Source of the DNA: Halopiger goleimassiliensis
GTDB taxonomy: Archaea; Halobacteriota; Halobacteria; Halobacteriales; Natrialbaceae
NCBI RefSeq assembly: GCF_000455345.1
Contig: NZ_HG315690.1
Coordinates: 2,369,360 to 2,433,359 of the forward strand
Length of the DNA stretch: 64,000 nt
Direction of reading: 5' to 3'
Part shown: positions 1 through 64,000 of the stretch, in pieces
Layout: each line of letters opens with the position of its first letter
How positions within the stretch are numbered: the first letter of the stretch is position 1
Notes under the pieces: generated by a model
Database searches by the model: none
Told to the model about the DNA's origin: nothing
What the model saw: only the letters and a program-made list of their open reading frames with translations
Made by a program: the position numbers and the translations under genes

Positions 1-1
1 C

Positions 2-481
2 GTCGGCGAGCGCGACCTCCTGCCCGAAGTGATCGACGACCTCGGCGAGGTGCTCGTCCACGGCGTCGGGATCAAACCCGGCCACCCCGTCTGTCTCGGC
101 GTCGTCGAGGAGACCCCCGTCCTCGCGCTGCCCGGCTACCCCGTCGCCTGTCTCGTCAACGCCGTCCAGTTCCTCCGTCCCGCGCTGCGCTGGCTCGAGG
201 GCACCACCCCCGACTCCTACCCCACAACGCGGGCCGTCCTCGAGCGTAAGATTCCCAGCGAACCCGGCACCCGAACCTTCGCCCGGGTGCGGCTCGAGCG
301 CCGCGACGACGAACTCGAGGACGACGAACCGCAGTACCGGGCCGTGCCGACCCGGGCCAGCGGCGCGGGCGTCCTCTCGAGCGTCGCCCTCGCGGACGGC
401 TGGGTCGTCGTCGACGACGACCGCGAGGGAATTCCCGAAGGCGAGGTCGTCCAGGTCCAGGACTGGGAACCCGATCCGTAA
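2..481 (+). CDS. moeA: Molybdopterin molybdenumtransferase MoeA, C-terminal part
   Basis: Only the last 159 residues are present; the frame is open from base 2 and the 5' part lies outside the window. MoeA inserts molybdate (or tungstate) into adenylylated molybdopterin in molybdenum cofactor synthesis. The segment HGVGIKPGHP followed by ALPGYPVACLVNA is the conserved MoeA core near the end of domain III; the remaining 100 or so residues fit the C-terminal beta-barrel domain IV. Stop TAA at 479-481. Some archaeal MoeA proteins carry an extra substrate-binding domain at the C terminus; none is seen here. Identification rests on family motifs and is fairly secure. Confidence 0.85.
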   Translation, partial: VGERDLLPEVIDDLGEVLVHGVGIKPGHPVCLGVVEETPVLALPGYPVACLVNAVQFLRPALRWLEGTTPDSYPTTRAVLERKIPSEPGTRTFARVRLERRDDELEDDEPQYRAVPTRASGAGVLSSVALADGWVVVDDDREGIPEGEVVQVQDWEPDP

Positions 482-1292
482 CAGTGCTCGAGTTCGAACC
501 CGCACTCGTGGCGGCGATGTGTCGCCTGTCTTGTTCAATCCCTGGTGTGGATTTATCGATGGTGCCACGATAGCAGCGGAACGGATGTCAACGTCTGGAT
601 CGGGCTATCGACGACTGGATCGAGAACGCGATGAAAGCCCCCGGCCATCTCGAGTCGGGGGGCTCGCTGCGCGCCTCGGTCTTCGACCTGCGGTGCTTGC
701 ATCGCCCGCCTTCCTCGAGATGGCCGGCCCCTTTCAGTCCCGCCCAGACCCTCGTCCTCCCCAGCCGACTTCTGCTCACGGGTGCGCAGCACCCGTTCGC
801 ATGGTTCGCGGAACCGAAGGTTCCGCGCTAACGCTCACGCTGTTCGCTCGTCCCTCGCGAGATAGCGAGACGACCTCGCATCTGCTCACGGCTCACTCCG
901 TTCGCCGTTCGCGTTCCGAGGTGCTCCCGTTGGTCGCACCTCGCTTTGCTCGGCCGTCTCGCCAGCGCGCCACTCGGCCGGGAGCGCGGCTCCGCGCCTG
1001 TCACGCGGAGCCGTGCGACCCGGGGAAGGGCAGGCTCCTCCCTGGTGGACTGAAAGGGCGAGCCGCTGTGGCGTAACGTGTAGTCGCCTCAGCGACCCCT
1101 ATCCGCGCTTGCGCGGATATGTCGCTGAGCGACCGCCACAGCGGCGAGGGCTTTCGAGGGGTCCGACGTTCGAGTGCTCGCCGCACTCACGAAAACCAAA
1201 TCGCCAACTCGCTCCCGAAGTGATCGATTCACACCCGAGCTGTACCGACGAGTCACCGTTCCTTTTGCTCGCGGAGCGCCAAACGGGAACCG
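482..1292. repeat. Gene-poor spacer made of clustered short hairpins
   Basis: This 810-base gap holds no gene I can support. From about 780 to 1020 it is a chain of short inverted repeats: GGGTGC-gca-GCACCC near 780, CGCGGAACC-gaa-GGTTCCGCG near 808-828, GAGGTGC-tcccgttggtc-GCACCTC near 918-943, and CGGCTCCGCG/CGCGGAGCCG near 988-1014. Loops such as tcactccgttcg and tcgctttgctc recur. Similar hairpins occur at 9113-9205, in the kae1-bud32 linker and after aspS. An open frame at 519-1076 on the plus strand has no recognisable domain and runs through these hairpins, so it is not called. Confidence 0.6.
1062..1145. other. 84-base near-perfect long hairpin
   Basis: GCCGCTGTGGCG (1062-1073) pairs with CGCCACAGCGGC (1134-1145). 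Inside it, GTCG (1083-1086) pairs with CGAC (1130-1133), CTCAGCGAC (1088-1096) with GTCGCTGAG (1121-1129) and TATCCGCGC (1100-1108) with GCGCGGATA (1111-1119), around a TT tip. Only a 9-base left bulge and small internal loops break the pairing. It could be a structured RNA, a processing site or the remnant of an inverted-repeat element. No promoter is obvious, so the strand is undecided. Confidence 0.65.
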
Positions 1293-1409
1293 ATGACCGA
1301 CAGCTGGGGTGACCTCTTCGAGCGGGCGACGGCGTACGACGTAGATCTCGAACGGATCCGGGCCGCAGACGAGCGACTGCGGGAGGGAGGTGACGAAACG
1401 GATGCCTGA
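1293..1409 (+). CDS. 38-residue acidic small protein
   Basis: ATG at 1293 gives MTDSWGDLFERATAYDVDL and continues to a TGA at 1407-1409. The ATG of the next gene (1402) lies within this ORF in the overlap ATGCCTGA, which suggests translational coupling. The composition is acidic and helical, as in real haloarchaeal proteins, and out-of-frame readings are not sensible. No domain is recognised. A small acidic partner placed before a PIN-like protein recalls antitoxin-toxin order, but that is inference only. Confidence 0.6.
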   Translation: MTDSWGDLFERATAYDVDLERIRAADERLREGGDETDA

Positions 1410-1875
1410 CCGGCCGAACCCCGCCCGCGTCGTCGCGTCGCCCGCGGTGCTGGCCGCGGACCTCCTCGCCGGCGGCGCGGCCCGCGAGGCGCTGGATCAC
1501 GTGCGCCGACACTCGTGGGTCGAACTCGTCGCGAGCGACGCGCTGCTCGAGCGCACCGAAACCCTCGTCGCGTCGCTGGCCGATCCGGATCTCGCGGCGG
1601 CCCACCGGGAGCGACTCGAGGCCGAGCGCGTCGCGGTCGAGCACCCGCCGGAGGACCACCCGGCGCTGGCCTCGGCCTACCGGGGACGGGCGGCGCATCT
1701 GCTCTCGTACGACGAGAACCTGACCTCGGCACAGGCGGGGCTCTCCCTGCAGCCGCGCGTCCCGGTCAGCGTCAGGCCGCCAGAGGCGTTCGCCCGCCTG
1801 TTCGACCCGGAGAGCCTGTACGAAGCGGTCGAAGGCGGCTCGTATCCGGGGCCGGACCGGGATCCCAGAGCGTGA
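1402..1875 (+). CDS. Uncharacterised PIN-like domain protein
   Basis: 157 residues from ATG 1402, overlapping the upstream 38-residue ORF by 8 bases. The pattern of an N-terminal hydrophobic strand (ARVVASPAVLAADLL), a middle LVASDALLE segment and a late HLLSYDENL segment resembles PIN-fold proteins, where acidic residues at these places hold the metal. The first canonical Asp appears to be Ser here (VVAS rather than VVAD), so nuclease activity is doubtful. I recognise it as a conserved haloarchaeal family of unknown function. A longer GTG/ATG start at 1390 is possible, but the overlap start is preferred. Confidence 0.6.
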   Translation: MPDRPNPARVVASPAVLAADLLAGGAAREALDHVRRHSWVELVASDALLERTETLVASLADPDLAAAHRERLEAERVAVEHPPEDHPALASAYRGRAAHLLSYDENLTSAQAGLSLQPRVPVSVRPPEAFARLFDPESLYEAVEGGSYPGPDRDPRA

Positions 1876-1930
1876 TCGTTCACGAGAAGGGGTGATCGGG
1901 CTCGAGTGACGCGAGAGGGAACGTCGCGAC

Positions 1931-1972
1931 GTCGAGTCGACGAGCAGGTCGCGATGGTCGAGTCGACGAGCA
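1931..1972. repeat. Two-copy direct repeat, 26-base period
   Basis: The 16-mer GTCGAGTCGACGAGCA occurs at 1931-1946 and 1957-1972, between the 3' ends of convergent genes. Each copy contains a GTCGAGTCGAC near-palindrome. No function is evident. Confidence 0.6.
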
Positions 1973-1993
1973 AGATACGACCTCGAGCGACCC

Positions 1994-2542
1994 CTAGTGC
2001 TGGTCGGCGTACCACTCGGCGAACGCCGCGAGGGCGCGCCCGCGGTGGGAGATGGCGTTTTTCTCCTCGGTGCTCATCTCGGCCATCGTCGTCCCGTTGT
2101 ACTCGAAGATCGGATCGTAGCCGAAGCCACCCTCGCCGCGCGGGGCGACGAGCGTGCCCGCGACCGACCCCTCGAACGTCTCCGTGCGCTCCCCGTCCGC
2201 GTAGGCGAGCACCGTCCGGAAGTGCGCCCGCTTGTTCTCCTCGTCCTCGACGAGCCGCCAGAGGCGCTCGACGCCGACCGTGTCCTCGACGTAGGCCGAG
2301 TACGGGCCCGGGAACCCCTCGAGCGCGTCGACGAACAGCCCCGCGTCGTCGACCAGCACCGGTTCCGTATCGCCGAGCGCCTCGTAGGCCTCCCGCGCCC
2401 CGTGGGCGGCGATCTCTGCGAGCGAGTCGCTCTGGATCTCCGTGTAGTCGTACTCGACCTGGTTGACGGCCGTGATCCCCTCGAGGTACTCCTGGGCCTC
2501 GCGGGCCTTCCCGTCGTTGCCGGTGACGAACCGAACGAGCAT
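1994..2542 (-). CDS. rdgB: Non-canonical purine NTP pyrophosphatase (RdgB/HAM1, XTP/dITPase)
   Basis: 182 residues, the normal length for the family. It hydrolyses dITP, ITP and XTP to monophosphates, keeping deaminated purines out of DNA and RNA. The N-terminal motif FVTGNDGKAREAQEYL is the nucleotide-binding SxNxxK-type segment; LVDDAGLFVDALEGFPGPYSA and GFGYDPIFEYNG are the substrate and metal-binding motifs, followed by AISHRGRAL. In many haloarchaea this gene sits next to kae1-bud32; here it is about 4.8 kb away. It is convergent with the PIN-like gene. Confidence 0.92.
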   Translation of the reverse strand: MLVRFVTGNDGKAREAQEYLEGITAVNQVEYDYTEIQSDSLAEIAAHGAREAYEALGDTEPVLVDDAGLFVDALEGFPGPYSAYVEDTVGVERLWRLVEDEENKRAHFRTVLAYADGERTETFEGSVAGTLVAPRGEGGFGYDPIFEYNGTTMAEMSTEEKNAISHRGRALAAFAEWYADQH

Positions 2543-2605
2543 GTGCGAGGCGCGGCGCTCCGGGTGAATATAGCCGTCGATTCCGCGGATCGTGCCCGAT
2601 CGACG

Positions 2606-2617
2606 CGAAACTATTTA
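2606..2617 (+). promoter_or_regulatory. BRE/TATA-like promoter of the cupin gene
   Basis: CGAAACTATTTA is centred about 30 bases before the ATG at 2642, which predicts a leaderless transcript. It is an AT-rich patch in a GC-rich surround. Confidence 0.55.
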
Positions 2618-2641
2618 CTCGATTGACAGTATACCGACCGT

Positions 2642-2971
2642 ATGGACGTCACGGACTGGGACGATCCCACCCGAATCGACGATATCGACGGCGGTGAGCG
2701 TCGCGTCCTGGCGTGTACCGACGACCTGATGGTCGTCCACTACGCGCTCGAGGCCGGCGCGGAAGGCGACCCGCACAGCCACGAGGAGACGACGCAGGCG
2801 AGTTTCGTCATCGAAGGATCGCTCGAACTCCGCGGTGCGTACTCGCGAACCGTCGAGGCGGGCGACTCGTACGTCGTCCCGCCCGGGACGGAACACGGCG
2901 TCCGCGCCCTCGAACCCTGCCGGGTCGTCGACGCGTTCGCGCCTCCGCTCGAGGAGTACCGGCCCGACTAA
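2642..2971 (+). CDS. Small single-domain cupin protein
   Basis: 109 residues forming one cupin barrel. GDPHSHEETTQASFVIEG is cupin motif 1 (metal-binding His/Glu), and AGDSYVVPPGTEHGVRA is motif 2 with its late His. Substrate is unknown: small cupins range from metal-dependent enzymes to ligand sensors. The stop codon TAA (2969-2971) overlaps the stop of the convergent HTH gene, giving a 4-base tail-to-tail overlap. A TATA-like box lies 25-30 bases upstream of the ATG. The cupin fold is secure; the biochemical role is not. Confidence 0.85.
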   Translation: MDVTDWDDPTRIDDIDGGERRVLACTDDLMVVHYALEAGAEGDPHSHEETTQASFVIEGSLELRGAYSRTVEAGDSYVVPPGTEHGVRALEPCRVVDAFAPPLEEYRPD

Positions 2972-3642
2972 CGATCGGTGAGCGACAGGTCGAGTTCTCC
3001 GATTACGGCCGCCTCCGCTTTCCGGAGGTGTTCGGCCGCCGTCCCCGCCGAACAGCCGAGTTCCGCGGCCACGTCCTCGACGCTCGCCTCGCGGGGCACG
3101 GCGAAGTAGCCCATCTCGCGAGCGACGCATAGCGCCTCGCGCTGACGGTCGGTGAGCGCCGCGACCGCGGCGTCGCTCCCATCGTACTCGCCCACGCGCT
3201 CGACGGTCGCCTCGATCCCGTCGGGGATTCCCTCGAGCGCCCGCCGGAGGTCATCCGACTCACCGACGACCGAGAACCGGACCGTCCAGTCCGAGCGGTA
3301 CTCGAGCGGCGGCAGCGGGACGAGGCTCCCCCGCGAGAAGGTCTCGAGCAACTGCGTTCCCACGTCGTCGGGCACGTCGCGGACGTAGACGGTGAACGAC
3401 CGGTCGCCGACGCGGCGCACCTCGAAGCTCCGGATTCCGTCGACCGACTCGAGGGCGGCCTCGTACTCGGCGGCGGCCCCGGCGTCGGCGACGACGTGAA
3501 AGATGAACGCGTACTCCTCGGAGCCGGTGAAGTTGCCGTGGACCATCCGGTAGGAGTCGAACGCGTCGCGCTCGGCGACGAACCGGTGCATCGGGTGGAT
3601 CGTCTCGGCGTCGTGTCGGAGTGTCAGCCGGACGGTCTTCAT
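2968..3642 (-). CDS. HTH-10 (bat-type) helix-turn-helix regulator
   Basis: 224 residues. The first 150 form the ligand- or signal-sensing domain typical of small haloarchaeal bacterio-opsin-activator-like proteins, with the conserved FSRGSLVPLPPLEY and WTVRFSVVG segments. The last 60 (LTDRQREALCVAREMGYF...PREASVEDVAAELGCS...) are the HTH-10 DNA-binding domain. The start was chosen at 3642 because a longer open frame extends upstream without family similarity and a TATA box (3664-3673) sits 25 bases before this ATG. The target genes are unknown; the convergent cupin is a neighbour, not a proven target. Confidence 0.85.
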   Translation of the reverse strand: MKTVRLTLRHDAETIHPMHRFVAERDAFDSYRMVHGNFTGSEEYAFIFHVVADAGAAAEYEAALESVDGIRSFEVRRVGDRSFTVYVRDVPDDVGTQLLETFSRGSLVPLPPLEYRSDWTVRFSVVGESDDLRRALEGIPDGIEATVERVGEYDGSDAAVAALTDRQREALCVAREMGYFAVPREASVEDVAAELGCSAGTAAEHLRKAEAAVIGELDLSLTDR

Positions 3643-3663
3643 GGCCTGACGTTCGCCCTCGCA

Positions 3664-3673
3664 CATAAATAGC
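3664..3673 (-). promoter_or_regulatory. TATA-like promoter of the HTH-10 gene
   Basis: GCTATTTATG on the minus strand is centred about 26 bases before the ATG ending at 3642, fitting leaderless transcription. This box decides the chosen start. Confidence 0.5.
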
Positions 3674-3726
3674 CTAGCGCGTGGCGCAGCACCGCCTCCC
3701 GTCCGCCGTTCGAACGGACGGCTAGC

Positions 3727-5385
3727 ATGACGACACCGGAACTCGAGTCCGCGGCGCGTCGGTCGGGTGGAGCGACCGACTTCGAGGGGCTGTTCGCCGA
3801 GTACGCGATCGACCGCGACGACCACCTCAACGCGCCGGCGTTCGTCGTCCGGCCCGACGAGGTTCGGGCGACGCTGCGGCGACTCCGCGAGGAGGCCGGC
3901 TTCGATCACTGCGCCTGCGTCACCGCCCAGCAGTACCCCGATCGGTACGAGACGATCTACCACCTCCGCTCGTACGACGACCCGACGCGGGAGGTGAGCG
4001 TCGTCGTTCCGACCCCGATCGACGAGCCGACGAGCGAGTCCGCCGCGCCCGTCTACGAGACGGCAAACTGGCACGAACGGGAAGCCTACGACCTGATCGG
4101 CATCGCGTACGAGGGTCACCCCGACCTGCGGCGCATTCTGCTACCCGAGACGTGGCAGGGCCACCCGCTGTCGCTCGAGTACGACCAAACGCGGCCCCAG
4201 ATCGTCACGCTCACCGAGCACGAGAACCCGATCGCGGGTACCGAACGCGACCCCGAGTCGGAGACGCTCTTTCTCAACATCGGCCCCCATCACCCGGCGA
4301 CCCACGGCGTGATGCACGTGAAAGCCGTGCTGGACGGCGAGACCGTCGTCGACGTCGAACCCGACATCGGCTACATGCACCGCTGCGAGGAGCAACTGTG
4401 CCAGGAGAGTACCTACCGCCACCAGATCATGCCCTACCCAGACCGGTGGGACTGGGTGTCCTCAGGGCTGTTGAACGAGTGGGCCTACGCCCGTGCGGCC
4501 GAGGACCTGGCGGGAATCGAGGTGCCCGACTACGCCCAGGTGCTTCGCACGATGGGTGCCGAACTCTGTCGCATGGCGTCGCACTTCATCGCGATCGGTT
4601 CCTACGCGCTGGACATCGTCGGCGAGTTCACGGCGGCGTTCATGTACGCGATCCGCGATCGGGAACTCGTCCAGGATATCCTCGAGGAGCTGACCGGCCA
4701 GCGGATGATGTTCAACTACTTCCGACTCGGCGGCGTCGCCTGGGACCTCCCGAAACCCCGCGAGGCGTTCCTCGAGCAGTGTCGCGACTTCCTCGACAGT
4801 CTCCCGCCGAAGATCGAGGAGTACCACGACCTGCTCGTGCAAAACGAGATCTTTCAGGCGCGCGTCGTCGACACCGGTATCCTCGAGCCGGACGTCGCGA
4901 AGGCCCACGGCTGTACAGGGCCGGTCGCACGCGGCTCCGGGATCGACTACGACCTCCGGCGCGACGACCCCTACGGCTATTACCCGAACCTCGAGTGGGA
5001 CGTGGTCACCGAAGACGGCTGTGACAACTACAGCCGCGTCCTCGTGCGGCTGGGGGAGCTCGAGGAGTCGGCCAAGATCGTCGAGCAGTGTCTCGACCTG
5101 CTCGAGGCGTGGCCCGCGGACGAACGCACGCTCCAGTCCAACGTTCCACGGACCCTGAAGCCCGATCCGGACACAGAGGTCTACCGCGCCGTCGAAGGGG
5201 CGAAAGGCGAGCTCGGCATCTACATCCGATCGGATGGCACGGAGACGCCGGCCCGGTTCAAGATCCGCAGCCCCTGTTTCTCGAATCTCTCGGCCCTCCC
5301 AGAAATCGCCCGGGGCGAGTACGTCGCCGACCTGATAGCGGCCATCGGCAGTCTCGACTGCATCATGGGCGAGGTCGATCGGTGA
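3727..5385 (+). CDS. nuoCD: NADH dehydrogenase-like complex subunit CD (NuoCD), solitary copy
   Basis: 552 residues, a full-length NuoC-NuoD fusion of the respiratory complex I type. The NuoC part (about 20-155) ends with the 30-kDa subunit signature ANWHEREAYDLIGI...HPDLRRILLPETWQGHPL. The NuoD part (about 180-552) begins with FLNIGPHHPATHGVMH and PDIGYMHRCEEQ, which contribute to the quinone site in this family. In haloarchaea this subunit normally lies in a nuoA-B-CD-H-I-J-K-L-M-N operon, but no other nuo gene flanks it here. It may be a paralogue supplied to the main complex or serving an alternative electron-input module; the sequence does not decide. Confidence 0.9.
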   Translation: MTTPELESAARRSGGATDFEGLFAEYAIDRDDHLNAPAFVVRPDEVRATLRRLREEAGFDHCACVTAQQYPDRYETIYHLRSYDDPTREVSVVVPTPIDEPTSESAAPVYETANWHEREAYDLIGIAYEGHPDLRRILLPETWQGHPLSLEYDQTRPQIVTLTEHENPIAGTERDPESETLFLNIGPHHPATHGVMHVKAVLDGETVVDVEPDIGYMHRCEEQLCQESTYRHQIMPYPDRWDWVSSGLLNEWAYARAAEDLAGIEVPDYAQVLRTMGAELCRMASHFIAIGSYALDIVGEFTAAFMYAIRDRELVQDILEELTGQRMMFNYFRLGGVAWDLPKPREAFLEQCRDFLDSLPPKIEEYHDLLVQNEIFQARVVDTGILEPDVAKAHGCTGPVARGSGIDYDLRRDDPYGYYPNLEWDVVTEDGCDNYSRVLVRLGELEESAKIVEQCLDLLEAWPADERTLQSNVPRTLKPDPDTEVYRAVEGAKGELGIYIRSDGTETPARFKIRSPCFSNLSALPEIARGEYVADLIAAIGSLDCIMGEVDR

Positions 5386-5539
5386 CGGCGCTGACCGTTC
5401 AGCGCGTGATCGACGCGTCTACCGCTCCGCCGAACAGGAAACGTCGGTCGCAGTCGATTCGGGCGTCGTCGTTCGCCCGACGGGAGCAGGATGGCCGACG
5501 CTACGCGAGCCGAGAAGCGAAACTGCGAGAACGGCGGGA

Positions 5540-5827
5540 CTACTCGTCGGCGTCTTCGTCGACGATGACCTCGACCGGTTCGTCCTCCGCGCCCTCGTCG
5601 GACTCCGAGGGGCCGCGTTCCTGATGCCACAGCAGCGCGCCGGCGACGCCGATGACGACCCACGACCGCCAGTTCGCCAAGTTGAGGGTGTAGCCGACGC
5701 CGAAGGGTTTCTCGACGAGCATCCCCTTGCCGGGCTGCCAGTACGACGAGAGCATGCGACCCAGACTCGGTCGTTCGAAGTTGTACGGTACGCCGAGAAT
5801 CTCACCGGATGTCGGCTTGTCTGCCAT
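5540..5827 (-). CDS. DUF5808 family small membrane-associated protein
   Basis: 95 residues. The N-terminal half carries the DUF5808 pattern ILGVPYNFERPSLGRML...VEKPFGVGYTLNLAN, followed by one hydrophobic segment (about 56-67, WVVIGVAGALLWH) and an acidic tail rich in Glu and Asp. The function of the family is unknown. The start at 5827 is supported by an AT-rich patch (5840-5870) upstream. The gene stands alone between nuoCD and the DUF2071 gene. Confidence 0.75.
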   Translation of the reverse strand: MADKPTSGEILGVPYNFERPSLGRMLSSYWQPGKGMLVEKPFGVGYTLNLANWRSWVVIGVAGALLWHQERGPSESDEGAEDEPVEVIVDEDADE

Positions 5828-6025
5828 GCTCGATGATACGTTCTCCCCCGATAAGAGTATTGTGTGCTCGTCTCGGCGGTCGAAATCAGGAGGCCCCGGT
5901 TCGAGACTCCGGACGGCGGCGTCGGTCCGACCTCGAGCGAGCGATTCAGCCGCCCGGCTCAGACGCGGCGGGAACCTCGCGCTCCCACGGAAACCCTTTC
6001 ACGTCGACGAGCCAACGCGTTCCGT

Positions 6026-6721
6026 ATGGTCCTCCCGCTCGAGATGGGGTGGCGGCACCTCCTCTTCCAGAACTGGCCGGTCGACGACGGCGTGCTGGAG
6101 CCACACCTCCCGGCGCAACTGACCGTCGACACGCACGATGGCACCGGCTGGCTGTCGGTCATCCCGTTCACGAACGTCGACGTGCGGCCCTGCGGCCTGC
6201 CCCGCCGACTGGGCGTCCCGCTCCCCGAGATCAACGTCCGGACGTACGTCACCCACGACGGCGAGCCGGCGGTCTACTTCTTCAGCCTCGACGCACAGGG
6301 GATCGCGAGCGTGCTGGGTGCGCGGCTCTTCCACCACCTCCCGTACTACTACGCGCGGATCTCGCTCGAGCGGACCGCCGACGGAATTCGGTTCGAAAGT
6401 CGCCGGCGACAGCCCGGCGACCGGCCCGGCGCGTACGAGGCCACCTACCGGGCGACGGGGGAGCCCTTTACGGCGACCGAAGACCCGTTGGCGCGGTTTC
6501 TCGTCGAGCGCTACCGATTCTACACGGAGGCGCTGGACGGATCGCTCCGCTACACCGACGTCGACCACGAGTCGTGGACGCTGTACCCGGCGACGGCGAC
6601 CGTCGAGCGGAACACGCTGCTCGCGGCGAACGGGTTCGCGGTGCCCGATTCAGATCCCGTCTGCTACTACAGCCCGGGACTCGACGTCGTTGCAGCGACG
6701 AGTCAGCGGTGCGATCCGTAG
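6026..6721 (+). CDS. DUF2071 (YqjF-like) family protein
   Basis: 231 residues. The N-terminal MGWRHLLFQNWPVD and PAQLTVDTHDGTGWLSVIPF segments, then GVPLPEINVRTYV and PAVYFFSLDA, are hallmarks of the DUF2071/YqjF family. The family has an acetoacetate-decarboxylase-like fold; its biochemical role is unknown. The start at 6026 (MVLPLEMGW) is preferred because family proteins begin just before the WRHLLF motif, although the frame is open upstream to 5864. It has no signal peptide and is probably cytoplasmic. The decayed HTH-10 gene is convergent with it. Confidence 0.8.
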   Translation: MVLPLEMGWRHLLFQNWPVDDGVLEPHLPAQLTVDTHDGTGWLSVIPFTNVDVRPCGLPRRLGVPLPEINVRTYVTHDGEPAVYFFSLDAQGIASVLGARLFHHLPYYYARISLERTADGIRFESRRRQPGDRPGAYEATYRATGEPFTATEDPLARFLVERYRFYTEALDGSLRYTDVDHESWTLYPATATVERNTLLAANGFAVPDSDPVCYYSPGLDVVAATSQRCDP

Positions 6722-6777
6722 CGCTTCCGTTGCCGCCGTCGGACGACCCGGCCGCTAGCCGTCGAACAGCGCGGCGA

Positions 6778-7239
6778 TCACCGCCGATTCGGAACGTCGT
6801 CGACCGCAGCCTGGACGTCCGGGTCCGAACCGACGACGGTGAACGTCGTACTCCCGTCCCGGTTGCACTCGATCGGCGGGACGGTCATGAGCGTCCCGCG
6901 AATGAAGTTCTCGAACAGACCTCGCGCAGCCGTCGACACATCGCCCTCGAAGAAGCAGTGACACTCCCGCTCCGAGAGGGGCAGAATCTCGTAGTCGCGA
7001 CCGCTCTCGTGACCCTCGAGAGCCGCAGCGAATCGGCGGTAGGCTCCCTCGAGCCGGAACAAAAACGCGGTCGGCGGCGTCGAAACGTTCCAGTTGACGA
7101 TGCGCGCTCGCTCGAGGTAGCTCGCGCCGCCGGCGAGGAGTTCGTAGATAGGAGGGGAGTACTCGCCGGTGGGACGCAGTCTCGTGGATCGCCGGCTTCG
7201 GACTGCTTTCAACGTGGTGGTCGGGTTCTGTGGCGGCAA
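6778..7239 (-). pseudogene. HTH-10 regulator remnant lacking its DNA-binding domain
   Basis: The 153-codon frame encodes the sensing domain of a bat-type regulator, closely patterned on the gene at 2968-3642 (compare GLFENFIRGTLMTVPPIE with LLETFSRGSLVPLPPLE, and STTFTVVGSD with TVRFSVVGES). It stops right after DVPNRR, where the HTH-10 domain should start. Only about 55 bases separate this stop from the DUF2071 stop, so the helix-turn-helix is deleted rather than frameshifted. No ATG starts the frame; the best start is a TTG at 7239 preceded by an in-frame TAG. It is most likely a pseudogene, though a stand-alone sensor domain cannot be excluded. Confidence 0.65.
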
Positions 7240-7305
7240 CTACCTGCTCGGCGTCGATACGACGGTCGGCGACACTTGCGACGCTTGCGAGGAGACCCGA
7301 TCGGA

Positions 7306-9024
7306 TTAGGCGTCGTCGCCCGCGCCGTCGTCCTCGACGTACCGACCCCGCCCCTCGACGTCCTCGAGCCGCTCTAACACGCGTTCGTCGCCGACCTCGC
7401 GGTAGCCCTCGAGCACTGCCTCGCGCAGCGGTTCGGGGTCGTCGGCGGTGCCGACGAGGCTCTGGTCGAAGACGTGGACGTCCATCGCGTAGTCCTCGAC
7501 GTGGTCGGTGTGGTAGCCGAGGCCGAAGTCGATGAGGTAGGTACGGCCCTCGCCGACCCGCACGTTCCGCGTCGTCGGATCTCCGTGCACGAAGCCAGCG
7601 TCGTGCAACCGCGCGAGGTGCCGTCCCACGTCCCGAACCCGCTCGACCGCCAGGGACTCGCGGAGGTCCCGGTCGCCGACGTACTCGAGTTCCAGTCGCG
7701 CCTCCCGGGGATCGACGTCCGAAAGTACTGGCGTCGGCACGCCCTCGCGCCTGGCGAGGCTCGTGAGCCGGGCCTCGAGCGTCGTCCGCTCGCGCCGCAG
7801 GCGCTCGTCGAGTTGCGGGTGGCGATAGGTCTTCGACTCGCGGCGTTTCGTCACGCGGCCGGCGTCGGACTCGAGGTCGACCAGCGCCTCAGCGCCCTGG
7901 ACCTGCTGCTTGCCCTCGGCCGCGCCGCGGCCGGCTGCTAACTCGGGTTCGTCGGCATGCTCGCGGTTCCGGTCGTCACCGCTCGCATTCTCGAGGTCCT
8001 CGCTTCGCTCGGACCTCGCACGCCACGTCACGGGCACCTGATCCGGGCGGAAATTGGGATCGACCTTCGATTTCTCGAGCGCGAGCGTATCGCCGGCGTC
8101 GTACATCTTCGCGCCGAGGACGGCGATCATCCCCGCGTTGTCCCGCAGGAATCGCGGTTCGGGCGCGTGGAACTCGGCCCCGCGCTGGTCGCACATCTCC
8201 TCGAGCATCTCGCGCAGGCGGGCGTTCTGTCCGACGCCGCCGCCGAGGACGAGTTCGTCGCTGCCGGTCAGCGAGAGCGCGCGCTCGGCGACTTCGGTCA
8301 GCATGCCGAAGATGTTCTCCTGCAGCGAATAGCAGATATCTTCCACGGGGACGCCGTCGTCGTAGCGCTGCTTAGCGGCGCTCATAATCCCCGAGAAGGA
8401 GAAGTCCATCCCCTTGACGACGTAGGGGAGGTCCACGTACTCGCCGTCCTCGGCGGCCGCCTCGACCTTCGGCCCGCCGGGGTGGGACCAGCCGACGTGG
8501 CGCGTGAACTTGTCGATAGCATTGCCAACGCCGGTATCCATCGTCTCGCCGAGCACGCGGTACCGGCCGTTCCGGTAGGCAAGCAGGTGGGCGTTCGCGC
8601 CGCTGGCATTGAGACACACGGGGGAGTCGAAGTCGGCGGTGTGGCGGCCGATCTCGAGGTGGGCCACCATGTGGTTGACGCCCACGAGGGGCACCTCGAG
8701 CGACTGAGAGAGCGCGCGGGCGGCCGTTCCGACGATCCGCAGGCACGGGCCGAGACCGGGACCGCGCGAGAAGGCGACGGCATCGACGGGCGGTTCGTCC
8801 GCAGGGCCGTCGTGTGTTTCGCGGGCGCGCTCGAGCGCCGTCTCGACGACTTGAGGGATCGCCTCGTGCATGTGCTCGGCCGCCTCGCGGGGGTGAATGC
8901 CGCCGCTGTCGGGCTGGTAGGCGTCGCTCTCGATGAACACGTCGTCGGTCGCGGAATCGAACACCGCCGCGCTGGCCGCCCAGGCGGTGCCCTCGATGCC
9001 GAGAATGCGGGTGTCAGAACTCAC
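7306..9024 (-). CDS. kae1-bud32: Kae1-Bud32 fusion (tRNA t6A synthesis protein and its kinase)
   Basis: 572 residues. Kae1 (about 1-325) makes the t6A modification at position 37 of ANN-decoding tRNAs; its metal ligands appear in VNHMVAHLEIG (His118, His122), and GTGVGNAIDKF-like and VLGGGVGQN motifs follow. Bud32 (about 395-572) is the atypical kinase/ATPase of the KEOPS complex: GFVHGDPTTRNV near 478 is the catalytic loop and LIDFGLG near 498 the DFG motif. The 65-residue linker is low-complexity and its DNA contains a hairpin (7993-8017) like those in nearby spacers. It lies downstream of rps24e-rps27ae in the same direction, a common archaeal order. Confidence 0.95.
   Translation of the reverse strand: MSSDTRILGIEGTAWAASAAVFDSATDDVFIESDAYQPDSGGIHPREAAEHMHEAIPQVVETALERARETHDGPADEPPVDAVAFSRGPGLGPCLRIVGTAARALSQSLEVPLVGVNHMVAHLEIGRHTADFDSPVCLNASGANAHLLAYRNGRYRVLGETMDTGVGNAIDKFTRHVGWSHPGGPKVEAAAEDGEYVDLPYVVKGMDFSFSGIMSAAKQRYDDGVPVEDICYSLQENIFGMLTEVAERALSLTGSDELVLGGGVGQNARLREMLEEMCDQRGAEFHAPEPRFLRDNAGMIAVLGAKMYDAGDTLALEKSKVDPNFRPDQVPVTWRARSERSEDLENASGDDRNREHADEPELAAGRGAAEGKQQVQGAEALVDLESDAGRVTKRRESKTYRHPQLDERLRRERTTLEARLTSLARREGVPTPVLSDVDPREARLELEYVGDRDLRESLAVERVRDVGRHLARLHDAGFVHGDPTTRNVRVGEGRTYLIDFGLGYHTDHVEDYAMDVHVFDQSLVGTADDPEPLREAVLEGYREVGDERVLERLEDVEGRGRYVEDDGAGDDA
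7993..8017. repeat. Hairpin GAGGTCC-loop-GGACCTC inside the kae1-bud32 linker
   Basis: GAGGTCC (7993-7999), loop TCGCTTCGCTC (8000-8010), GGACCTC (8011-8017). The loop nearly equals that of the spacer hairpin at 9113-9141 (TCGCTGCGCTC), which suggests the same element type within a coding region. Confidence 0.6.
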
Positions 9025-9112
9025 GGGTTGGAATCCGATCGCGATACGGCGGTGAACGAACGACCGCGGCGGTTACGCGCTCGCGGTTCACGTCGTTCAC
9101 CGTTCGCGTTCT

Positions 9113-9205
9113 CGAGGGATCTCGCTGCGCTCGATCCCTCGCAGGCTCACGGGCGTTTCACGCCCGTTCGCTTGTTCGATGCCCCTCGCTTCGCTCGGCG
9201 CATCG
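9113..9205. repeat. Three successive hairpins upstream of kae1-bud32
   Basis: CGAGGGATC-TCGCTGCGCTC-GATCCCTCG (9113-9141), ACGGGCG-tttca-CGCCCGT (9149-9167) and CGATGC...GCATCG (9177-9205) lie between rps27ae and kae1-bud32 on the same transcript direction. They may slow or stop transcription or mark RNA processing. Confidence 0.6.
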
Positions 9206-9340
9206 CTACTCCCACTCGGTGTAGCCGCACTTCCCGCAGTGTTTGCGGTCGCCGTGGTCGGCGAGGAAGGAGTCGCCACACCGGGGGCACTGCTCGCGGT
9301 CGGTGCTGCCGTCGTCGTCGTAGAGTTCGTAGCGCGCCAT
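9206..9340 (-). CDS. rps27ae: 30S ribosomal protein S27ae
   Basis: 44 residues, [11 protein letters not shown]... with a C4 zinc ribbon: CPRCG near residue 18 and CGKCG near residue 35. This is the archaeal S27ae (S31e) protein without the eukaryotic ubiquitin fusion. Its ATG (ending at 9340) directly abuts the stop codon of rps24e (9341-9343), so the two are surely co-transcribed and probably translationally coupled. The C terminus, GYTEWE, is typical. Confidence 0.93.
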
Positions 9341-9673
9341 CTATGCTTCCTCCGCTTCGGCTTCGGCTTCGGCTTCGGCCTCGGCCTCTTCGTCGACGCC
9401 GATCTTGTTGCGCTCGAGCATGTGATCCTGCTCGACGTCGCGGGCGTCGTCGGCGCTCTCGTAGACCTTCGCTTCGCCGACGGTCTTTCGCATCCCGAAC
9501 TTGGTGTCGAGTTTCCGGACGACGACCTCGTCGGCGTCCTTGTTGAGTTTCGCCGCGAGGCTGTCCCGAACCTGCAGGCGCTCGGGCGTGGCGTCCTCGT
9601 GGGTCAGTTCGAAGGTGACGTCGGTCCGATGCAACATGGGGTTCTCCGCTTCGGAGACGATGTCGATGTCCAT
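9341..9673 (-). CDS. rps24e: 30S ribosomal protein S24e
   Basis: 110 residues. The body MDIDIVSEAENPMLHRTDV, then VRKLDTKFGMRKTVGEAKVY, is the S24e family pattern, and ERNKIG closes the conserved part. The C-terminal tail is a run of Glu-Ala dipeptides (about 16 residues), an acidic extension seen in halophile ribosomal proteins. It is the first gene of the rps24e-rps27ae-kae1 group; an A/T-rich box (ctaaaagg, 9711-9718) lies about 40 bases upstream. Confidence 0.95.
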   Translation of the reverse strand: MDIDIVSEAENPMLHRTDVTFELTHEDATPERLQVRDSLAAKLNKDADEVVVRKLDTKFGMRKTVGEAKVYESADDARDVEQDHMLERNKIGVDEEAEAEAEAEAEAEEA

Positions 9674-9826
9674 GATATCACTCAGTTACCCTACTATCCC
9701 CCTGTCGCGACTAAAAGGATTTCGAAGCACCCGACCGGTACCGGCCGCCGGGCGGCCTGCACCGAGTCCAGGGCGAGGCACCGCACGGACGACTGCTTCG
9801 CTATTCGATCCGCGACTCGGGATGGA

Positions 9827-9835
9827 AGAATTTAC
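9827..9835 (+). promoter_or_regulatory. TATA-like box before the first PQQ-propeller gene
   Basis: GAATTTACG is centred about 30 bases before the ATG at 9863; leaderless spacing. Confidence 0.45.
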
Positions 9836-9862
9836 GCTTCCGTGACGAGTTGCTCCGAACCG

Positions 9863-11092
9863 ATGCCCTCCAGACGACGGGTACTCGCCGGCGGTGGGGT
9901 CGCCTTCGGGGTCGGATTCGGTACCACTCGTTCGTTAGATGGGCCGATCTCGCTATCGGAAGCCAACGGGTCGGAGTGGCCGATGGCTCGCTACGACGCC
10001 GCCGGGACCGGTGGCAACCCAGCGGCCTCGGGCCCGAAAGACGGGGTGCAGGTCAGGTGGGAAACGGCACCGGAGACGGCCGTCTCGGGACCGGCACCGC
10101 CGGTCCTGATCGGCGAGACGCTGTTCGCCGTCGGTCGGGAGGGGCTGGTCGCACTCGAGCGGGACACGGGTCGCCTCCGATTCGAACGTCTCGGCCACTC
10201 CTATCTCTCGGCACCCGCGCGGGTGTCGACCACTACGTACCGATCCGATACGCTGGCCGTCACGGGAATCGACGGGGTCCACGGACTGAGCGCCGACGGC
10301 GGCTACGCAGCGGCGGGGTACAGCGTCGGCCTCGAGCGGTGGTACGCGCCGGGCCGAGAACCACCGATGAAGCGGTACGCGAGTCCGGCGGGACCACCCC
10401 CCGTCGCCACCGAGGGATCGGTGTACGCGGTCCTTCCCGGGTCCGATCGAATCATCGCGCTCGACGGCAATAGCGGCCGGGTCCGCTGGGAGCAGGACGT
10501 CGAGACGTCGGTCGCAACGCTGGCGTCTCGACCTGCCGTTCGCAACGGCACCGTCTTCGTCTGCGGCTGGGAGTCGGTCCTCGCGTTCGACGCCGAGACC
10601 GGCCAGCACCGCTGGACCGGAATGCCGGGAACCGACGGCACGGGCCGGCATCGCGACCTCCTCGCGCCGACCGCGACCGATGAGGGGATCGTCGTCCCGA
10701 GTCGGTCGGACGTCGCACTGCTCGATCCGGCCGACGGCAGCCTCGAGTGGGAGTACCGCCACGACGGGAACGCGACCGATGGCAGCGCCGCCGTCGCCGA
10801 CGGAACGGTATTCGTCTCCGACGGCGACGACGCGCTCCACGCGATCGACCTCGAGACGGGGACGAAGGAGTGGACCGCCGAGTACCGACACGAGGTCCAC
10901 CCGGTGGTCGCCGACGGCGTCGTCTACCTCACGTACGCGTGGCACCCCGAACTGGTCGCACTCGACGCCGAGACGGGCGAGCGACGCTTTACGTACGAGG
11001 GCCTCGAGTGGCCCTCACAGCCCGTCGTCGGCGACGGCGTCCTCTACGTCGTCGGCCACGAACGCGTCGTCGCGCTCGAGGAGGGGGAGTGA
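9863..11092 (+). CDS. Tat-exported PQQ-like beta-propeller protein 1
   Basis: 409 residues. The start MPSRRRVLAGGGVAFGVGFG is a twin-arginine signal peptide, chosen over an upstream open frame for that reason. The mature part has repeated PQQ-like propeller blades, recognisable by motifs such as GLVALERDTGRLRFE, RIIALDGNSGRVRWE, VLAFDAETGQHRWT and ALHAIDLETGTKEWT. Such proteins are cell-surface binding or scaffold proteins, or quinoprotein-like; no catalytic quinone ligands can be named. A membrane protein gene follows after 2 bases. There is no lipobox Cys, unlike the two later propellers. Confidence 0.8.
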   Translation: MPSRRRVLAGGGVAFGVGFGTTRSLDGPISLSEANGSEWPMARYDAAGTGGNPAASGPKDGVQVRWETAPETAVSGPAPPVLIGETLFAVGREGLVALERDTGRLRFERLGHSYLSAPARVSTTTYRSDTLAVTGIDGVHGLSADGGYAAAGYSVGLERWYAPGREPPMKRYASPAGPPPVATEGSVYAVLPGSDRIIALDGNSGRVRWEQDVETSVATLASRPAVRNGTVFVCGWESVLAFDAETGQHRWTGMPGTDGTGRHRDLLAPTATDEGIVVPSRSDVALLDPADGSLEWEYRHDGNATDGSAAVADGTVFVSDGDDALHAIDLETGTKEWTAEYRHEVHPVVADGVVYLTYAWHPELVALDAETGERRFTYEGLEWPSQPVVGDGVLYVVGHERVVALEEGE

Positions 11093-11094
11093 GC

Positions 11095-11910
11095 ATGGCG
11101 AACGAATCCGGTCGCGGATCGAACGGACTGGAACCAACCGACGGGCAGTCGGAGCCGCATCCGGTATCGGTCGCGTTCGCGCGTCTCCGCGAGGATCCAC
11201 TCCTGTTCGTCCCGTTCGTCCTCGTCGGCCTCGTCCTCTCGGCGGTCGACTGGCTCCACCGACGGGATCCGATCCACGTGGTCGAGTGGGGCCGGGTGGA
11301 GACCACCGGACTCGACGTTCGCGTCGAGTTCGTCGGCTATCCGACGGGAGTCCAGCAGACGGTACGGCCGCTCGAGTCGTTGATCGGTCTGGAGCAGTTC
11401 CACCTGGTCTGGGGGATCGGCCTCTACGTCCTGCCGATGGCCGCGATAGCGATCGCTGGCACCGTCACGATTGCGCGCTCGATGGGGCAGCGCGTGTCGG
11501 TCCGGGCGGTCGGTTCGCTGTTTGCTTTCGTGGTCGCGGTAGACCTGTTCCACCGGCTGCTCGGGTCGATCGATGGGCTCCAGACGATGGGAGTCTGGGG
11601 GCTCGCACCGCTTGCGGTCTACTTCGGCCTGCTGGTGAAACTGTTCCTCGTTCCGGGGCTGCTCGTCGACGAACGCTCGATTCGGACGGCGCTCGGGGAA
11701 AGCGCCCGACGAACGGCGGGTCGTGGCCTGTCCGTGTTCGGGCTGATACTCCTGCTCGGACTCGGGGGCTGGCTGCTCTCGGCGGCTCCGCTGGTCGGGA
11801 CGGTGCTGAGTAGCGCCCTCGTCGCGCCGGTACACGCCCTCGTTATCGTTGCCGTCCTCGAGCAAGACGGGGGCGTCGCCTCCCGGGCCCTGAGGGAGGC
11901 CACCGATTAG
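11095..11910 (+). CDS. Multi-pass membrane protein of unknown function
   Basis: 271 residues with about six hydrophobic segments (near 37-55, 102-125, 138-160, 170-200, 222-243 and 245-265). The ATG at 11095 lies 2 bases after the stop of propeller protein 1, so the pair is probably one operon. The arrangement resembles haloarchaeal DUF-type membrane proteins annotated only as uncharacterised. Its stop (TAG, 11908-11910) overlaps the stop of the convergent propeller gene in the shared TTAG. A role in handling the exported propeller is inference. Confidence 0.7.
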   Translation: MANESGRGSNGLEPTDGQSEPHPVSVAFARLREDPLLFVPFVLVGLVLSAVDWLHRRDPIHVVEWGRVETTGLDVRVEFVGYPTGVQQTVRPLESLIGLEQFHLVWGIGLYVLPMAAIAIAGTVTIARSMGQRVSVRAVGSLFAFVVAVDLFHRLLGSIDGLQTMGVWGLAPLAVYFGLLVKLFLVPGLLVDERSIRTALGESARRTAGRGLSVFGLILLLGLGGWLLSAAPLVGTVLSSALVAPVHALVIVAVLEQDGGVASRALREATD

Positions 11911-12929
11911 TCGGCCAGCGCGGCGATTCCTCGCGGCGTCTGAGCCTCGAGCGATTCCGGCCACTCGATCTCCAGTGGCTCCCAGCGGCCGCCGAAGTCC
12001 TCGGTGACGAAGACGCCGCGGTTTGTGAGCGCGTAGACTGTCTCCGGTTCGCCGGTCGTGGCGAAGACCGCCCGGACGACGCCCTCGCCGGTCGGGAGGC
12101 CGTGATCGTCGAGCCGTTCCCACGTCTCGGCCGTCGAATCCTCCACACCGGCGGCGGAGCGACGGTAGACGTACGACTCCGCCGTATCGGCCGTGTGCGC
12201 CTTGGAGGCACCCGACGCGCTCGAGACGATGACGGCGTCCGGATCGCCCGGATCGCGGGCCAGCCCCCAGCAGTAGGTGTGCTCGAGGCCCGCCTGCGGG
12301 TGGGTCCAGCTCTCGCCGCCGTCGTCGCTCTCGGCGTAGCCGTCGCCCGCGGCGGTGTAGAGCCGTCCCTCGCGGGCCGGGTGGGTCGCAAGCGTGTGAT
12401 TGTCCCGTCGGGAGCCTTCGGGCCGTTCGTGCCAGCTCTCGCCGCCGTCGTCGCTGTAGACGAACGCGCCGGCCTCGATGCCGACGTAGAGCCGCTCGGG
12501 ATCGTACGGATCGACCTCGAGCCAGCGGACGTGGTGGGTGTCCGGTCGCGGCGGGAAGTACCACTCGTCGGCCGAGGGCAGGTCGACGATCCCCTCGAGG
12601 TGGGTCCAGGAGTCTCCGGCGTCGGTGCTTCGGTAGACGCGGCTGGGTTCGGTGCCCGCGTAGATCACCGCGGGATCGTGCGGGCTGATCGCCAGCGACG
12701 TGACCGCCTCGCTCACGAACGGCGTCTCGAGGCGGTCGAACGAGTCGCCGGCGTCGTCAGAGCGGTAGAGGCCGTCCTCGAACGTCCCGACGAACGCCCG
12801 CTCGGGCGCGTCGGGCGAGGCGGCGACGCACTCGAGGCGCCGACCCTCGAGTCGGGTCGTCGTGGTCCACTCGTCGCCGTCGGTACAGACCAGGAGCCGG
12901 TCCTCCAGGGCAGCGTAGACGGTCGCCAT
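11907..12929 (-). CDS. Asp-box (BNR/VPS10-like) beta-propeller protein
   Basis: 340 residues with no signal peptide (starts MATVYAALEDRLLVCTDGDE). It carries at least five Asp-box type motifs of form SxDxGxSW: YRSDDAGDSF, YRSTDAGDSW, YSDDGGESW, ESDDGGESW and TEDFGGRW, spaced about 45-60 residues. This is the sialidase/VPS10/YCF48-like propeller fold. No sialidase catalytic residues are identified, so it is probably a binding protein. It is flanked by three other propeller proteins but on the opposite strand. Confidence 0.78.
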   Translation of the reverse strand: MATVYAALEDRLLVCTDGDEWTTTTRLEGRRLECVAASPDAPERAFVGTFEDGLYRSDDAGDSFDRLETPFVSEAVTSLAISPHDPAVIYAGTEPSRVYRSTDAGDSWTHLEGIVDLPSADEWYFPPRPDTHHVRWLEVDPYDPERLYVGIEAGAFVYSDDGGESWHERPEGSRRDNHTLATHPAREGRLYTAAGDGYAESDDGGESWTHPQAGLEHTYCWGLARDPGDPDAVIVSSASGASKAHTADTAESYVYRRSAAGVEDSTAETWERLDDHGLPTGEGVVRAVFATTGEPETVYALTNRGVFVTEDFGGRWEPLEIEWPESLEAQTPRGIAALAD

Positions 12930-13033
12930 ACCGGATGTACGCTCGCGACGGCTAAATGTTCGTGGGGGTATCGACCGCGACCCCGGTTCGGTGTTTGCCG
13001 CTCGATTGTGGCTACGAACGACCCCGGAGGGGG

Positions 13034-13082
13034 TTCCGATTATATTGGTTCAGATATTAATAGGGAAACGAATATACGACTG
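13034..13082 (+). promoter_or_regulatory. AT-rich promoter region of the second PQQ-propeller gene
   Basis: An AT-rich block in GC-rich DNA. The best box is CGAATATACG (13069-13078), about 27 bases before the ATG at 13101, preceded by a purine-rich GGGAAA element; a second TATA-like ATATTAATAG lies at about 13053-13062. Confidence 0.5.
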
Positions 13083-13100
13083 AAATATCCGCATTCGAGT

Positions 13101-14240
13101 ATGGATCGGCGTAGCTTCGTGCGAAGCGCGTGCGTGGGGGGTTGCATCGGCGTCGCCGGTTGTCTGGGGGCGTTCTCCGACGACGCGGAGTGGACGTTCG
13201 GGACCGATCTGGAGCGGACGATTACCGTCGACGACGACGCCGTGTACGTCAACGAACGGACCGAACACCGCGAGAGCGTCATTCACGCGCTGGATCGACG
13301 GACGGGTGAGGAGGAGTGGTCGATCACCATCGACGGCGTCCCCTGGGGGCCCTGGGTGACGGAAGGTGGACGGCTCATCGCGGCATTACGGGTGTTCCCG
13401 GACGACGGCGACAGCCAGTTCTACGTCCGGGCGATCGATACCGCGAGCGGACACCAACTGTGGGAGACCAGAGCGTTTATCGGATCCGGCCGACCCCGAA
13501 TTTTCCCGGTAGCGGACGGCGAGGAAGTGTTCTTCCAGGAAGACGAAGAGATCGTCGCCGTGGACGCCGACTCCGGGGACGAACTCCGGACGTACGAGAT
13601 GCCGTCCCACGTGAGAACGGACTCGCGCCGGATCGACCTCCACGACGATATCGTCTGGGGGGTGATCCGCAAAGAGAGCGGCCAACCGTTATTGGCCGGG
13701 CTCTCTCGCGGCCTGGACGACGTGTTCTGGGAGTGGGACACCGAGGGGAACGGTGTGGAAACCACGATCGCCGGCGACGAGTACCTGTACGCCCTCGTGG
13801 ACGAGGGAACCGGGGATCCGTACCGGATCGCGGCCGTCGATTCACAAACCGGCGAAGAAACCTGGAGCGTACGAAAAGGTACTGTTGCACAGCTCACGTA
13901 TCGGCGTGGAGACGTGTACTTCCTCCACAGCTCCGCCTCCCCCTCGGACAACCAGTGGGCGATCGACTGCCTCGAGGCGTCGACGGGGGAACAGCGGTGG
14001 TCCACAACCGTGGAGTACCAGGACGTGACCGCGGACGAGGAGTTCGTGTACTTGACGAACGACCGTGGAAAGGCCACCGCACTCGACGGATCGGACGGTA
14101 GCGAGGTCTTCGAGACGGACCTCAACGCCGGAATGCTCGGGGACGACGAGGGGTTCGAACGGGGCGTCGGAGACGACGGCTACCTCTACGCCATTTCCGA
14201 TCGAGGAACCCTCTACGCGTTCGACGCCGACGATGCCTGA
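13101..14240 (+). CDS. Tat lipoprotein with PQQ-like propeller 2
   Basis: 379 residues. The N terminus MDRRSFVRSACVGGCIGVAG has a twin arginine and ends in a lipobox, GVAGCLG, so the mature protein should be lipid-anchored to the outer face of the membrane. Blade motifs recur: VIHALDRRTGEEEWS, AIDTASGHQLWE, AVDADSGDELRT, AVDSQTGEETWS, CLEASTGEQRWS. The last codons overlap the start of the next propeller gene (ATGCCTGA at 14233-14240). The start is fixed by the Tat motif and the promoter 27 bases upstream. Confidence 0.82.
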   Translation: MDRRSFVRSACVGGCIGVAGCLGAFSDDAEWTFGTDLERTITVDDDAVYVNERTEHRESVIHALDRRTGEEEWSITIDGVPWGPWVTEGGRLIAALRVFPDDGDSQFYVRAIDTASGHQLWETRAFIGSGRPRIFPVADGEEVFFQEDEEIVAVDADSGDELRTYEMPSHVRTDSRRIDLHDDIVWGVIRKESGQPLLAGLSRGLDDVFWEWDTEGNGVETTIAGDEYLYALVDEGTGDPYRIAAVDSQTGEETWSVRKGTVAQLTYRRGDVYFLHSSASPSDNQWAIDCLEASTGEQRWSTTVEYQDVTADEEFVYLTNDRGKATALDGSDGSEVFETDLNAGMLGDDEGFERGVGDDGYLYAISDRGTLYAFDADDA

Positions 14241-15387
14241 GCGATCGTCGGGACGGCGACGATTCCTGGGGCACGGGGCCGCGATCGTTACAGCGGGCCT
14301 CGCGGGTTGCGTCGGGAGACTCCGCGAAGTGGCTCTCGGGAACGGGTACGACGAGTCGGGGCCGGTGTCCGTCGCCTGGACCACGGAACTGGAAGACCGG
14401 CCCGCCCGTGCGCGCCCGATCCTCATCGGCGACACGATCGTCGTTCACGGACGCGACGGTACGGTGACGGGGATCGACCTCCGCAACGGCACGATCGAGT
14501 GGACCCTCGACGGACACGAGACCTCGCAATCGTACGTCCCGGTCGCGGCGAGTGCCGTAGAGGGACTCGCTTACGCGTGGGCCGGTGACCACGTGACCGC
14601 GATCGATCCCGCTGACGGTGGGGTAGCGTGGCGCTCCGAAACCGTCGACGGCGTCGACCCGGATCTGGCCTCCGTTCCGTTGCGCGCCGACGGCGATCTG
14701 CTGTACGCGGGGGCGGACCGACCGACTGCGTTCGACGCCGGTTCGGGCGACCTCCTGTGGCGACACGACTCGTTCGAAACGTTCGGGGTCCCGTACTTCA
14801 CCCCGACGTTCGAGGGAGACCACCTCTACGTCCCCACCGACGAAGGGATCGTCGTCCTCGAGCGGGCGACGGGCGACGAGCGCATCCTGGCGACGGATCC
14901 GACGACGGACGAGGAGATCGTGGCGTATCCGCCCGAACTCCACAACCTGACTCGACCCGTCGTGACCGACGAGTACGTCATCGTGCTGGCACACGGCGAG
15001 GGGATGTACGCCTACGATCGGCTGAGTACGCGGCCGCAGTGGGAGGTAGCGGACAGCTACTACTGGGGACACGTCCTCCGCGACGGGATCGTCTACGCCT
15101 CCACGTACCGGACGGTAAAAGGACTCTCCATCGAGGACGGGTTCGAGGCCGTCGCGTACGACACCGGCGATCGAGCACCCAACGGCGTCCCCGTCCTGGA
15201 CGGCTCCTCGATCTACGTCGGCACGGGCGGAAGCGACGGCGGTGCGATCTTCTCGTTCGACGCCGCGTCCCGCGATACCAACTGGCGAGTCACGACGCCG
15301 TCCGACGTACGAACCGCACCGATCGTTGCCGGCGACAGAGTCGTCGCCGCTACCGAAGGGGAAATATTCGCGCTGACCGAGGAGTGA
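14233..15387 (+). CDS. Tat lipoprotein with PQQ-like propeller 3
   Basis: 384 residues, beginning inside the previous gene by 8 bases, so the two are translationally coupled. SGRRRFLGHGAAIVTAGLAGCVG is a Tat signal with lipobox Cys. Propeller motifs include VTGIDLRNGTIEWT, VTAIDPADGGVAWR, TAFDAGSGDLLWR and IFSFDAASRDTNWR. It is a paralogue of the preceding gene. Probable role is an extracellular binding or assembly function; the family alone does not define a substrate. Confidence 0.82.
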   Translation: MPERSSGRRRFLGHGAAIVTAGLAGCVGRLREVALGNGYDESGPVSVAWTTELEDRPARARPILIGDTIVVHGRDGTVTGIDLRNGTIEWTLDGHETSQSYVPVAASAVEGLAYAWAGDHVTAIDPADGGVAWRSETVDGVDPDLASVPLRADGDLLYAGADRPTAFDAGSGDLLWRHDSFETFGVPYFTPTFEGDHLYVPTDEGIVVLERATGDERILATDPTTDEEIVAYPPELHNLTRPVVTDEYVIVLAHGEGMYAYDRLSTRPQWEVADSYYWGHVLRDGIVYASTYRTVKGLSIEDGFEAVAYDTGDRAPNGVPVLDGSSIYVGTGGSDGGAIFSFDAASRDTNWRVTTPSDVRTAPIVAGDRVVAATEGEIFALTEE

Positions 15388-15522
15388 GGACGGATCGAGC
15401 GCGTCGGGCCGATCCGTAGATCCAGCCCGTTACCGGAACAGGTCGGTACTCATCGACCAGTCGGCTCCGCGCACCGCTGTGAAGGGGACGGTTATGAGAC
15501 GGTACGCGCTCGAGGGGCCCCG

Positions 15523-15732
15523 TTACTCGAGGTAGCCGAGGCCGCGCAGTTGCTCGGTGATCTCCTCGAACTCGGCTTCCGTCAGTTGGCCCTCCTTCTG
15601 GTGCTGGATGACGATGCTCCGCAGGAGAAACCGCACGAGGTCGCTGGTGCTCTGGAAGCTGGTTCCCTCGATGGTCTCCTCGACGCGTTCCGCGAGGTCC
15701 TTCGGAATCGAGACCGTGGTATACTCGGTCAT
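15523..15732 (-). CDS. Ribbon-helix-helix (CopG-type) DNA-binding protein
   Basis: 69 residues. MTEYTTVSIPKDLAERVEE gives the short beta strand and first helix of a CopG/Arc fold, and STSDLVRFLLRSIV the second helix; the C-terminal part is a charged helix. It probably acts as a dimeric transcription regulator. The start at 15732 is chosen because the family begins with this strand; the open frame continues upstream to 16086 without similarity. It is divergent from the DUF5789 gene, and the 99 bases between them may hold its operator. Confidence 0.78.
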   Translation of the reverse strand: MTEYTTVSIPKDLAERVEETIEGTSFQSTSDLVRFLLRSIVIQHQKEGQLTEAEFEEITEQLRGLGYLE

Positions 15733-15831
15733 ACTGGCTAGTTCGTCGCCCCCGCCAAATGCGTGTCGACGCCGCGCCCAGCGATGTCCGTCTTCGTAGC
15801 GGTTTTGAGACGGGACGACGAATCCGCGTGC

Positions 15832-16161
15832 ATGGGAGTCCGGCCACCATCGAGCGGAGACGACGAGGAACCCGAGAGCATCGAGTTCGGTATCGCGGCC
15901 GTCGACGCCCGGCTTAAGGACGCCGACCTCTCCTTTCCGGCGACGAAGGACGACGTCAGGGCCGAACTGGGTCACGAGCGGATCCCGTACGACGTCCACG
16001 GCAACGACGTCGCGCTCGGGGAAATCCTCTCGGAGGTCGAGACGCGCCAGTTTCGCTCGCGCCAGGAACTGCTGAACGAACTCCACGAACCGTTCGAGGA
16101 GTACCGACAGAACCGCTCCGGCGGCGTCTTCCAGCAGGTCCGCTCGATGCTCCCGTTCTGA
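15832..16161 (+). CDS. DUF5789 family protein
   Basis: 109 residues, MGVRPPSSGDDEEPESIEFG... The pattern of a short acidic leader, then DLSFPATKDDVRAELGHERIPYDVHGNDVALGEIL and a C-terminal VETRQFRSRQELLNEL segment matches the haloarchaeal DUF5789 family of unknown function. It is soluble and helical with no membrane segment. ATG at 15832; an upstream in-frame start at 15763 is less likely. Confidence 0.7.
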   Translation: MGVRPPSSGDDEEPESIEFGIAAVDARLKDADLSFPATKDDVRAELGHERIPYDVHGNDVALGEILSEVETRQFRSRQELLNELHEPFEEYRQNRSGGVFQQVRSMLPF

Positions 16162-16176
16162 GACCGAAATTCAGTT

Positions 16177-17124
16177 TCACTCGTCGTCGCGCGCCTCGCG
16201 GGTGATCTGCTCGAGGCGGCGTCGCTGCTCGCGGTGTAACGAGACGAGCATGTCCGAGAGGACGCCGAACATCACCAGCTGGAAGCCCAGCAGGATCGCG
16301 GCCGCGGAGACGAGCGCGAGGATCTCGTGGCCGACGCCGTACTGGAGCCACCGCCAGAGGACGTAGCACGCGATCGCCCCGCCGCTCGCGATTCCCAGCA
16401 CGCCGAGGCTCCCGAAGTAAAACAGGGGGTTGTTCGTCTTCGCGAGCGAGTACAGCGCGACGATGATCGTCCCGCCGTCTCTGACCGGGTGGAGGTTCGT
16501 CTCGGACTCCTCCGGTCGGGCGCTGTAACTGATCGGGACGACCGTCGTGTCGATGCCGTGTTTGACGCACTCGACGGCGAGTTCGGTCTCGATCGTGAAG
16601 CCGTCCGAGTCGAGCGACAGCCGCTCGAAGGAGTCGACCGTGAACGCCCGGTAGCCCGAGAGGATGTCCTCGAAGTCCGCGCCGTGGATGGTGCGGAACG
16701 CACGGTTGATCAGCCGGTTGCCGAAGCCGTTCAACGCCTTCATCGCGTCGTCGTCCATGTCCGCGAAGCGGTTGCCGATGACGTGTTCGTACCCCCGCGA
16801 GAGGGGCTCGAGCATCCGCTCGGCGTCGGCCGGATCGTACGTGCCGTCGCCGTCGACCATCAGCACGTACGGCACCTGGATGTACTCGACGGCCTCGCGG
16901 ACGGCCTGGCCCTTCCCCTCACCGGACTGGACGATCACTTCAGCGCCGCGTTCGCCCGCGATGTCGCGGGTCTCGTCCTCGGAGCCGCCGTCGACGACGA
17001 CGACGTTGGTGTAGCCTTCCTCGTAGAAGCCGTCGATCACGTCGCCGATCGTCGCCGCTTCGTCGAGCGTGGGGATGAGGATACAGACCTCGTCGGACGA
17101 AATCTCGCGCCTCTCGTCGGTCAT
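16177..17124 (-). CDS. aglJ: S-layer glycoprotein N-glycosyltransferase AglJ
   Basis: 315 residues. A GT2 catalytic domain (about 1-220) with CILIPTLDEAATIGDV, VVVDGGSEDET and the nucleotide-sugar DGD motif (VLMVDGDGTYDP) is followed by two hydrophobic C-terminal segments (about 240-262 and 270-292). In Haloferax AglJ adds the first hexose to dolichol phosphate in S-layer N-glycosylation; the segments AVREAVEYI, LSGYRAFT and ETNLHPVRDGG match that family. The start at 17124 is chosen from family length; a start at 17187 would add 21 residues. It lies directly downstream of aglM on the same strand, a functional pair. Confidence 0.87.
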   Translation of the reverse strand: MTDERREISSDEVCILIPTLDEAATIGDVIDGFYEEGYTNVVVVDGGSEDETRDIAGERGAEVIVQSGEGKGQAVREAVEYIQVPYVLMVDGDGTYDPADAERMLEPLSRGYEHVIGNRFADMDDDAMKALNGFGNRLINRAFRTIHGADFEDILSGYRAFTVDSFERLSLDSDGFTIETELAVECVKHGIDTTVVPISYSARPEESETNLHPVRDGGTIIVALYSLAKTNNPLFYFGSLGVLGIASGGAIACYVLWRWLQYGVGHEILALVSAAAILLGFQLVMFGVLSDMLVSLHREQRRRLEQITREARDDE

Positions 17125-17283
17125 GGCCACGACCTCACCGCCGTCACCACGGAGCCGGGAGCCGGCACGAACCGCGTCATCTTCCATCGGGGGATAGATC
17201 CCGGCCGTGACTGCAAAAGACTACTGATTGATCCGTCGCCCAGTGAAGACCGCCAGGATGGGCCGCGTTCGAGAACCGACCGA

Positions 17284-18597
17284 TCACCACGTCAGCCCCT
17301 CGTACACCTCGAGTTCGTCGGCGTCGACGTCGATCCGACGGCCGTCGACGACGACGCGCCGGGCCATCCCCTCGAAGGAGAGGTCGTCGAACGCTGGCCA
17401 GTCGGTGGCGACGACCGCGCCCTCGGCTTCGTCGAGGGCGTCTTCGGCGCTGTCAGCGTAGGCGACCTCGAGGTCGGGGTACGTCTCGCGGACGTTCTCG
17501 ACGGCGACCGGATCGTACGCCACGGGGTCGGCTCCCCGCTCGAGCAGGTGCTCGATCACGTCCAGCGCCCGGGACTTGCGGACGTCGTCCGTGCCGGGCT
17601 TGAACGAGAGTCCAAGTACCGCGATCCGCGCGCCCTCGAGGTCGACGTGCTCCCCGAGGAGGTCGACCAGTCGGCGTGGCTGGGCGTCGTTGACCGCGAC
17701 GACGGCGTCCAGCAGTTCGGGGTCGTACCCCTGTTCGCGCGCGCCCGCTCGGAGGGCGTCGACGTCCTTCGGGAAACACGAACCGCCCCAGCCCAGCCCC
17801 GAGCGCATGAAGCGTTCGGAGATCCGGTCGTCCAGTCCGACGGCCTCGAGCACCTCATAGGCGTCCGCACCGTACTCCTTGGCGACGTTGCCGAGTTCGT
17901 TGACCAGCGACACCTTCGACGCGAGGAAGGCGTTGTTGGCGTACTTGATGAGTTCGGCCTCGCGGACGTCCGTCTCGACGAGGTCCGGCGTCCCGTCGGC
18001 CGGCTCCGTCTCGCCCTCGAGGATCGGAGCGTACAGCTCCCGCAGGGTCGCCGCGGCCTCGTCGCTCGTCGCGCCGACGACGACCTTGTCGGGCGCGAGG
18101 AAGTCCTCGACGGCGGTGCTCATCCGCAGGAACTCGGGGTTCATGGCCAGTTCGAGGCCGTCGCCGACGGCCGTTCCCGACGCTTCCTCGAGGAGCGGGC
18201 CGACGACCTCCTCGGTCGTCCCCGGCAGGACGGTGGATTTGACGACCACCAGGTGCTCCTCGGATGTCGCCGCGAGCGCGTCGCCCAGCGATTCGGTCCC
18301 CGCTTTCATCGGACCCAGCTCGAGGCTCCCGTCGTCGGCACTCGGCGTCGGGAGACAGAGGAACGTGACGTCCGTATCCAGGACCGCGTCGTAGTTGGTC
18401 GTCGCCCGCAACCGCTCGCCGCCGTGTTCGGCGATGCGCTCCGCGAGACCGGGTTCGTGAATGGGCGTCTCGCCGGCGTTGACGGCGTCGACGATCTCCT
18501 GATCGATCTCGACGTTGACGACTCCGTGGCCGAGGTCGGCGAGACAGGCGGCGATCGTCGTGCCGACGTAGCCGCTGCCGACGATGGAGACGTTCAT
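17284..18597 (-). CDS. aglM: UDP-glucose 6-dehydrogenase AglM
   Basis: 437 residues, the normal length. It oxidises UDP-glucose to UDP-glucuronate, a sugar donor for the AglJ-initiated glycan. MNVSIVGSGYVGTTIAACL is the Rossmann NAD-binding start; VKSTVLPGTTEE, NPEFLRMSTAVEDFLAPDKVV and the catalytic-cysteine loop GWGGSCFPKD (near residue 272) follow, then the C-terminal UDP-binding domain (VLGLSFKPGTDDVRKSRAL). The start at 18597 is set by the Rossmann glycine motif. A 159-base gap separates it from aglJ, so each may have its own promoter. Confidence 0.9.
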   Translation of the reverse strand: MNVSIVGSGYVGTTIAACLADLGHGVVNVEIDQEIVDAVNAGETPIHEPGLAERIAEHGGERLRATTNYDAVLDTDVTFLCLPTPSADDGSLELGPMKAGTESLGDALAATSEEHLVVVKSTVLPGTTEEVVGPLLEEASGTAVGDGLELAMNPEFLRMSTAVEDFLAPDKVVVGATSDEAAATLRELYAPILEGETEPADGTPDLVETDVREAELIKYANNAFLASKVSLVNELGNVAKEYGADAYEVLEAVGLDDRISERFMRSGLGWGGSCFPKDVDALRAGAREQGYDPELLDAVVAVNDAQPRRLVDLLGEHVDLEGARIAVLGLSFKPGTDDVRKSRALDVIEHLLERGADPVAYDPVAVENVRETYPDLEVAYADSAEDALDEAEGAVVATDWPAFDDLSFEGMARRVVVDGRRIDVDADELEVYEGLTW

Positions 18598-18765
18598 AGC
18601 TTGGACCACGGCGGCATCGATTAGGTGTTTTTGGGTTCCGTTCGGCACCGCTGCGAACTGTCTGTCAGCGTTCCCCGCACGTATCCGCGGTAGCTATCGA
18701 GCCATCCCGACTCTCGAGCGCGTGCTCGTCACGGCTCGGTTCGAACCCGACTGATCGCGACCGAT

Positions 18766-19164
18766 TCAGTCGGCCACGAACGTCCCGAAGACGATCGGTG
18801 CGAGAACGAGCGTGACGGGGACGAGTATCCAGACCTGTCCGGCCAGCACGTCGTACTGCCCGATGGTGACGGCGGGCGGCGTCCCTTCCAGGTATCCGAC
18901 GACGAACTCGAACCCGACCGTCAACGCGGCCCACAGCACGCCGATCCCGACCAGTTCCGTGAACCGATAGTCGATCGTCGTGGTGGCGAAAAACGAGTAC
19001 GCGATAGCCAGGACGACGACGATCAACGCGGCCGTGCTGACGACGTGGGCAGTGTACGTCTCCGTTCGCGGAACGATGAATAGTTCCCTGGTTACACCGT
19101 TGAGGACGGCCATCACGGCCATCAGTGCCCAGACGCCGAGCGGATACAGGAACCGGCGGACCAT
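18766..19164 (-). CDS. Four-helix membrane protein
   Basis: 132 residues with four predicted membrane segments (about 6-25, 37-60, 68-90 and 105-128), including the strongly hydrophobic TAALIVVVLAIAYSFF. No family is recognised with confidence. The start MVRRFLYPLGVW at 19164 fits a short positively charged N terminus before the first helix. It stands between aglM and gdhB on the same strand. Confidence 0.7.
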   Translation of the reverse strand: MVRRFLYPLGVWALMAVMAVLNGVTRELFIVPRTETYTAHVVSTAALIVVVLAIAYSFFATTTIDYRFTELVGIGVLWAALTVGFEFVVGYLEGTPPAVTIGQYDVLAGQVWILVPVTLVLAPIVFGTFVAD

Positions 19165-19250
19165 ACCGTGTCTTCGCGTCCCACCGAAAGGACCGTTCGG
19201 TGGTTTCTCACGGAGCAAAACCGTCCCCGACGACTGCGTCTCGAGCCCGA

Positions 19251-20552
19251 TTACGGCCAGAGGCCGCGCGAGTCGTGGGCCTCGGCGATCCGCGAGAGCG
19301 CGACGACGTAGGCCGCGTCGCGCCAGGTCACGTCGCGGCGCTCGCGCTGTTCGCGAACGGCGTTCCAGGCGGTCACCATCTCGGACTCGAGTTCGTCGTG
19401 GACGCGCTCGAGCGACCACGCGCGGCGGTTGATGTCCTGGAGCCACTCGAAGTAGGAGACGGTGACGCCGCCGGCGTTCGCGAGGATGTCGGGGACGACC
19501 GGAATTCCGCGTTCCGCGAGGATGGCGTCGGCGTCGACCGTCGTCGGACCGTTCGCGCCCTCGACGACGAGGTCCGCCCGGACGTCGTCGGCGTTGTCGG
19601 CAGTGAGAACGTTGCCGACCGCGGCCGGGACGAGGACGTCGACGTCGAGCACGAGCAACTCGTCGTTCGAGAGCCGCGTCACGTCCGTCTCGGCCGCGTA
19701 TCGGGTGACCGCCTCGGGTTCCTCGTCGTGGGAGGGGATCGCCGCGACGTCCAGGCCGTCCGGATCGTAGATCGCCCCGTTGACGTCCGAGACGGCGACG
19801 ACGGTCGCGCCCCACTCCTCGAGCAGGCGGGCGGCGTTCGCGCCGACGCTCCCGAAGCCCTGCACGGCGACGGTGACGTCCTCGAGCGGTCGGTCGTAGT
19901 AGTCGCAGGTCTCGCGGGTGACGATAGCGACGCTGCGGCCCGGCGCTTCCTCGCGGCCGCGACTGCCGCCGACCGCGGGCGGTTTACCGGTGACGACGCC
20001 TGGAATCGTCTCGCCTTCCTGCATGCTGTAGGCGTCCATCAGCCAGGCCATCGTCTCCGGATCGGTCCCCATGTCCGGCGCGGGGATGTCCGTGTTCGGG
20101 CCGATCACGTCGCGGATTTCCTGGGTGAACCGCCGCGTGAGACGTTCGGTCTCGTCGTCCGACAGGGACTTGGGATCGACGACGATACCGCCTTTCGCGC
20201 CGCCGAAGGGGAGATCCATCACGGCACACTTCCACGTCATCCACATCGCCAGACCGACGCACTCGTCGCGACCCACCTCGGGATGGTATCGAAGGCCGCC
20301 CTTGTACGGTCCCCGGATGCTGTCGTGCTGGGCGCGGTAGCCCGTGAACACGTCGACGCTACCGTCGTCGCGTTCGACGGGTACCGTCACCTCGTGGACC
20401 GCGTCCGGGTACGCGAGCCGCTCCCTGATTCCCGGCTCGATCTCGAGACAGTCGGCCGCGCGGGCGAGCTGTCGTCGCGCGGTCTCGAGGGCGTTGTCGG
20501 ACGCCGTTACCGTCGGCTGTTCGTCGGTGGAAAACCGCGGTTTCGTCGCCAT
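19251..20552 (-). CDS. gdhB: Glutamate dehydrogenase (GdhB-type)
   Basis: 433 residues. It interconverts glutamate and 2-oxoglutarate plus ammonia with NAD(P). The substrate-binding segment [16 protein letters not shown], catalytic-lysine motif [23 protein letters not shown] and the Rossmann [14 protein letters not shown] are all present, and [14 protein letters not shown] closes the C-terminal domain. A 12-residue Gly/Arg/Glu insertion ([11 protein letters not shown]) after GKPPAVGG occupies a loop that is also variable in haloarchaeal paralogues. The zinc-ribbon peptide gene ends 2 bases upstream, so the two are coupled. Confidence 0.93.
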
Positions 20553-20554
20553 CG

Positions 20555-20695
20555 TTACTCGATCGGCGTGGCCCGGTTGCGCATGTCAGCGCCACAGTCC
20601 GGACACCGACGGGGTGCCGTCGCGACGACGACGGTGCCACAGCCGAAACACTCGTAGGTCGATTCCGTCTCGGGGTCGGGTTCGACGTCTCTCAT
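20555..20695 (-). CDS. Rubrerythrin-like zinc-ribbon peptide
   Basis: 46 residues: [20 protein letters not shown]... with two CxxC knuckles (CFGC and CPDC) 15 residues apart, ending NRATPIE. This is a common haloarchaeal rubrerythrin-like zinc-ribbon microprotein. A second in-frame ATG at 20701 would add Met-Pro. Its stop TAA (20555-20557) is 2 bases before the gdhB start, indicating co-translation. Function is unknown; similar ribbons bind zinc or iron and mediate protein contacts. Confidence 0.8.
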
Positions 20696-20813
20696 GGGCA
20701 TAGCGTGCGACGACGAGCGGCGGGTCGTGGCGTTCGTCGCATCTAGGCATCAAAGGGATATTAGGATATACGTGTCCGTCAGATAGCTAGCCCCGTCGAT
20801 CTATTGGGGTTCA

Positions 20814-23723
20814 CTATTCAACCATCTGCGCAACGTCTGCCTGAACATCCAGCTCCTCGAAGAGGATCGCGAACAGTTTCCGCTGGACCGTCCGGGCATG
20901 GCGGTAGAACGCAGCCGGCGAGATCTCGAGCGTCTCGGCGACCTCCTCGCCGGAGCGGTCCCGCGGCGTCTCGAAGTAGCCGCTGTAGTAGGCCACCTGG
21001 GCTACCTCGAGCTGGCGGTCGGTGAGCCGATCCAGCAGCGCGGAGCGCAGGTCGCGCGCCGAGGTCCGTTCGACGCGGCGTTTCGACCGGAGGTCGACGT
21101 CCGGGAAGGCGGTCGCGACGACGTCGGCGCTGGTTCTGGCCTCGACCGACCGGGGGACGTCGACCACGAGTCGCGCGCCGTCGGGGGTCGCGTCGACGCT
21201 CCGGACCACGACGCCGTGGTCCGCCAGCCGAACGGCGAAAAACGGCCGGGAGAACTGCAGGCGGAGCGTTCCCCCGCGTTCGTCGTCCCCGCGTTCGTCG
21301 CCGAGCACCTGGACGTCCCGGACCGCCACGAGGTCGGCCGCCGCCGACGCGACGGCCTCCGGATCGGCACCTTCGACGGTCGCGAACAGCGCCGTGCCGT
21401 CCTCGCGGTGGCGCATCCCGCCGTCGAACGAGATGGTACACTCCGCGCGACGGGCCAGTCGGGTGAAGACGAACCCCTCGTCGTTCACGTCGAACTCGAG
21501 ACGGGTACGCGCGTCCGAGAGCAGCGCCCGCTTGCGTTCGACGGCGGCGATCGCCGCGGCGATCGTCTCCCCGAGTTCGGAGAGCACCGTCCGCGTCATC
21601 TCGTCGAAGGCCTCCGGTCGGTCGGCGTACACCGTCAACACGCCGTAGGTGAACCCGTCGTACGACAGCGGCACGCTGACGACCGACTGGTAGTCGCGAC
21701 TCAGCGCCGCCCGACGCCAGGACTGGTCGCGGAGATCGCGGGCGACGTTCGAGACGACCGTCGTCGTGCCCTCTGCGGCCGTCCGAACCGCCGGTTCGTC
21801 GCTCTCGAGCGACAGCGACACCGCGTCCAGATAGTCGCGGCCGTGGTCGGAACCGCCGTGGGCCTGTACCGCGAGGCGGTCGTCCTCGGCGTCGGCCGCG
21901 CCGATCCAGGCGAACGCGAACCGATCGGCCGCGGTCAGTCGATCACAGACCGCGGTCGCGATCGCCTCCTGCGTTTCGGCCCCGACCAGCGCCCCATCGA
22001 TCTCCCTGATGATCTCGTTGACCTGGTTCAGCCGGGTCAGCCGTCGATTCTGCCGTTGCAGTTCCCGATCCCGTTCGCGAAGCCGCCGTTCGCGCTCGAC
22101 GCGATCGAGCGCCGCCTCGGCCGTCGCCGCCAGGAGGTCGGTCAGTTCCCTCGAGACCGCGTCGAAGGCCTCGACCTCGTCCGCGCCGGCGACGAAGACG
22201 CCGTGGTCGCCGAGGGGGACGACCGCGACGCTTCGCAGTTCCGTCGTCGGGTTCGAGAACGCCGCCGACTCCTGAAGATTCGGGACGAACCGCGGCTCCC
22301 CCTCGACGAACACCTCGCCCGGGAGCGTGTCGTCGGCCGCCCGGTGGGCCGACAGCGGCCCGTGGAGGTCCGTCATCCCCGCGGAGTGGGCGGCGGGCCG
22401 GAGGACGTTCTCGTCGGTGTCGAAGAGGTACGCCGCGGCGGCCTCGCAGTCGAGCACGTCCGTCGCGTCGTCGACGACCGCGGTCGCGATCTCGTGGTCC
22501 GTCTCGGCGTAGAGGAGGTCTCGTGCCGTCCGGTGCAGCGCCGTCAACGCCTCCTCCCGGCGTTTGCGCGTCGTCACGTCCCGACAGCTGTAGAGGGTCG
22601 TCCCGCCCTGGATCGACACCTCGCGGACGTTGACCAGGAGGGTGTGTTCTCGCCCCGCCTTGTCCGTCGCCGTACACTCGAGGTTCGTCAGCACGCCCTC
22701 CTCGGCGAGTTGCTCGCGATCGAACAGGTCCGGTTCGAGCAACTCGTCGATCGTCCCCATCTCGTAGATCTCCTCGTCGCTGTAGCCGAAGATGAAGTGG
22801 ACGTTCGGACAGACGTAGGTGAACGCGCCGTCGTCGTCGGTGACCAGAACCGTGTCGGTCATGTTGTTCAGCGTCACCCGGTGGAGTTCCTCCGACTCCC
22901 GGAGTTCCGTCTCGAGCGCGACCCGGTCGGTGACGTCGACGGTTCGCACGAACAGCGAGCGGATCGTCCCTCCGTCGTCCCGAACCGGTCGGATCGTCAC
23001 CTCGAGCGTGCGCGCGTCCGCGTCCCCGGCCGCACCGCTGGTCGCGTGCGAATCGTCGTCGGCCGACGGGAGCGTCACCTCGCGGTGGACGATTTCACCG
23101 TCGGCGGCGGCCTCGACGGCCTCTCGAATCGCGTCGTCCTCGAGCGGCGTCCACCAGGGCGACGCCGGGAACGGACGGCCGCGAACGTCTGCGGCGCTCG
23201 CGTCGACCGCCTCGAGCGCGCGTTCGTTGGCCCGGCGAATCCGTCCGTCCGGTTCGAGTACCCAGGCGAACGAGTCAGGGTCGTCGAAGACGGCGTCGAA
23301 CGCCCGGGCACGCGCCCGACGATTGCGACGGCGTCGTCCCGTCCGGATCGCGCGCTCGAGCGCCGACTCCAGGTCGGCCCTCGGACGGTCACCCGGGACG
23401 TACTCCGTGACCCCGGCCGACACGGCCGCGCTCGCGAGCGACTCGTCGCCCGCGTCCGGTGCCAGAACGGTCGGCGGGCCGGCATCGCCGACCGCCTCGA
23501 GCAGTTCCAGCCCGGTCCCCTCGGGGAGGTCCTGCGCGGTACAGACGCAGGCGACGGACCGCTCTTCGAGGGTCGCCAGCGCGTCGTCCACGCTCGAGAC
23601 CGTCCGAACGTCGGCGGCCTCCTCGCTCTCGACGACGCCTCGAGCGGCGTCCGCGATCCGGGACCGGGCCGGCGGTTCGACCACGAGAACGGGAACCTCG
23701 GTTTCGATGCGTCCGGTATCCAT
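20814..23723 (-). CDS. Multi-sensor bat-type regulator: receiver-like, PAS, PAS, GAF, GAF, HTH-10
   Basis: 969 residues from the ATG ending at 23723. Domains in order: receiver-like (about 10-130), PAS (137-268), PAS (277-388, starting ESEELHRVTLNNMTDTVLVT), GAF (395-555), charged coiled segment with GAF (560-735), bat sensing domain (750-895) and HTH-10 (905-965, LTDRQLEVAQVAYYSGYFETP). In the receiver the usual phospho-acceptor Asp is replaced by Ala63 (CVCTAQDLP where relatives have a D), so it probably does not accept phosphate. The protein should join small-molecule or redox sensing directly to DNA binding. It is divergent from the ERCC4 gene. Confidence 0.87.
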   Translation of the reverse strand: MDTGRIETEVPVLVVEPPARSRIADAARGVVESEEAADVRTVSSVDDALATLEERSVACVCTAQDLPEGTGLELLEAVGDAGPPTVLAPDAGDESLASAAVSAGVTEYVPGDRPRADLESALERAIRTGRRRRNRRARARAFDAVFDDPDSFAWVLEPDGRIRRANERALEAVDASAADVRGRPFPASPWWTPLEDDAIREAVEAAADGEIVHREVTLPSADDDSHATSGAAGDADARTLEVTIRPVRDDGGTIRSLFVRTVDVTDRVALETELRESEELHRVTLNNMTDTVLVTDDDGAFTYVCPNVHFIFGYSDEEIYEMGTIDELLEPDLFDREQLAEEGVLTNLECTATDKAGREHTLLVNVREVSIQGGTTLYSCRDVTTRKRREEALTALHRTARDLLYAETDHEIATAVVDDATDVLDCEAAAAYLFDTDENVLRPAAHSAGMTDLHGPLSAHRAADDTLPGEVFVEGEPRFVPNLQESAAFSNPTTELRSVAVVPLGDHGVFVAGADEVEAFDAVSRELTDLLAATAEAALDRVERERRLRERDRELQRQNRRLTRLNQVNEIIREIDGALVGAETQEAIATAVCDRLTAADRFAFAWIGAADAEDDRLAVQAHGGSDHGRDYLDAVSLSLESDEPAVRTAAEGTTTVVSNVARDLRDQSWRRAALSRDYQSVVSVPLSYDGFTYGVLTVYADRPEAFDEMTRTVLSELGETIAAAIAAVERKRALLSDARTRLEFDVNDEGFVFTRLARRAECTISFDGGMRHREDGTALFATVEGADPEAVASAAADLVAVRDVQVLGDERGDDERGGTLRLQFSRPFFAVRLADHGVVVRSVDATPDGARLVVDVPRSVEARTSADVVATAFPDVDLRSKRRVERTSARDLRSALLDRLTDRQLEVAQVAYYSGYFETPRDRSGEEVAETLEISPAAFYRHARTVQRKLFAILFEELDVQADVAQMVE

Positions 23724-23820
23724 TCGTCGCGTGTACGCGGACCGGCGGATAGAACCCATCGGTTTCGGGGACGCACGCGCAATCGACAGCCGTTCCCGCC
23801 TCGAGCGCGTACGAGCGGCC

Positions 23821-24480
23821 ATGCGCGTTGCCGTGACCGTCGACGACCGGGAGCCGTCCGTCGTGACGGCGGCCGTTCGGTCCCACCCCGACGTGACGAC
23901 GGTCGACGTCGATCGGCTCGCCGCCGGCGACGTCGCGATCGGTGCGGTCGGCATCGAACGGAAGACGCCGCGGGATTACGTCACCGGCGTCGCCAGCCGC
24001 TCGGGGACCGACCTCCACGAGCAGATCGAACGGCTGGCCGCGGCCTACGATCACGCCTACCTGCTGCTCGAGGGTGATTTCGCCGACCTCGAGTCGCTGC
24101 GGACGGCCGTCTCCCCGGAGGCGATCCGGGGGTCGATGGCGTCGATCACGGCCCGCCACGGGGTGCCGGTCGTCCCGTGTACCGATCGGACGGCCCTGGT
24201 CGACTACGCCGTCCGCCTCGGGCGGAAACACGTCGAGGACCCCTCGAGTCGGCGGCTCCCCGTCGGTTCCGTGCCGAACCGGCGGGAGCCGACTACCAAG
24301 CGGATGTATGGTTGCATCGACGGCGTCGGCCCGGAACTGGCGGCCCGACTGTACGAAGCGTATCCGACCGTCGCGGACCTGCTCGAGGCCAGTCCGGCGG
24401 AGCTGACCGCGCTCGAGGGGATCGGCGAGACGCGAGCGCGACGGATCTACGAGGCGTTTCGGACGGACGACGCTCCCTGA
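23821..24480 (+). CDS. Stand-alone ERCC4 (XPF/Hef-type) nuclease with HhH domain
   Basis: 219 residues. The N-terminal half is an ERCC4 nuclease domain: Asp/Glu of VDDREP (8-11) and the signature IERKTPRDYV (45-54) supply the metal-dependent active site. The C-terminal part (about 165-215) is a double helix-hairpin-helix, CIDGVGPELAARLYE and LEGIGETRARRIYE. Archaeal Hef and XPF cut branched or stalled-fork DNA; this one has no helicase module. It is complete for a helicase-less form, with ATG 23821 just before the first strand. A strong palindrome follows its stop. Confidence 0.87.
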   Translation: MRVAVTVDDREPSVVTAAVRSHPDVTTVDVDRLAAGDVAIGAVGIERKTPRDYVTGVASRSGTDLHEQIERLAAAYDHAYLLLEGDFADLESLRTAVSPEAIRGSMASITARHGVPVVPCTDRTALVDYAVRLGRKHVEDPSSRRLPVGSVPNRREPTTKRMYGCIDGVGPELAARLYEAYPTVADLLEASPAELTALEGIGETRARRIYEAFRTDDAP

Positions 24481-24510
24481 CGGAGAGCGGACGGGGATCG
24501 AGGCCCATAC

Positions 24511-24584
24511 GGTTTACTGTACGTCATTACCGGCGCACCCGCGACCCGGGCTGCGGGTGCGCCGGTACATCGTTACAGTAATCC
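24511..24584. terminator. Large palindrome between convergent genes, probable bidirectional terminator
   Basis: Arms ACCGGCGCACCCGC and GCGGGTGCGCCGGT pair perfectly (14 bp) around a CCCGGG centre; outside them TTACTGTA pairs with TACAGTAA. It lies exactly between the 3' ends of the ERCC4 gene and yihY. The outer AT-rich arms give T-rich ends in both directions. Confidence 0.6.
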
Positions 24585-24587
24585 GTT

Positions 24588-25448
24588 TCAGAACAGGTCG
24601 TACTTCGACCACACCTCGCGCATCGGGATCCAGCCGGATTCGGGCTGGACGCGGTTGGCGAGGACGGCGTTGACGACCGCCCCGAGGAGCAGACAGAGGC
24701 CGCCGAGGTAGACCCACGTCAATACGATGAGGACGGCACCGGCGACGCCGAAGAGCGCGACGCTCTCGGACGTGTTGACGTAGATTCGGAACCCGACGGC
24801 CAGGGCGGTCCACGACAGCGCCGCGAAGACGGTACCGGGCAGGATCTCCCGGGCCGAGACATCGGCCTGCGGAAACAGGTAGTACATCGGAGCGAACACC
24901 GCGATCAGCAGTCCCAGCAGGGCGACGGTACTGGCTACTCGCGCCGCGAGGCCCCCGACGAACACCGAGAGGCTCACCCCGACGACGCTCACGAGCGCCA
25001 CCGCCACCGCGACGGTCCCGGTCACGAACGCGACCTCGAGGGCCGTGACGAGGGTGACCGTCGTCGCGGCCGCCAGCGACGACTGTTCCTTGCGCGCACC
25101 GTAGACGTCCGTAAAGGCGCTGTTGACGGCCTGGAACAGCCTGACGGCGCTCCACAGGAGGATCGCGACCGCAAGCACCGCCGCGCGGGTTCGGTCGACG
25201 CCCGTCGCGCCCTCGAGTCCGCCGTCGGTGACGACCCCGTCGACGCCGGCGGCCCCCTCCAGGCCATGGAGTACGGGTTCGAGAGCGTCGACCAGCGTGG
25301 CAGCCACGAGCGCGAGGACGACGAGCGGGACCAGGGTGTTGAACGCGTGGTAGGCCAGTCCCGCGGCTTTGACGCTGATCTGGCGCTCGCGAGCGACCGC
25401 CGCGACGTCTCGAACGATCGCTCCGACCCTCGAGCGCGACTCGCTCAT
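24588..25448 (-). CDS. YihY/BrkB family inner-membrane protein
   Basis: 286 residues with about six membrane segments. The N-terminal QISVKAAGLAYHAFNTLVPL is the conserved first-helix pattern of the YihY (formerly RNase BN) family, and WSAVRLFQAVNSAFTDVY and LLGAVVNAVLANR are typical later motifs. The biochemical function is unknown; the old RNase assignment does not apply to this protein. It ends SKYDLF. Convergent with the ERCC4 gene across a palindrome. Confidence 0.87.
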   Translation of the reverse strand: MSESRSRVGAIVRDVAAVARERQISVKAAGLAYHAFNTLVPLVVLALVAATLVDALEPVLHGLEGAAGVDGVVTDGGLEGATGVDRTRAAVLAVAILLWSAVRLFQAVNSAFTDVYGARKEQSSLAAATTVTLVTALEVAFVTGTVAVAVALVSVVGVSLSVFVGGLAARVASTVALLGLLIAVFAPMYYLFPQADVSAREILPGTVFAALSWTALAVGFRIYVNTSESVALFGVAGAVLIVLTWVYLGGLCLLLGAVVNAVLANRVQPESGWIPMREVWSKYDLF

Positions 25449-25565
25449 GGGGTGGCGTCGACGACTCGTCGGAAAGGCGTTCGGCCGGCAGATCGCTGCC
25501 GCCGGACCTACCTCCGCCGATTCCCGGTCCTGATTGCTACCGTCGTCGTCACGCTAGCGACGCCG

Positions 25566-25772
25566 TCACTCGTCGTGGACGACCGACTGGACGTGTCCGA
25601 CGACGCCGCTTTTCAGTTCGACCTGTGGCCCCTCGGGGGCGTCCTCGTAGATCGTCCCGACCTCGCCGACGATCGGTTCCCGGTCGGTCGACTCGACGTC
25701 CTGATCGCCCTGGACGATCTCGACGGTCATCCCCTGTCGGAGCTCCTCGGCGGTCGGTCGTTCGTTGGACAT
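25566..25772 (-). CDS. YwbE/DUF2196 family protein
   Basis: 68 residues. RQGMTVEIVQGDQDVESTD...VGEVGTIYEDAPEGPQVELKSGVVGHVQSV matches the small YwbE (DUF2196) domain, an SH3-like barrel of unknown role. Start ATG at 25772; family proteins begin a few residues before the GMTVEIV strand. Located between yihY and the GfcR-like gene, with an AT-rich block (25770-25810) upstream. Confidence 0.75.
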   Translation of the reverse strand: MSNERPTAEELRQGMTVEIVQGDQDVESTDREPIVGEVGTIYEDAPEGPQVELKSGVVGHVQSVVHDE

Positions 25773-25972
25773 AGCTAGGGGTGTGCCAGTTTGATCGAAA
25801 AGCGTCGTGCCTGCAGTCGCGTCGCCCCATAGGGAACCGCGACCCACGACCACTCGGTAGACGGCGCTCCGACGGCCGTGAAGACGGTGAGCGGCACCAC
25901 ACCACGAACGTGGTCTTTCAACCGGTTGAAATGGATCGAAATACCCATGGTTGCGGAAGCGTGGATACCGGT

Positions 25973-26683
25973 ATGAACCGCGCGGAGAAGGCCGCCCTCC
26001 AGCTACGGGCGGTCGACGTGTTGCGGATGTTGAAGGAGACGCGAACGTACGACGAACTCGCCGACGAGACCGGGCTTCCCGCGGGGGACCTCAACCGGTA
26101 CGTGAACGGGCACGTCCTCCCCGGGGCCGACCGCGCACGCGAGATCGTCGACGACCTCGGGCGGGCGGCGTTGGCCGAGGAACTCGAGGCCCGAATCCGG
26201 GTCGACGACGAAGGGTACGTCGACAACACCGGGACCGTCTTCGATCAGCCGTTGCTCGATCTCGCCGCGCCGGTCGTCGCGAACAGCTTCGACTTCGATC
26301 GCCCGGACGTCGTCCTCACGGCTGCGACCGACGGCATCACCCTGGCCGCGTCGCTCGCCAGCTACTACGGCTCCCCCTGTGTCTACGCGAAGAAACGCAA
26401 GGAGACCGCCGTCGAGGAGTTCATCGAGGCCCGCGAGCGCCTCGAGTCGGGCATTCAACTCACCTACTACCTGCCCGCCTCGGCGATCGATGCCGGCGCG
26501 TCGGTGCTGGTCGTCGACGACCTGATCCGGTCGGGCGAGACCCAAGAACTCCTGCTGGATATCGTCGACGCCGCGGACGCCGAGACGGCCGGCGTCTTCA
26601 CCCTGATCGGCGTCGGCGACGACGGGATCGCTCGAGCACGCGAACGGACCGACGCGCCGGTCGGCGCGCTCGTCTCGATCTGA
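25973..26683 (+). CDS. gfcR: GfcR-like regulator: HTH plus phosphoribosyltransferase domain
   Basis: 236 residues. An N-terminal helix-turn-helix (about 5-50, VLRMLKETRTYDELADETGLPAGDLNRYVNG) is joined to an orotate-phosphoribosyltransferase-like domain (about 70-236) with the PRPP-binding loop VLVVDDLIRSGET. This domain pair is that of GfcR, which in Haloferax volcanii activates glucose and fructose catabolic genes (semi-phosphorylative Entner-Doudoroff pathway). The start at 25973 agrees with the HTH position. Whether the control targets are the same here is inference. Confidence 0.78.
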   Translation: MNRAEKAALQLRAVDVLRMLKETRTYDELADETGLPAGDLNRYVNGHVLPGADRAREIVDDLGRAALAEELEARIRVDDEGYVDNTGTVFDQPLLDLAAPVVANSFDFDRPDVVLTAATDGITLAASLASYYGSPCVYAKKRKETAVEEFIEARERLESGIQLTYYLPASAIDAGASVLVVDDLIRSGETQELLLDIVDAADAETAGVFTLIGVGDDGIARARERTDAPVGALVSI

Positions 26684-27044
26684 CTGCGTGATCCCTGTCG
26701 ATCGGGGTGTACCGACCGGATACCGCAGTACGAGCATCTGTACCCGCCCACTGATAGCCGAGACCGATTCTTCCTCGGCCGGCGTTCGACCGACGCGACG
26801 AACCATCGGGTCAGCTGATCGATGCGTCCGACAGGATTTGTAATGGTCGATAATAGAATAGGCGATTCGGTACAGATGTTCAACACACTACCGGCATTCT
26901 TCACAGGATCAGTGGAAATAACCCGGAATCGATGTCGGCCCGTGATTCGAACCCCGACGCCGTCCGGCGAAAATCGTGTCACTGAGTGGCGTATGATTAA
27001 TCATTAGGTTTATGGTGGTCGCCCGATTCTGTGGGGGTACGCGC
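26684..27044. other. 360-base intergenic region upstream of mamA
   Basis: No gene is supported. The middle (26835-26925) is AT-richer than its surroundings. Bases 26940-26960 read as CGGGGTTCGAATCACGG on the minus strand, similar to a tRNA T-arm but with mismatched stem pairs and no other tRNA parts. The end contains the palindrome TGATTAATCA and a TATA box that belong to mamA. Confidence 0.5.
26994..27015 (+). promoter_or_regulatory. mamA promoter with TGATTAATCA palindrome
   Basis: TGATTAATCA (26994-27003) is a perfect 10-base palindrome directly upstream of AGGTTTATGG (27006-27015), a TATA-like box about 30 bases before the ATG at 27045. The palindrome is well placed for an activator or repressor. 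Confidence 0.5.
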
Positions 27045-27494
27045 ATGACGAAGACAGTCATCCTCGGCGTGATCGGGTCCGACGCCCACGTCGTCGGGAT
27101 CACCATTCTCGAACAGGCATTCGAGGCGGCCGGGTTCGACGTCGTCAACCTGGGCGTCCAGACCTCCCAGGAGGAGTTCGTCGACGCCGCACGCGAGAAC
27201 GACGCCGAGGCTGTACTCGTCTCGTCACTCTACGGGCACGCCAAACAGGACTGCGAGGGGTTCCACGAACGGATCGCGGCGGCCGGCCTCGAGGAAGTGA
27301 CCACCTACATCGGTGGCAACCTCGCCGTCGGCCAGGACGACTGGGAGGAGACCCGACGGTACTTCCGCGAACTCGGCTTCGATCGCGTGTTCGACTCCGA
27401 GACCGACCCCGAAGACGCGATCGAAGCGCTGCGTGCCGACCTGGACATGCGCTCCTCGGAGACCGAAGGGGAGAGCCACACCGTCCGGGCCTGA
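27045..27494 (+). CDS. mamA: Methylaspartate mutase (glutamate mutase) small subunit MamA
   Basis: 149 residues. It binds adenosylcobalamin: Asp13-x-His15-xx-Gly18 in GSDAHVVGITIL is the base-off cobalamin motif, followed by LVSSLYGHAKQDCEG and YIGGNLAVG. With MamB it turns glutamate into methylaspartate in the haloarchaeal methylaspartate cycle of acetate assimilation. In known clusters mamB and methylaspartate ammonia-lyase follow directly; here the next gene is an unrelated phosphatase on the other strand, so the copy is solitary. ATG 27045 fits the family; 27012 is possible. Confidence 0.88.
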   Translation: MTKTVILGVIGSDAHVVGITILEQAFEAAGFDVVNLGVQTSQEEFVDAARENDAEAVLVSSLYGHAKQDCEGFHERIAAAGLEEVTTYIGGNLAVGQDDWEETRRYFRELGFDRVFDSETDPEDAIEALRADLDMRSSETEGESHTVRA

Positions 27495-27532
27495 ACCGCT
27501 CGCGCGGTCGGCCACGAGCATCCGATCGATTT

Positions 27533-27946
27533 TCAGTTCTCGAGTTCGTCGAACAGCTCCTGTACCCGACGTTTCACGTCGTCCCGAATCTCGCGCACCG
27601 TCTCGAGGTCCTCGCCGTGAGGGTCCGGCAACTCCCAGTCGCGGACGTCGACGTCTGCGTCGAGTTCGAGGGTCGAACAGCCCATCGTCGCGACGTGCGA
27701 GCAGGACTCGAGGGTCTCCGTCGCGATGGGCCGTGGCTCCCGGTCGGAAACGTCGATTCCGTCCTCAGCCATGGCCTCGACGACCACGTCGTGGACCGAG
27801 TCGGCCGGCTGCGTCCCGCCGGAGTGGATCGTCACCGCGTCCTCGAGCCCGCGGGCCTCGCGCTCCCGTTCGGCGTATGCGGTCGCCATCTGGCTCCGAC
27901 CGGCGTTCTGGACGCAGACGAACGCGACGTGGGTAGACTCGCTCAT
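27533..27946 (-). CDS. Low-molecular-weight phosphatase / ArsC-like protein
   Basis: 137 residues. The P-loop CVQNAGRS (Cys11 to Arg17, the CX5R active site) starts the protein, and DWELPDPHGEDL holds the general acid Asp. Either protein-tyrosine phosphatase or arsenate reductase is possible: thioredoxin-linked ArsC has the same fold and CVQNAGRSQMA matches arsenate reductases well. A second Cys, in ATMGCSTLE, could serve as redox partner. No ars operon gene is next to it, so the substrate stays open. Confidence 0.82.
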   Translation of the reverse strand: MSESTHVAFVCVQNAGRSQMATAYAEREREARGLEDAVTIHSGGTQPADSVHDVVVEAMAEDGIDVSDREPRPIATETLESCSHVATMGCSTLELDADVDVRDWELPDPHGEDLETVREIRDDVKRRVQELFDELEN

Positions 27947-28027
27947 GCGCGAAGGGAGCGAACAGGGGTACCTAACGGTTCGTATGTGCCGTCGTGTGCG
28001 AAACGTACACGAACGGAGACGACCCGA

Positions 28028-28462
28028 TTACCGGACGATCGTTACCGGCACCGGCGAGCGACGAGCGACCGTCTCCGCGACGCTGCCTAACAGAATCCGG
28101 CTCGCGCCGGTCCGACCGTGGCTCCCGATCGCGATGTGATCGACGTCGTGTTCGGCCGCGTAGTCGACGATGGAGCGCGAGACCCCGCCGACGACGTGGT
28201 CGGTCTGGATCTCTCGCCCGAAGTCGGCCGCCTGTTCCCGGGCCTCCTCGAGGACGGCTGCGGCGGCGTCCTCGTGGGCTTCCCGGAGCTGTTCGTAGTT
28301 GGCCATCGTGCCCCCCTCGACGCCCGTGGCCGCGTAGAAGTCGCCGGGATCGACCACGTGCAACGCCGTGATCGTCGCCTCCGGGTACTCCCTGCAAGCG
28401 AACTCGAGGGCCTGGGTCGATTGGTTCGAGTCGTCGACCGGGACGAGTACGTGGTCCGTCAT
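28028..28462 (-). CDS. Universal stress protein (UspA family)
   Basis: 144 residues, one complete Usp domain. HVLVPVDDSNQSTQALEFA begins it, and the ATP-binding loop GSHGRTGASRILLGSVAETVARRSPVPVTIV ends it (G-2x-G-9x-G-S/T pattern), so it is probably of the nucleotide-binding kind. Start ATG at 28462 gives the standard Met before the first strand. Role in stress physiology is by family only. Confidence 0.92.
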   Translation of the reverse strand: MTDHVLVPVDDSNQSTQALEFACREYPEATITALHVVDPGDFYAATGVEGGTMANYEQLREAHEDAAAAVLEEAREQAADFGREIQTDHVVGGVSRSIVDYAAEHDVDHIAIGSHGRTGASRILLGSVAETVARRSPVPVTIVR

Positions 28463-28538
28463 ACCCGAGGGTACGCCGGGCCGCGAGTTAAGTCCCCAGC
28501 ACTGCTCCCGAGGATCGAAAACGAAGCCGTCGGTCGGG

Positions 28539-29129
28539 TTACTTCGCGCCGCCCTTGCCGCCGTTGTTGGACGGGCGGACCTTCTCGGCACCCTTGCCGC
28601 GGGTGTTGAGGCCGCGGTTGTCCTTGCCCGCGTTCGTCAGCCCGCGGAAGGCGCGGTTCGTGTGGGCGTCGTCGCAGATCCAGTTCAGGTCGTCGTCGTT
28701 CTGGATCGCCGGGTGTTCGGGATCCACGAGGATCACTTCGAACCACTTCTGGCTGCCGTCTTCGCCGACCCAGTAGCTGTTGAGGACCCGCAGGTTGGGG
28801 TACTTGCGCGAGACGCGCTCCTCGCCGATGCGCTGGATGTTCTTGCGTCGACCGATGCGGTTGACGCCCTGACGCTTCGTTCGGCGACCGGCCGTGAACC
28901 GGCTCTTGCGGGCGGTACCCTTGCGGACCGAGACGCGAGCGACGACGATGCCCTGCTTGGCCTTGTAGCCGAGTTCGCGGGCCTTGTCGAGTCGCGTCGG
29001 TCGCTCGATCCGTTCGATAGCGCCTTGCTTGCGCCACTCCTGTTTGCGCTGCCACTGCAGTTCCCCGAGTTTCCCGTCGTCGGGGTTCTTCCATGCGTCC
29101 TTGATGTGTGAGTAGAAGCTCTTTGCCAT
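28539..29129 (-). CDS. rpl15e: 50S ribosomal protein L15e
   Basis: 196 residues, the usual length. [16 protein letters not shown], then [21 protein letters not shown] and [29 protein letters not shown] are hallmark L15e segments. The lysine- and arginine-rich composition differs from the acidic neighbours, as expected for an rRNA-binding protein. ATG ending at 29129; the divergent GLUG gene lies 310 bases away. Confidence 0.96.
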
Positions 29130-29439
29130 GGTTTCACCCGCGGGCGTTTCCTGGTTCAATCCCGAGTTTCGGGATCACATCCCTACCTGTGGCAACGGTG
29201 CGTCGACTGCACCGCCGCGTGAACAGGTGCCCGCTGGAGCCCGCGACCCAGCGAGTTGCCCGAACGTACCCAGCGTTCCCGTATAAGCGCTTCGAACCGT
29301 CGAAGGGGGCGTGGTTCCGTCCCCAGTCGTCGTCCTCGTTCCCGTTTCCAGGAGATCCTCGAGTGGCCGGCCGATAGCTACCACCTCACGTTACAGAAAT
29401 ACAAAATGACTATGCATTTCAGAGATTACATGTGGTGTT
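29130..29439. other. 310-base divergent promoter region of rpl15e and the GLUG gene
   Basis: No gene is supported. The last 60 bases (29380-29439) are AT-rich, with GAAATACAAAATG and ACTATGCATTT boxes upstream of the GLUG-protein ATG at 29440. The part next to rpl15e is GC-rich with no clear TATA; near 29280 there is CGTATAAGCGC, which could serve as a distal box. Confidence 0.4.
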
Positions 29440-31692
29440 ATGACCGATCCGAATCAGCGGGGGGAGACAGGAGCGTCGTACGGCGATTTTGATCGGCCGG
29501 ATGATCCGTCGGCGCTACTCGAGCAACTGGACGGCAGTGGTAGCCGAACCGATCCGTACGTGCTCACTGACGCTCGAGAACTCCACGCGGTACGCGGGGA
29601 TCTCGACGCGAACTACGAACTCGGGGACGATATCGACGCGAGCAGCTGTCAGCAGTGGACTGACGGACGCGGATTCGACCCGATCGGTGGCCAGAACGAT
29701 CCGTTCCTCGGGACATTCGACGGTTCCGGACACGAGATCACCGGATTGGTCATCGACCAGGAGGACGAGGACGCCGTCGGATTGTTCGGTGCCAGTGCAG
29801 GCGTCATAGAGGACGTCACCGTGACAGCCGCGGACGTGACCGCCGATCAGTTCGTCGGCGGACTCGTCGGACGGAACCTCGGAAAGATTATCGACGCGTC
29901 TGTGACGGGATCGGTCACCGGGTCGAAGAACGTCGGTGGCCTCGTCGGGACGACCCACGGCTCCGTTCACGACCTGCTGGAGGGTGACGAACTCTCCGAT
30001 CGAGTACGCAACGGCGAGACGGCTGGCCTCTTCGAGGAGTCGGACGATCGGGGGCTCATCACGGACGTAACCGTCGATGTCGACGTTTCCGGGACGGAGA
30101 ACGTCGGTGGACTGCTGGGACGGAACGACTCGAAGTGTACCGTGCAACGATCGACGGTAACTGGAACCGTCTCCGGGGGCGCTGTGATCGGGGGACTCGT
30201 CGGACACAACGAGGGCGCGGTCGTCGACTGTTCGTCCGACGTCTCCGTCTCCGGAACGGAGAAAGTCGGCGGGATCGTCGGCACTAACGCCGAGTCCGTC
30301 GTCGACTGTTCGTCGTCGGGGTCAGTCTCCGGCGACGAAGCGATCGGTGGCCTCGTCGGCTACTGTGGCGGGCTGAGCCCGGACCGCGTAGCCGACTCCG
30401 AGGCCGAATGTACCGTCGACGGTGACGAGTACGTCGGTGGGCTGGTAGGACGGAATAGCGATTCCGCGATCGAATCGACACGAGCCAGTGGTGACGTGAC
30501 GGCGACCGACGGCTACGCCGGCGGTCTCGTCGGGTGGGACATCGAGGGGACGATTGCCGACTCCACGGCCGAAGGACGGGTCGAAGCCGACGGAAAACAC
30601 GCCGGTGGGTTCGTCGGGAAGGCCAAAGAGAGCACCATCGAGGGGTCGACGGCCGATTGCTCGGTGGTCGGGAGCGACGAGCGCACCGGAGGATTCGTCG
30701 GGAGCCTCACCGACGGGACGATCACCGACTCGTCCGCCGAGGGAGACATCGAGTCGACCGCGGAACTCATCGGCGGGTTCGTCGGTGGCGCGAAGGAAGC
30801 GACGATCACGCAATCGAACGCCCACGTCGAGGTATCGGCCCTGGGCGAGCAACTGATCGACGGCGTCGCTGACAGCCTAGTCGGTAACGAGGTAGATACC
30901 TCGGGCGCTATCACGGACGACGGCTGTACCGCCGGTGGTTTCGCCGGCGGATCGATCAGAACGACGATCGAGCGCTCGTCGGCCACCGGCGACGTGACCG
31001 CAAGCGGCGATCAAGTCGGCGGATTCGCCGGTGCGGTTCTCGAGGGTCACGTCCGGATGGTAACTGCCAGCGGGGACGTGACGACCATGGGCGACTACGT
31101 CGGCGGCCTGGTCGGTTCTGTGCGGAACGGCCGACTGACGTCGGTACGGGCGACGGGGGACGTGGTAACGGTAGGCGATCACGTCGGGGGTCTCGTCGGC
31201 GTGGTAACTGAGGAAAGCGAGATCGACGGAGCGAGCGCGAGCGGTGACGCAACTGGCTCCGAACGGGTCGGCGGTCTCGCCGGGAGCAACGCGAAACGAT
31301 CGACCGTGAGGAATACCCGTGCGAGCGGCGAAATATCCGGTTCGACAAGGGTCGGTGGTCTCGTCGGCTCGAACTTCTCGGACGCCGAACTCGAACGCTC
31401 GCTCGCGGTCGGTCGCGTCGTCGACGACGCGAGTGGGGTGTTCGTCAGTATCGCCCGCATGCTGGGGCTCCGACGCGTCGGGGCCATCGTCGGCTACAAC
31501 GATGCTGACGTTACCAGTTGTTACTGGGACGCCAATCGGTCGGCGAGTTCAGGCTCGAACGGGCTATCGACCGATGAGTTGTGTGGAGAGAACGCGCGCG
31601 AGGCGATGGCGGAACTGGAGTTCGACGACACGTGGGTTATCCGCGAAGACGCGTATCCGACGTTGCGAGCGCTTCGAGAACTCGAGAATTGA
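29440..31692 (+). CDS. GLUG-repeat protein without export signal
   Basis: 750 residues. After a 50-residue leader and a segment with FLGTFDGSGHEITGLVI, typical of the start of GLUG proteins, there are 18 copies of the turn motif (V/I/A)GG(L/F)(V/A)G (for example FVGGLVGRN, NVGGLVGTT, YAGGLVGWD, RVGGLAGSN), spaced about 25-60 residues. This should fold as a right-handed beta-helix. GLUG proteins are usually secreted adhesins or peptidases, but here MTDPNQRGETGASYGDF has no Sec or Tat signal, no membrane anchor and no catalytic domain. The C terminus ends in a 130-residue non-repeat part with SCYWDANRSAS, the usual closing GLUG segment. Confidence 0.85.
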   Translation: MTDPNQRGETGASYGDFDRPDDPSALLEQLDGSGSRTDPYVLTDARELHAVRGDLDANYELGDDIDASSCQQWTDGRGFDPIGGQNDPFLGTFDGSGHEITGLVIDQEDEDAVGLFGASAGVIEDVTVTAADVTADQFVGGLVGRNLGKIIDASVTGSVTGSKNVGGLVGTTHGSVHDLLEGDELSDRVRNGETAGLFEESDDRGLITDVTVDVDVSGTENVGGLLGRNDSKCTVQRSTVTGTVSGGAVIGGLVGHNEGAVVDCSSDVSVSGTEKVGGIVGTNAESVVDCSSSGSVSGDEAIGGLVGYCGGLSPDRVADSEAECTVDGDEYVGGLVGRNSDSAIESTRASGDVTATDGYAGGLVGWDIEGTIADSTAEGRVEADGKHAGGFVGKAKESTIEGSTADCSVVGSDERTGGFVGSLTDGTITDSSAEGDIESTAELIGGFVGGAKEATITQSNAHVEVSALGEQLIDGVADSLVGNEVDTSGAITDDGCTAGGFAGGSIRTTIERSSATGDVTASGDQVGGFAGAVLEGHVRMVTASGDVTTMGDYVGGLVGSVRNGRLTSVRATGDVVTVGDHVGGLVGVVTEESEIDGASASGDATGSERVGGLAGSNAKRSTVRNTRASGEISGSTRVGGLVGSNFSDAELERSLAVGRVVDDASGVFVSIARMLGLRRVGAIVGYNDADVTSCYWDANRSASSGSNGLSTDELCGENAREAMAELEFDDTWVIREDAYPTLRALRELEN

Positions 31693-32069
31693 TCGCCGCG
31701 TCGATCCCGACAGTCCTTCGATCCTAAGTCGGTCTCGCGTGGGGAGACAGGGATCGGGTATCGGTTCGTTCTTCCCGGGGATTCCAGCGGAGCAGGTTCC
31801 GTCGTTCGGAGGGGCATCAGCGGTTGAGTCGTCGTATGTAACTGTTGCATCCGTGGGGCCAGCAGTGTCGAATTCATATATCGGAATGCGATTTATGGCG
31901 GGGCGGAAGGGGATTCTCCCCGTCGTGGGACGGTTACGATTACAGTCTGAGCGGCTACTGCAGCCAGAAGTACACGATTCGGCTCAACTATTGCGAAGAG
32001 ACAGCCGAACCCCTCCGATCCGAGTAACGGGGCTACCGATCGCGTTCGAATCGGTCGACTCGAGAGTCG
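31693..32069. other. 377-base spacer after the GLUG gene
   Basis: No gene is supported. A short plus-strand frame (31845-32027, 60 codons) is rich in Cys and Trp and unlike the acidic proteome. The stretch 31860-31890 is AT-rich (gaattcatatatcgg). The segment looks like an old gene end or remnant, but I recognise no family. Confidence 0.4.
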
Positions 32070-32981
32070 TCACTCGAGCAACGCCGTCACCGTCTCGAAG
32101 GTCTCGTCTTCGATGGCACTCGCGATCTCGTCTTCGTCGAGATCGTCCGGAACGTGCTGGGGGTACTTCCGGCGGAAGTAGCCGATCAGGTTCTCGACGT
32201 CGCGCCGGAGGAACTCGCCGGCGTTGTCGTGTTCGGTCGGGACCGCCTGGGGCCAGTCGAAGACCGTCACCCCGTCCTCGCCGACGAAGACGTTGTACTC
32301 GCTCATGTCCGCGTGAACGTATCCGATCTCGTGCGCGCGCGCGACCTCCCTGAGGAGCAACTCGAGGACGCCGAGCACCTGGTCGTCCTCGAGTTTCGCC
32401 CGCGAGAGTTCGACGCCCTCCATCTTCTCCATGACGATGGCGTGGCGATTCTGGTCGATCGGCCGGGGGACCGACACGTCGGGATACAGCTCCTCGAGAA
32501 TGTCGTGTTCGCGCTCGGCGGCCTTCCGCGCGGTGTACATCCAGGAGACGTGTTCCTTGTCGGCGGTGTAATCGCGTTCCTTGTGGACCTCCCGGAAGTT
32601 CGTGTACCCCTCGCGGTGGTACTTCAGCGCGAGGGGCTTGTACGACCGGACCTCGTAGACGTCGCTCTCCTTGCCGACGCCCAGCGGAGAACCGAACTCG
32701 GTGATCGTGTCGCGCTGGACCAGCGCCCGCAGGGCCAGCAGGTCGTAGCCCTCGAACTGGAGGGTGTAGCCTTCGTACTGGATGGTCTTTTTCTCGATCA
32801 GCCCGCGTTTCAGACAGCGCTCGAGCCGGTAGTCGACCTCCTCCTCGGTCAGCCCGGCGAAGCGTGGCAGTTTCTCGCGCTGGACCCACTCCGAGAAGCG
32901 CATCCCCTGCTCGACGCCGGAGAGGAGATAGAAGTCCTCGTCCTCGAGTTCCGGGAGTAACCCGGCGACGTTCCGCACCAT
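32070..32981 (-). CDS. rio2: Rio2-type serine/threonine kinase
   Basis: 303 residues. The N-terminal winged helix (about 1-85, MVRNVAGLLPELEDEDFYLLSGVE) is the Rio2 hallmark, followed by the kinase core: PLGVGKESDVYEV glycine loop, LKYHREGYTNFREV lysine, HADMSEYNVFV catalytic loop and TVFDWPQAV metal-binding Asp. In archaea and eukaryotes Rio2 acts in maturation of the small ribosomal subunit. Start ATG at 32981 is set by the winged helix, though the open frame continues upstream. Confidence 0.93.
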   Translation of the reverse strand: MVRNVAGLLPELEDEDFYLLSGVEQGMRFSEWVQREKLPRFAGLTEEEVDYRLERCLKRGLIEKKTIQYEGYTLQFEGYDLLALRALVQRDTITEFGSPLGVGKESDVYEVRSYKPLALKYHREGYTNFREVHKERDYTADKEHVSWMYTARKAAEREHDILEELYPDVSVPRPIDQNRHAIVMEKMEGVELSRAKLEDDQVLGVLELLLREVARAHEIGYVHADMSEYNVFVGEDGVTVFDWPQAVPTEHDNAGEFLRRDVENLIGYFRRKYPQHVPDDLDEDEIASAIEDETFETVTALLE

Positions 32982-33151
32982 AGGGAGCGATAGCCGTCGA
33001 GTACGTAAAAACGTCGTGAGTGATTCGAGTGGGTGACCGTCGGGACACGCCACGTGATAAACCACATCCCGCGATATCAAACCTGCCCCAGCGGGGAAAC
33101 GGCGAGTGGATGAGAAGGCCTATAGGAACCTCGTCGAATCGCTCGACGAGT

Positions 33152-33466
33152 ATGAGGCGATCAGTTCGAACGGCGGGACGGATTCTGGCGGGGGCCGGCC
33201 TGCTCGCCTGGCTGGGAACGACGGCCTATCTCGGCTACCGCGTGTTCGTCGTCGGACTCACGCCCGCACAGCAGCGGGCGGCCGATCAGCTTCCGCACCA
33301 GCCTTTCGAAGCGCTCTCCGAACCGCTGTTCGCGGCGTTGTTCGGGGCGTTCGTGGTCGGCGTCCTCGCTATCATCGCGCTAGCGTGCTACGGATACGCC
33401 GAATGGCGAGCCGCCCGTCGTCGGCGACTCGTCCTCGAGGGCGAGTTCTCCGACCGGACCGACTGA
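33152..33466 (+). CDS. Small two-helix membrane protein
   Basis: 104 residues with two membrane segments (about 10-34, ILAGAGLLAWLGTTAYLGYRVF, and 62-84, AALFGAFVVGVLAIIALACYGY). The start MRRSVRTAG at 33152 supplies a basic N terminus. No family is recognised. It lies between rio2 (divergent) and the lipoate-ligase-like gene (same strand). Confidence 0.6.
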   Translation: MRRSVRTAGRILAGAGLLAWLGTTAYLGYRVFVVGLTPAQQRAADQLPHQPFEALSEPLFAALFGAFVVGVLAIIALACYGYAEWRAARRRRLVLEGEFSDRTD

Positions 33467-33543
33467 GCCACCCGTGTTCGAGCGACTCGGCCCCGGTCGA
33501 CGGCACCGGAATCGATTTGGGACTCGCTCCCGTGGTCCGACCT

Positions 33544-34377
33544 ATGGCTGCACTCGCCGACCGGGAGTGGCGACTCGTCCGGGACGAGCCCCGCGACGGG
33601 GCCACGCAGATGGCCCTCGAGGAGGTGGCCGCCGAAACCGCCCTCGAGGAGGACGTCCGGACGGTACGGGTCTACTCGTGGGAGCCCAGCACGCTCTCGC
33701 TGGGATATCGGCAGGACGCCGACACGGTCGACTGGGAGTACGGCGAGCGCGAGGGAATCGACGTCACCCGACGCCAGACCGGCGGCGGCGGGATCTACCA
33801 CGACCGGTACGCCGACATCTCCTACACGATCGTCGCGCCGGCCGACGAGGTCCCCGGCGATCTGATGGACTGCTACGCGCTGTTCTGCGAGCCCATCCTC
33901 GAGGGACTCCGTCGAATGGGCGTCGACGCCGACTTCGCGGCGGCCGAACAGGCCTCGATCTACCAGCCCTCGTGTTACCTGCGGGACATCAATCCCGCTC
34001 ACGACGTCGTCGCGCCCGCGGACGGTGACCAGCCGAGCAAGATCAGCGGGAACGCCCAGTACCGCCAGCGCGACGTCGTCATCCAGCACGGCTCGATCAG
34101 TTACGACCTCGAGCCCGAGCACCACGTCGGGGTCTTCGAGACCGAAGTGCACGCCGACGCCTTCAGCGATCGGGTGACGAGCATCCGCGAACAGACAGGT
34201 ATGGACCGTGACGAGGCGGTCGACGCGCTGGCGAGCGCGCTCGGCGACTGGTGCGACGCCGACGAGGACGAGTGGCGCGACGACGAACTCGAGGCCGCCG
34301 AGAAGCTAGCCGAGCGGAAGTTCGGTACCGACTCCTGGGTTCGGGACCGGGAAGTGCTCGAGGCGGACGAGCACTGA
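33544..34377 (+). CDS. lplA: Lipoate-protein ligase family protein
   Basis: 277 residues. The catalytic core of the biotin/lipoyl ligase fold is present: VTRRQTGGGGIYH (canonical RRxSGGGAV(Y/F)H loop) and the lysine motif PSKISGNAQYR. It probably attaches or transfers lipoyl/octanoyl groups to E2 or GcvH proteins. In archaea this domain can need a separate C-terminal partner (LplB); the tail here (about 235-277) is helical and could be part of it. Start ATG at 33544 is chosen shortly before the conserved EWRLVRDEP segment. Confidence 0.85.
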   Translation: MAALADREWRLVRDEPRDGATQMALEEVAAETALEEDVRTVRVYSWEPSTLSLGYRQDADTVDWEYGEREGIDVTRRQTGGGGIYHDRYADISYTIVAPADEVPGDLMDCYALFCEPILEGLRRMGVDADFAAAEQASIYQPSCYLRDINPAHDVVAPADGDQPSKISGNAQYRQRDVVIQHGSISYDLEPEHHVGVFETEVHADAFSDRVTSIREQTGMDRDEAVDALASALGDWCDADEDEWRDDELEAAEKLAERKFGTDSWVRDREVLEADEH

Positions 34378-34428
34378 GCACTTGTTAGAAACCAAACCGC
34401 TTTTCGCCGCCGTCGGCGACGATCCGAT

Positions 34429-35385
34429 ATGCGGCTCACGAGCCCCGTCGGTCTGCTCGTTCGAGCCCTCCTCGGTGCCTGCGTCAGCGGTCTCGCGCTC
34501 CTCGGGAGCGCGTATACGGTCGTCGCCTTCGCCGCAGCGGTTGTGCTGGTCGTCGTCACCGAGGTCGGTCCGGTGGCGCTGACCGAATCGAACGTCCTGT
34601 GGGCGCTCGGCCTGGGATCCGTCCTCGTCCTCCCGTGTTTTGCCTTCGTCGTCGCCCACGCGATTCGGCTGGAACGGCGACGGCTCCTCGAGACCACCGT
34701 TCCCGTCGCTGCGACCGACTCCGAGACGGCGCGGACGCTCGAGGCGACGGCGACGCGACTCGCCGCGCAGTTCGACGTCTCGAAGCCGGCGATACGACTC
34801 CATCCGGCCGAGACGCCGGTCGCGTACACGACGTACCGGCCGACGGACCCCGTCGTGGCGATCCGTCGGACGGGGTCGCCCGTCGTGGTCGTCTCGAAGG
34901 GACTCGTCCGGACGCTCTCGAACGAGGAACGTGAGGCCGTCCTCGCCCACGAGTTCGGCCACCTGGCGAACGACGACCTCCAGTTGACCTCGTGGTTGCT
35001 CGTGCCGTTGTTCGCAGCCGACTTCCTCGACGATAACGACGACGAGTGGCGGGTCGATCCGCTCGGCTGGGTGCTCACGTCGGTCGGATTGGTGGGCGTC
35101 GGCGTCTTCTCTCGCGGGCGGGAACTCGCCGCGGATCGGGCCGCCGTCGAGGCCACCGGGAACCCGGGCGCACTCGCGTCGGCGCTCGAGACATTGCACG
35201 ATCGGCGAACGCGACGACCGACGACGGATCTGCGCGCCAGCGCGCGAACGACGAACGCGATCAACGTCCTGCCGACGCTCGGCGACAGCGGACCCGGGAC
35301 CGGCGGCCTCCGCGGGACCCATCCGCCGCTCGAGGCCCGACTCGAGCAGTGCCGGTCGCTGGCTGTCGACGCCCCGGAGGAGTGA
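34429..35385 (+). CDS. htpX: M48 family zinc metallopeptidase (HtpX-like)
   Basis: 318 residues. HEFGH (174-178) is the zinc site, and the third ligand Glu232 lies in RELAADRAAV. Two membrane segments precede the catalytic part (about 9-45 as a long or split helix, and 57-80); weaker ones follow it (188-200, 213-227). THPPLEARLEQC near the end is the conserved C-terminal motif of HtpX-type enzymes. It should be a membrane-bound quality-control protease with its active site in the cytoplasm. It begins 51 bases after the lipoate ligase gene. Confidence 0.88.
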   Translation: MRLTSPVGLLVRALLGACVSGLALLGSAYTVVAFAAAVVLVVVTEVGPVALTESNVLWALGLGSVLVLPCFAFVVAHAIRLERRRLLETTVPVAATDSETARTLEATATRLAAQFDVSKPAIRLHPAETPVAYTTYRPTDPVVAIRRTGSPVVVVSKGLVRTLSNEEREAVLAHEFGHLANDDLQLTSWLLVPLFAADFLDDNDDEWRVDPLGWVLTSVGLVGVGVFSRGRELAADRAAVEATGNPGALASALETLHDRRTRRPTTDLRASARTTNAINVLPTLGDSGPGTGGLRGTHPPLEARLEQCRSLAVDAPEE

Positions 35386-35410
35386 GCCGACGGTCCGACG
35401 TACAGAGGTG

Positions 35411-35569
35411 AACCGGTACTGACGGGAGCCTCTGAAGGTCGGCGGACACGTATCCATCCCCGGCTCGCGCGTCTCGTCAGACGACGAAACACCGCCGTGC
35501 GACGACATCCGTAACGCGGTCCAGGACCTGGGAAGCCACACCGGAAACGGCGCAGAGAGGGCCGTATGA
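35411..35569 (+). pseudogene. nfo: Fragment duplicating the 5' end of nfo (endonuclease IV)
   Basis: Bases 35411-35523 align without gaps to 36231-36343 at the start of nfo, with 16 differences in 113 bases. The copy includes 20 bases upstream of the gene start. The start codon is changed: ATG is CTG at 35432 (and the earlier ATG is gone). The frame still reads [18 protein letters not shown]... then leaves similarity after GCGGTCCA and stops with TGA at 35567-35569. It therefore has only the first 30 residues of a 289-residue enzyme and is not functional as a nuclease. Confidence 0.85.
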
Positions 35570-35674
35570 ACCCGAACAGCACTTCGAGACCGGATCCGAT
35601 CCACGGACGAGCGTGTCCGACACGTGAATACCGCAACAACCGGTCGGTTGGCGGTTTTCACGACCTCAAGCCGG

Positions 35675-36097
35675 TCAATCGTCGGAGTTCGCCGTGACGT
35701 GTCCAATGAGGCTAGCGAGGAGGAACAGGAACGACGCCTGTGCTTCGTACGAATCGGGAAGAGCGGTCCAGACGCTGACCGCCGCGTGAACCAGGAGGTA
35801 CAACAACGGTACGACGACGACCGCGACGATACCGGCGGAAACCACTACGTCCCGAACTGACGGAAGTCCCTCGAGCGAGAGATCCACCGTAATGGGGAGC
35901 AGACAGATCGATGCCACCAGATAGAGCTGAAACGCGAGGACGAGTGTTCCCAGACTCGGCTGCGGAATCCAGCCGGCGATCGTACTTGCAACGCCACCGA
36001 TCATCACGAGATAGGACGGTACGAGTACGATACACGCCACGAGCAGCGAGACGACGCCCAGAAAGAACGTTTTGTCGCTGGATCGACTGTCTGACAT
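35675..36097 (-). CDS. Four-helix membrane protein between the two nfo copies
   Basis: 140 residues with four membrane segments (about 11-32, 35-65, 85-108 and 117-135). No family is recognised. Its start region is AT-rich (36098-36150, with cacaatataagtatactg). It lies entirely between the nfo 5' fragment and intact nfo, in the opposite direction, so it may be the cargo or product of the rearrangement that duplicated the nfo start. Confidence 0.6.
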   Translation of the reverse strand: MSDSRSSDKTFFLGVVSLLVACIVLVPSYLVMIGGVASTIAGWIPQPSLGTLVLAFQLYLVASICLLPITVDLSLEGLPSVRDVVVSAGIVAVVVVPLLYLLVHAAVSVWTALPDSYEAQASFLFLLASLIGHVTANSDD

Positions 36098-36251
36098 TAG
36101 TAGCGTCTACTGGATGTAGGCACAATATAAGTATACTGTTCGATATGTTCCGCCCGAACGAGCGTCTGGATACCAGTCAGTGTCCGTCACCGATCGGGAA
36201 CGATCTTCCGAAACCAGTATCTCTATCAGGAACTGGTACTGACGGATGGCC

Positions 36252-37121
36252 ATGAAGATCGGTGCACACGTATCCATCTCCGGCTCACGCGTTTCCTCCG
36301 ACGACGAAACACCGCCGTACGACGACATCCGCAACGCGGTCCACCGCCAGCGTGCGTTCGGCGGTAACTGCGGGCAGATCTTCACCACCTCGCCGCAGGT
36401 CTGGGCCCAGCCCGAGATCAGCGACGAGGCCGCCGAGGGGTTCCAGGAGGAGACCGAGGAGAAACTCGAGGGTCCCTGGGTGATCCACTCGGCGTACCTC
36501 GTGAATCTCTGTACGCCGAAGGAGGACCTCCGGCGCAAGTCCAAGGAGAGCATGCAGGCGGAACTCGACGCCGCCGACAAACTGGGCATTCCCTACGTCA
36601 ACGTCCATCTCGGTGCACACACGGGCGCGGGCGTCGAGCAGGGACTGGACAACGCCGCGAACGTCATCGACGACCTCGACGTCCCCGAGGACGTTACGAT
36701 CCTCATCGAGTCCGACGCGGGAAGCGGCACGAAGCTCGGTGGCGAGTTCGAACACCTCGCGGGCATCATCGAACGCACCGAGACCGACATCGGCATCTGC
36801 ATCGACACCGCGCACACGCTCGTCGCGGGCAACGACCTGACGACGCCCGAGGCGGTCGACGAGACCGTCCAGCGGTTCGACGACGAGGTCGGCCTCGAGT
36901 ACCTCGAGTACATCCACCTCAACGACTCGAAACACGACGTGGGCACGCACAAGGACGAACACGCCCACATCGGCGAGGGCTACATCGGTGAGGACGGCAT
37001 GAAAGCGATCGTCAACCACCCCGACCTGCGTTACCTGCCCTTCGCGCTCGAGACGCCCACCGAGGACGGGCGCGGCTTCGCCTGGAACATCGAGACGGTC
37101 AAAGAACTGCGGGAGGACTGA
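36252..37121 (+). CDS. nfo: Endonuclease IV (AP endonuclease)
   Basis: 289 residues. It cuts the backbone 5' of abasic sites in base-excision repair. [19 protein letters not shown] begins the TIM barrel; ligands of the trinuclear zinc centre are seen in [46 protein letters not shown] and [12 protein letters not shown] second ATG at 36246 would add Met-Ala; 36252 is preferred because endonuclease IV proteins start MKIGAH. The region upstream is shared with the 5' fragment at 35411. Confidence 0.95.
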
Positions 37122-37206
37122 CCCGACTCCGTTTTCGACGCCCGCGGATCCCCGATCACGGCTCGCTGTCGACAGCTACAACCCGGAGACGGTACGAGTT
37201 CACCGT

Positions 37207-38172
37207 ATGCCAGGGAAGGTTCCGCCCGGGGAGTTGCTCGAGCACGTCTTCGACCGAACGGGAGCGCCCGACGACGCGGTCGTGCAGGGGCCGGCCGACG
37301 GCGAGGACGCGGCCGTGATCGACCCGCCCGAGGGACGACTCGTCGTCAGCACCGACCCCATCTCTCTGGCGGCGTCGGCCGTCGGCACGCTCGGCGTCCA
37401 CGTCGCCTGCAACGACGTCGCCGCCTCCGGCGCGGACCCGCGGTGGCTGACGGCCGTCGTCATGCTTCCCGACGAGGAGACGTCGATCGGGACGATCACC
37501 GACGACCTGGACGCCGCCGCCCGGGAGGTCGGCGCGACTATCGTCGGCGGCCACTCGGAGTACGTCGACGCGCTCGAGCGGCCGCTGGTGACGCTGACAG
37601 CGATGGGGATCTCCGACCGGTTCGTCCCAACGGGCGGGGCCGAACCCGGCGATCGCGTCCTCCTGACGAAGGCCGCCGCCGTCGAGGGGACGGCCATTCT
37701 CGCGGCCGACTTCGGCGACGAACTCGGGGTCGACGCGGAGACCTGCGAGCGCGCCGCGGGCTTTCTCGAGGAGATCAGCGTCGTCCCCGACGCCCGGGCC
37801 GTCCGCGAGTACGCGACCGCGATGCACGATCCGACGGAGGGCGGCGTCGCCGCCGGACTGCTCGAACTCGCCCGTGCCTCGGACGTCCGCCTCGAGGTCG
37901 ACCGCGAGGCGGTACCGATCCGACCGGAGACGGAGACGCTCTGTGCGGCCGCCGGCGTCGATCCCCTGCGGATCTTCGGCTCCGGTGCGTTGCTCGCCGC
38001 GGTGCCGGACGCAGACTGTGCCGACGCGCTCGCTGCGCTGGCCGACGCGGGCGTCGAGGCGACCGAGATCGGCCGCGTTCGCGAAGGCGATCCCGCGCTC
38101 GAGGTTGACGGGGAGACGATCACGGAACCGGTCCGGGACGAACTCTACCCTCTCTGGGAGGATTCGGCGTAG
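37207..38172 (+). CDS. AIR synthase family protein (HypE/ThiL-like fold)
   Basis: 321 residues. The order GPADGEDAAVI, CNDVAASGADPRWL, GGHSEYVDALERP, DPTEGGVAAGLLEL and FGSGALLAAV follows the PurM/HypE fold with the ATP-binding domain and the MHDPTEGG motif characteristic of HypE-like proteins. It ends LWEDSA and lacks the C-terminal Cys of true HypE, so it is not a hydrogenase carbamoyl-carrier protein. Function unknown; probably an ATP-dependent small-molecule enzyme. ATG at 37207 has an upstream gap of 85 bases from nfo. Confidence 0.82.
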   Translation: MPGKVPPGELLEHVFDRTGAPDDAVVQGPADGEDAAVIDPPEGRLVVSTDPISLAASAVGTLGVHVACNDVAASGADPRWLTAVVMLPDEETSIGTITDDLDAAAREVGATIVGGHSEYVDALERPLVTLTAMGISDRFVPTGGAEPGDRVLLTKAAAVEGTAILAADFGDELGVDAETCERAAGFLEEISVVPDARAVREYATAMHDPTEGGVAAGLLELARASDVRLEVDREAVPIRPETETLCAAAGVDPLRIFGSGALLAAVPDADCADALAALADAGVEATEIGRVREGDPALEVDGETITEPVRDELYPLWEDSA

Positions 38173-38220
38173 GCCCCGGAGCGAAAGGTTGAACGAACTC
38201 GGGTGTGAGCGCTAGCCGCA

Positions 38221-38841
38221 ATGAAGCGACGTGAACTGATTGCCCTGGTGGGGGCCACCACGACGAGCGGTATCGCCGGGTGTACGTCCGGATCGAACGA
38301 GGACACTCCATCGAACGATGACGACGACCCATCGAACGACGACGGTACGGATGACGAAAACGACGATAGCGCACCAGCGAACGGCGAAACGGGCGCTGAA
38401 GACGACTCCGAGAACACCGAAGCGGACGACGATTCGGACGAGAACGAGGACGTCGACATCGAGGCGATCCTGCAAGCCGCCGACTTCGAGGACGACGGCT
38501 GGACGCAGGTCGACCGCCAGATCGACGCCGATTACGGATTCCGGGAACTGACCCGCGGCGAGACCGAGCGGCTCCAGGTCGTGGTCGTGATCTTCCCCTC
38601 CGAAGACGAAGCCAGAGCGGAGTTCGAGTACTGGTATCCGGCGGACTCGAGCGACCTCGACGTCGCCGACCAGACCGGGGCCTACGAACACCCCCCGGAG
38701 GAAGGATCGCCCGGCGAGGTCGAACTCAGCTTCCGGGACGGCGAGGTGATGGTAACGCTCATTCACACCGACGAAACCGACGGCGACGTGGAGGTGGTGG
38801 AGTCCTACGCGACGGAGATCTACGAGAACTGGGCCGAGTGA
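38221..38841 (+). CDS. Acidic secreted lipoprotein
   Basis: 206 residues. MKRRELIALVGATTTSGIAGC is a short signal with lipobox Cys21. Residues 22-75 form an extremely acidic, Asp/Glu/Asn-rich linker, then a globular domain (about 80-206, ILQAADFEDDGWTQVDRQ) of unknown family with several Trp and Tyr. It should be lipid-anchored outside the cell. It is alone between the AIR-synthase-like gene and dna2. Confidence 0.75.
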   Translation: MKRRELIALVGATTTSGIAGCTSGSNEDTPSNDDDDPSNDDGTDDENDDSAPANGETGAEDDSENTEADDDSDENEDVDIEAILQAADFEDDGWTQVDRQIDADYGFRELTRGETERLQVVVVIFPSEDEARAEFEYWYPADSSDLDVADQTGAYEHPPEEGSPGEVELSFRDGEVMVTLIHTDETDGDVEVVESYATEIYENWAE

Positions 38842-38896
38842 GTGGAGGCATACGTTCCACCGGTCTCGCGCTCGAGGGGCCGGACGCCGGTCGACG

Positions 38897-41743
38897 CTAC
38901 CGCCGCGCCCACTCGAGCATCCGTTCGTAGACCGGATCCGAGGCGAGCGCCCGCGAGTCGCCGACCAGCACCAGCGCCCGTTTTGGCCGCGTGAGCGCGA
39001 CGTTGATCCGGCGGTAGTCCTCGAAGATCGGCCCCCCGAGCGACCCCGTCGCGGTGAACGAGACGACGATCACCTCCTGGCTCGAGCCCTGGAACCGGTC
39101 GACGGTGTCGACGGCGACGGCGTCGGGGACGCGGCTCGAGATCGTCGAGACCTGCGCGCGGAACGGCGCGATGACGCCGATGTCGTCGTACTCGAGGCCC
39201 GCCGCGGCGTAGGTCTCGATCAGGTCGGCGATCCGGGCGGCCTCCTCGCTGTCGGTGTACCGGCCGTCGTCTCCCTCGACGTCGACGAACGTGACGGGGT
39301 CGCGCAACGACTCGGGGAGCGCCTCGAGCGAGACCCCCTCGAGGTCCGCGAGCGTTCGTCCGGCGACCGCGGGTTCGGCGGGCCGCAGTTCGCCGTCGTA
39401 GAACTCCTGGGAGGAGAAGTACTGGATCCGCTGGTTCATCCGGTACTGTCGATCCAGCATGATCCCCGCGTCGGGGTACTGCTCGACCAGGCGTTCGAAC
39501 AGCGACTCGGTGAGGTCCACCGCTCGCGGCTCGTCGCCGCTCGCGTGTTCCGGGTCCCGCTGGTCTCCGCCCTCGGAGCGGACGACCGGCGGCAGCTGTT
39601 CGTGATCGCCGACCAGCACGAACCGCTCGGCGAGGTTGACCGCCGCGAACGTCCCGGGTTCGGTCAGCTGTGCGGCCTCGTCGACGACCGCCGCATCGAA
39701 CGATTGCTCTTTCATCACCCGCGAGCCACAGGTCGCAGTCGTCGCCGCCACGACCTGTGCGTCCTCGAGTTCCGCGAGTCGCGCCGTGGGGTCGCCGGCC
39801 CGCTCGAGGCGGTACGGCTCCATGTCCGCGCGGACGCCGCTCTCGGAGCCGACGCGGACGATCCGGTCCCGCTCGAGCGCGTCGTCGGCCTCGCACTGCT
39901 CGAGCAGCGCCTCGAGGGCGTTGTCGACGGCCCGGTTGGTGAAGGCCGACAGCAGGACGCGTTCGCCGCGTTCGACCATCGCGCGGATGGCGCGGGCGAT
40001 GGTGTACGTTTTCCCGGTTCCCGGCGGACCGTGGATCAGCGCGAGGTCCTCCGCACCAACGGCTTTCCGGACGGCCTCGTTCTGCGCGTCGTTGTTGTCG
40101 ATGAACGTCTCGTCGGGGAGGTCGAACTCGGGTTCGGTCCGTCCGAACAGCACGTCCTTCCGTCGCTCGTCGCCCTTCAGGAGGAAGTCGTGCAGCGCCG
40201 CGAGCAGCCGGTCGGTCGTCAGTTCCGAGGGGTAGACGTCGAGCCTGGTGACCTCGACCGGTTCGTCCGCGGTGAGGACGATATCATCGTCTCGCGGCTC
40301 CACCGCTCGACTATCCGCGGAGCGTGGCTCCGCGCTTCCCAGCCGTTCGATCCGGGCGAGTTCGGCGTTTCCGCGAACCGGGTGGCCGTCGCTCGCGAGG
40401 ACGAGGTCGCCCTCCCGGAGCTTCGAGGTCGCGCCCCCGGCGCGACGCGCGCGGAGTTCCCAGCGTCCCTCCGAGAGTTCGCGCATCTCCTCGAACTCGA
40501 GGTCGATCAGCGCGCGGTCGTCGTCGGCCCGTTCCTGGGCGTCCTGTTCCCAGAGTTTGGCGTACTCGCGGTGGACCTCGCGGCGTTCTTGCTCGATGGC
40601 CCGATAGGTGCGCTGGAAGTAGTCGCGTTCCTCCTCGGGTAGCGGCGTCCCGATCTGTCCCGCCTTCGACTCCTGGTCGAGCCGTCCCGAGACGACCATG
40701 CAGGTGTCCTGCTCGAAGCAGTACTCGCACTTCGCGTCGCCCTCGTACCCCGTCGGCACGTCGCCCTCGATCTCCATCGCCGCGATCTCGTTGCGCAGGC
40801 GGACGACGAACTTCAGGAGGCCGTCGCCCATCGAGAAGTCCTTCGCGGGCGTGAGGTCGCCGGTCTCCTCGTTGCGGTCGAGCGCCGAATTCTTGGTGTA
40901 GAGGAGGGTCCCGGTGTCCACCGGGTCGCCGTGTTCCTCGAGCATCAGGGCGTAGCAGGCGGCCTGGACCTTGTCCTTGAAGCGGGGTTCCTTCTTGAGG
41001 TTCTTGCCCGTCTTGAGTTCGACCGGCGCGCCCCGTCGGATGGCGTCCGCGCGGCCGCGGATGCCGAACGTCTCGCTGATGAGCAACTGCTCGGAGCGCC
41101 AGCTATCTTCCTCCGTGAGGCGGCCCTGCTCGAGCCAGCCCTCGATCGCCGAGGCGTTTTCGCGAACGTCCTCGGCAACGGCGTCGGCGCTCTCGCCCAG
41201 CAGGCCCAACTGGAGGCCCCGTTCCTCGACGCGGGCCTCGATCGACTCCTCGAGGTCGCGACCCCGGAGCAGATCGCCGAAGACCTCGTGGACGATGGTC
41301 CCCTTGACGACGGGGTAGTTCAGCGGGATTCCCGACAGCTTGTTCAGGTAGTACAACCGCGGACACTCCACCCAGTTGCGGATCGACGTCACGTTGACGA
41401 GGAACGAGGGCTCGACGACGACGTAGGAGTCGCCCGTCGTCGCATACTGGGTCTCGCCCTGGTACTCGTCTTCCTCGACGTTCGTGACCAGCAGTTCCAT
41501 CCCGGGCTCGAGCAACTCGGCGGACTCGACCCACTTGTCCCAGCAGGTGACCGTCGTCACCTCGCCGTCAACGGTCGTCGACTCGCTCGCGACGCCCCCG
41601 TCGGGAACGGGGCCGTCCGGGTCGTCGGCGTCGGTCTCGATCCGCTCGAGTCGCAGCGGGACCTCCGCGAGGTCGGTGTCGCCGTAGCTCGTCGAGACGG
41701 TCCGTACCTCGACGTCGCCCGCGACGGTTCCCCGAACGTTCAC
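38897..41743 (-). CDS. dna2: Dna2-type nuclease-helicase
   Basis: 948 residues from a GTG start. An N-terminal OB-like part (1-110) is followed by a RecB-family nuclease with an iron-sulfur cluster: first Cys in WVECPRLYY (near 125), the others in CEYCFEQDTC (near 339-348), and the active-site motifs RADAI, VELKTGK (near 243) and KVQAACYAL. The SF1B helicase has Walker A GPPGTGKTYTIARA (near 570), DEAAQL Walker B, GDHEQLPPV and DTVDRFQGS. Dna2 processes Okazaki flaps and DNA ends. Haloarchaeal copies share this order. The 70-residue region about 460-520 is a variable linker. Confidence 0.92.
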   Translation of the reverse strand: MNVRGTVAGDVEVRTVSTSYGDTDLAEVPLRLERIETDADDPDGPVPDGGVASESTTVDGEVTTVTCWDKWVESAELLEPGMELLVTNVEEDEYQGETQYATTGDSYVVVEPSFLVNVTSIRNWVECPRLYYLNKLSGIPLNYPVVKGTIVHEVFGDLLRGRDLEESIEARVEERGLQLGLLGESADAVAEDVRENASAIEGWLEQGRLTEEDSWRSEQLLISETFGIRGRADAIRRGAPVELKTGKNLKKEPRFKDKVQAACYALMLEEHGDPVDTGTLLYTKNSALDRNEETGDLTPAKDFSMGDGLLKFVVRLRNEIAAMEIEGDVPTGYEGDAKCEYCFEQDTCMVVSGRLDQESKAGQIGTPLPEEERDYFQRTYRAIEQERREVHREYAKLWEQDAQERADDDRALIDLEFEEMRELSEGRWELRARRAGGATSKLREGDLVLASDGHPVRGNAELARIERLGSAEPRSADSRAVEPRDDDIVLTADEPVEVTRLDVYPSELTTDRLLAALHDFLLKGDERRKDVLFGRTEPEFDLPDETFIDNNDAQNEAVRKAVGAEDLALIHGPPGTGKTYTIARAIRAMVERGERVLLSAFTNRAVDNALEALLEQCEADDALERDRIVRVGSESGVRADMEPYRLERAGDPTARLAELEDAQVVAATTATCGSRVMKEQSFDAAVVDEAAQLTEPGTFAAVNLAERFVLVGDHEQLPPVVRSEGGDQRDPEHASGDEPRAVDLTESLFERLVEQYPDAGIMLDRQYRMNQRIQYFSSQEFYDGELRPAEPAVAGRTLADLEGVSLEALPESLRDPVTFVDVEGDDGRYTDSEEAARIADLIETYAAAGLEYDDIGVIAPFRAQVSTISSRVPDAVAVDTVDRFQGSSQEVIVVSFTATGSLGGPIFEDYRRINVALTRPKRALVLVGDSRALASDPVYERMLEWARR

Positions 41744-41947
41744 GCCTGTCCGTCACGGTCGACCGATCAAAAACGCTATCGGTCCCGGTCGGCCGTCGTT
41801 GGGACGCCTCGACAACCGTGACTCCGGCAACTGAGTGGCCGCCTCGAGACCGTCGCGTGGTAATCGCGCGTTACTGGCACGACGGTTCCGTCGTCGCTCG
41901 AAACGGTCACGGGCGCTTTTGCCCGGCCCGTCGAACCGACGAGACGC

Positions 41948-42502
41948 ATGAGTGATTCGAACCGGGACGACCGCGAACCGGACCCCGCCCCGGAGGCGAA
42001 GAACCCGGGCGAGGAGACCGGGACCGCCGTCGACTCCGGCACCGGCGTCGGGGACCGCGACCGGGGCCGAGACCCCCGCGACGAGTCGACCCAGATCGTC
42101 ACCGAGGAACGCCGGCGCAAGACCTCGGTCGTCAGCGCCGTCGTCGCCGTCCTCGGGGCCTGGGTCGCACTCTCTGTCCTCCTGTTCGACACCGGCGAGA
42201 TCGCGCTGTGGAACAACGTCCTCGTCGGAGCCGTCGTCGTCCTGGCCGCCGGCTACAACCTCTATCGGCTCTCCAACGACGTCCCGCTGAGCGTCGGAGT
42301 CGCGTCGCTCGTGGCCGTACTCGGTATCTGGCTGATCGTCAGCGCCGCGTTACTGGGGATGCCGGCCGGCGCGGGACTGGCGGACAGCCCGTTCTGGAGC
42401 ACCGTCGGCTCCGGGTTCCTGATCGCCGCACTCGCCGGCTACAACGCGTACGAAGCGCGGGAAGCAAGAGCAGTCGCGACCGAACCCGAAGCCAGCGCGT
42501 AG
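41948..42502 (+). CDS. SPW-repeat membrane protein
   Basis: 184 residues. An acidic, disordered N terminus (1-55) precedes four membrane helices arranged as two SPW-type halves: LGAWVALSVLLF...LWNNVLVGAVVVLAAGYN and LGIWLIVSAALL...SPFWSTVGSGFLIAALAGYN. Each half has a loop ending in a conserved Trp, hence the family name. Function unknown. It has its own 204-base spacer from dna2, which is divergent. Confidence 0.78.
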   Translation: MSDSNRDDREPDPAPEAKNPGEETGTAVDSGTGVGDRDRGRDPRDESTQIVTEERRRKTSVVSAVVAVLGAWVALSVLLFDTGEIALWNNVLVGAVVVLAAGYNLYRLSNDVPLSVGVASLVAVLGIWLIVSAALLGMPAGAGLADSPFWSTVGSGFLIAALAGYNAYEAREARAVATEPEASA

Positions 42503-42536
42503 GTCCGCGCGTCGGTTTCAGTCCCGTCGGGTGGCG

Positions 42537-42815
42537 TCAATCGCTCGCTTCCGCCGTTCCCGCCCGGGAATCGGACTCGAGGCTCGACTCGAGTCGACGA
42601 AGGCGGTACTCGGCGGCGTGATGTCGCGTCGCGACGACGGCAAAGGCGATCATTACCCCGGCGAAACCGACCGCGATGAGCGGCGAGAGGCCGTTGACGA
42701 GGCTGTTGGCGAGTTGTCCGAGCGCGAGCGCCAGCGGCCCGACCGCGAGCAGGAAACTCTTCGCTGGTGCGGCGCGAAACAGTTCGACGAGCGACGGCGA
42801 TGAGCGGACGGACAT
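42537..42815 (-). CDS. Small two-helix membrane protein
   Basis: 92 residues with two membrane segments (about 19-38, FLLAVGPLALALGQLANSL, and 44-62, LIAVGFAGVMIAFAVVA) and a basic then acidic C-terminal tail. Family unknown. It shares a 165-base divergent spacer with the DUF5820 gene. Confidence 0.6.
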   Translation of the reverse strand: MSVRSSPSLVELFRAAPAKSFLLAVGPLALALGQLANSLVNGLSPLIAVGFAGVMIAFAVVATRHHAAEYRLRRLESSLESDSRAGTAEASD

Positions 42816-42980
42816 GGAAAGACGTGGTTACGATCCCTTCGTGGGAGTCGACGTATCCCTTTTGGTTCGCCGGTCGGTCGCCGGCGACGAGCGGGCGCGT
42901 TCAGGGCCGCCGACGTCTCGAGGGGAACGGATTTCGTGGCAACCGATACGTTCATTCCCTCGGCGTCGCAACCCTCACGT

Positions 42981-43532
42981 ATGCGGATTCGCGAGTGGCA
43001 GGACATTCTCGAGGACGTCACCGAGCGGGACGTCGATCCCGAGGGCTGGCGTGCAGTCGCCGGCGACCGTGCGGGCGGCGTCGGTGAGGACATGTACCTC
43101 GCGCATCCAGCTGCGGGCGTCTTCTTCCTCAAGACGTACGCGAAAAACCCCTTCGAGGTCCGCGGCGTCGGCACCCAGGTCGCGCGCAACTTAGACGACG
43201 AGATCGGTTCGTTCCTCCCCGAGGACGACGCCGGCGGCCGCTTCGCCGTCCAGTCGCCGCCGGAGGACGAAGAGGAAGCCGAGACGGTCTCCAACCGCCT
43301 CGAGACGGTGCTCGAGACCCACGCCGACGCGCCGACGCGGCCACAGGACCTGTTCGACGACGTCATGGAGGCCTTAGAGAGCCCCGCGTTCGGTCCGATG
43401 GAGTACGACCAGTACGACCGGCCGGACGAACTCGAGGGGCTAAACGAGCAGTTCGAAGAGGCCGACGAACTGCTGAACGCCGAACTCGAGGACCTCATCG
43501 AGACCGACGAGGTCGACCGCGGCTTCATGTAA
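42981..43532 (+). CDS. DUF5820 family protein
   Basis: 183 residues. MRIREWQDILEDVTERDVDPEGWRAVAGDRAGGVGEDMYLAHP, then FFLKTYAKNPFEVRGVGTQVARNLDDEI and a long acidic C-terminal helix region, match the haloarchaeal DUF5820 family of unknown function. No membrane segment. ATG at 42981 is the first ATG; the frame is open further upstream only from a GTG. Confidence 0.75.
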   Translation: MRIREWQDILEDVTERDVDPEGWRAVAGDRAGGVGEDMYLAHPAAGVFFLKTYAKNPFEVRGVGTQVARNLDDEIGSFLPEDDAGGRFAVQSPPEDEEEAETVSNRLETVLETHADAPTRPQDLFDDVMEALESPAFGPMEYDQYDRPDELEGLNEQFEEADELLNAELEDLIETDEVDRGFM

Positions 43533-43616
43533 TTGGCTTCGGGAGCGACCAACGGGGCGAGGGGCCCTGCGGTCGCGTCCGATGGGCCTTTGAACGCGGC
43601 TTGCGACGGACTAGCC

Positions 43617-44021
43617 ATGACTACGAGCGCCGCGGACGTCGTCCGCGACTACTACGACGCGCTGCGGGCCGGCGACCCCCTCGTCCCGTACTTCCGCGAC
43701 GGCGAGACCACGGTCAAGTTCGGCATCAGCGAGGCCCTGTTCGGCACCGAGGCGGTGGCCGACGCGCTCCGCGAACAGACGGCGACGACTGACGAGTGGT
43801 CGGTCGAGAGCGAGCGACTGGTCGTCGACGAGCGCGAGGGGTTCGCGACGTTCGCCGACGAGGTGACGATGGCCTGGACCGACACCGATACCGGCGACCG
43901 CATGCGATTCGACACCCGCTGGAGCGGGACGCTGGTGCCGAGCGCGGACGCCGACGGCGAAGGAAACGCGCCGGACTGGCAGTTCGCGACCATGCACGTC
44001 AGCACGGCGGACGAGCTATGA
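43617..44021 (+). CDS. NTF2-like (SnoaL-type) domain protein
   Basis: 134 residues, MTTSAADVVRDYYDALRAGDPLVPYFR... The first helix with DVVRDYYDALRAGD and the later strands (RFDTRWSGTLVP, DWQFATMHVS) resemble the cone-shaped SnoaL/NTF2 fold used by small-molecule isomerases, dehydratases or stress proteins. Substrate unknown. The next gene overlaps its stop by 4 bases (ATGA), so they are co-translated. Confidence 0.72.
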   Translation: MTTSAADVVRDYYDALRAGDPLVPYFRDGETTVKFGISEALFGTEAVADALREQTATTDEWSVESERLVVDEREGFATFADEVTMAWTDTDTGDRMRFDTRWSGTLVPSADADGEGNAPDWQFATMHVSTADEL

Positions 44022-44257
44022 GTCGCGGGCGCGATCCCGGCTCGGGGAGGGTCGACGACCGCGGCCTGACACGCCTCGGCATCGGGTTCGTCCTGCTGGT
44101 CGGGGTCTCGGGCGCGACGATGGCCCTGCAGGGCGGTGCCTCGCTGACGATCGCTGCCGCCGTGATCCTCGGCAGCGTCGGCTTCGGCGTCGTGTTGCTC
44201 TGGTATCTCCGCCGAACGATGCGCGAACTCGAGCCCTCGAGTCGACGGCGACGCTGA
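44018..44257 (+). CDS. Small two-helix membrane protein coupled to the NTF2-like gene
   Basis: 79 residues: a basic-acidic N terminus, two membrane segments (about 21-41 GIGFVLLVGVSGATMALQ and 43-64 LTIAAAVILGSVGFGVVLLWY), and a strongly basic C terminus (RRTMREL...SSRRRR). The ATG at 44018 overlaps the upstream stop. No family assigned. A hairpin repeat element follows. Confidence 0.65.
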   Translation: MSRGRDPGSGRVDDRGLTRLGIGFVLLVGVSGATMALQGGASLTIAAAVILGSVGFGVVLLWYLRRTMRELEPSSRRRR

Positions 44258-44393
44258 CACGCGGGAATCGAAGCCGCCTACCGCGTGACCACCCGACGGC
44301 AGCAATCAGCTGGCTGTAGCTGGGACTGCGACGTCGTTATCCGGCATCCGGTACGAGTCGAGACACCGTTCCGCACCTGGCCAACTACGTGCA

Positions 44394-44552
44394 GTGGCGC
44401 GCGCTGTCGAGCGGCCGACCGAAAGGGAGGCCGCTCGACCGACACCGTGCGAGGGATGAGCGACCAACGGGAGCGAATCGGTTGGGGAGGGCGTGGCTAC
44501 TCCTCGTGTCCACGATAGCAGGACGCTTCGTCTCGACAGCCTCCGTTCGAAC
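44394..44552. repeat. Dispersed structured repeat, copy 1
   Basis: Homologous to 62027-62192. It has an 11-bp perfect stem GTCGAGCGGCC/GGCCGCTCGAC around a 12-base loop, then the conserved stretch gtgcgagggatgagcga...aatcggttggggagggcgtggc...gtgtccacgatagcaggacgcttcgt. Copy 2 keeps the pairing with different bases. The 13-mer GTCCACGATAGCA occurs at 44508-44520 and again at 44571-44583. It lies between convergent genes; the rest of the gap 44258-44590 holds nothing else I can name. Confidence 0.7.
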
Positions 44553-44590
44553 GGGCAATTCAGTCCTCAAGTCCACGATAGCATCGAATG

Positions 44591-45547
44591 CTAGGGATCG
44601 ATCCGCTGAAGCCACAGGTCGGGCGCGTCGAGTTCCTCGTGGGTCGGCAGGTACTCGGGACCCTGCCAGACGACGCTCGCAGCCTCGAGGTCGCGGGCTG
44701 TGACGACGCGTTCGAAGAAGTCCTTGCCGCGCTCGTACTGCCGGCGTTTCAGTCCGAGGCCGAGCAGGCGGCGGAACAGCCGCTGGATCGGGCCACGCCC
44801 CTTGCGGCGGGCGTCGAGTTTCCGGCGGAGGTCCTCGTACTCCTCGTCGAACGCGTGATCCATCAGGAGTTCGGCGTACCCCTCGACGACGGTCATCGCC
44901 GCGTCGAGTTCGCGGAACGTATCCCGGTCGAGACGGCCGTCCGAGAGATTGGCGATGCCCTGTTCCATCCGGTTCTCGAGGTGGTCCGAGAGCCAGGGTG
45001 CGGCACCGAACTCGGCGGCGTGGGTCACCTCGTGGAAGGCGATCCAGCGACGGAACCGGTCGTACTCGACCTCGAGGGTCTCGGCGGCGTTCACGATGTT
45101 CGGCCGAACGAAGTACAACGCGTGGTCCTCGTCGGGTGCTTCCGCCAGCAGGAGCGGATCGTACTGCCCGAGGACGTTCCGGCCGAGAAACGACAGCAAC
45201 ACGGTCATCGTCCCGGTGTTGATCGTCCGGGCGACGCCGGGAAAGTCGTCGGTGTGGGGCTCGAGTGCGCCCATGACGCGTTCGAACGTAGAGACGTTGG
45301 CGTCGATCCAGTGGTGGCGGTTCTGGATCTCGACCGTCTCGGGGACGTCGAACTCGACGCCCGAAACGGTCCGTACTGCGGCTCGCGCGTCCCGAACGTC
45401 GCGGGCGTAGGCCTCGCGTTCGCCGGGCTCGAGCGCGAGCGAGCCGGGGTCGGTCGCGGCCTTCGCGGCTTCGGCGGCCGACCCCCAGTCGATCGCGTCG
45501 GAACCGGACGCCCCGGCAACGGCCCGGGCGCTACGATAGAGGTTCAC
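44591..45547 (-). CDS. DUF2342-type zinc-dependent metalloprotease
   Basis: 318 residues. HEVTH (172-176) is the zinc-binding motif; the family (DUF2342, first noted as associated with coenzyme F420 genes) has this plus the segments TMTVLLSFLGRNVLGQYDP and YFVRPNIV seen here. It has no signal peptide. No F420 gene is adjacent. Possible roles are peptide processing or a non-protease zinc function; activity has not been shown for close relatives that I can name. Confidence 0.82.
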   Translation of the reverse strand: MNLYRSARAVAGASGSDAIDWGSAAEAAKAATDPGSLALEPGEREAYARDVRDARAAVRTVSGVEFDVPETVEIQNRHHWIDANVSTFERVMGALEPHTDDFPGVARTINTGTMTVLLSFLGRNVLGQYDPLLLAEAPDEDHALYFVRPNIVNAAETLEVEYDRFRRWIAFHEVTHAAEFGAAPWLSDHLENRMEQGIANLSDGRLDRDTFRELDAAMTVVEGYAELLMDHAFDEEYEDLRRKLDARRKGRGPIQRLFRRLLGLGLKRRQYERGKDFFERVVTARDLEAASVVWQGPEYLPTHEELDAPDLWLQRIDP

Positions 45548-45642
45548 AACAGGGGTACGGAGGCGGAGCGCAAAAGCGTTCGGCCGCTCGTGCCCACTCG
45601 AGAACGGCGTTCCGGAATGGGACTGACGTACCGCAGACCGTG

Positions 45643-45939
45643 TCAGTTGACGATGACGTCCGGTTCTTCCTCGGGCTCCAGTTCCTCCTCGTCGTCGCCG
45701 CGGTACTTCCTGACGGCGACGCCGATAGCGACGAGCACCGCCAGCGCGACGACCGCACCGATGGCCTTACCCGGACCGGAGCCGTCCTCACCCTCTTCCT
45801 CCTCGAGGTCCTCGTACTCCTCGTCGACCTCGAGGTCGGCTCCCCCGCCGATGGGGAGCGCATCGCCGATCGTTCGGGGGCCGAACTGGTGGTCACCGTC
45901 GAGATGCAACTCGATGAACGTGAACTTCTTATCGCCCAT
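45643..45939 (-). CDS. Acidic single-pass membrane protein
   Basis: 98 residues: a soluble N-terminal region (1-35, MGDKKFTFIELHLDGDHQF), an acidic stretch (36-55), one membrane helix (about 60-78, IGAVVALAVLVAIGVAV), then KKYRG-like basic residues and an acidic tail (EELEPEEEPDVIVN). By the positive-inside rule the C terminus is cytoplasmic. Haloarchaeal proteins of this layout are uncharacterised. Confidence 0.65.
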   Translation of the reverse strand: MGDKKFTFIELHLDGDHQFGPRTIGDALPIGGGADLEVDEEYEDLEEEEGEDGSGPGKAIGAVVALAVLVAIGVAVRKYRGDDEEELEPEEEPDVIVN

Positions 45940-46019
45940 ACGTAGGTGGTCGGCGACCGGCCACTTAGCCGTTTGGCCGACTCGCCGCGGCTGATACGGA
46001 CCGCCGTCGCGGGACGCGA

Positions 46020-46301
46020 TCAGCCCTCGTCTTCCTCCTCGCCGCCGGGCCGCTCGCCCTCCTCGTCGGTCCCTTCACCGGGTTCGTCGGTTTCGTCCTC
46101 GTTTTCGGGCTGGGCGGGCTCCTCCTCGACCTGGTCGGACTCCGGTTCGTTCTCGCCGTCCTGGGGTGTCTCCTCGCCCGGCCCTTCGTCGCCGCACCCG
46201 GCGAGCGCGACGAGCGAGCCAGTTGCGGCCAGTCCCGACAACCTGATCGCTCGTCGCCGACTCCGATCCGGCTCGGTTCGGTCGTCTCGAGTCCCCCTCA
46301 T
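46020..46301 (-). CDS. Small acidic Tat lipoprotein
   Basis: 93 residues from the ATG ending at 46301. RRRAIRLSGLAATGSLVALAGC is a twin-arginine signal with lipobox Cys near residue 36. The mature part of about 57 residues is almost only Glu, Asp, Pro, Gly and Gln, with no globular domain. It may be a surface-charge peptide or a decayed lipoprotein; composition bias makes the frame less certain. Confidence 0.55.
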   Translation of the reverse strand: MRGTRDDRTEPDRSRRRAIRLSGLAATGSLVALAGCGDEGPGEETPQDGENEPESDQVEEEPAQPENEDETDEPGEGTDEEGERPGGEEEDEG

Positions 46302-46428
46302 GGTCACCGGCGGTTGGCCACCGCCGGCCAAAGCCCCACGGCTTGCGAGCCTCGCGAACGTCGTCGGACACCCCGTATGGTCACCGTACCACACGTCGCA
46401 GCCGTCCTCGGCGGGGGCAGGACCGGTA

Positions 46429-46438
46429 CGATTAAGTG
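46429..46438 (+). promoter_or_regulatory. TATA-like box of the lsm-rpl37e operon
   Basis: CGATTAAGTG is about 27 bases upstream of the ATG at 46461, leaderless spacing. Confidence 0.5.
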
Positions 46439-46460
46439 TCCATCACCTGCGGTCTTTCGT

Positions 46461-46718
46461 ATGAGTGGACGACCGCTGGACGTCCTCGAGGCGTCGCTTG
46501 GCGAACGCGTCACCGTACGGCTCAAAAGCGGCGACGAGTACGTCGGTGAACTCACGGGCTACGACCAGCACATGAACCTCGTTCTCGAGGACGCGACGAT
46601 TCCCTCCGAAGCGCCCGTTCCGGAGTCCGAACGGCCCGAGGAAGCGGAATCGACTGAGGAGCCGATCGAAGACACAACCATTATACGCGGCGATAACGTC
46701 GTTTCGATCACTCCATGA
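46461..46718 (+). CDS. lsm: Sm-like archaeal RNA-binding protein (Lsm)
   Basis: 85 residues. Sm1 ([31 protein letters not shown]) and Sm2 ([14 protein letters not shown]) motifs are complete, with an acidic insert between them ([20 protein letters not shown]) typical of haloarchaeal Lsm. It forms a heptameric ring binding U-rich RNA and takes part in RNA metabolism. It overlaps the L37e start by 4 bases (ATGA), the conserved archaeal lsm-rpl37e pair. Confidence 0.95.
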
Positions 46719-46891
46719 CTGGTGCAGGAACCCCGAGCCAAGGAAAGAAGAACACGACGACCCACGTCAAGTGTCGTCGCTGCGGTGAGAAGTCCTACCA
46801 CGTGAAGAAGAAAGTCTGCTCGTCGTGTGGTTTCGGCAAATCGTCCAAACGCCGCGACTACGAGTGGCAGTCGAAAGCCGGCGACAACTGA
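46715..46891 (+). CDS. rpl37e: 50S ribosomal protein L37e
   Basis: 58 residues. [20 protein letters not shown] begins it; four Cys in CRRCG and CSSCG make the zinc ribbon, and [19 protein letters not shown] is the conserved tail. Basic, unlike its neighbours. ATG at 46715 lies inside the last codons of lsm, so translation is coupled. Confidence 0.96.
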
Positions 46892-47045
46892 TTCTCCGAT
46901 CGAGACTTCTGTCTCGTTTCTCGCAACGTTTCGACGACGATCCGTGAGCCGTTCGGTCGAGTCGCCTCTCCCCGTCGGTCGTCGCTGACTCACCCCGCCG
47001 ACGCCCGATGGACAGCCATTAGTCCCGGGCCGCGAACAGTCGGAT

Positions 47046-48239
47046 ATGGAGACGACACAGGCCTTCGTCGGCCTCGAGTGCGTCGACTGCGGGGCGACGT
47101 TCGACGCCGCCGACGCGACGCATCGCTGTCCGGACTGCGACGGCATCCTCGATCCGCAGTACGAGTACGACGCGATCGACCTGGATCGCGAGACCCTCGC
47201 GTCACGGCCGTTCGACTCGATGTGGCGCTACGAGGAACTGCTGCCGTTCGCCCGCGAGGCGGCCGTCACGATGGACGAAGGAGCGACGCCGCTGGTCGAG
47301 TGTCCCAGCCTCGCCGACGAGTTCGGCGTCGGGCGCGTCCTGATCAAAGACGAGGGGCGCAACCCGACAGGCACTTTCAAGGATCGCGGCCAGACCGTCG
47401 CCGTGACGGCCGCGACCCAGCACGGCGCGAGCGAGGTCGCCCTCGCCTCGGCGGGCAACGCCGGGCAGGCAGCGGCAGCCTACGCCGGCCGCGCGGGTCT
47501 CGAGTCACACGTCTACCTCCCATCCCGGTCGGGCTTTACGAACAAGGCGATGGTCAACGTCCACGGCGGCGACATGACCGTCGTCGGGGGCCGGATCGGC
47601 GACGCCGGAGCCGCCTTCGAGGAGGGGCTCGCGGAACACGACGACTGGTATCCGCTGCAGACGTTCGTCACGCCCTACCGCCACGAGGGCAAGAAGACGA
47701 TGCTTTACGAGATCGTCGAACAACTCGACTGGGAGACGCCCGACGTCATCACGTACCCCACCGGCGGCGGCGTCGGCCTCATCGGCATGTACAAGGCCGC
47801 CCGGGAGTTTCGCGACCTCGGCCTGATCGACGAGTTGCCGGCCCTGTACGCCGCCCAGGCCTCGGGCTGTGCGCCGATCGTCGAGGCCTTCGAGGAGGGG
47901 CGAGCGGAACACGAACCGGTCGAACACCCCGACACGATCTGTGGCGGCCTCGAGATTCCCGATCCCGGCGCGAGCCCGTGGATCCTCGAGGCGCTCCGCG
48001 AGACCGACGGCGGTGCGGTGGCGACCGACGACCCGGACATCCTCGAGGCGGGCGTCCAGGTCGCCAAACGCGAGGGCCTCGAGATGGTTCCCAGTTCCGC
48101 GGCGGCAGCGAGCGGTGCGTGGGAACTCGCCGAGCGCGGGGAGTTCGACGGCGACGAAACCGTCGTCATCCTCAACACCGGTGCGGGGAACAAGGAAGCC
48201 GACGTGTTGCGCAGCCACCTGATGAGCCAGGGCGTGTGA
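47046..48239 (+). CDS. thrC: Threonine synthase (PLP-dependent)
   Basis: 397 residues. It makes threonine from O-phosphohomoserine. An N-terminal zinc ribbon (CVDCG and CPDCD, residues 12-32) precedes the PLP fold: the PLP lysine is in GRNPTGTFKDRG, ASAGNAGQAAAAYAG binds the phosphate of the substrate or cofactor, and TYPTGGGVGLIGMYK is the glycine-rich PLP loop. Haloarchaea carry several thrC paralogues; this one could be a related PLP lyase, but the length and ribbon fit threonine synthase. Confidence 0.87.
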   Translation: METTQAFVGLECVDCGATFDAADATHRCPDCDGILDPQYEYDAIDLDRETLASRPFDSMWRYEELLPFAREAAVTMDEGATPLVECPSLADEFGVGRVLIKDEGRNPTGTFKDRGQTVAVTAATQHGASEVALASAGNAGQAAAAYAGRAGLESHVYLPSRSGFTNKAMVNVHGGDMTVVGGRIGDAGAAFEEGLAEHDDWYPLQTFVTPYRHEGKKTMLYEIVEQLDWETPDVITYPTGGGVGLIGMYKAAREFRDLGLIDELPALYAAQASGCAPIVEAFEEGRAEHEPVEHPDTICGGLEIPDPGASPWILEALRETDGGAVATDDPDILEAGVQVAKREGLEMVPSSAAAASGAWELAERGEFDGDETVVILNTGAGNKEADVLRSHLMSQGV

Positions 48240-48325
48240 GCGCGCTCCGGGTCGAGCACGAACGGGTCGATCGATTCGACCCGCCATACTATCCCGCCGA
48301 ATCAGGTTGTACTTAGGCCAAGACG

Positions 48326-48347
48326 GGCCAAAATATCCGATTTGGCC
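48326..48347 (+). promoter_or_regulatory. Inverted repeat over the promoter of the HTH-10 gene at 48384
   Basis: GGCCAAA (48326-48332) and TTTGGCC (48341-48347) flank AATATCCG; the AAAATAT core is TATA-like. A second GGCCAA lies at 48316-48321. The palindrome overlaps the predicted promoter 40-55 bases before the ATG, fitting an operator, possibly autoregulatory. Confidence 0.5.
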
Positions 48348-48383
48348 TTAACGGTTTTGCGTCTTCACTCGGGACCACCAACC

Positions 48384-49031
48384 ATGAGTCTCCTCGCGGA
48401 GTTCGACGCGGCATCGCCCGACCTCGTCCTCGGGCAGACGCTCCAGGCGATGCCGTCGCTCACTATCGACCTCGAGCGTCAGTACGCGCTCGATCCGTCG
48501 CGGCCGATCGCGTTCTGCTGGGCCACCTGTGGTGACTTCTCCCGCCTCGAGACGACGCTCGAGGAGGACGGAACGGTCGACGAGTTCCAGCGTCTCTCGC
48601 GGTCCGACGAGGTGGCGCTGTACCGGGTCATCGGGGCCGACGGGGGTGCCATCGACGCCTACAGCCGGTGGGTCTCCGTCGGCGGCGAACTGCTCGAGTG
48701 TCACGGCACCGACGGGCGGTGGGAACTGTCGATGCGGTTTCCCGACCGCGACGCCTTCTCGGAGTACCACGGCTTCCTCGAGGCCCGCGGGGTCGACCTC
48801 GAACTACACCGACTGGCGAACGGCGAGGACGTCCGTACCGACGCCGGCGGCCTCACCGACTCCCAGCGGGAAGCGCTGTTGCTCGCGTACGAACACGGCT
48901 TTTTCGACGTCCCACGCGAGACGACGCTCACCGCCATCGCCGAGGCGCTGGACATCTCGAACCAGGCGGTCAGCGAACGCATCCGTCGGGGACAGGCCCG
49001 TCTGGTCGAAAAGCACCTCGTTTCCGACTGA
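48384..49031 (+). CDS. HTH-10 (bat-type) helix-turn-helix regulator
   Basis: 215 residues. A sensing domain (1-150, MSLLAEFDAASPDLVLGQTL) and the HTH-10 domain at the C terminus (about 155-212: LTDSQREALLLAYEHGFFDVPRETTLTAIAEALDISNQAVSERIRRGQARLV). The start at 48384 is chosen for the family N terminus. A perfect 7-bp inverted repeat lies over its promoter, a candidate for self-regulation. Targets unknown. Confidence 0.85.
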   Translation: MSLLAEFDAASPDLVLGQTLQAMPSLTIDLERQYALDPSRPIAFCWATCGDFSRLETTLEEDGTVDEFQRLSRSDEVALYRVIGADGGAIDAYSRWVSVGGELLECHGTDGRWELSMRFPDRDAFSEYHGFLEARGVDLELHRLANGEDVRTDAGGLTDSQREALLLAYEHGFFDVPRETTLTAIAEALDISNQAVSERIRRGQARLVEKHLVSD

Positions 49032-49203
49032 CGCGCTCGAGCACCCGAGAGTCGGTGTCTCGGGTCGCTCCGCTACCGCCGCTATCGCCCACCCAGGTCG
49101 CGACTTTCGTTCGTACAACATTCACCGAAACGATATTTCTTGCTGGCGAATCCACGATAGGCGTACCACCGGTCTTATACGGGGTGACGGCTTCGTACGA
49201 GTG

Positions 49204-49491
49204 ATGGCACCCCGAGCACCCTCCAGCCCCTCGGACGAGGAGCCTCTCTCGGTACGGGTCGTCCAGGAGATCGCAGCATACGACGACGTCGACCCGATGG
49301 ACCTCTCGCCACCGCTGTACAGCAGCATCGATCCGACGGCGCTGGATGCCCTCTTCGAATCGACGTCAACGACCGGGAAACGGTCCGGCCAAGTCACCTT
49401 CGAGTACGAGGACAAGCGAGTCGCCGTCGCGAGCGACGGCTCGATCGAGATCGAACCCCAGCGGACGGCAGGCGAGCCGAAGACCGAATGA
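49204..49491 (+). CDS. HalOD1 output-domain protein
   Basis: 95 residues. PLSVRVVQEIAAYDDVDPMDLSPPLYSSIDPTALDALF, then VTFEYEDKRVAVASDGSIEIE, is the HalOD1 pattern (a small haloarchaeal domain often found at the end of response regulators and also alone). Start ATG at 49204. It overlaps the next gene's start by 4 bases (ATGA), so they are one transcriptional unit. Function unknown. Confidence 0.82.
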   Translation: MAPRAPSSPSDEEPLSVRVVQEIAAYDDVDPMDLSPPLYSSIDPTALDALFESTSTTGKRSGQVTFEYEDKRVAVASDGSIEIEPQRTAGEPKTE

Positions 49492-49703
49492 AGTACTGCC
49501 TGCACTGCGACTGGTTCGCGGACGCCACTACGAGCGAGCGGGACCCGTCACGGCTGGCGCTCGAGCACTTCGTCGAAACCGGTCACACGATCGACACCAG
49601 CGACTCGGTCGGGAGACCGACGCCGCCGGCGATCTGCGAGGCCGTCGTCGTCCGGGATCTCCTGGATCCGGCCGATGACACCTCCCACACCGAGTCCGCC
49701 TAG
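49488..49703 (+). CDS. Small C2H2-like zinc-finger protein
   Basis: 71 residues starting MKYCLHCDWFADATTSE. Cys4, Cys7, His27 and His33 are spaced C-x2-C-x19-H-x5-H, a probable zinc site with a hydrophobic helix between (SRLALEHFVETGH). The rest is an acidic tail. It starts inside the HalOD1 gene (4-base overlap). No family name is assigned; small proteins with this CxxC...HxxxxxH layout are widespread in haloarchaea. Confidence 0.7.
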   Translation: MKYCLHCDWFADATTSERDPSRLALEHFVETGHTIDTSDSVGRPTPPAICEAVVVRDLLDPADDTSHTESA

Positions 49704-49760
49704 CTACCAGCAGGTACCGACCGCGCGACGATCGGCGTGTTTTCGACCGGCACCCGTCCG

Positions 49761-50579
49761 TTACTGACGATCGACGAGTTCCTGTAGCCGCGGGAGCACC
49801 TCGGTAACGTCCCCCCGTCGGACGACGTCCGCGATGGAGTCGCAGGGCGTCTCCTCGAGATTGACGACGGCGACGGTCGCCCCGGCGGACGACGCCAGCC
49901 GCGGGAGGGAGGCCGCCGGTTCGACGACCAGCGAGGAGCCGATCGCGAGGAACACATCGCTCTCGCGGGCGAGCGAGCGCGCCCGCTGGATGACCGCGCC
50001 CGGGAGTTGCTCGCCGAAGAGGACGACGTCGGGTTTGTAGACGCCGCCACACTCGCAGGTCGGCGGCAGTTCGCCGTCGGCGGCGCGCTCGAAAATCGGG
50101 TCCCCGTCCCGACGTCGCCTGCAGTCGACGCAGCGAACCCGCTGGGAGTTGCCGTGTAACTCGAGCACGGTCGGCCCGTCGCCCCCGTCGCCGTCGGTGC
50201 CGTCGTTCGACCGATCGGCGTCCGACTGGTCACCGACGATGGCGTCGACCGCGTCCCCGTGAAGGCCGTCCGTGTTCTGGGTGAGGATCGCCTCGAGGTA
50301 GCCGTCGCGACCGAGTTCCGCCAGCGCCTCGTGGGCGGCGTTGGGTTCGTACTCCCCGTCGAACAGCTCGCGCTGGAGTTCGACGCGATCCGCCCAGAAC
50401 CCCTCGGGGTCGCTCCGGAACCGGCCGTAGGTGAACTGGCCCTCCTCGAAGCGGTCCCAGACGCCGTCGTCGCCGCGGAACGTCGGCACGCCCGACGGCG
50501 CGGAGATGCCGGCACCCGTGAACGCCACGACCGTCGCCGACCGATCGATCTCGGCGGCGAGTGACTCGAGATCGTCCAT
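49761..50579 (-). CDS. cobB: Sir2-type NAD-dependent protein deacylase
   Basis: 272 residues. NAD site VAFTGAGISAPSGVPTFRG (about 18-36), TQNTDGLH and catalytic His in LELHGN; four zinc Cys in RCVDC and CECGG; then VVLFGEQLP and IGSSLVVEPAASLP. It should remove acyl groups from lysines of proteins. Between QNTDGLH and the catalytic His lies an Asp/Gly-rich insertion (about 25 residues) not seen in bacterial CobB. ATG ending at 50579 is supported by the short N terminus. Confidence 0.9.
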   Translation of the reverse strand: MDDLESLAAEIDRSATVVAFTGAGISAPSGVPTFRGDDGVWDRFEEGQFTYGRFRSDPEGFWADRVELQRELFDGEYEPNAAHEALAELGRDGYLEAILTQNTDGLHGDAVDAIVGDQSDADRSNDGTDGDGGDGPTVLELHGNSQRVRCVDCRRRRDGDPIFERAADGELPPTCECGGVYKPDVVLFGEQLPGAVIQRARSLARESDVFLAIGSSLVVEPAASLPRLASSAGATVAVVNLEETPCDSIADVVRRGDVTEVLPRLQELVDRQ

Positions 50580-50699
50580 ACGCGAACGTCGGCGTCGAAC
50601 GGCAAAAACGCGCAGGTCCGACGGCGGCGTCGTTCCCGGCTCCGCTTCCGGCGGACGCAGAACACATATGAGCACAGAACGAGAAACACAGCGACACAG

Positions 50700-50960
50700 A
50701 TGAGTAGCAAGACGATCAGTCTCCGCGAGGAAACGTATCGTCGGCTCGAGCGGGCGAAACGGGACGACGAAAGCTTCAGCGACGTCGTCGATCGGCTGCT
50801 CGTCGACGAGGAGAACCCGTTCCGTGAACTGGTCGGCTTGCTCGACGAGAGAGAAATTTCCGACGTACGACGGGAATCGAAGGCGTTTCGCGCCGAGATG
50901 AACGATCGGTTCGACGCCCGCGATACCGACCACGAGTCTACCGATGGTGTTGATCGATAG
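50700..50960 (+). CDS. vapB: VapB-type antitoxin (ribbon-helix-helix-like)
   Basis: 86 residues. SKTISLREETYRRLERAKRDDESFSDVVDRLL has the strand-helix-helix pattern of haloarchaeal VapB antitoxins (beta strand KTISL, then two helices); the acidic C terminus should bind the toxin. It overlaps the vapC start by 17 bases, typical for toxin-antitoxin pairs. A TATA-like CACATATG (50663-50670) lies 30 bases upstream. Confidence 0.85.
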   Translation: MSSKTISLREETYRRLERAKRDDESFSDVVDRLLVDEENPFRELVGLLDEREISDVRRESKAFRAEMNDRFDARDTDHESTDGVDR

Positions 50961-51315
50961 CTGCTTTCTCATCGACCTCTTCGAGGAAGATCCAGGGGCA
51001 ATCGCGAAACTCGACGAATTCGACTGGCACGACGCGTCGGTGTCGTCCCTCACCTCCACGGAAATCGGTCGTGGCCTTCCCGAATCTCGTCGTGATCGAT
51101 TCGAGTCGATTATCGAACGTATCGACGTCTTACCGTACGGATTCGCAGAAGCGAGGCGAGCGATCACGGAACAACGCCGTCTCCAGCAGGAGGGAAGGAC
51201 CATCGGGGCAGTCGACGCGATGATCGCGGCGACAGCGATCGAAGCGAACAAACCGGTTCTCACGCGAAACGTCGCGGAGTTTCGGCGAACGCAGGCCGAG
51301 GTAACCCCGTACTGA
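50944..51315 (+). CDS. vapC: VapC-type PIN ribonuclease toxin
   Basis: 123 residues. PIN catalytic acids: Asp5 in [12 protein letters not shown], Glu in [12 protein letters not shown] (near 40), Asp in [12 protein letters not shown] (near 92) and the final TRNVAEFRR motif. It should cleave RNA, for VapC toxins often tRNA, when the antitoxin is lost. The overlap with vapB indicates translational coupling. Downstream is aspS in the same direction, 62 bases away. Confidence 0.9.
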
Positions 51316-51347
51316 GCGGGCAGCGCCGACGGCCCCGAACGGTTGCG

Positions 51348-51353
51348 CTTAAG
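51348..51353 (+). promoter_or_regulatory. TATA-like box of aspS
   Basis: CTTAAG is about 27 bases before the ATG at 51378, leaderless spacing. Confidence 0.4.
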
Positions 51354-51377
51354 TTTCGCCTGCGTGAATCGGGTGGT

Positions 51378-52682
51378 ATGCAGGATAGAACCTACACTGC
51401 CGACGCCGAACCCGGCGACGAGGTAACGGTCGCCGGCTGGGTCCACGAGATCCGTGACCTCGGCGGTATCGCCTTCCTGATTCTCCGTGATACGTCCGGC
51501 AAGATCCAGATCAAGTTCGAGAAAGACGAGATGGACGACGACCTCGTCGAGACCGGTCTCGACGTCGCCCGCGAGAGCGTCGTGACGGTCTCCGGTGCGG
51601 TCGAGGAGGAGCCGCGTGCCCCCACGGGCGTCGAGGTCGTTCCCGAGGACCTCGAGGTCGTCGCCCCGGCCGATCCGGAACTGCCGCTGGACCCCTCCGG
51701 GAAGGTCGACGCGGACCTCTCGACGCGGCTGGACAACCGAACGCTCGACCTGCGCAAGGAGGCGGTCCAGGCGATCTTCGAGATCCGCGCGGAGGTCCTG
51801 CGTGCGGTTCGCGAGCAGTTCCGCGCGTTCGACTGCACCGAGATCAACACGCCGAAGATCGTCGCCACCGGTACCGAGGGCGGCACGGAACTGTTCCCGA
51901 TCACCTACTTCGGCGAAGAGGCCTTCATGAACCAGTCGCCCCAGCTGTTCAAGCAGCTGATCGCCGGTTCGAACGTCGAGCGCGTCTTCGAGATCGGCCC
52001 CATCTTCCGTGCCGAGGAACACAACACGCCCCGACACTTGAACGAGGCGACCTCGATCGACTTCGAGGGCGCGTTCTGTGACGAGCAGGACGCGATGGAC
52101 GTCGCCGAAGGGATCGTCCGCGCGGCCTACGAAGCAGTCGACGAGAACTGCAGCGAGGAACTCGAGGCGCTCGGCCTCGAGGACGCGTTCGAGGTGCCCG
52201 AGGAAGAGTTCCCCCGCATCTCCTACGAGGAGGCCATCGAACGGATCAACGCGACGGGCGAACTCGACGAACAGCTCGTCTGGGGCGACGACCTCCCGAC
52301 GGAAGGCGAGAAGGCCCTCGGCGAGGACGTCGGCACCCACTACTTCATCACGGACTGGCCGAGCGAGATCAAGCCGTTCTACATCCAGGACCACGACGAC
52401 GACCCCGACCTCTCGACGGGCTTCGACCTGATGCACCCGCGGATGGAACTGGTCTCGGGTGGTCAGCGCGAACACCGACACGAGCACCTCATCGAAGGGT
52501 TCGAGCAGCAGGGACTGGACCCCGACCAGTTCGAGTACTACACGAAGATGTTCAAGTACGGCATGCCGCCCCACTCCGGCTTCGGCCTCGGCGGCGAGCG
52601 CCTGCTCATGACGCTGCTCGACCTGGACAACATCCGCGAAGCGGTACTGTTCCCGCGAGACCGACAGCGGCTGAGCCCGTAA
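51378..52682 (+). CDS. aspS: Aspartate-tRNA ligase, archaeal type
   Basis: 434 residues. The N-terminal OB fold ([31 protein letters not shown]) binds the anticodon; class II motif 2 is [24 protein letters not shown] and motif 3 is [21 protein letters not shown]. Haloarchaea usually charge tRNA-Asn with Asp through such a non-discriminating enzyme followed by GatCAB amidation; whether this copy is non-discriminating cannot be read with certainty. The stop codon sits in the loop of a hairpin (CGGCTGAGCCC-gtaa-GGGCTCGCCG), and part of this 3' end is repeated downstream. Confidence 0.95.
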
Positions 52683-52695
52683 GGGCTCGCCGGTG
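52670..52695 (+). terminator. Hairpin spanning the aspS stop codon
   Basis: GGCTGAGCCC-GTAA-GGGCTCGCC; the TAA stop is in the loop. A copy without one A occurs at 52866-52890. GC-rich, without a T tract, so it may be a processing or attenuation hairpin rather than a classical terminator. Confidence 0.45.
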
Positions 52696-53086
52696 TCAGT
52701 CGAGCGGGAACTCGGAAGTCGCAGCCCGGTAGCGAGCGAAGCGAGCGACCCGGAACGTCTTTCCGGTGTTCCCGCGAGATCGCCAGCGTTTGTCGCCGTA
52801 GGCGACAAACCTGGGAGCCAGCAAGGCGTGCCGAACGGAGAGAGCCACGCCTTGCAGGACCGGCAGCGGCTGAGCCCGTAGGGCTCGCCGCGGCCCGTCA
52901 AGCGGGAACTACGGACTGAGTTCCTTCCCACGCCGTTACGGGATCTCACCGACGTGATCGTCTCGAGCCAGCGCAGTGACGAAAAGTGGGGGACGAATCG
53001 TAACCAGGTGGCCGGGAGGGCACCGTCCCGGGCGGTTCGGATGCGGCCGGGGTGTCAGTGACGGCCGCGTGGAGTTCCGCGCGGGA
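52683..53086. repeat. Spacer containing partial duplicates of the aspS 3' end
   Basis: No gene is supported. The aspS end (about 52650-52712, tcccgcgagaccgacagcggctgagcccgtaagggctcgcc...gtcagtcgagcgggaact) recurs at 52854-52910 (gcaggaccggcagcggctgagcccgtagggctcgcc...cgtcaagcgggaact). Between them is tcccgcgagatcgccagcg (about 52770-52788) with another hairpin, GTTTGTCGCC-gta-GGCGACAAAC. The peptide RDRQRLSP of AspS is therefore copied as QDRQRLSP in the noncoding segment. Confidence 0.6.
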
Positions 53087-53965
53087 TCAGAAGATCCCGC
53101 CGCCGGTGTCGCCTTCCTCGGTCGAGTCGAGGTTCTGGGCGAGGTTCTCGCCGACCACGTCGTCGCCGAGGAATCCGAGGTGGCTGCTGACGCTGTCGGT
53201 AACGTCGACGTCGACGTAGTTGTCCGGAGTGTCGCCGGGACAGCCCGAGCCGTCGTTGCCGAGCGCCGCGCCGCCGATGCCGCCGTAGGCACTGCCGACC
53301 GTCGAGTCGTTGTTGGAGTGGTAGTTGCGAACGACGCCGGCCCCCTCGACGATGCCGTCGTACCACTCGCCGCTGCCGAACAGGCCGTCACAGACCATGT
53401 CGCCGTCGGCGGCCGCGCCCAGGGGTGCGATAGTGTCGATTTCGTAGCTCGAGCCGATCTTGTCGGCCGCCCAGAGCACGCAGCGACCGCCGAGCGAGTG
53501 ACCCACGAGGCGGATGTTCCCGCCGCCGGAATCGTAGAAGTCCTCGGCGAGTTCGGCCGTCACTTCGCCGACGTCCTCGGTGTCGCTCTCGGCACCGGGG
53601 AAGTTGAACGTCGTCGCAGGCCACTCGAGGGCGACGGCCTCGTCGGGTTCGTAGCCACCGGCCTCGAGGGAATCGAGGACGTCTTCGGCCTGACTCTGGA
53701 CGGTCGTGTCGCCGAACCAGCCGTGGATGAACACGTACAGTTCGTCCGCGACCGGTAGGTCGTCGTCGGCACTCCAGCCGAAGAGCCCTTCCTCGACTTC
53801 GATGACATCGACGTCACCGAACCACTGGGCGGACGCCGATCCGGTGACCGCCGTCAGCCCCGTCGCCGCGACGGCGGTCGTCCCAGTTGCCTTGAGCATC
53901 GTTCTCCGCGTCGTCGATCGTGAGTCGTCGGTCCGTTCCGTCTCTGGATCGTGGTTGTCTGCCAT
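53087..53965 (-). CDS. Tat-exported alpha/beta hydrolase (lipase-like)
   Basis: 292 residues. STTRRTMLKATGTTAVAATG gives a twin-arginine signal, ending about SASAQ. The mature part has an ELYVFIHGWFGD oxyanion segment and the nucleophile elbow LVGHSLGG, so the Ser is in GHSLG; the catalytic His may be in the late SSHLGFLG segment. It resembles haloarchaeal extracellular lipase/esterases of the alpha/beta hydrolase type. It is divergent from an HTH-10 gene, with a 278-base AT-rich region between. Confidence 0.84.
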   Translation of the reverse strand: MADNHDPETERTDDSRSTTRRTMLKATGTTAVAATGLTAVTGSASAQWFGDVDVIEVEEGLFGWSADDDLPVADELYVFIHGWFGDTTVQSQAEDVLDSLEAGGYEPDEAVALEWPATTFNFPGAESDTEDVGEVTAELAEDFYDSGGGNIRLVGHSLGGRCVLWAADKIGSSYEIDTIAPLGAAADGDMVCDGLFGSGEWYDGIVEGAGVVRNYHSNNDSTVGSAYGGIGGAALGNDGSGCPGDTPDNYVDVDVTDSVSSHLGFLGDDVVGENLAQNLDSTEEGDTGGGIF

Positions 53966-54243
53966 GCTACAGTGAATCAATGAATAATAATATGAATATA
54001 GCTAATTCTTCTATGTTGAATTCGTTTATATCAGGGCACCAACTTAATCAGTATAACTGACATTTCCCCAGTAGCCAACGACGAACAGGACGGAACTTCC
54101 GCACTAGGCATCGTGTGGAAAAAGAAATCGTCGATACCAACACCATCACGGCGTCTATCCGGCCCCGATTCGATTACCGTTAGACTAGTACTGTTACTTA
54201 TTTCACAAAATACTTATCAACAACAATATCTCAATTGCGTCGT
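53966..54243. promoter_or_regulatory. AT-rich divergent promoter region
   Basis: About 278 bases, much richer in A and T than the neighbours (gaataataatatgaatatagctaattc; ttcgtttatatc; cttatttcacaaaatacttatcaa). AAAATACTTATC (54207-54218) is the likely TATA region of the gene at 54244; a TATA-like block near 53985-54000 serves the lipase. Its length suggests more than one regulatory site. Confidence 0.55.
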
Positions 54244-54915
54244 ATGAAACGGGTGACGTACACTGTCTCACCGGAGTCGGGTCACTTCGAACCGGCGGAG
54301 AAGCGCTGCCGTGAGAACGGGATCCGATTCGAGGCCATCCACGAGGCCGACCTGCTCGAGGATGAGACGGTGAATCTCCTGCTCGAGGTTCACAACTCGC
54401 CGCCCCAGATCAGGGCGGCGGTGCCCGACGACCTCCCCCGACTCGTCGACCGGGTGCTGAGTACGGACGGCGACCGGACGATGGTTCAGTTGCGGTACGA
54501 ACCGACGGCGACGAACCGCCGGTTCCTCGAACTGTTGCGCACTCACGGGGTGATCGTCGAGTATCCGATGACGTTCGTCGCTCCCGATCGATCGATCCTG
54601 CGGGTCAGCGTCATCGGGCCGGAAACGGAAGTCCAGACGTACGTCGACGAGTTGCGCGGGTTCGCTGACCTGAGCATCGAGAGCGTCACCGAGTATACCC
54701 CCGATGGGTGTACGGACGCCGATATTCTCACCGAGCGACAGCGGGAAGTGTTACGGATCGCGTTCGACCGGGGCTACTACGAGAGTCCTCGCGAAGCCAC
54801 CTACGAGGACATCGCCGCCGAACTGGACTGCTCGGCGAGTTCCGTCGGGCAGATCCTCCGTCGCTCCGAGGCCGCGCTCGTCTCGTCGACCGTCGCCGAC
54901 CGACCGTCACCCTGA
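54244..54915 (+). CDS. HTH-10 (bat-type) helix-turn-helix regulator
   Basis: 223 residues. Sensing domain 1-155 (MKRVTYTVSPESGHFEPAEKRC) with IVEYPMTFVAPDRSILRVSVIG, and HTH-10 domain about 160-215 (LTERQREVLRIAFDRGYYESPREATYEDIAAELDCSASSVGQILRR). ATG at 54244 is the best start by position of the AT-rich promoter. It is divergent from the lipase gene and may regulate it; that is inference from position. Confidence 0.85.
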   Translation: MKRVTYTVSPESGHFEPAEKRCRENGIRFEAIHEADLLEDETVNLLLEVHNSPPQIRAAVPDDLPRLVDRVLSTDGDRTMVQLRYEPTATNRRFLELLRTHGVIVEYPMTFVAPDRSILRVSVIGPETEVQTYVDELRGFADLSIESVTEYTPDGCTDADILTERQREVLRIAFDRGYYESPREATYEDIAAELDCSASSVGQILRRSEAALVSSTVADRPSP

Positions 54916-55106
54916 GACGCGTCGTACTCCGATCCGGCGTCCTGACCTGTACTCAGCTTCGGGCCGGAACACCGCCGACCCCCCGCCGTCCGAAGACGCC
55001 GTTCGTCACCCACCGCCCGGTTTTTCCGTCGGGCACTGCCCCGTACTCGGTTGCGTCCCGCTCGAAAACGTTCAGAGTTATACCGTCGCGGTGGGAACTC
55101 CCCCCA

Positions 55107-55940
55107 ATGCGTGACGAGGCGACGGCGTTCGTCCCCGGCCACATTACGGGGTTTTTCAGCGCTTATCACGACGAGGATCCGACGAAAGCCGGCTCGCGTG
55201 GCGGTGGACTGACGCTCACCGACGGCGTCGAGGTGACGGTCGAACCGGCCGACGGGACGAAATCGACCGTCCGTCTCGACGGCGAGCGGATCGACGTCGA
55301 TCCCGTGACGACGGTCCTCGAGGCGTTGAACGCTACCGCTCGGGTCGAGGCGACGTCGGAACTGCCGATCGGGTCGGGTTTCGGCGTCTCCGGTGCGATG
55401 GCCCTCGGGACGGCGCTGGCGGCCAACCGGGTCTTCGAGCGCGGGCTCTCGGAAAACGAACTGGTGACCATCGCCCACGGTGCCGAGGTCCAGGCGGGGA
55501 CCGGGCTCGGCGACGTTGTCGCACAGGCTCGCGGCGGCGTTCCGCTCCGGCTCGAGCCCGGCGGTCCACACGAGAACGAACTCGACGCCATTCCCGCCCG
55601 TGCGCGCGTAGAATACGTTTCATTCGGCGAACTGTCGACGGAAGCCGTGCTCTCGGGGGACACCGAGACGTTGACCGCAGCCGGCGACCGGGCGCTCGCG
55701 CGCGTCGTCGAGGAGCCGACGCTGACGTCGTTCATGGTCGCGTCCCGCCGGTTCGCCCGCGAGGCCGGCCTGTTGACCGACCGCGTGACGGCGACCCTCG
55801 AGGACGTCGCGGCCGCCGACGGACAGGCGTCGATGGCGATGCTCGGCGAGACGGTGTTCGCGCTCGGGACCGGCCTCTCCGACGCCGGCTACGAACCGTC
55901 GGTCTGTGCGGTGCATCCGGCCGGCGCGATCATGAAATAA
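55107..55940 (+). CDS. pok: Pantoate kinase (GHMP family)
   Basis: 277 residues. FVPGHITGFFSAY is a GHMP-kinase start, and LPIGSGFGVSGAMALGTALA is the ATP-binding motif 2 of the archaeal pantoate kinase family. It phosphorylates pantoate to 4-phosphopantoate in the archaeal coenzyme A pathway. ATG at 55107 is the first ATG before the FVPGH motif. The next enzyme of the pathway is encoded 3.2 kb downstream on the same strand. Confidence 0.87.
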   Translation: MRDEATAFVPGHITGFFSAYHDEDPTKAGSRGGGLTLTDGVEVTVEPADGTKSTVRLDGERIDVDPVTTVLEALNATARVEATSELPIGSGFGVSGAMALGTALAANRVFERGLSENELVTIAHGAEVQAGTGLGDVVAQARGGVPLRLEPGGPHENELDAIPARARVEYVSFGELSTEAVLSGDTETLTAAGDRALARVVEEPTLTSFMVASRRFAREAGLLTDRVTATLEDVAAADGQASMAMLGETVFALGTGLSDAGYEPSVCAVHPAGAIMK

Positions 55941-56095
55941 CCCGCCAGGACCGAACGCCGCCGTTTTCATACCTGAAAACGGTTGTGGCCGGTCGGGGAG
56001 CCGTTTAAAGGGCTTCGGTAACCGAACCGGGATCGACGGTTTCAGCGGTGATAACGTCCGGGACAAATAAAGATCGATTGACACCTGGCCAAAAT

Positions 56096-56104
56096 TTTAT
56101 TTAA
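56096..56104 (+). promoter_or_regulatory. TATA-like box of the DUF1508-repeat gene
   Basis: TTTATTTAA in the context ccaaaattttatttaacg, about 34 bases before the ATG at 56134. A strong AT block. Confidence 0.55.
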
Positions 56105-56133
56105 CGTTGATCTAGTTATCAAGCAGATTTCGA

Positions 56134-59034
56134 ATGGACTCAGGACTGAGCGCTCACCAAAAGCTGTATCGACTCTACGAACTGTACGTCGGCGAGCCAG
56201 ACTCGCGATCCGACGTATACGGCTACTGGCTGTTTATCATCGGCTACCTCGTAGGAGCCGCGGGAGTACTCGTATTCGTCGTCAGTTACGCCGGGCAAAC
56301 GGAAGCGTACGGCCTGATCAGGGTGTCGTCAGCCATCGCCGGAACGGGAGCAGCGGTGGGATTATTCGGTATCGTTCTCATGCTACCGTTGCGAAAACGG
56401 GGGATACAGGCCAGCGTGATCGGACTGGTAATAGCTCTCGCCGGCGTGGCGGTCTCCGCGTGGGCGTATCCGGAAGACTGGCTCGGGCACGGGATGGACC
56501 TGACCGTAGAAGCCGTCGCAATTACGTCCGCAGGAATCGGCATTATGGCGGGTGTTGCTTTCCTCGTCCCGTTCGTGACGGGCGAACGCGGGATGTTCGT
56601 CGAGGACGTCGGGCAGGACGAGGATCCGCCGATCATGACCGGCGACGCCCTCGAGGGCGCGCAGTTTGCCGTCTTCCGCGACGAGTCGGGCGACTGGAAG
56701 TGGCACGTGCTTCACCTCGAGGCGCTCGCGGCGAGCGACGAGCGAGCCCCGACGCGGCCCGACGCGACCGAGGACATCGAACGCGTCCAGTCCCGGATCA
56801 GTTCGGCCGGGCTGCTGGAGCTGACGACATCGGCGTTCCGGCTCTACGAGGACCGCGACGGAAGCTGGCAGTGGACGCTGGCCCGCGACGACGGCAGCGT
56901 CGTCGGCAGCTGTGCCGGTGAGTTCCCGACCCGTGACGACGCCGAGGAATCGGTGAGCTTCCTCAAGGACGAGGGTTCCGAGGCCGACGTCATCGAGATC
57001 GACGGTGCCGCGTTCACCTACGAGACCGAGCGGGACCGCTGGCAGTGGACGCTGATCGACGACGAGCGGACGCCGCTCGCGCGCGGCGACGACGATCACG
57101 CGAATCAACAACAGGCCGAGGAAGCCGCACGCTCGTTCGCCGAACGGTTCACCGACGCACGCGTTCTCGACGTCGAACACGTCGGTGCCGAACTGTACGA
57201 GCGTGAGGGCGCGTGGGCCTGGCGGTTCGTCGACGACGAGGACGAGGTCGTCGCCGAAAGCGCCGATACGTTCGACAGTCGCCGCGACGCGGAATCGGCC
57301 GTCGAGGCACTGTTGCCCGAACTCGAGTCCTCGTCGGTCGTCGTCGCCGGCGAGCCGAGTTACGAACTCTACGAGGTCGGCTCGGACTGGCAGTGGCGTC
57401 TCGTCGACGCGACCGAGACCGTCCTCGCTCGAAGCCCCGACGACGGTGCTCACGAGACGATGGCCACGGAGGCCGACCAGTTCGCCGCTCATGCCGAGAC
57501 GGCCGACGTCGTCGAGATCGACGACGCGGAGTACGAGGTCTACCCGGCCGAGGAACGGACTCCGTCGCCGTCCGGCGACGACGACCTGCCGGCACGAGCG
57601 GACGGCCAGGAGGCGAAAGCCGACGGTGGCACGACGCTCGAGTACGAGGAAGAGGACGCGGGTCCCGACTGGCACTGGCGGCTCGTCACCGAGGACCGAG
57701 AGGTCGTCGCCGCGAGTACCGAACCTCACTCCGACGCCGAGGCAGCCGCCGAGGCGATCGAACGGGTTCGCGAGCAGGCCAGCGAGGCCGAACTCATCGA
57801 GTTCGAACACGCGGCGTTCCAGGTCTACGAGGCCGACGACGGCGAGTGGCGCTGGCGGCTGATCGACGAGGACGGCAACGTCCTCGCGGACAGCGGCGAG
57901 GAACACACCACCCGGAGCGAGGCCGCCGAGGCCATGATGACGCTGAAGGAGGAGGCTCCCGAGGCCGAACTGCTCGAGATCGAGACGGCCGCCTTCGAAC
58001 TGTTCGTCAACGAGGACGACGAGTGGGGCTGGCGGCTCATCGACGAGGCCGGGAAACTGGTCGCCGAAGACCCGTCGACGCATCCGACCCGCGGCGCGGC
58101 CCGGAAGGCGATGAACCGGCTGCTCGAGCACCTCGATTCGGACGTCCGGACGATGGAACGGGCCATCTTCCAGCCCTACGCCGACGACGACTGGGAGTGG
58201 CGGTTCGTCATGCCGGCGGGCGAGACGGTCGCGAAAGGGGACGTCGGCTATCCGACCCAGGACGAACTCGTCGACGACCTCGATCGCGTCCGCGACGCTG
58301 CCGGTTCGGCACAGCGTCACTCGATCGGCGACGTCATGGTGCAGCTGTACGGCACCGACGAGTGGCAGTATCGGCTGCTCGACCGCGACCGGGAGAAGCT
58401 CGCCGACGCGACGGTTTCCTACCCCAGTCAGGACCGTGCGACGGCTGCCGTCGACGAGATCCGCTCCCACGCGGCCGACGCACCGGTGTTCTCCATCGAA
58501 GACGCCGTCATCCGACTCGACCGTGACGACGACGGCTGGCGCTGGCGGCTGGTCGACCGCGAGCGCGAAACGATCGCGAGCGCCACCGAGGCGGTCGGCG
58601 ACAAGGACGCGGCCTACGACGTCATCGAGGAGGTCCGCCAGCTGGCCCCGCTGGCGGGCCGGGTCGACTTCGACGTCGCCTCCTTCGAACTCGCCGCCGA
58701 CGACGACGGCGAGTGGGGCTGGCGGCTGCTCGACGAGGACGGCCGCGTCGTCGCGACGGGCACGGAGCGCTACGAGTCCAACGAGGCCGCCCGCGACGCC
58801 CTCGAGGACGTCCGCGACGTGATCGAGGCCGCGAGCATCCTCGAGATCGACGAGGTGTCCTTCGAACTGCACGCCGCGGACGACGGCGACGGCTGGGTCT
58901 GGCAGCTGATCGACGAGTACGGCGCGACGATGGCGACGAGCACCCAGACCTACGACACCCGGACGGCCGCCCGCGAGGCGATGAACGACGTGAAGGCCCA
59001 CGCCCCCGACGGCTGGATCACCTTCACGGACTGA
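56134..59034 (+). CDS. Membrane protein with about 12 tandem DUF1508 (YegP-like) repeats
   Basis: 966 residues. Four membrane segments (about 30-51, 61-84, 92-112 and 122-147) lead into a 800-residue region of 12-13 repeats, each 55-65 residues and each with a beta-beta-helix pattern around a W-x-W core: for example SWQWTLARDDGSVV, EWRWRLIDEDGNVL, EWGWRLIDEAGKLV, GWRWRLVDRERETI, GWVWQLIDEYGATM. This is the DUF1508/YegP fold; most such proteins have one or two. A charged linker (about 470-505) splits repeats 5 and 6. The repeats probably face the cytoplasm, given the charge distribution. Function is unknown. It lies between the two CoA-pathway genes. Confidence 0.85.
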   Translation: MDSGLSAHQKLYRLYELYVGEPDSRSDVYGYWLFIIGYLVGAAGVLVFVVSYAGQTEAYGLIRVSSAIAGTGAAVGLFGIVLMLPLRKRGIQASVIGLVIALAGVAVSAWAYPEDWLGHGMDLTVEAVAITSAGIGIMAGVAFLVPFVTGERGMFVEDVGQDEDPPIMTGDALEGAQFAVFRDESGDWKWHVLHLEALAASDERAPTRPDATEDIERVQSRISSAGLLELTTSAFRLYEDRDGSWQWTLARDDGSVVGSCAGEFPTRDDAEESVSFLKDEGSEADVIEIDGAAFTYETERDRWQWTLIDDERTPLARGDDDHANQQQAEEAARSFAERFTDARVLDVEHVGAELYEREGAWAWRFVDDEDEVVAESADTFDSRRDAESAVEALLPELESSSVVVAGEPSYELYEVGSDWQWRLVDATETVLARSPDDGAHETMATEADQFAAHAETADVVEIDDAEYEVYPAEERTPSPSGDDDLPARADGQEAKADGGTTLEYEEEDAGPDWHWRLVTEDREVVAASTEPHSDAEAAAEAIERVREQASEAELIEFEHAAFQVYEADDGEWRWRLIDEDGNVLADSGEEHTTRSEAAEAMMTLKEEAPEAELLEIETAAFELFVNEDDEWGWRLIDEAGKLVAEDPSTHPTRGAARKAMNRLLEHLDSDVRTMERAIFQPYADDDWEWRFVMPAGETVAKGDVGYPTQDELVDDLDRVRDAAGSAQRHSIGDVMVQLYGTDEWQYRLLDRDREKLADATVSYPSQDRATAAVDEIRSHAADAPVFSIEDAVIRLDRDDDGWRWRLVDRERETIASATEAVGDKDAAYDVIEEVRQLAPLAGRVDFDVASFELAADDDGEWGWRLLDEDGRVVATGTERYESNEAARDALEDVRDVIEAASILEIDEVSFELHAADDGDGWVWQLIDEYGATMATSTQTYDTRTAAREAMNDVKAHAPDGWITFTD

Positions 59035-59125
59035 CCGGGCTCGAGTCGCCGTCCGGTGACGGTGACTCGCGTTTCGCACCTGAAACAGCCGGGCCGACCA
59101 CGCTCGGTCGCCCCGGATCGGTCGG

Positions 59126-59135
59126 CTTTTTAACA
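59126..59135 (+). promoter_or_regulatory. TATA-like box of the phosphopantothenate synthetase gene
   Basis: CTTTTTAACA is 25 bases before the GTG start at 59156, supporting that start. Confidence 0.5.
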
Positions 59136-59155
59136 CTCGTCGCCAGGTAACGGCC

Positions 59156-59932
59156 GTGAGCGACGACGATACGGTCCCGGCGGACGTCGAGCACGAGGCG
59201 GAGATTCCGGAGGACCACCCGCGGTACCAGGACCTCCTCTCGCGCCACCGCATCGAGGAGGGGATCGAGAAGGGCATCACCCATCTCCAGGGGATGCACG
59301 CCGAAGGCCGGGGCAGCGCCTTCGACTACCTGCTGGGCGAGGAGACCATCGAGAGCGCCGACGAGGCCGAACGCGCGGCCGCGGCCCACCTGCTGCTCGC
59401 GGAGAAGCCGGTCCTCTCGATCAACGGCAACGTCGCGGCACTCGTGCCCGAGAAGATGGTCGAACTCGCCGCGGTCGTCGACGCCGACCTCGAGGTCAAC
59501 CTGTTCAACCGGACGCCCGAGCGCATGCAGGCTATCGCCGACCACCTGCGCGACCACGGGGCCGAGGACGTGAAGGGCCTCGAGGCCGACGCCCGCATCC
59601 CCAATCTCGACCACCAGCGCGCGAAGGTCGACGCCGACGGCATCTACGCGGCCGACGTCGTGCTCGTCCCCCTCGAGGACGGCGACCGCGCGGAGGCGCT
59701 CGAGGCGATGGGCAAGACCGAGATTGTGATCGACCTCAACCCGCTCTCGCGGTCGCCACAGGTCGCCGACGTACCGATCGTCGACAACATCCTCCGTGCG
59801 GTCCCAAATATGGCCGACCACGCTCGCGACCTCGCGGACGCCGACGCGGCGGAACTCCGGGCGATCGTCGAGGCGTTCGACCGCGAGGCGGCGCTCGAGG
59901 CGGCGGAGGAGCGGATTCGGAACGGGTTGTGA
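59156..59932 (+). CDS. pps: 4-phosphopantoate-beta-alanine ligase (phosphopantothenate synthetase)
   Basis: 258 residues from a GTG start. It condenses 4-phosphopantoate with beta-alanine to give phosphopantothenate, the step after pantoate kinase. The family (DUF137) motifs HPRYQDLLSRHRIEEGI, KPVLSINGNVAALVPEKMV and EVNLFNRTPERMQAI are complete, with NPLSRSPQVADVPIVDNI at the C terminus. A TATA-like box (59126-59135) 25 bases upstream supports an independent leaderless transcript. Confidence 0.9.
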   Translation: MSDDDTVPADVEHEAEIPEDHPRYQDLLSRHRIEEGIEKGITHLQGMHAEGRGSAFDYLLGEETIESADEAERAAAAHLLLAEKPVLSINGNVAALVPEKMVELAAVVDADLEVNLFNRTPERMQAIADHLRDHGAEDVKGLEADARIPNLDHQRAKVDADGIYAADVVLVPLEDGDRAEALEAMGKTEIVIDLNPLSRSPQVADVPIVDNILRAVPNMADHARDLADADAAELRAIVEAFDREAALEAAEERIRNGL

Positions 59933-60307
59933 TCGGCCACGTAGAGCCGTCATCGTTCTCTCGGCGCTCCGAGACGGTAGTATCGTCCCCGTTAGCAGAT
60001 GTGGCTGCGCGTCGGTCCCGTGACGGTAGCCGACTCGCGACTCGAGTAGTACCCCCATCCTCGAGTCGAGGCAGCCACCCCGGGCGTCGGCGTCCGCATT
60101 CGGCCGACCGGCCCGACGAAACGACCGGTCGCCGTCCTCGTGAAACGGCGTTAGGGAGACTCTCGAACCACTCGCCCGAGGATCGCCGCGCCGTGAGAGA
60201 CGAGGAGTCGGCGAGCACGCGAGACAGCGGATCGCAGGGATCTATCAGTCAGCAGGCATGCAGCCGCCGGTAACACCGTTACCCGCGCGTCCGATCAATG
60301 ACGGGCC
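59933..60307. other. 375-base spacer upstream of the HalOD1 gene
   Basis: No gene is supported. It contains a short inverted repeat, GGTAAC-acc-GTTACC (60269-60283), centred about 30 bases before the HalOD1 ATG at 60308, where the promoter should be. Otherwise GC-rich without notable structure. Confidence 0.45.
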
Positions 60308-60607
60308 ATGACCGGACCGCCGGACGTCTCCGACGACGACGACGTACTCGTACAGCGGACGCTCGACACCGAGCAGGACGCTCCCGCGACCCAGCTCGTC
60401 GATACGATCGCGCAACTCGAGCACAGCGACCCGCTCGAACTCTCGCCGGTCTACGACTGCATCGACAGCCTTGTTACGGACCTGTTCTCCTCGCCGCCGC
60501 CCGCCGAGGCCGACGCCTGCCTGACGTTCACCTACCAGGGGTACCGGATCCACGTCCAGCAGGACGGGACGGCGACGATCATGCGAGCCGCGAGCGACGA
60601 GCGGTAA
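60308..60607 (+). CDS. HalOD1 output-domain protein
   Basis: 99 residues. ATQLVDTIAQLEHSDPLELSPVYDCIDSLVTDLF, then LTFTYQGYRIHVQQDGTATIM, is the HalOD1 pattern, as in the gene at 49204. It has no receiver domain and no export signal. Start ATG at 60308; the small inverted repeat GGTAAC/GTTACC just upstream may be its operator. Confidence 0.82.
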   Translation: MTGPPDVSDDDDVLVQRTLDTEQDAPATQLVDTIAQLEHSDPLELSPVYDCIDSLVTDLFSSPPPAEADACLTFTYQGYRIHVQQDGTATIMRAASDER

Positions 60608-60680
60608 CGGGGCGACCAAGTAGTGGTGACAGCGGCCCTGGGGCCAACGATTATTGCGCCGGCGTTCGAAGCGGGAGCTA

Positions 60681-60863
60681 ATGCCATCGCTCGAGCCACC
60701 GTGTCTGCGATCGGAGCACGCCTCGAAGGGAGCCGCGAAGGGCGCGAAAGTCGGGAGCAAGGTCGGCAAGGTGGCCGGACCGGCCGGCGGTGCCGTCGGT
60801 GCCGGCGTCGGCGCGGCGACCGGCTACCTCGCGGGAACGGCCCGCGACCGGCTTCCCTTCTAG
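60681..60863 (+). CDS. Small glycine-zipper protein
   Basis: 60 residues from ATG 60681. The core KGAAKGAKVGSKVGKVAGPAGG, then AVGAGVGAATGYLAGTARDRL, has Gly every 4 residues, a glycine-zipper membrane or oligomerising helix; a shorter start could be used. It ends 67 bases before tyrS. No database name is recalled. The pattern is strong, but the size and lack of homologue evidence keep confidence moderate. Confidence 0.5.
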   Translation: MPSLEPPCLRSEHASKGAAKGAKVGSKVGKVAGPAGGAVGAGVGAATGYLAGTARDRLPF

Positions 60864-60894
60864 GCGCGACCGACTCGTTCGCACAGTTCACAAA

Positions 60895-60905
60895 GGCATA
60901 AATCC
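60895..60905 (+). promoter_or_regulatory. TATA-like box of tyrS
   Basis: GGCATAAATCC is about 30 bases before the ATG at 60931. Confidence 0.5.
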
Positions 60906-60930
60906 ATCCGCTGATTCCGCTCAGATAGTG

Positions 60931-61911
60931 ATGGATACCTACGACCTGATTACGCGCAACGCCGAGGAGGTCGTCACGGAGGAGGAACTCGAGGAACTCG
61001 CCGACGATCCCGACGGTAAACGGGCCTACGTCGGCTACGAACCCTCCGGCGTGCTCCACCTCGGCCACCTGCTGACCGCGAACAAGCTCATCGACCTCCA
61101 GGAGGCCGGCATGGAGGTCGTCGTCCTGCTCGCGGACGTCCACGCCCACTTAAACGACAAGGGCACCTTCGAGGAGATCCGCGAGACCGCCGAGCAGATG
61201 AAAGCCCAGTTCATCGCGTACGGCCTCGAGGAGGACCAGACGGAGTTCGTCTACGGCTCGGAGTTCCAGCTCGACGAGGAGTACGTCCTCGACCTACACG
61301 AACTCGAGGTGTCGACGACGCTCAACCGCGCCCAGCGCGCGATGGCGGAGATTCAGGGCGGCGAGACCGCCAAGGTGAGCCACGTCGTCTACCCGCTGAT
61401 GCAGACGCTGGACATCGAGTACCTCGACCTGGACCTCGCCGTGGGCGGCCTCGACCAGCGCAAGGTCCACATGCTCGCCCGCGAGGAGCTACCGGAACTG
61501 GGCTACGATGTCCGTCCCGCCCTCCACACGCCCATCGTCGCCGACCTCACCAGCGGCGAGGGGAAGATGTCCTCGAGCGAGGGCGTCACCATCTCGATGG
61601 AGGACTCCACCGAAGACTTAGAGGAGAAGGTCAACTCGGCGTTCTGTCCGCCGACCCGCGACCCCGAAGGCGACCTCGAGAACCCCGTCCTCGAGCTGTT
61701 CGAGTACCACGTCTTCCCACGATTCGACGAGATCGTCGTCGAACGCCCCGAGAAGTACGGCGGGGACCTGACCTACGAGGCCTACGAGTCGCTGGCCGAA
61801 GACCTCGAGTCGGGCGAACTCCACCCTGCGGACGCCAAGAGCACGCTGGCGAGCTACCTGGACGAACTGATCGCGCCGGGTCGCGAGAAGCTGCGCGAAC
61901 TCCGTTCCTGA
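60931..61911 (+). CDS. tyrS: Tyrosine-tRNA ligase, archaeal type
   Basis: 326 residues. Class I synthetase signatures: HLGH (residues 43-46, the HIGH motif) in SGVLHLGHLLTANKL, and GEGKMSSSEG (the KMSKS motif, near 212). The shortened C terminus without the S4 domain fits archaeal TyrRS. DIEYLDLDLAVGGLDQRKVHML is the tyrosine/ATP site region. ATG at 60931 has a TATA box 30 bases upstream. Confidence 0.93.
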   Translation: MDTYDLITRNAEEVVTEEELEELADDPDGKRAYVGYEPSGVLHLGHLLTANKLIDLQEAGMEVVVLLADVHAHLNDKGTFEEIRETAEQMKAQFIAYGLEEDQTEFVYGSEFQLDEEYVLDLHELEVSTTLNRAQRAMAEIQGGETAKVSHVVYPLMQTLDIEYLDLDLAVGGLDQRKVHMLAREELPELGYDVRPALHTPIVADLTSGEGKMSSSEGVTISMEDSTEDLEEKVNSAFCPPTRDPEGDLENPVLELFEYHVFPRFDEIVVERPEKYGGDLTYEAYESLAEDLESGELHPADAKSTLASYLDELIAPGREKLRELRS

Positions 61912-62026
61912 AGGGGTCGCTACGAGCGGCGAGCGGTTCACACACCGTCGCGGTTTTTCGTCTCAGATCCTGACGAACGAGACAGGCGAAGGTGATTCCG
62001 TTCCGCGCTTCCAATTTCGGTAGTCG

Positions 62027-62192
62027 GTGGCGCGCGCTGTCGGCCAGCCGAGCGACGGCGAGGCTGGCCGACAAAATCGTGCGAGGGATGAACGAGCGAC
62101 CGACGGGAGCGAGTGAATCGGCTGGGGAGGGCGTGGCCACCCCCCGTGTCCACGATAGCAGGACGCTTCGTTTCGTCATCCTCCGTTCGAAC
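62027..62192. repeat. Dispersed structured repeat, copy 2
   Basis: Homologous to 44394-44552. The 11-bp stem is GTCGGCCAGCC/GGCTGGCCGAC around a 12-base loop; three positions differ from copy 1 and each is compensated on the other arm. The following conserved part gtgcgagggatgaacgagcgac...aatcggctggggagggcgtggcc...gtgtccacgatagcaggacgcttcgt is nearly unchanged. Between convergent genes tyrS and the hydrolase. The rest of the gap 61912-62279 holds nothing else I can name. Confidence 0.7.
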
Positions 62193-62279
62193 TCACCGGT
62201 CAGTTCGCAGACCAACTGATTGGTCAGATACGCACTGAAAGAGCCGTTCGAACTCGAGCCCCCGAGGGCCGTCCTCGGA

Positions 62280-63014
62280 TTACGACTCCGCGATCGTCGG
62301 GACGCGGGCCTGCTCTTCGACCACGTCTGCACCCTCCTCGAGCGCCTCGAGCAGCAGGTCGACGTACCGGTCGCGGCTGATCGAGGAGAACAGTTCGTGG
62401 CCGCCGTTGTAGAGGACGACGTGTTCGGCCGGGACGCGGTTGCCGATCGCCGCGAAGTCGATCAGCGGGTCGCGCAGCGACGCGAAGACGACCGCATCGT
62501 GGTCGATGGCGAGCAGGTCCTGCTGTGCGTGGCGTGTCTCCCTGATGAACGCCGGGGAGACCCAGCGGGGCATCGTCGCGAGCTGGTGGTCGGTCGCCTT
62601 CGTGCCGAGGACGGCCTCGTCCATCTCGCCGACCGGCAGACAGGGAAACGAGGTCGGCACTTTCGAGACGGCCTCGAGAACCTGCTCCGACGGGAACCGG
62701 CTGCCGTAGCCCCACCAGGGGCTCAGGTAGACGTGGTTGTCGGCCCCGTCGAGCGCCTGGGCGACGAGCGCGCCCGCGCTGTGGCCGAGCAACTGGTACT
62801 CCTCGAGGTCGCGGACGTACTCGGCGACCGGCTCGAGCCAGTCGGCCTTGAAGTCCTCGACGTTGGTGGGGAGTTCGAACGCGTGGACCCGGTAGCCGGC
62901 CTCGGTCAGCGTCCCGATGAGCCAGCTGACGTTCTCGTGGGTCCAGCGGTTACCCCAGCCCATGACGAAGACGAGTTCCTTCTCACCGTCCTCGTTGAAG
63001 ACGCGGTGTCGCAT
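62280..63014 (-). CDS. Alpha/beta hydrolase family protein
   Basis: 244 residues. LVFVMGWGNRWTHENVSWLI begins the sheet (HG motif replaced by MGWG, an unusual oxyanion loop), LLGHSAGALVAQAL is the nucleophile elbow with Ser in GHSAG, and YNGGHELFSS supplies the catalytic His. Intracellular, no signal. Substrate unknown. The ATG ending at 63014 is chosen; the frame is open upstream to 63464 without similarity. Confidence 0.82.
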   Translation of the reverse strand: MRHRVFNEDGEKELVFVMGWGNRWTHENVSWLIGTLTEAGYRVHAFELPTNVEDFKADWLEPVAEYVRDLEEYQLLGHSAGALVAQALDGADNHVYLSPWWGYGSRFPSEQVLEAVSKVPTSFPCLPVGEMDEAVLGTKATDHQLATMPRWVSPAFIRETRHAQQDLLAIDHDAVVFASLRDPLIDFAAIGNRVPAEHVVLYNGGHELFSSISRDRYVDLLLEALEEGADVVEEQARVPTIAES

Positions 63015-63238
63015 ATCCGTCCGTTGGCCGGGAACGGATAAAAAGGTGCTCTCTTGACACGTCCCTCGAGATCGGCGGTGATCGTAGCGAAATCGACGAT
63101 TCCACCGTGTTCCGACGGTCAGGATTCGTGATACGGACGGAAGCGGAACGGAGTCCGGGACGTCGATCCGGTCCGCTCCGGACCCCGGAGCCGGCACGCT
63201 GAGAAACGGTTTTGCGGCTCCGGGTCGAATCGCGACCG

Positions 63239-63904
63239 ATGACTGGACTGGACCGCACCGACGCGGTCGACCGCCTCGAGACGCTCGTCGAGACGGTCGA
63301 GTCAGAGCGCATGCCCGTCCCCGTCCGGGAGGTCTGGGCGTTCGGCGATATCGCGCTCGGTCTCGATCCGATCGACCGCCTGGACGTGTACCTGACGAAG
63401 GACCTGCTGGTCCGCGACGACAGCGACGTCGAGGGGGACCCCGACGAGCGATTCCGCGAGTCACACGGGATCGCGGGCGTCGGGAAATCGGTCCGGGCCG
63501 ACTGGGCCGTCGAACACCCCGAGTATCTCCGGGCCAACGCCAACGGTCACGCCGCCCCCGAGAAGTGTCTCGCGGCCCACCTGCTCGGCGAGGACGAACC
63601 GATCCACCTCGAGGTCTGTAACGCCTCCTTCGAGGACAACGTCACCCAGCGCCTGCGCGGGGCGAAACTGCGGGGCGATTACACCGAGTTGCTGGACCCG
63701 CGCGGCGTCTGTCTCTGGGTCGACGGCACCCGTAGCGACGAGGCGTTCCGCAAACTCCGCGAGAGCGAACTCGCCCTGCCGACACTGTCGGATTCGCTCG
63801 AGATGCTCGGCCTCGAGCGCGAAGAGGCCGACGAGGCGGCCCGGGAACTCCACGCCTGGCGGGAGCAACAGGAGGGCGTGACGGTCCGGGGCGACGTCGT
63901 CTAG
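63239..63904 (+). CDS. Uncharacterised conserved haloarchaeal protein (DUF7095-like)
   Basis: 221 residues, soluble and acidic. MTGLDRTDAVDRLETLVETVESERMPVPVREVWAFGDIALGLDPIDRLDVYLTKDLL is a conserved haloarchaeal start; the middle has LDPRGVCLWVDG and the end a long charged helix. I recall it as a DUF7095-type family, with moderate certainty. ATG at 63239 is preferred over an earlier in-frame start at 63212. Confidence 0.65.
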   Translation: MTGLDRTDAVDRLETLVETVESERMPVPVREVWAFGDIALGLDPIDRLDVYLTKDLLVRDDSDVEGDPDERFRESHGIAGVGKSVRADWAVEHPEYLRANANGHAAPEKCLAAHLLGEDEPIHLEVCNASFEDNVTQRLRGAKLRGDYTELLDPRGVCLWVDGTRSDEAFRKLRESELALPTLSDSLEMLGLEREEADEAARELHAWREQQEGVTVRGDVV

Positions 63905-63906
63905 AC

Positions 63907-64000
63907 CTAGATGTCTCGCCGGGAGAACCACAGTTGGCTGGCCACCAGCAAGGCCAGCGCCATTACGACCAGCACGCCGGCGCTCGTGAGATCGTAGGTA
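63907..64000 (-). CDS. C-terminal end of a probable ABC-2 type permease, cut by the window
   Basis: The minus strand reads in one frame TYDLTSAGVLVVMALALLVA then SQLWFSRRDI and a stop (TAG, 63907-63909). A hydrophobic last helix followed by LWFSRRDI is the common ending of ABC-2 type membrane subunits (gliding-motility type). Only 30 residues are visible, so the family is suggested, not proven. It is convergent with the DUF7095-like gene across 2 bases. Confidence 0.6.
   Translation of the reverse strand, partial: TYDLTSAGVLVVMALALLVASQLWFSRRDI

Follow-up and report, generated by a model that had tools for sequence, protein, structure and literature searches.

The repeat first noticed as two copies in this stretch of DNA is most aptly described as a mobile repeat whose fold is under selection. 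On balance, it probably represents a family, spread across the haloarchaea, of non-autonomous, MITE-like mobile repeats with a selected core fold, moved by a transposase acting in trans, and this family is apparently so far undescribed. The core is about 130 nt long and is organised in the order P1, P2, P3 and then a G-rich motif. The original prediction had set a structured family against a simple mobile repeat lacking any conserved structure; the latter description held in part, as the element does look mobile (patchy copy number, presence or absence at one site, inverted ends and one duplication), but its structure is conserved.

The window, that is, the whole 64-kb stretch of DNA that was analysed, contains the predicted copies at 44394-44552 and 62027-62192, with about 160 bases in common. 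Copy 1 (core and 3' tail, 44394..44531, + strand) is matched by covariance model R1 at 44396-44526 with 140.6 bits, and copy 2 (core and tail, 62027..62171, + strand) at 62029-62166 with 144.9 bits. As predicted, an 11-bp stem differs between them at three positions and all three pairs are compensated (GTCGAGCGGCC/GGCCGCTCGAC against GTCGGCCAGCC/GGCTGGCCGAC), the 12-nt loop has the same length in both, and the downstream blocks said to be nearly invariant, GGGGAGGGCGTGGC and the 24-mer GTCCACGATAGCAGGACGCTTCGT, are identical in the two copies; the chance expectation for matches of this 24-mer is 0. In copy 1 (all features on the + strand), the P1 helix, CGCGCG/CGTGCG, is formed by a 5' arm at 44398..44403 and a 3' arm at 44446..44451, identified by covariation; 98.8% of cells are paired in this helix, and UA and AU replacements are seen in relatives. 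The P2 hairpin (44406..44439) has the 11-bp stem (arms 44406-44416 / 44429-44439), a GA/GA tandem, 2 bp and a GAAA loop, and its counterpart in copy 2, carrying the three compensated differences, lies at 62037..62073 (+). P3 (44455..44479), GAT-GA-GC-GA-CC-aac-GG-GA-GC-GA-ATC, consists of 2-bp helices with GA/GA tandem spacers. It is followed by the G-rich motif CGGTTGGGGAGGGCGTGG (44479..44496), which has near-invariant Gs and possibly forms a pseudoknot or G-quadruplex, and by the subfamily tail GTCCACGATAGCAGGACGCTTCGT (44508..44531), the first 13 bases of which are repeated at 44571-44583. Copy 3 (742..974, − strand), with an enlarged P2 and P3 containing nested GA-spaced hairpins, gives a weak model match at 788-906; it lacks the GTCCACG tail and belongs to another subfamily. 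Its 3' inverted arm GGACTGAAAGGG is at 729..740 (−) and its 5' inverted arm at 1047..1058 (+), where GGACTGAAAGGG on the + strand corresponds to CCCTTTCAGTCC on the element strand; the region 729-1058 (−) is thus enclosed by 12-bp inverted arms, CCCTTTCAGTCC/GGACTGAAAGGG. A copy elsewhere, C2:829914 (L095), resembles copy 3 and is apparently of the same second subfamily.

The proposal that the structure was selected, and did not reflect mere sequence similarity, was borne out by covariation across 42 copies, an excess of G.U pairs and the symmetry of P3, and we regard selection on the fold as virtually certain. The 42 copies were aligned with MAFFT without reference to structure (alignment A3), and 38 proposed pairs were scored. 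In this alignment, 92.3% of cells were paired, 22 of the 38 pairs had changed on both sides (14.5 in shuffles), and 156 cells were compensated, versus 45 in shuffles, with none of 500 shuffles as high. Sliding the partners by 1-3 columns, as a control, brought pairing down to 27-44%. The signal is carried mostly by P3 and by P2, in which nine of 10 stem pairs are altered on both sides; variation in P1 is mainly one-sided, yet this helix has CG pairs replaced by UA and GU pairs turned into AU. In a model-fitted alignment of 127 copies (A4), G.U outnumbered A.C by 220 to 37, a ratio to be taken as an upper estimate given that fitting favours G.U somewhat; as G.U is far above A.C, it is therefore the element strand that folds and not its complement. 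Nearest-neighbour folding of copy 1 gave z = -0.97 for DNA and z = -2.3 for RNA. Further pairings were rejected: a pseudoknot (GGGGAG/CTCCCC plus CGTGG/CCACG) that was plausible by eye displayed covariation not above that of shuffles, its Gs being near-invariant and their partners variable, and a tail hairpin, GTCC/GGAC, has a partner arm that varies (GGAC, GAAC, GAGC) uncompensated.

The hairpins obey a single grammar of short helices separated by GA/GA tandems, which are nearly invariant in P3. Under this rule, 63 of 78 distinct P3 sequences are symmetric down to a loop of at most 6 nt, versus 6 in 100,000 (6e-5) when the inner sequences are shuffled. The window contains six GA-spaced hairpins (0.75 in shuffles), and a scan of the window with AG, CT or AC spacers returned none. 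In 413 kb of sequence from the same genome, selected around element copies, 73 GA-spaced hairpins were found, 71 of them outside predicted genes, in DNA that is 80% coding. GNA triloops accounted for 37 of 47 loops in the 413-kb scan, 29 of 47 in the distinct P3 set and 18 of 48 P3 triloops in the model-aligned set, these counts being raised by the shared descent of the modules; the 413-kb scan yielded three GNRA loops and no UNCG loop, and position 3 of GNNA loops is not biased towards purines. In DNA, C-GNA-G loops and sheared GA tandems have exceptional stability. A paper cited in PMC10527192 terms d(GCGAAGC) extraordinarily thermostable. This stability of GNA loops and GA tandems in DNA makes us lean, without deciding the matter, slightly towards the view that it is single-stranded DNA that folds and not RNA.

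The shortest core measures 114 nt and the longest 468 nt. In about 60% of copies, nested hairpin modules add to the size; the extra hairpins lie in the loop of P2, in the stretch separating P1 from P3, within P3 or in the G-rich loop. Copies that otherwise differ may share a module at one and the same site, which suggests that they have recombined. At one orthologous locus (W), P2 is wholly different in two species and paired in both. In L165, compared with L158, another nested-hairpin cassette lies between the same flanks where the sister species has the element, and parts of the 3' tail recur downstream in head-to-tail repeats of about 30-60 nt at C1:797922, C1:2816228, C1:2846363, C2:361821 and L100. 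Within the window, GA-spaced hairpin modules stand alone, without the element core, between two genes at 9080-9200 (−). A further module, followed by a second hairpin, is in frame at 7991-8018 (−) in ORF 7306-9024 (peptide RARSERSEDLENASGDDRNREHA); the 572-aa product, named by eye, is a putative Kae1-Bud32 fusion with the module in its linker. It is conceivable, if improbable, that the GA-spaced hairpin is itself the mobile unit, a self-similar module nesting in other loops, standing alone between genes and once lying in frame within a gene, and that it spreads by an undescribed single-stranded DNA mechanism involving neither Y1 transposase nor reverse transcriptase.

A mobile, MITE-like origin of the element is likely. 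At one orthologous intergenic site in 29 species, the element is present, absent or reduced to a remnant. An end motif, GTGTCRTAGAATCGTTC, is found in sense at 5' ends and inverted at 3' ends, although it is degenerate or missing in most copies. At up to three mismatches it has 25 matches in the own genome, 10 of which lie at element ends (about 0.1 expected by length), and all 10 are oriented as inverted ends would be; at up to two mismatches, all four matches are at element ends, and C1:97304 supplies two of these, one at either end. As the motif was derived from element flanks, this enrichment is partly built in; neither the rule of orientation nor the direct repeat is affected by that choice. 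The copy C1:97304 has terminal inverted repeats matching at 14 of 16 positions and a perfect 11-bp direct repeat, GTCCCCACTCG, immediately outside both ends. Degenerate inverted ends and a perfect 11-bp duplication together suggest a MITE-like element. Duplications of 10-11 bp would match IS4-like transposases, such as that of ISH8. A joint scan of 147 copies for inverted ends and direct repeats gave no convincing case besides C1:97304, copy-by-copy alignment of flank against flank revealed no general inverted-end signal, which was seen only at the family level and in one copy, and at up to two mismatches the own genome contained no match of GTGTCRTAGAATCGTTC independent of the element and no partner IS. 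The case for mobility is weakened by there being only one clean target duplication, most copies without clear ends and no autonomous partner found.

The search of the genome and of other haloarchaea that the original prediction called for revealed about 45 copies on the two large contigs of the own genome (3.9 Mb), 44 of them with a recognisable 5' core, and many haloarchaeal carriers. Model R1 detected the element in 126 of the 292 haloarchaeal genomes, which represent 42 of the 77 genera. Among the carriers known by name are Natrinema, Natronococcus, Natronorubrum, Haloterrigena, Halogranum, Halococcus and Haladaptatus. A 19-base core motif, counted at one mismatch with control matches almost nil, has 0-138 copies per genome, and numbers are patchy within genera (four congeneric species have 2, 0, 0 and 47). 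A stricter two-part pattern had no match in 204 genomes from other families of the phylum outside haloarchaea. The Rfam 15 covariance models matched no family to the element, and the repeat was not described anywhere in the literature covered by our search, which extended to neither subscription papers nor preprints. A link to viruses or phages was dropped, no element being found in viral contigs (exact scan) or phage records.

All own-genome copies except one tail-only fragment lie outside genes (as called by a home-made gene caller), and two annotated plasmid copies are likewise intergenic. Among 47 copies, 20 are between convergent, 22 between tandem and five between divergent genes; as a baseline, 22% of the intergenic length in the window is convergent, 48% tandem and 30% divergent. 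Neighbouring copies less than 400 bp apart are tail-to-tail in nine of nine cases in named genomes, and in eight cases, versus one head-to-head, among the pairs listed for G284. A strand bias of 33:12 over both large contigs of the own genome was discarded as a general trait, other genomes being about balanced. In three of five orthologous pairs, core identity is 96-99% and that of the adjoining 80 bp mostly 57-86%; the other two have core identities of 89-91% and 71%. Constraint is thus higher than expected for decaying mobile DNA, which, like the folding values for copy 1, counts against the preferred MITE-like reading. In L092, a CRISPR array of about 23 repeats (9328-10966) lies about 2.5 kb from an element copy.

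Several of these features are shared with a structured RNA family acting as RNA (a 3'-end element, an mRNA stabiliser or a bidirectional roadblock between convergent genes) and spread by recombination, a reading that we consider possible but rather doubtful. It would account for the covariation with tolerance of G.U, the preference for convergent over divergent genes, the nearly constant tail-to-tail arrangement of adjacent copies and a core better conserved than the neighbouring intergenic DNA in most orthologous pairs. However, copies between tandem genes are in the same orientation as the genes in 11 cases and in the opposite one in 11, and a 3'-UTR element bound to gene direction was rejected on this count; no TATA/BRE-like promoter motif was seen in the leader by eye; the loops favoured in RNA are scarce, with GNRA and UNCG rare and GNNA lacking a purine bias at position 3; and the element is missing from whole species that have close relatives with dozens of copies.

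Movement as single-stranded DNA by a Y1 (HUH) transposase of the IS200/IS605 type, which would make the element a relative of REP/BIME or PATE sequences, is very improbable, despite strand-specific palindromes, intergenic positions, location between convergent genes and opposite-orientation pairs, as in REPs (PMC3733652), and the existence of haloarchaeal PATEs of such a kind (PMC3119063). PF01797 (Y1 transposase, E <= 0.01) is absent from the own genome and from 13 of the 14 other genomes with at least 20 copies, and the remaining one of these 15 has a broken fragment only, so that none of the 15 high-copy genomes looked at closely has an intact gene for this mover; Y1 transposases are present in other carriers, with no positive association with copy number, and Y1 transposition is at odds with inverted ends and a target duplication. 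A reverse transcriptase (group II intron or other retroelement) was rejected as the mover, RVT_1 being found in none of 40 genomes, own genome included, with control genomes positive. A plain dispersed repeat, with compensatory change arising by chance or by gene conversion without selection, can practically be dismissed: copies do recombine, as their mosaic modules indicate, but the shuffles and sliding control, the symmetry of P3 and the replacement of a whole stem at one locus with pairing retained all speak against it.

For the preferred reading, a MITE-like repeat with a selected fold, the mechanism would be as follows. A trans-acting transposase recognising the element ends would move the element, or would once have moved it; the core would be retained because the element strand must fold when single-stranded, slightly more probably as DNA, at replication or transposition, than as RNA; and homologous recombination among copies would exchange hairpin modules, generating mosaics. 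This is a widespread haloarchaeal repeat family in which structure-preserving evolution is very clear for a dispersed repeat. Testable questions follow about its mover, about whether DNA or RNA is the nucleic acid that folds, and about the way in which copies acquire nested hairpin modules. The family is also relevant to annotation, because copies occupy open frames and are possibly miscalled as small proteins.

Like MITEs and other small mobile repeats of haloarchaea (PMC3119063), the element is short, non-coding, multi-copy and transposase-free, with inverted ends and, in one copy, an apparent target duplication; unlike MITEs, it has no partner IS bearing its ends in its own genome (at up to two mismatches), and a selected, modular core fold is not described for the small haloarchaeal repeats in PMC3119063. 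With REP/BIME sequences (PMC3733652) it shares an intergenic location, chiefly between genes that are convergent or in tandem, the grouping of copies in opposite-orientation pairs, and imperfect palindromes with G.T pairs, but it measures 130-470 nt rather than 20-40, its hairpins end without an invariant GTAG/CGTC tag, and the Y1 transposase (RAYT) is lacking in most high-copy carriers examined closely. The PATEs of Haloquadratum are likewise haloarchaeal, palindrome-bearing and transposase-free; they are related to IS605 ends, have no inverted ends and cause no target duplications (PMC3119063), whereas the present element has inverted ends and a genome without Y1, a distinction drawn from the description of PATEs. 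The bcr1 repeat of Bacillus cereus (PMC6542083) is similarly a short mobile repeat of one lineage, with tens to 130 copies, and differs, by its description, in a mobility tied to TTTAT motifs and in its restriction to one species group (PMC6542083).
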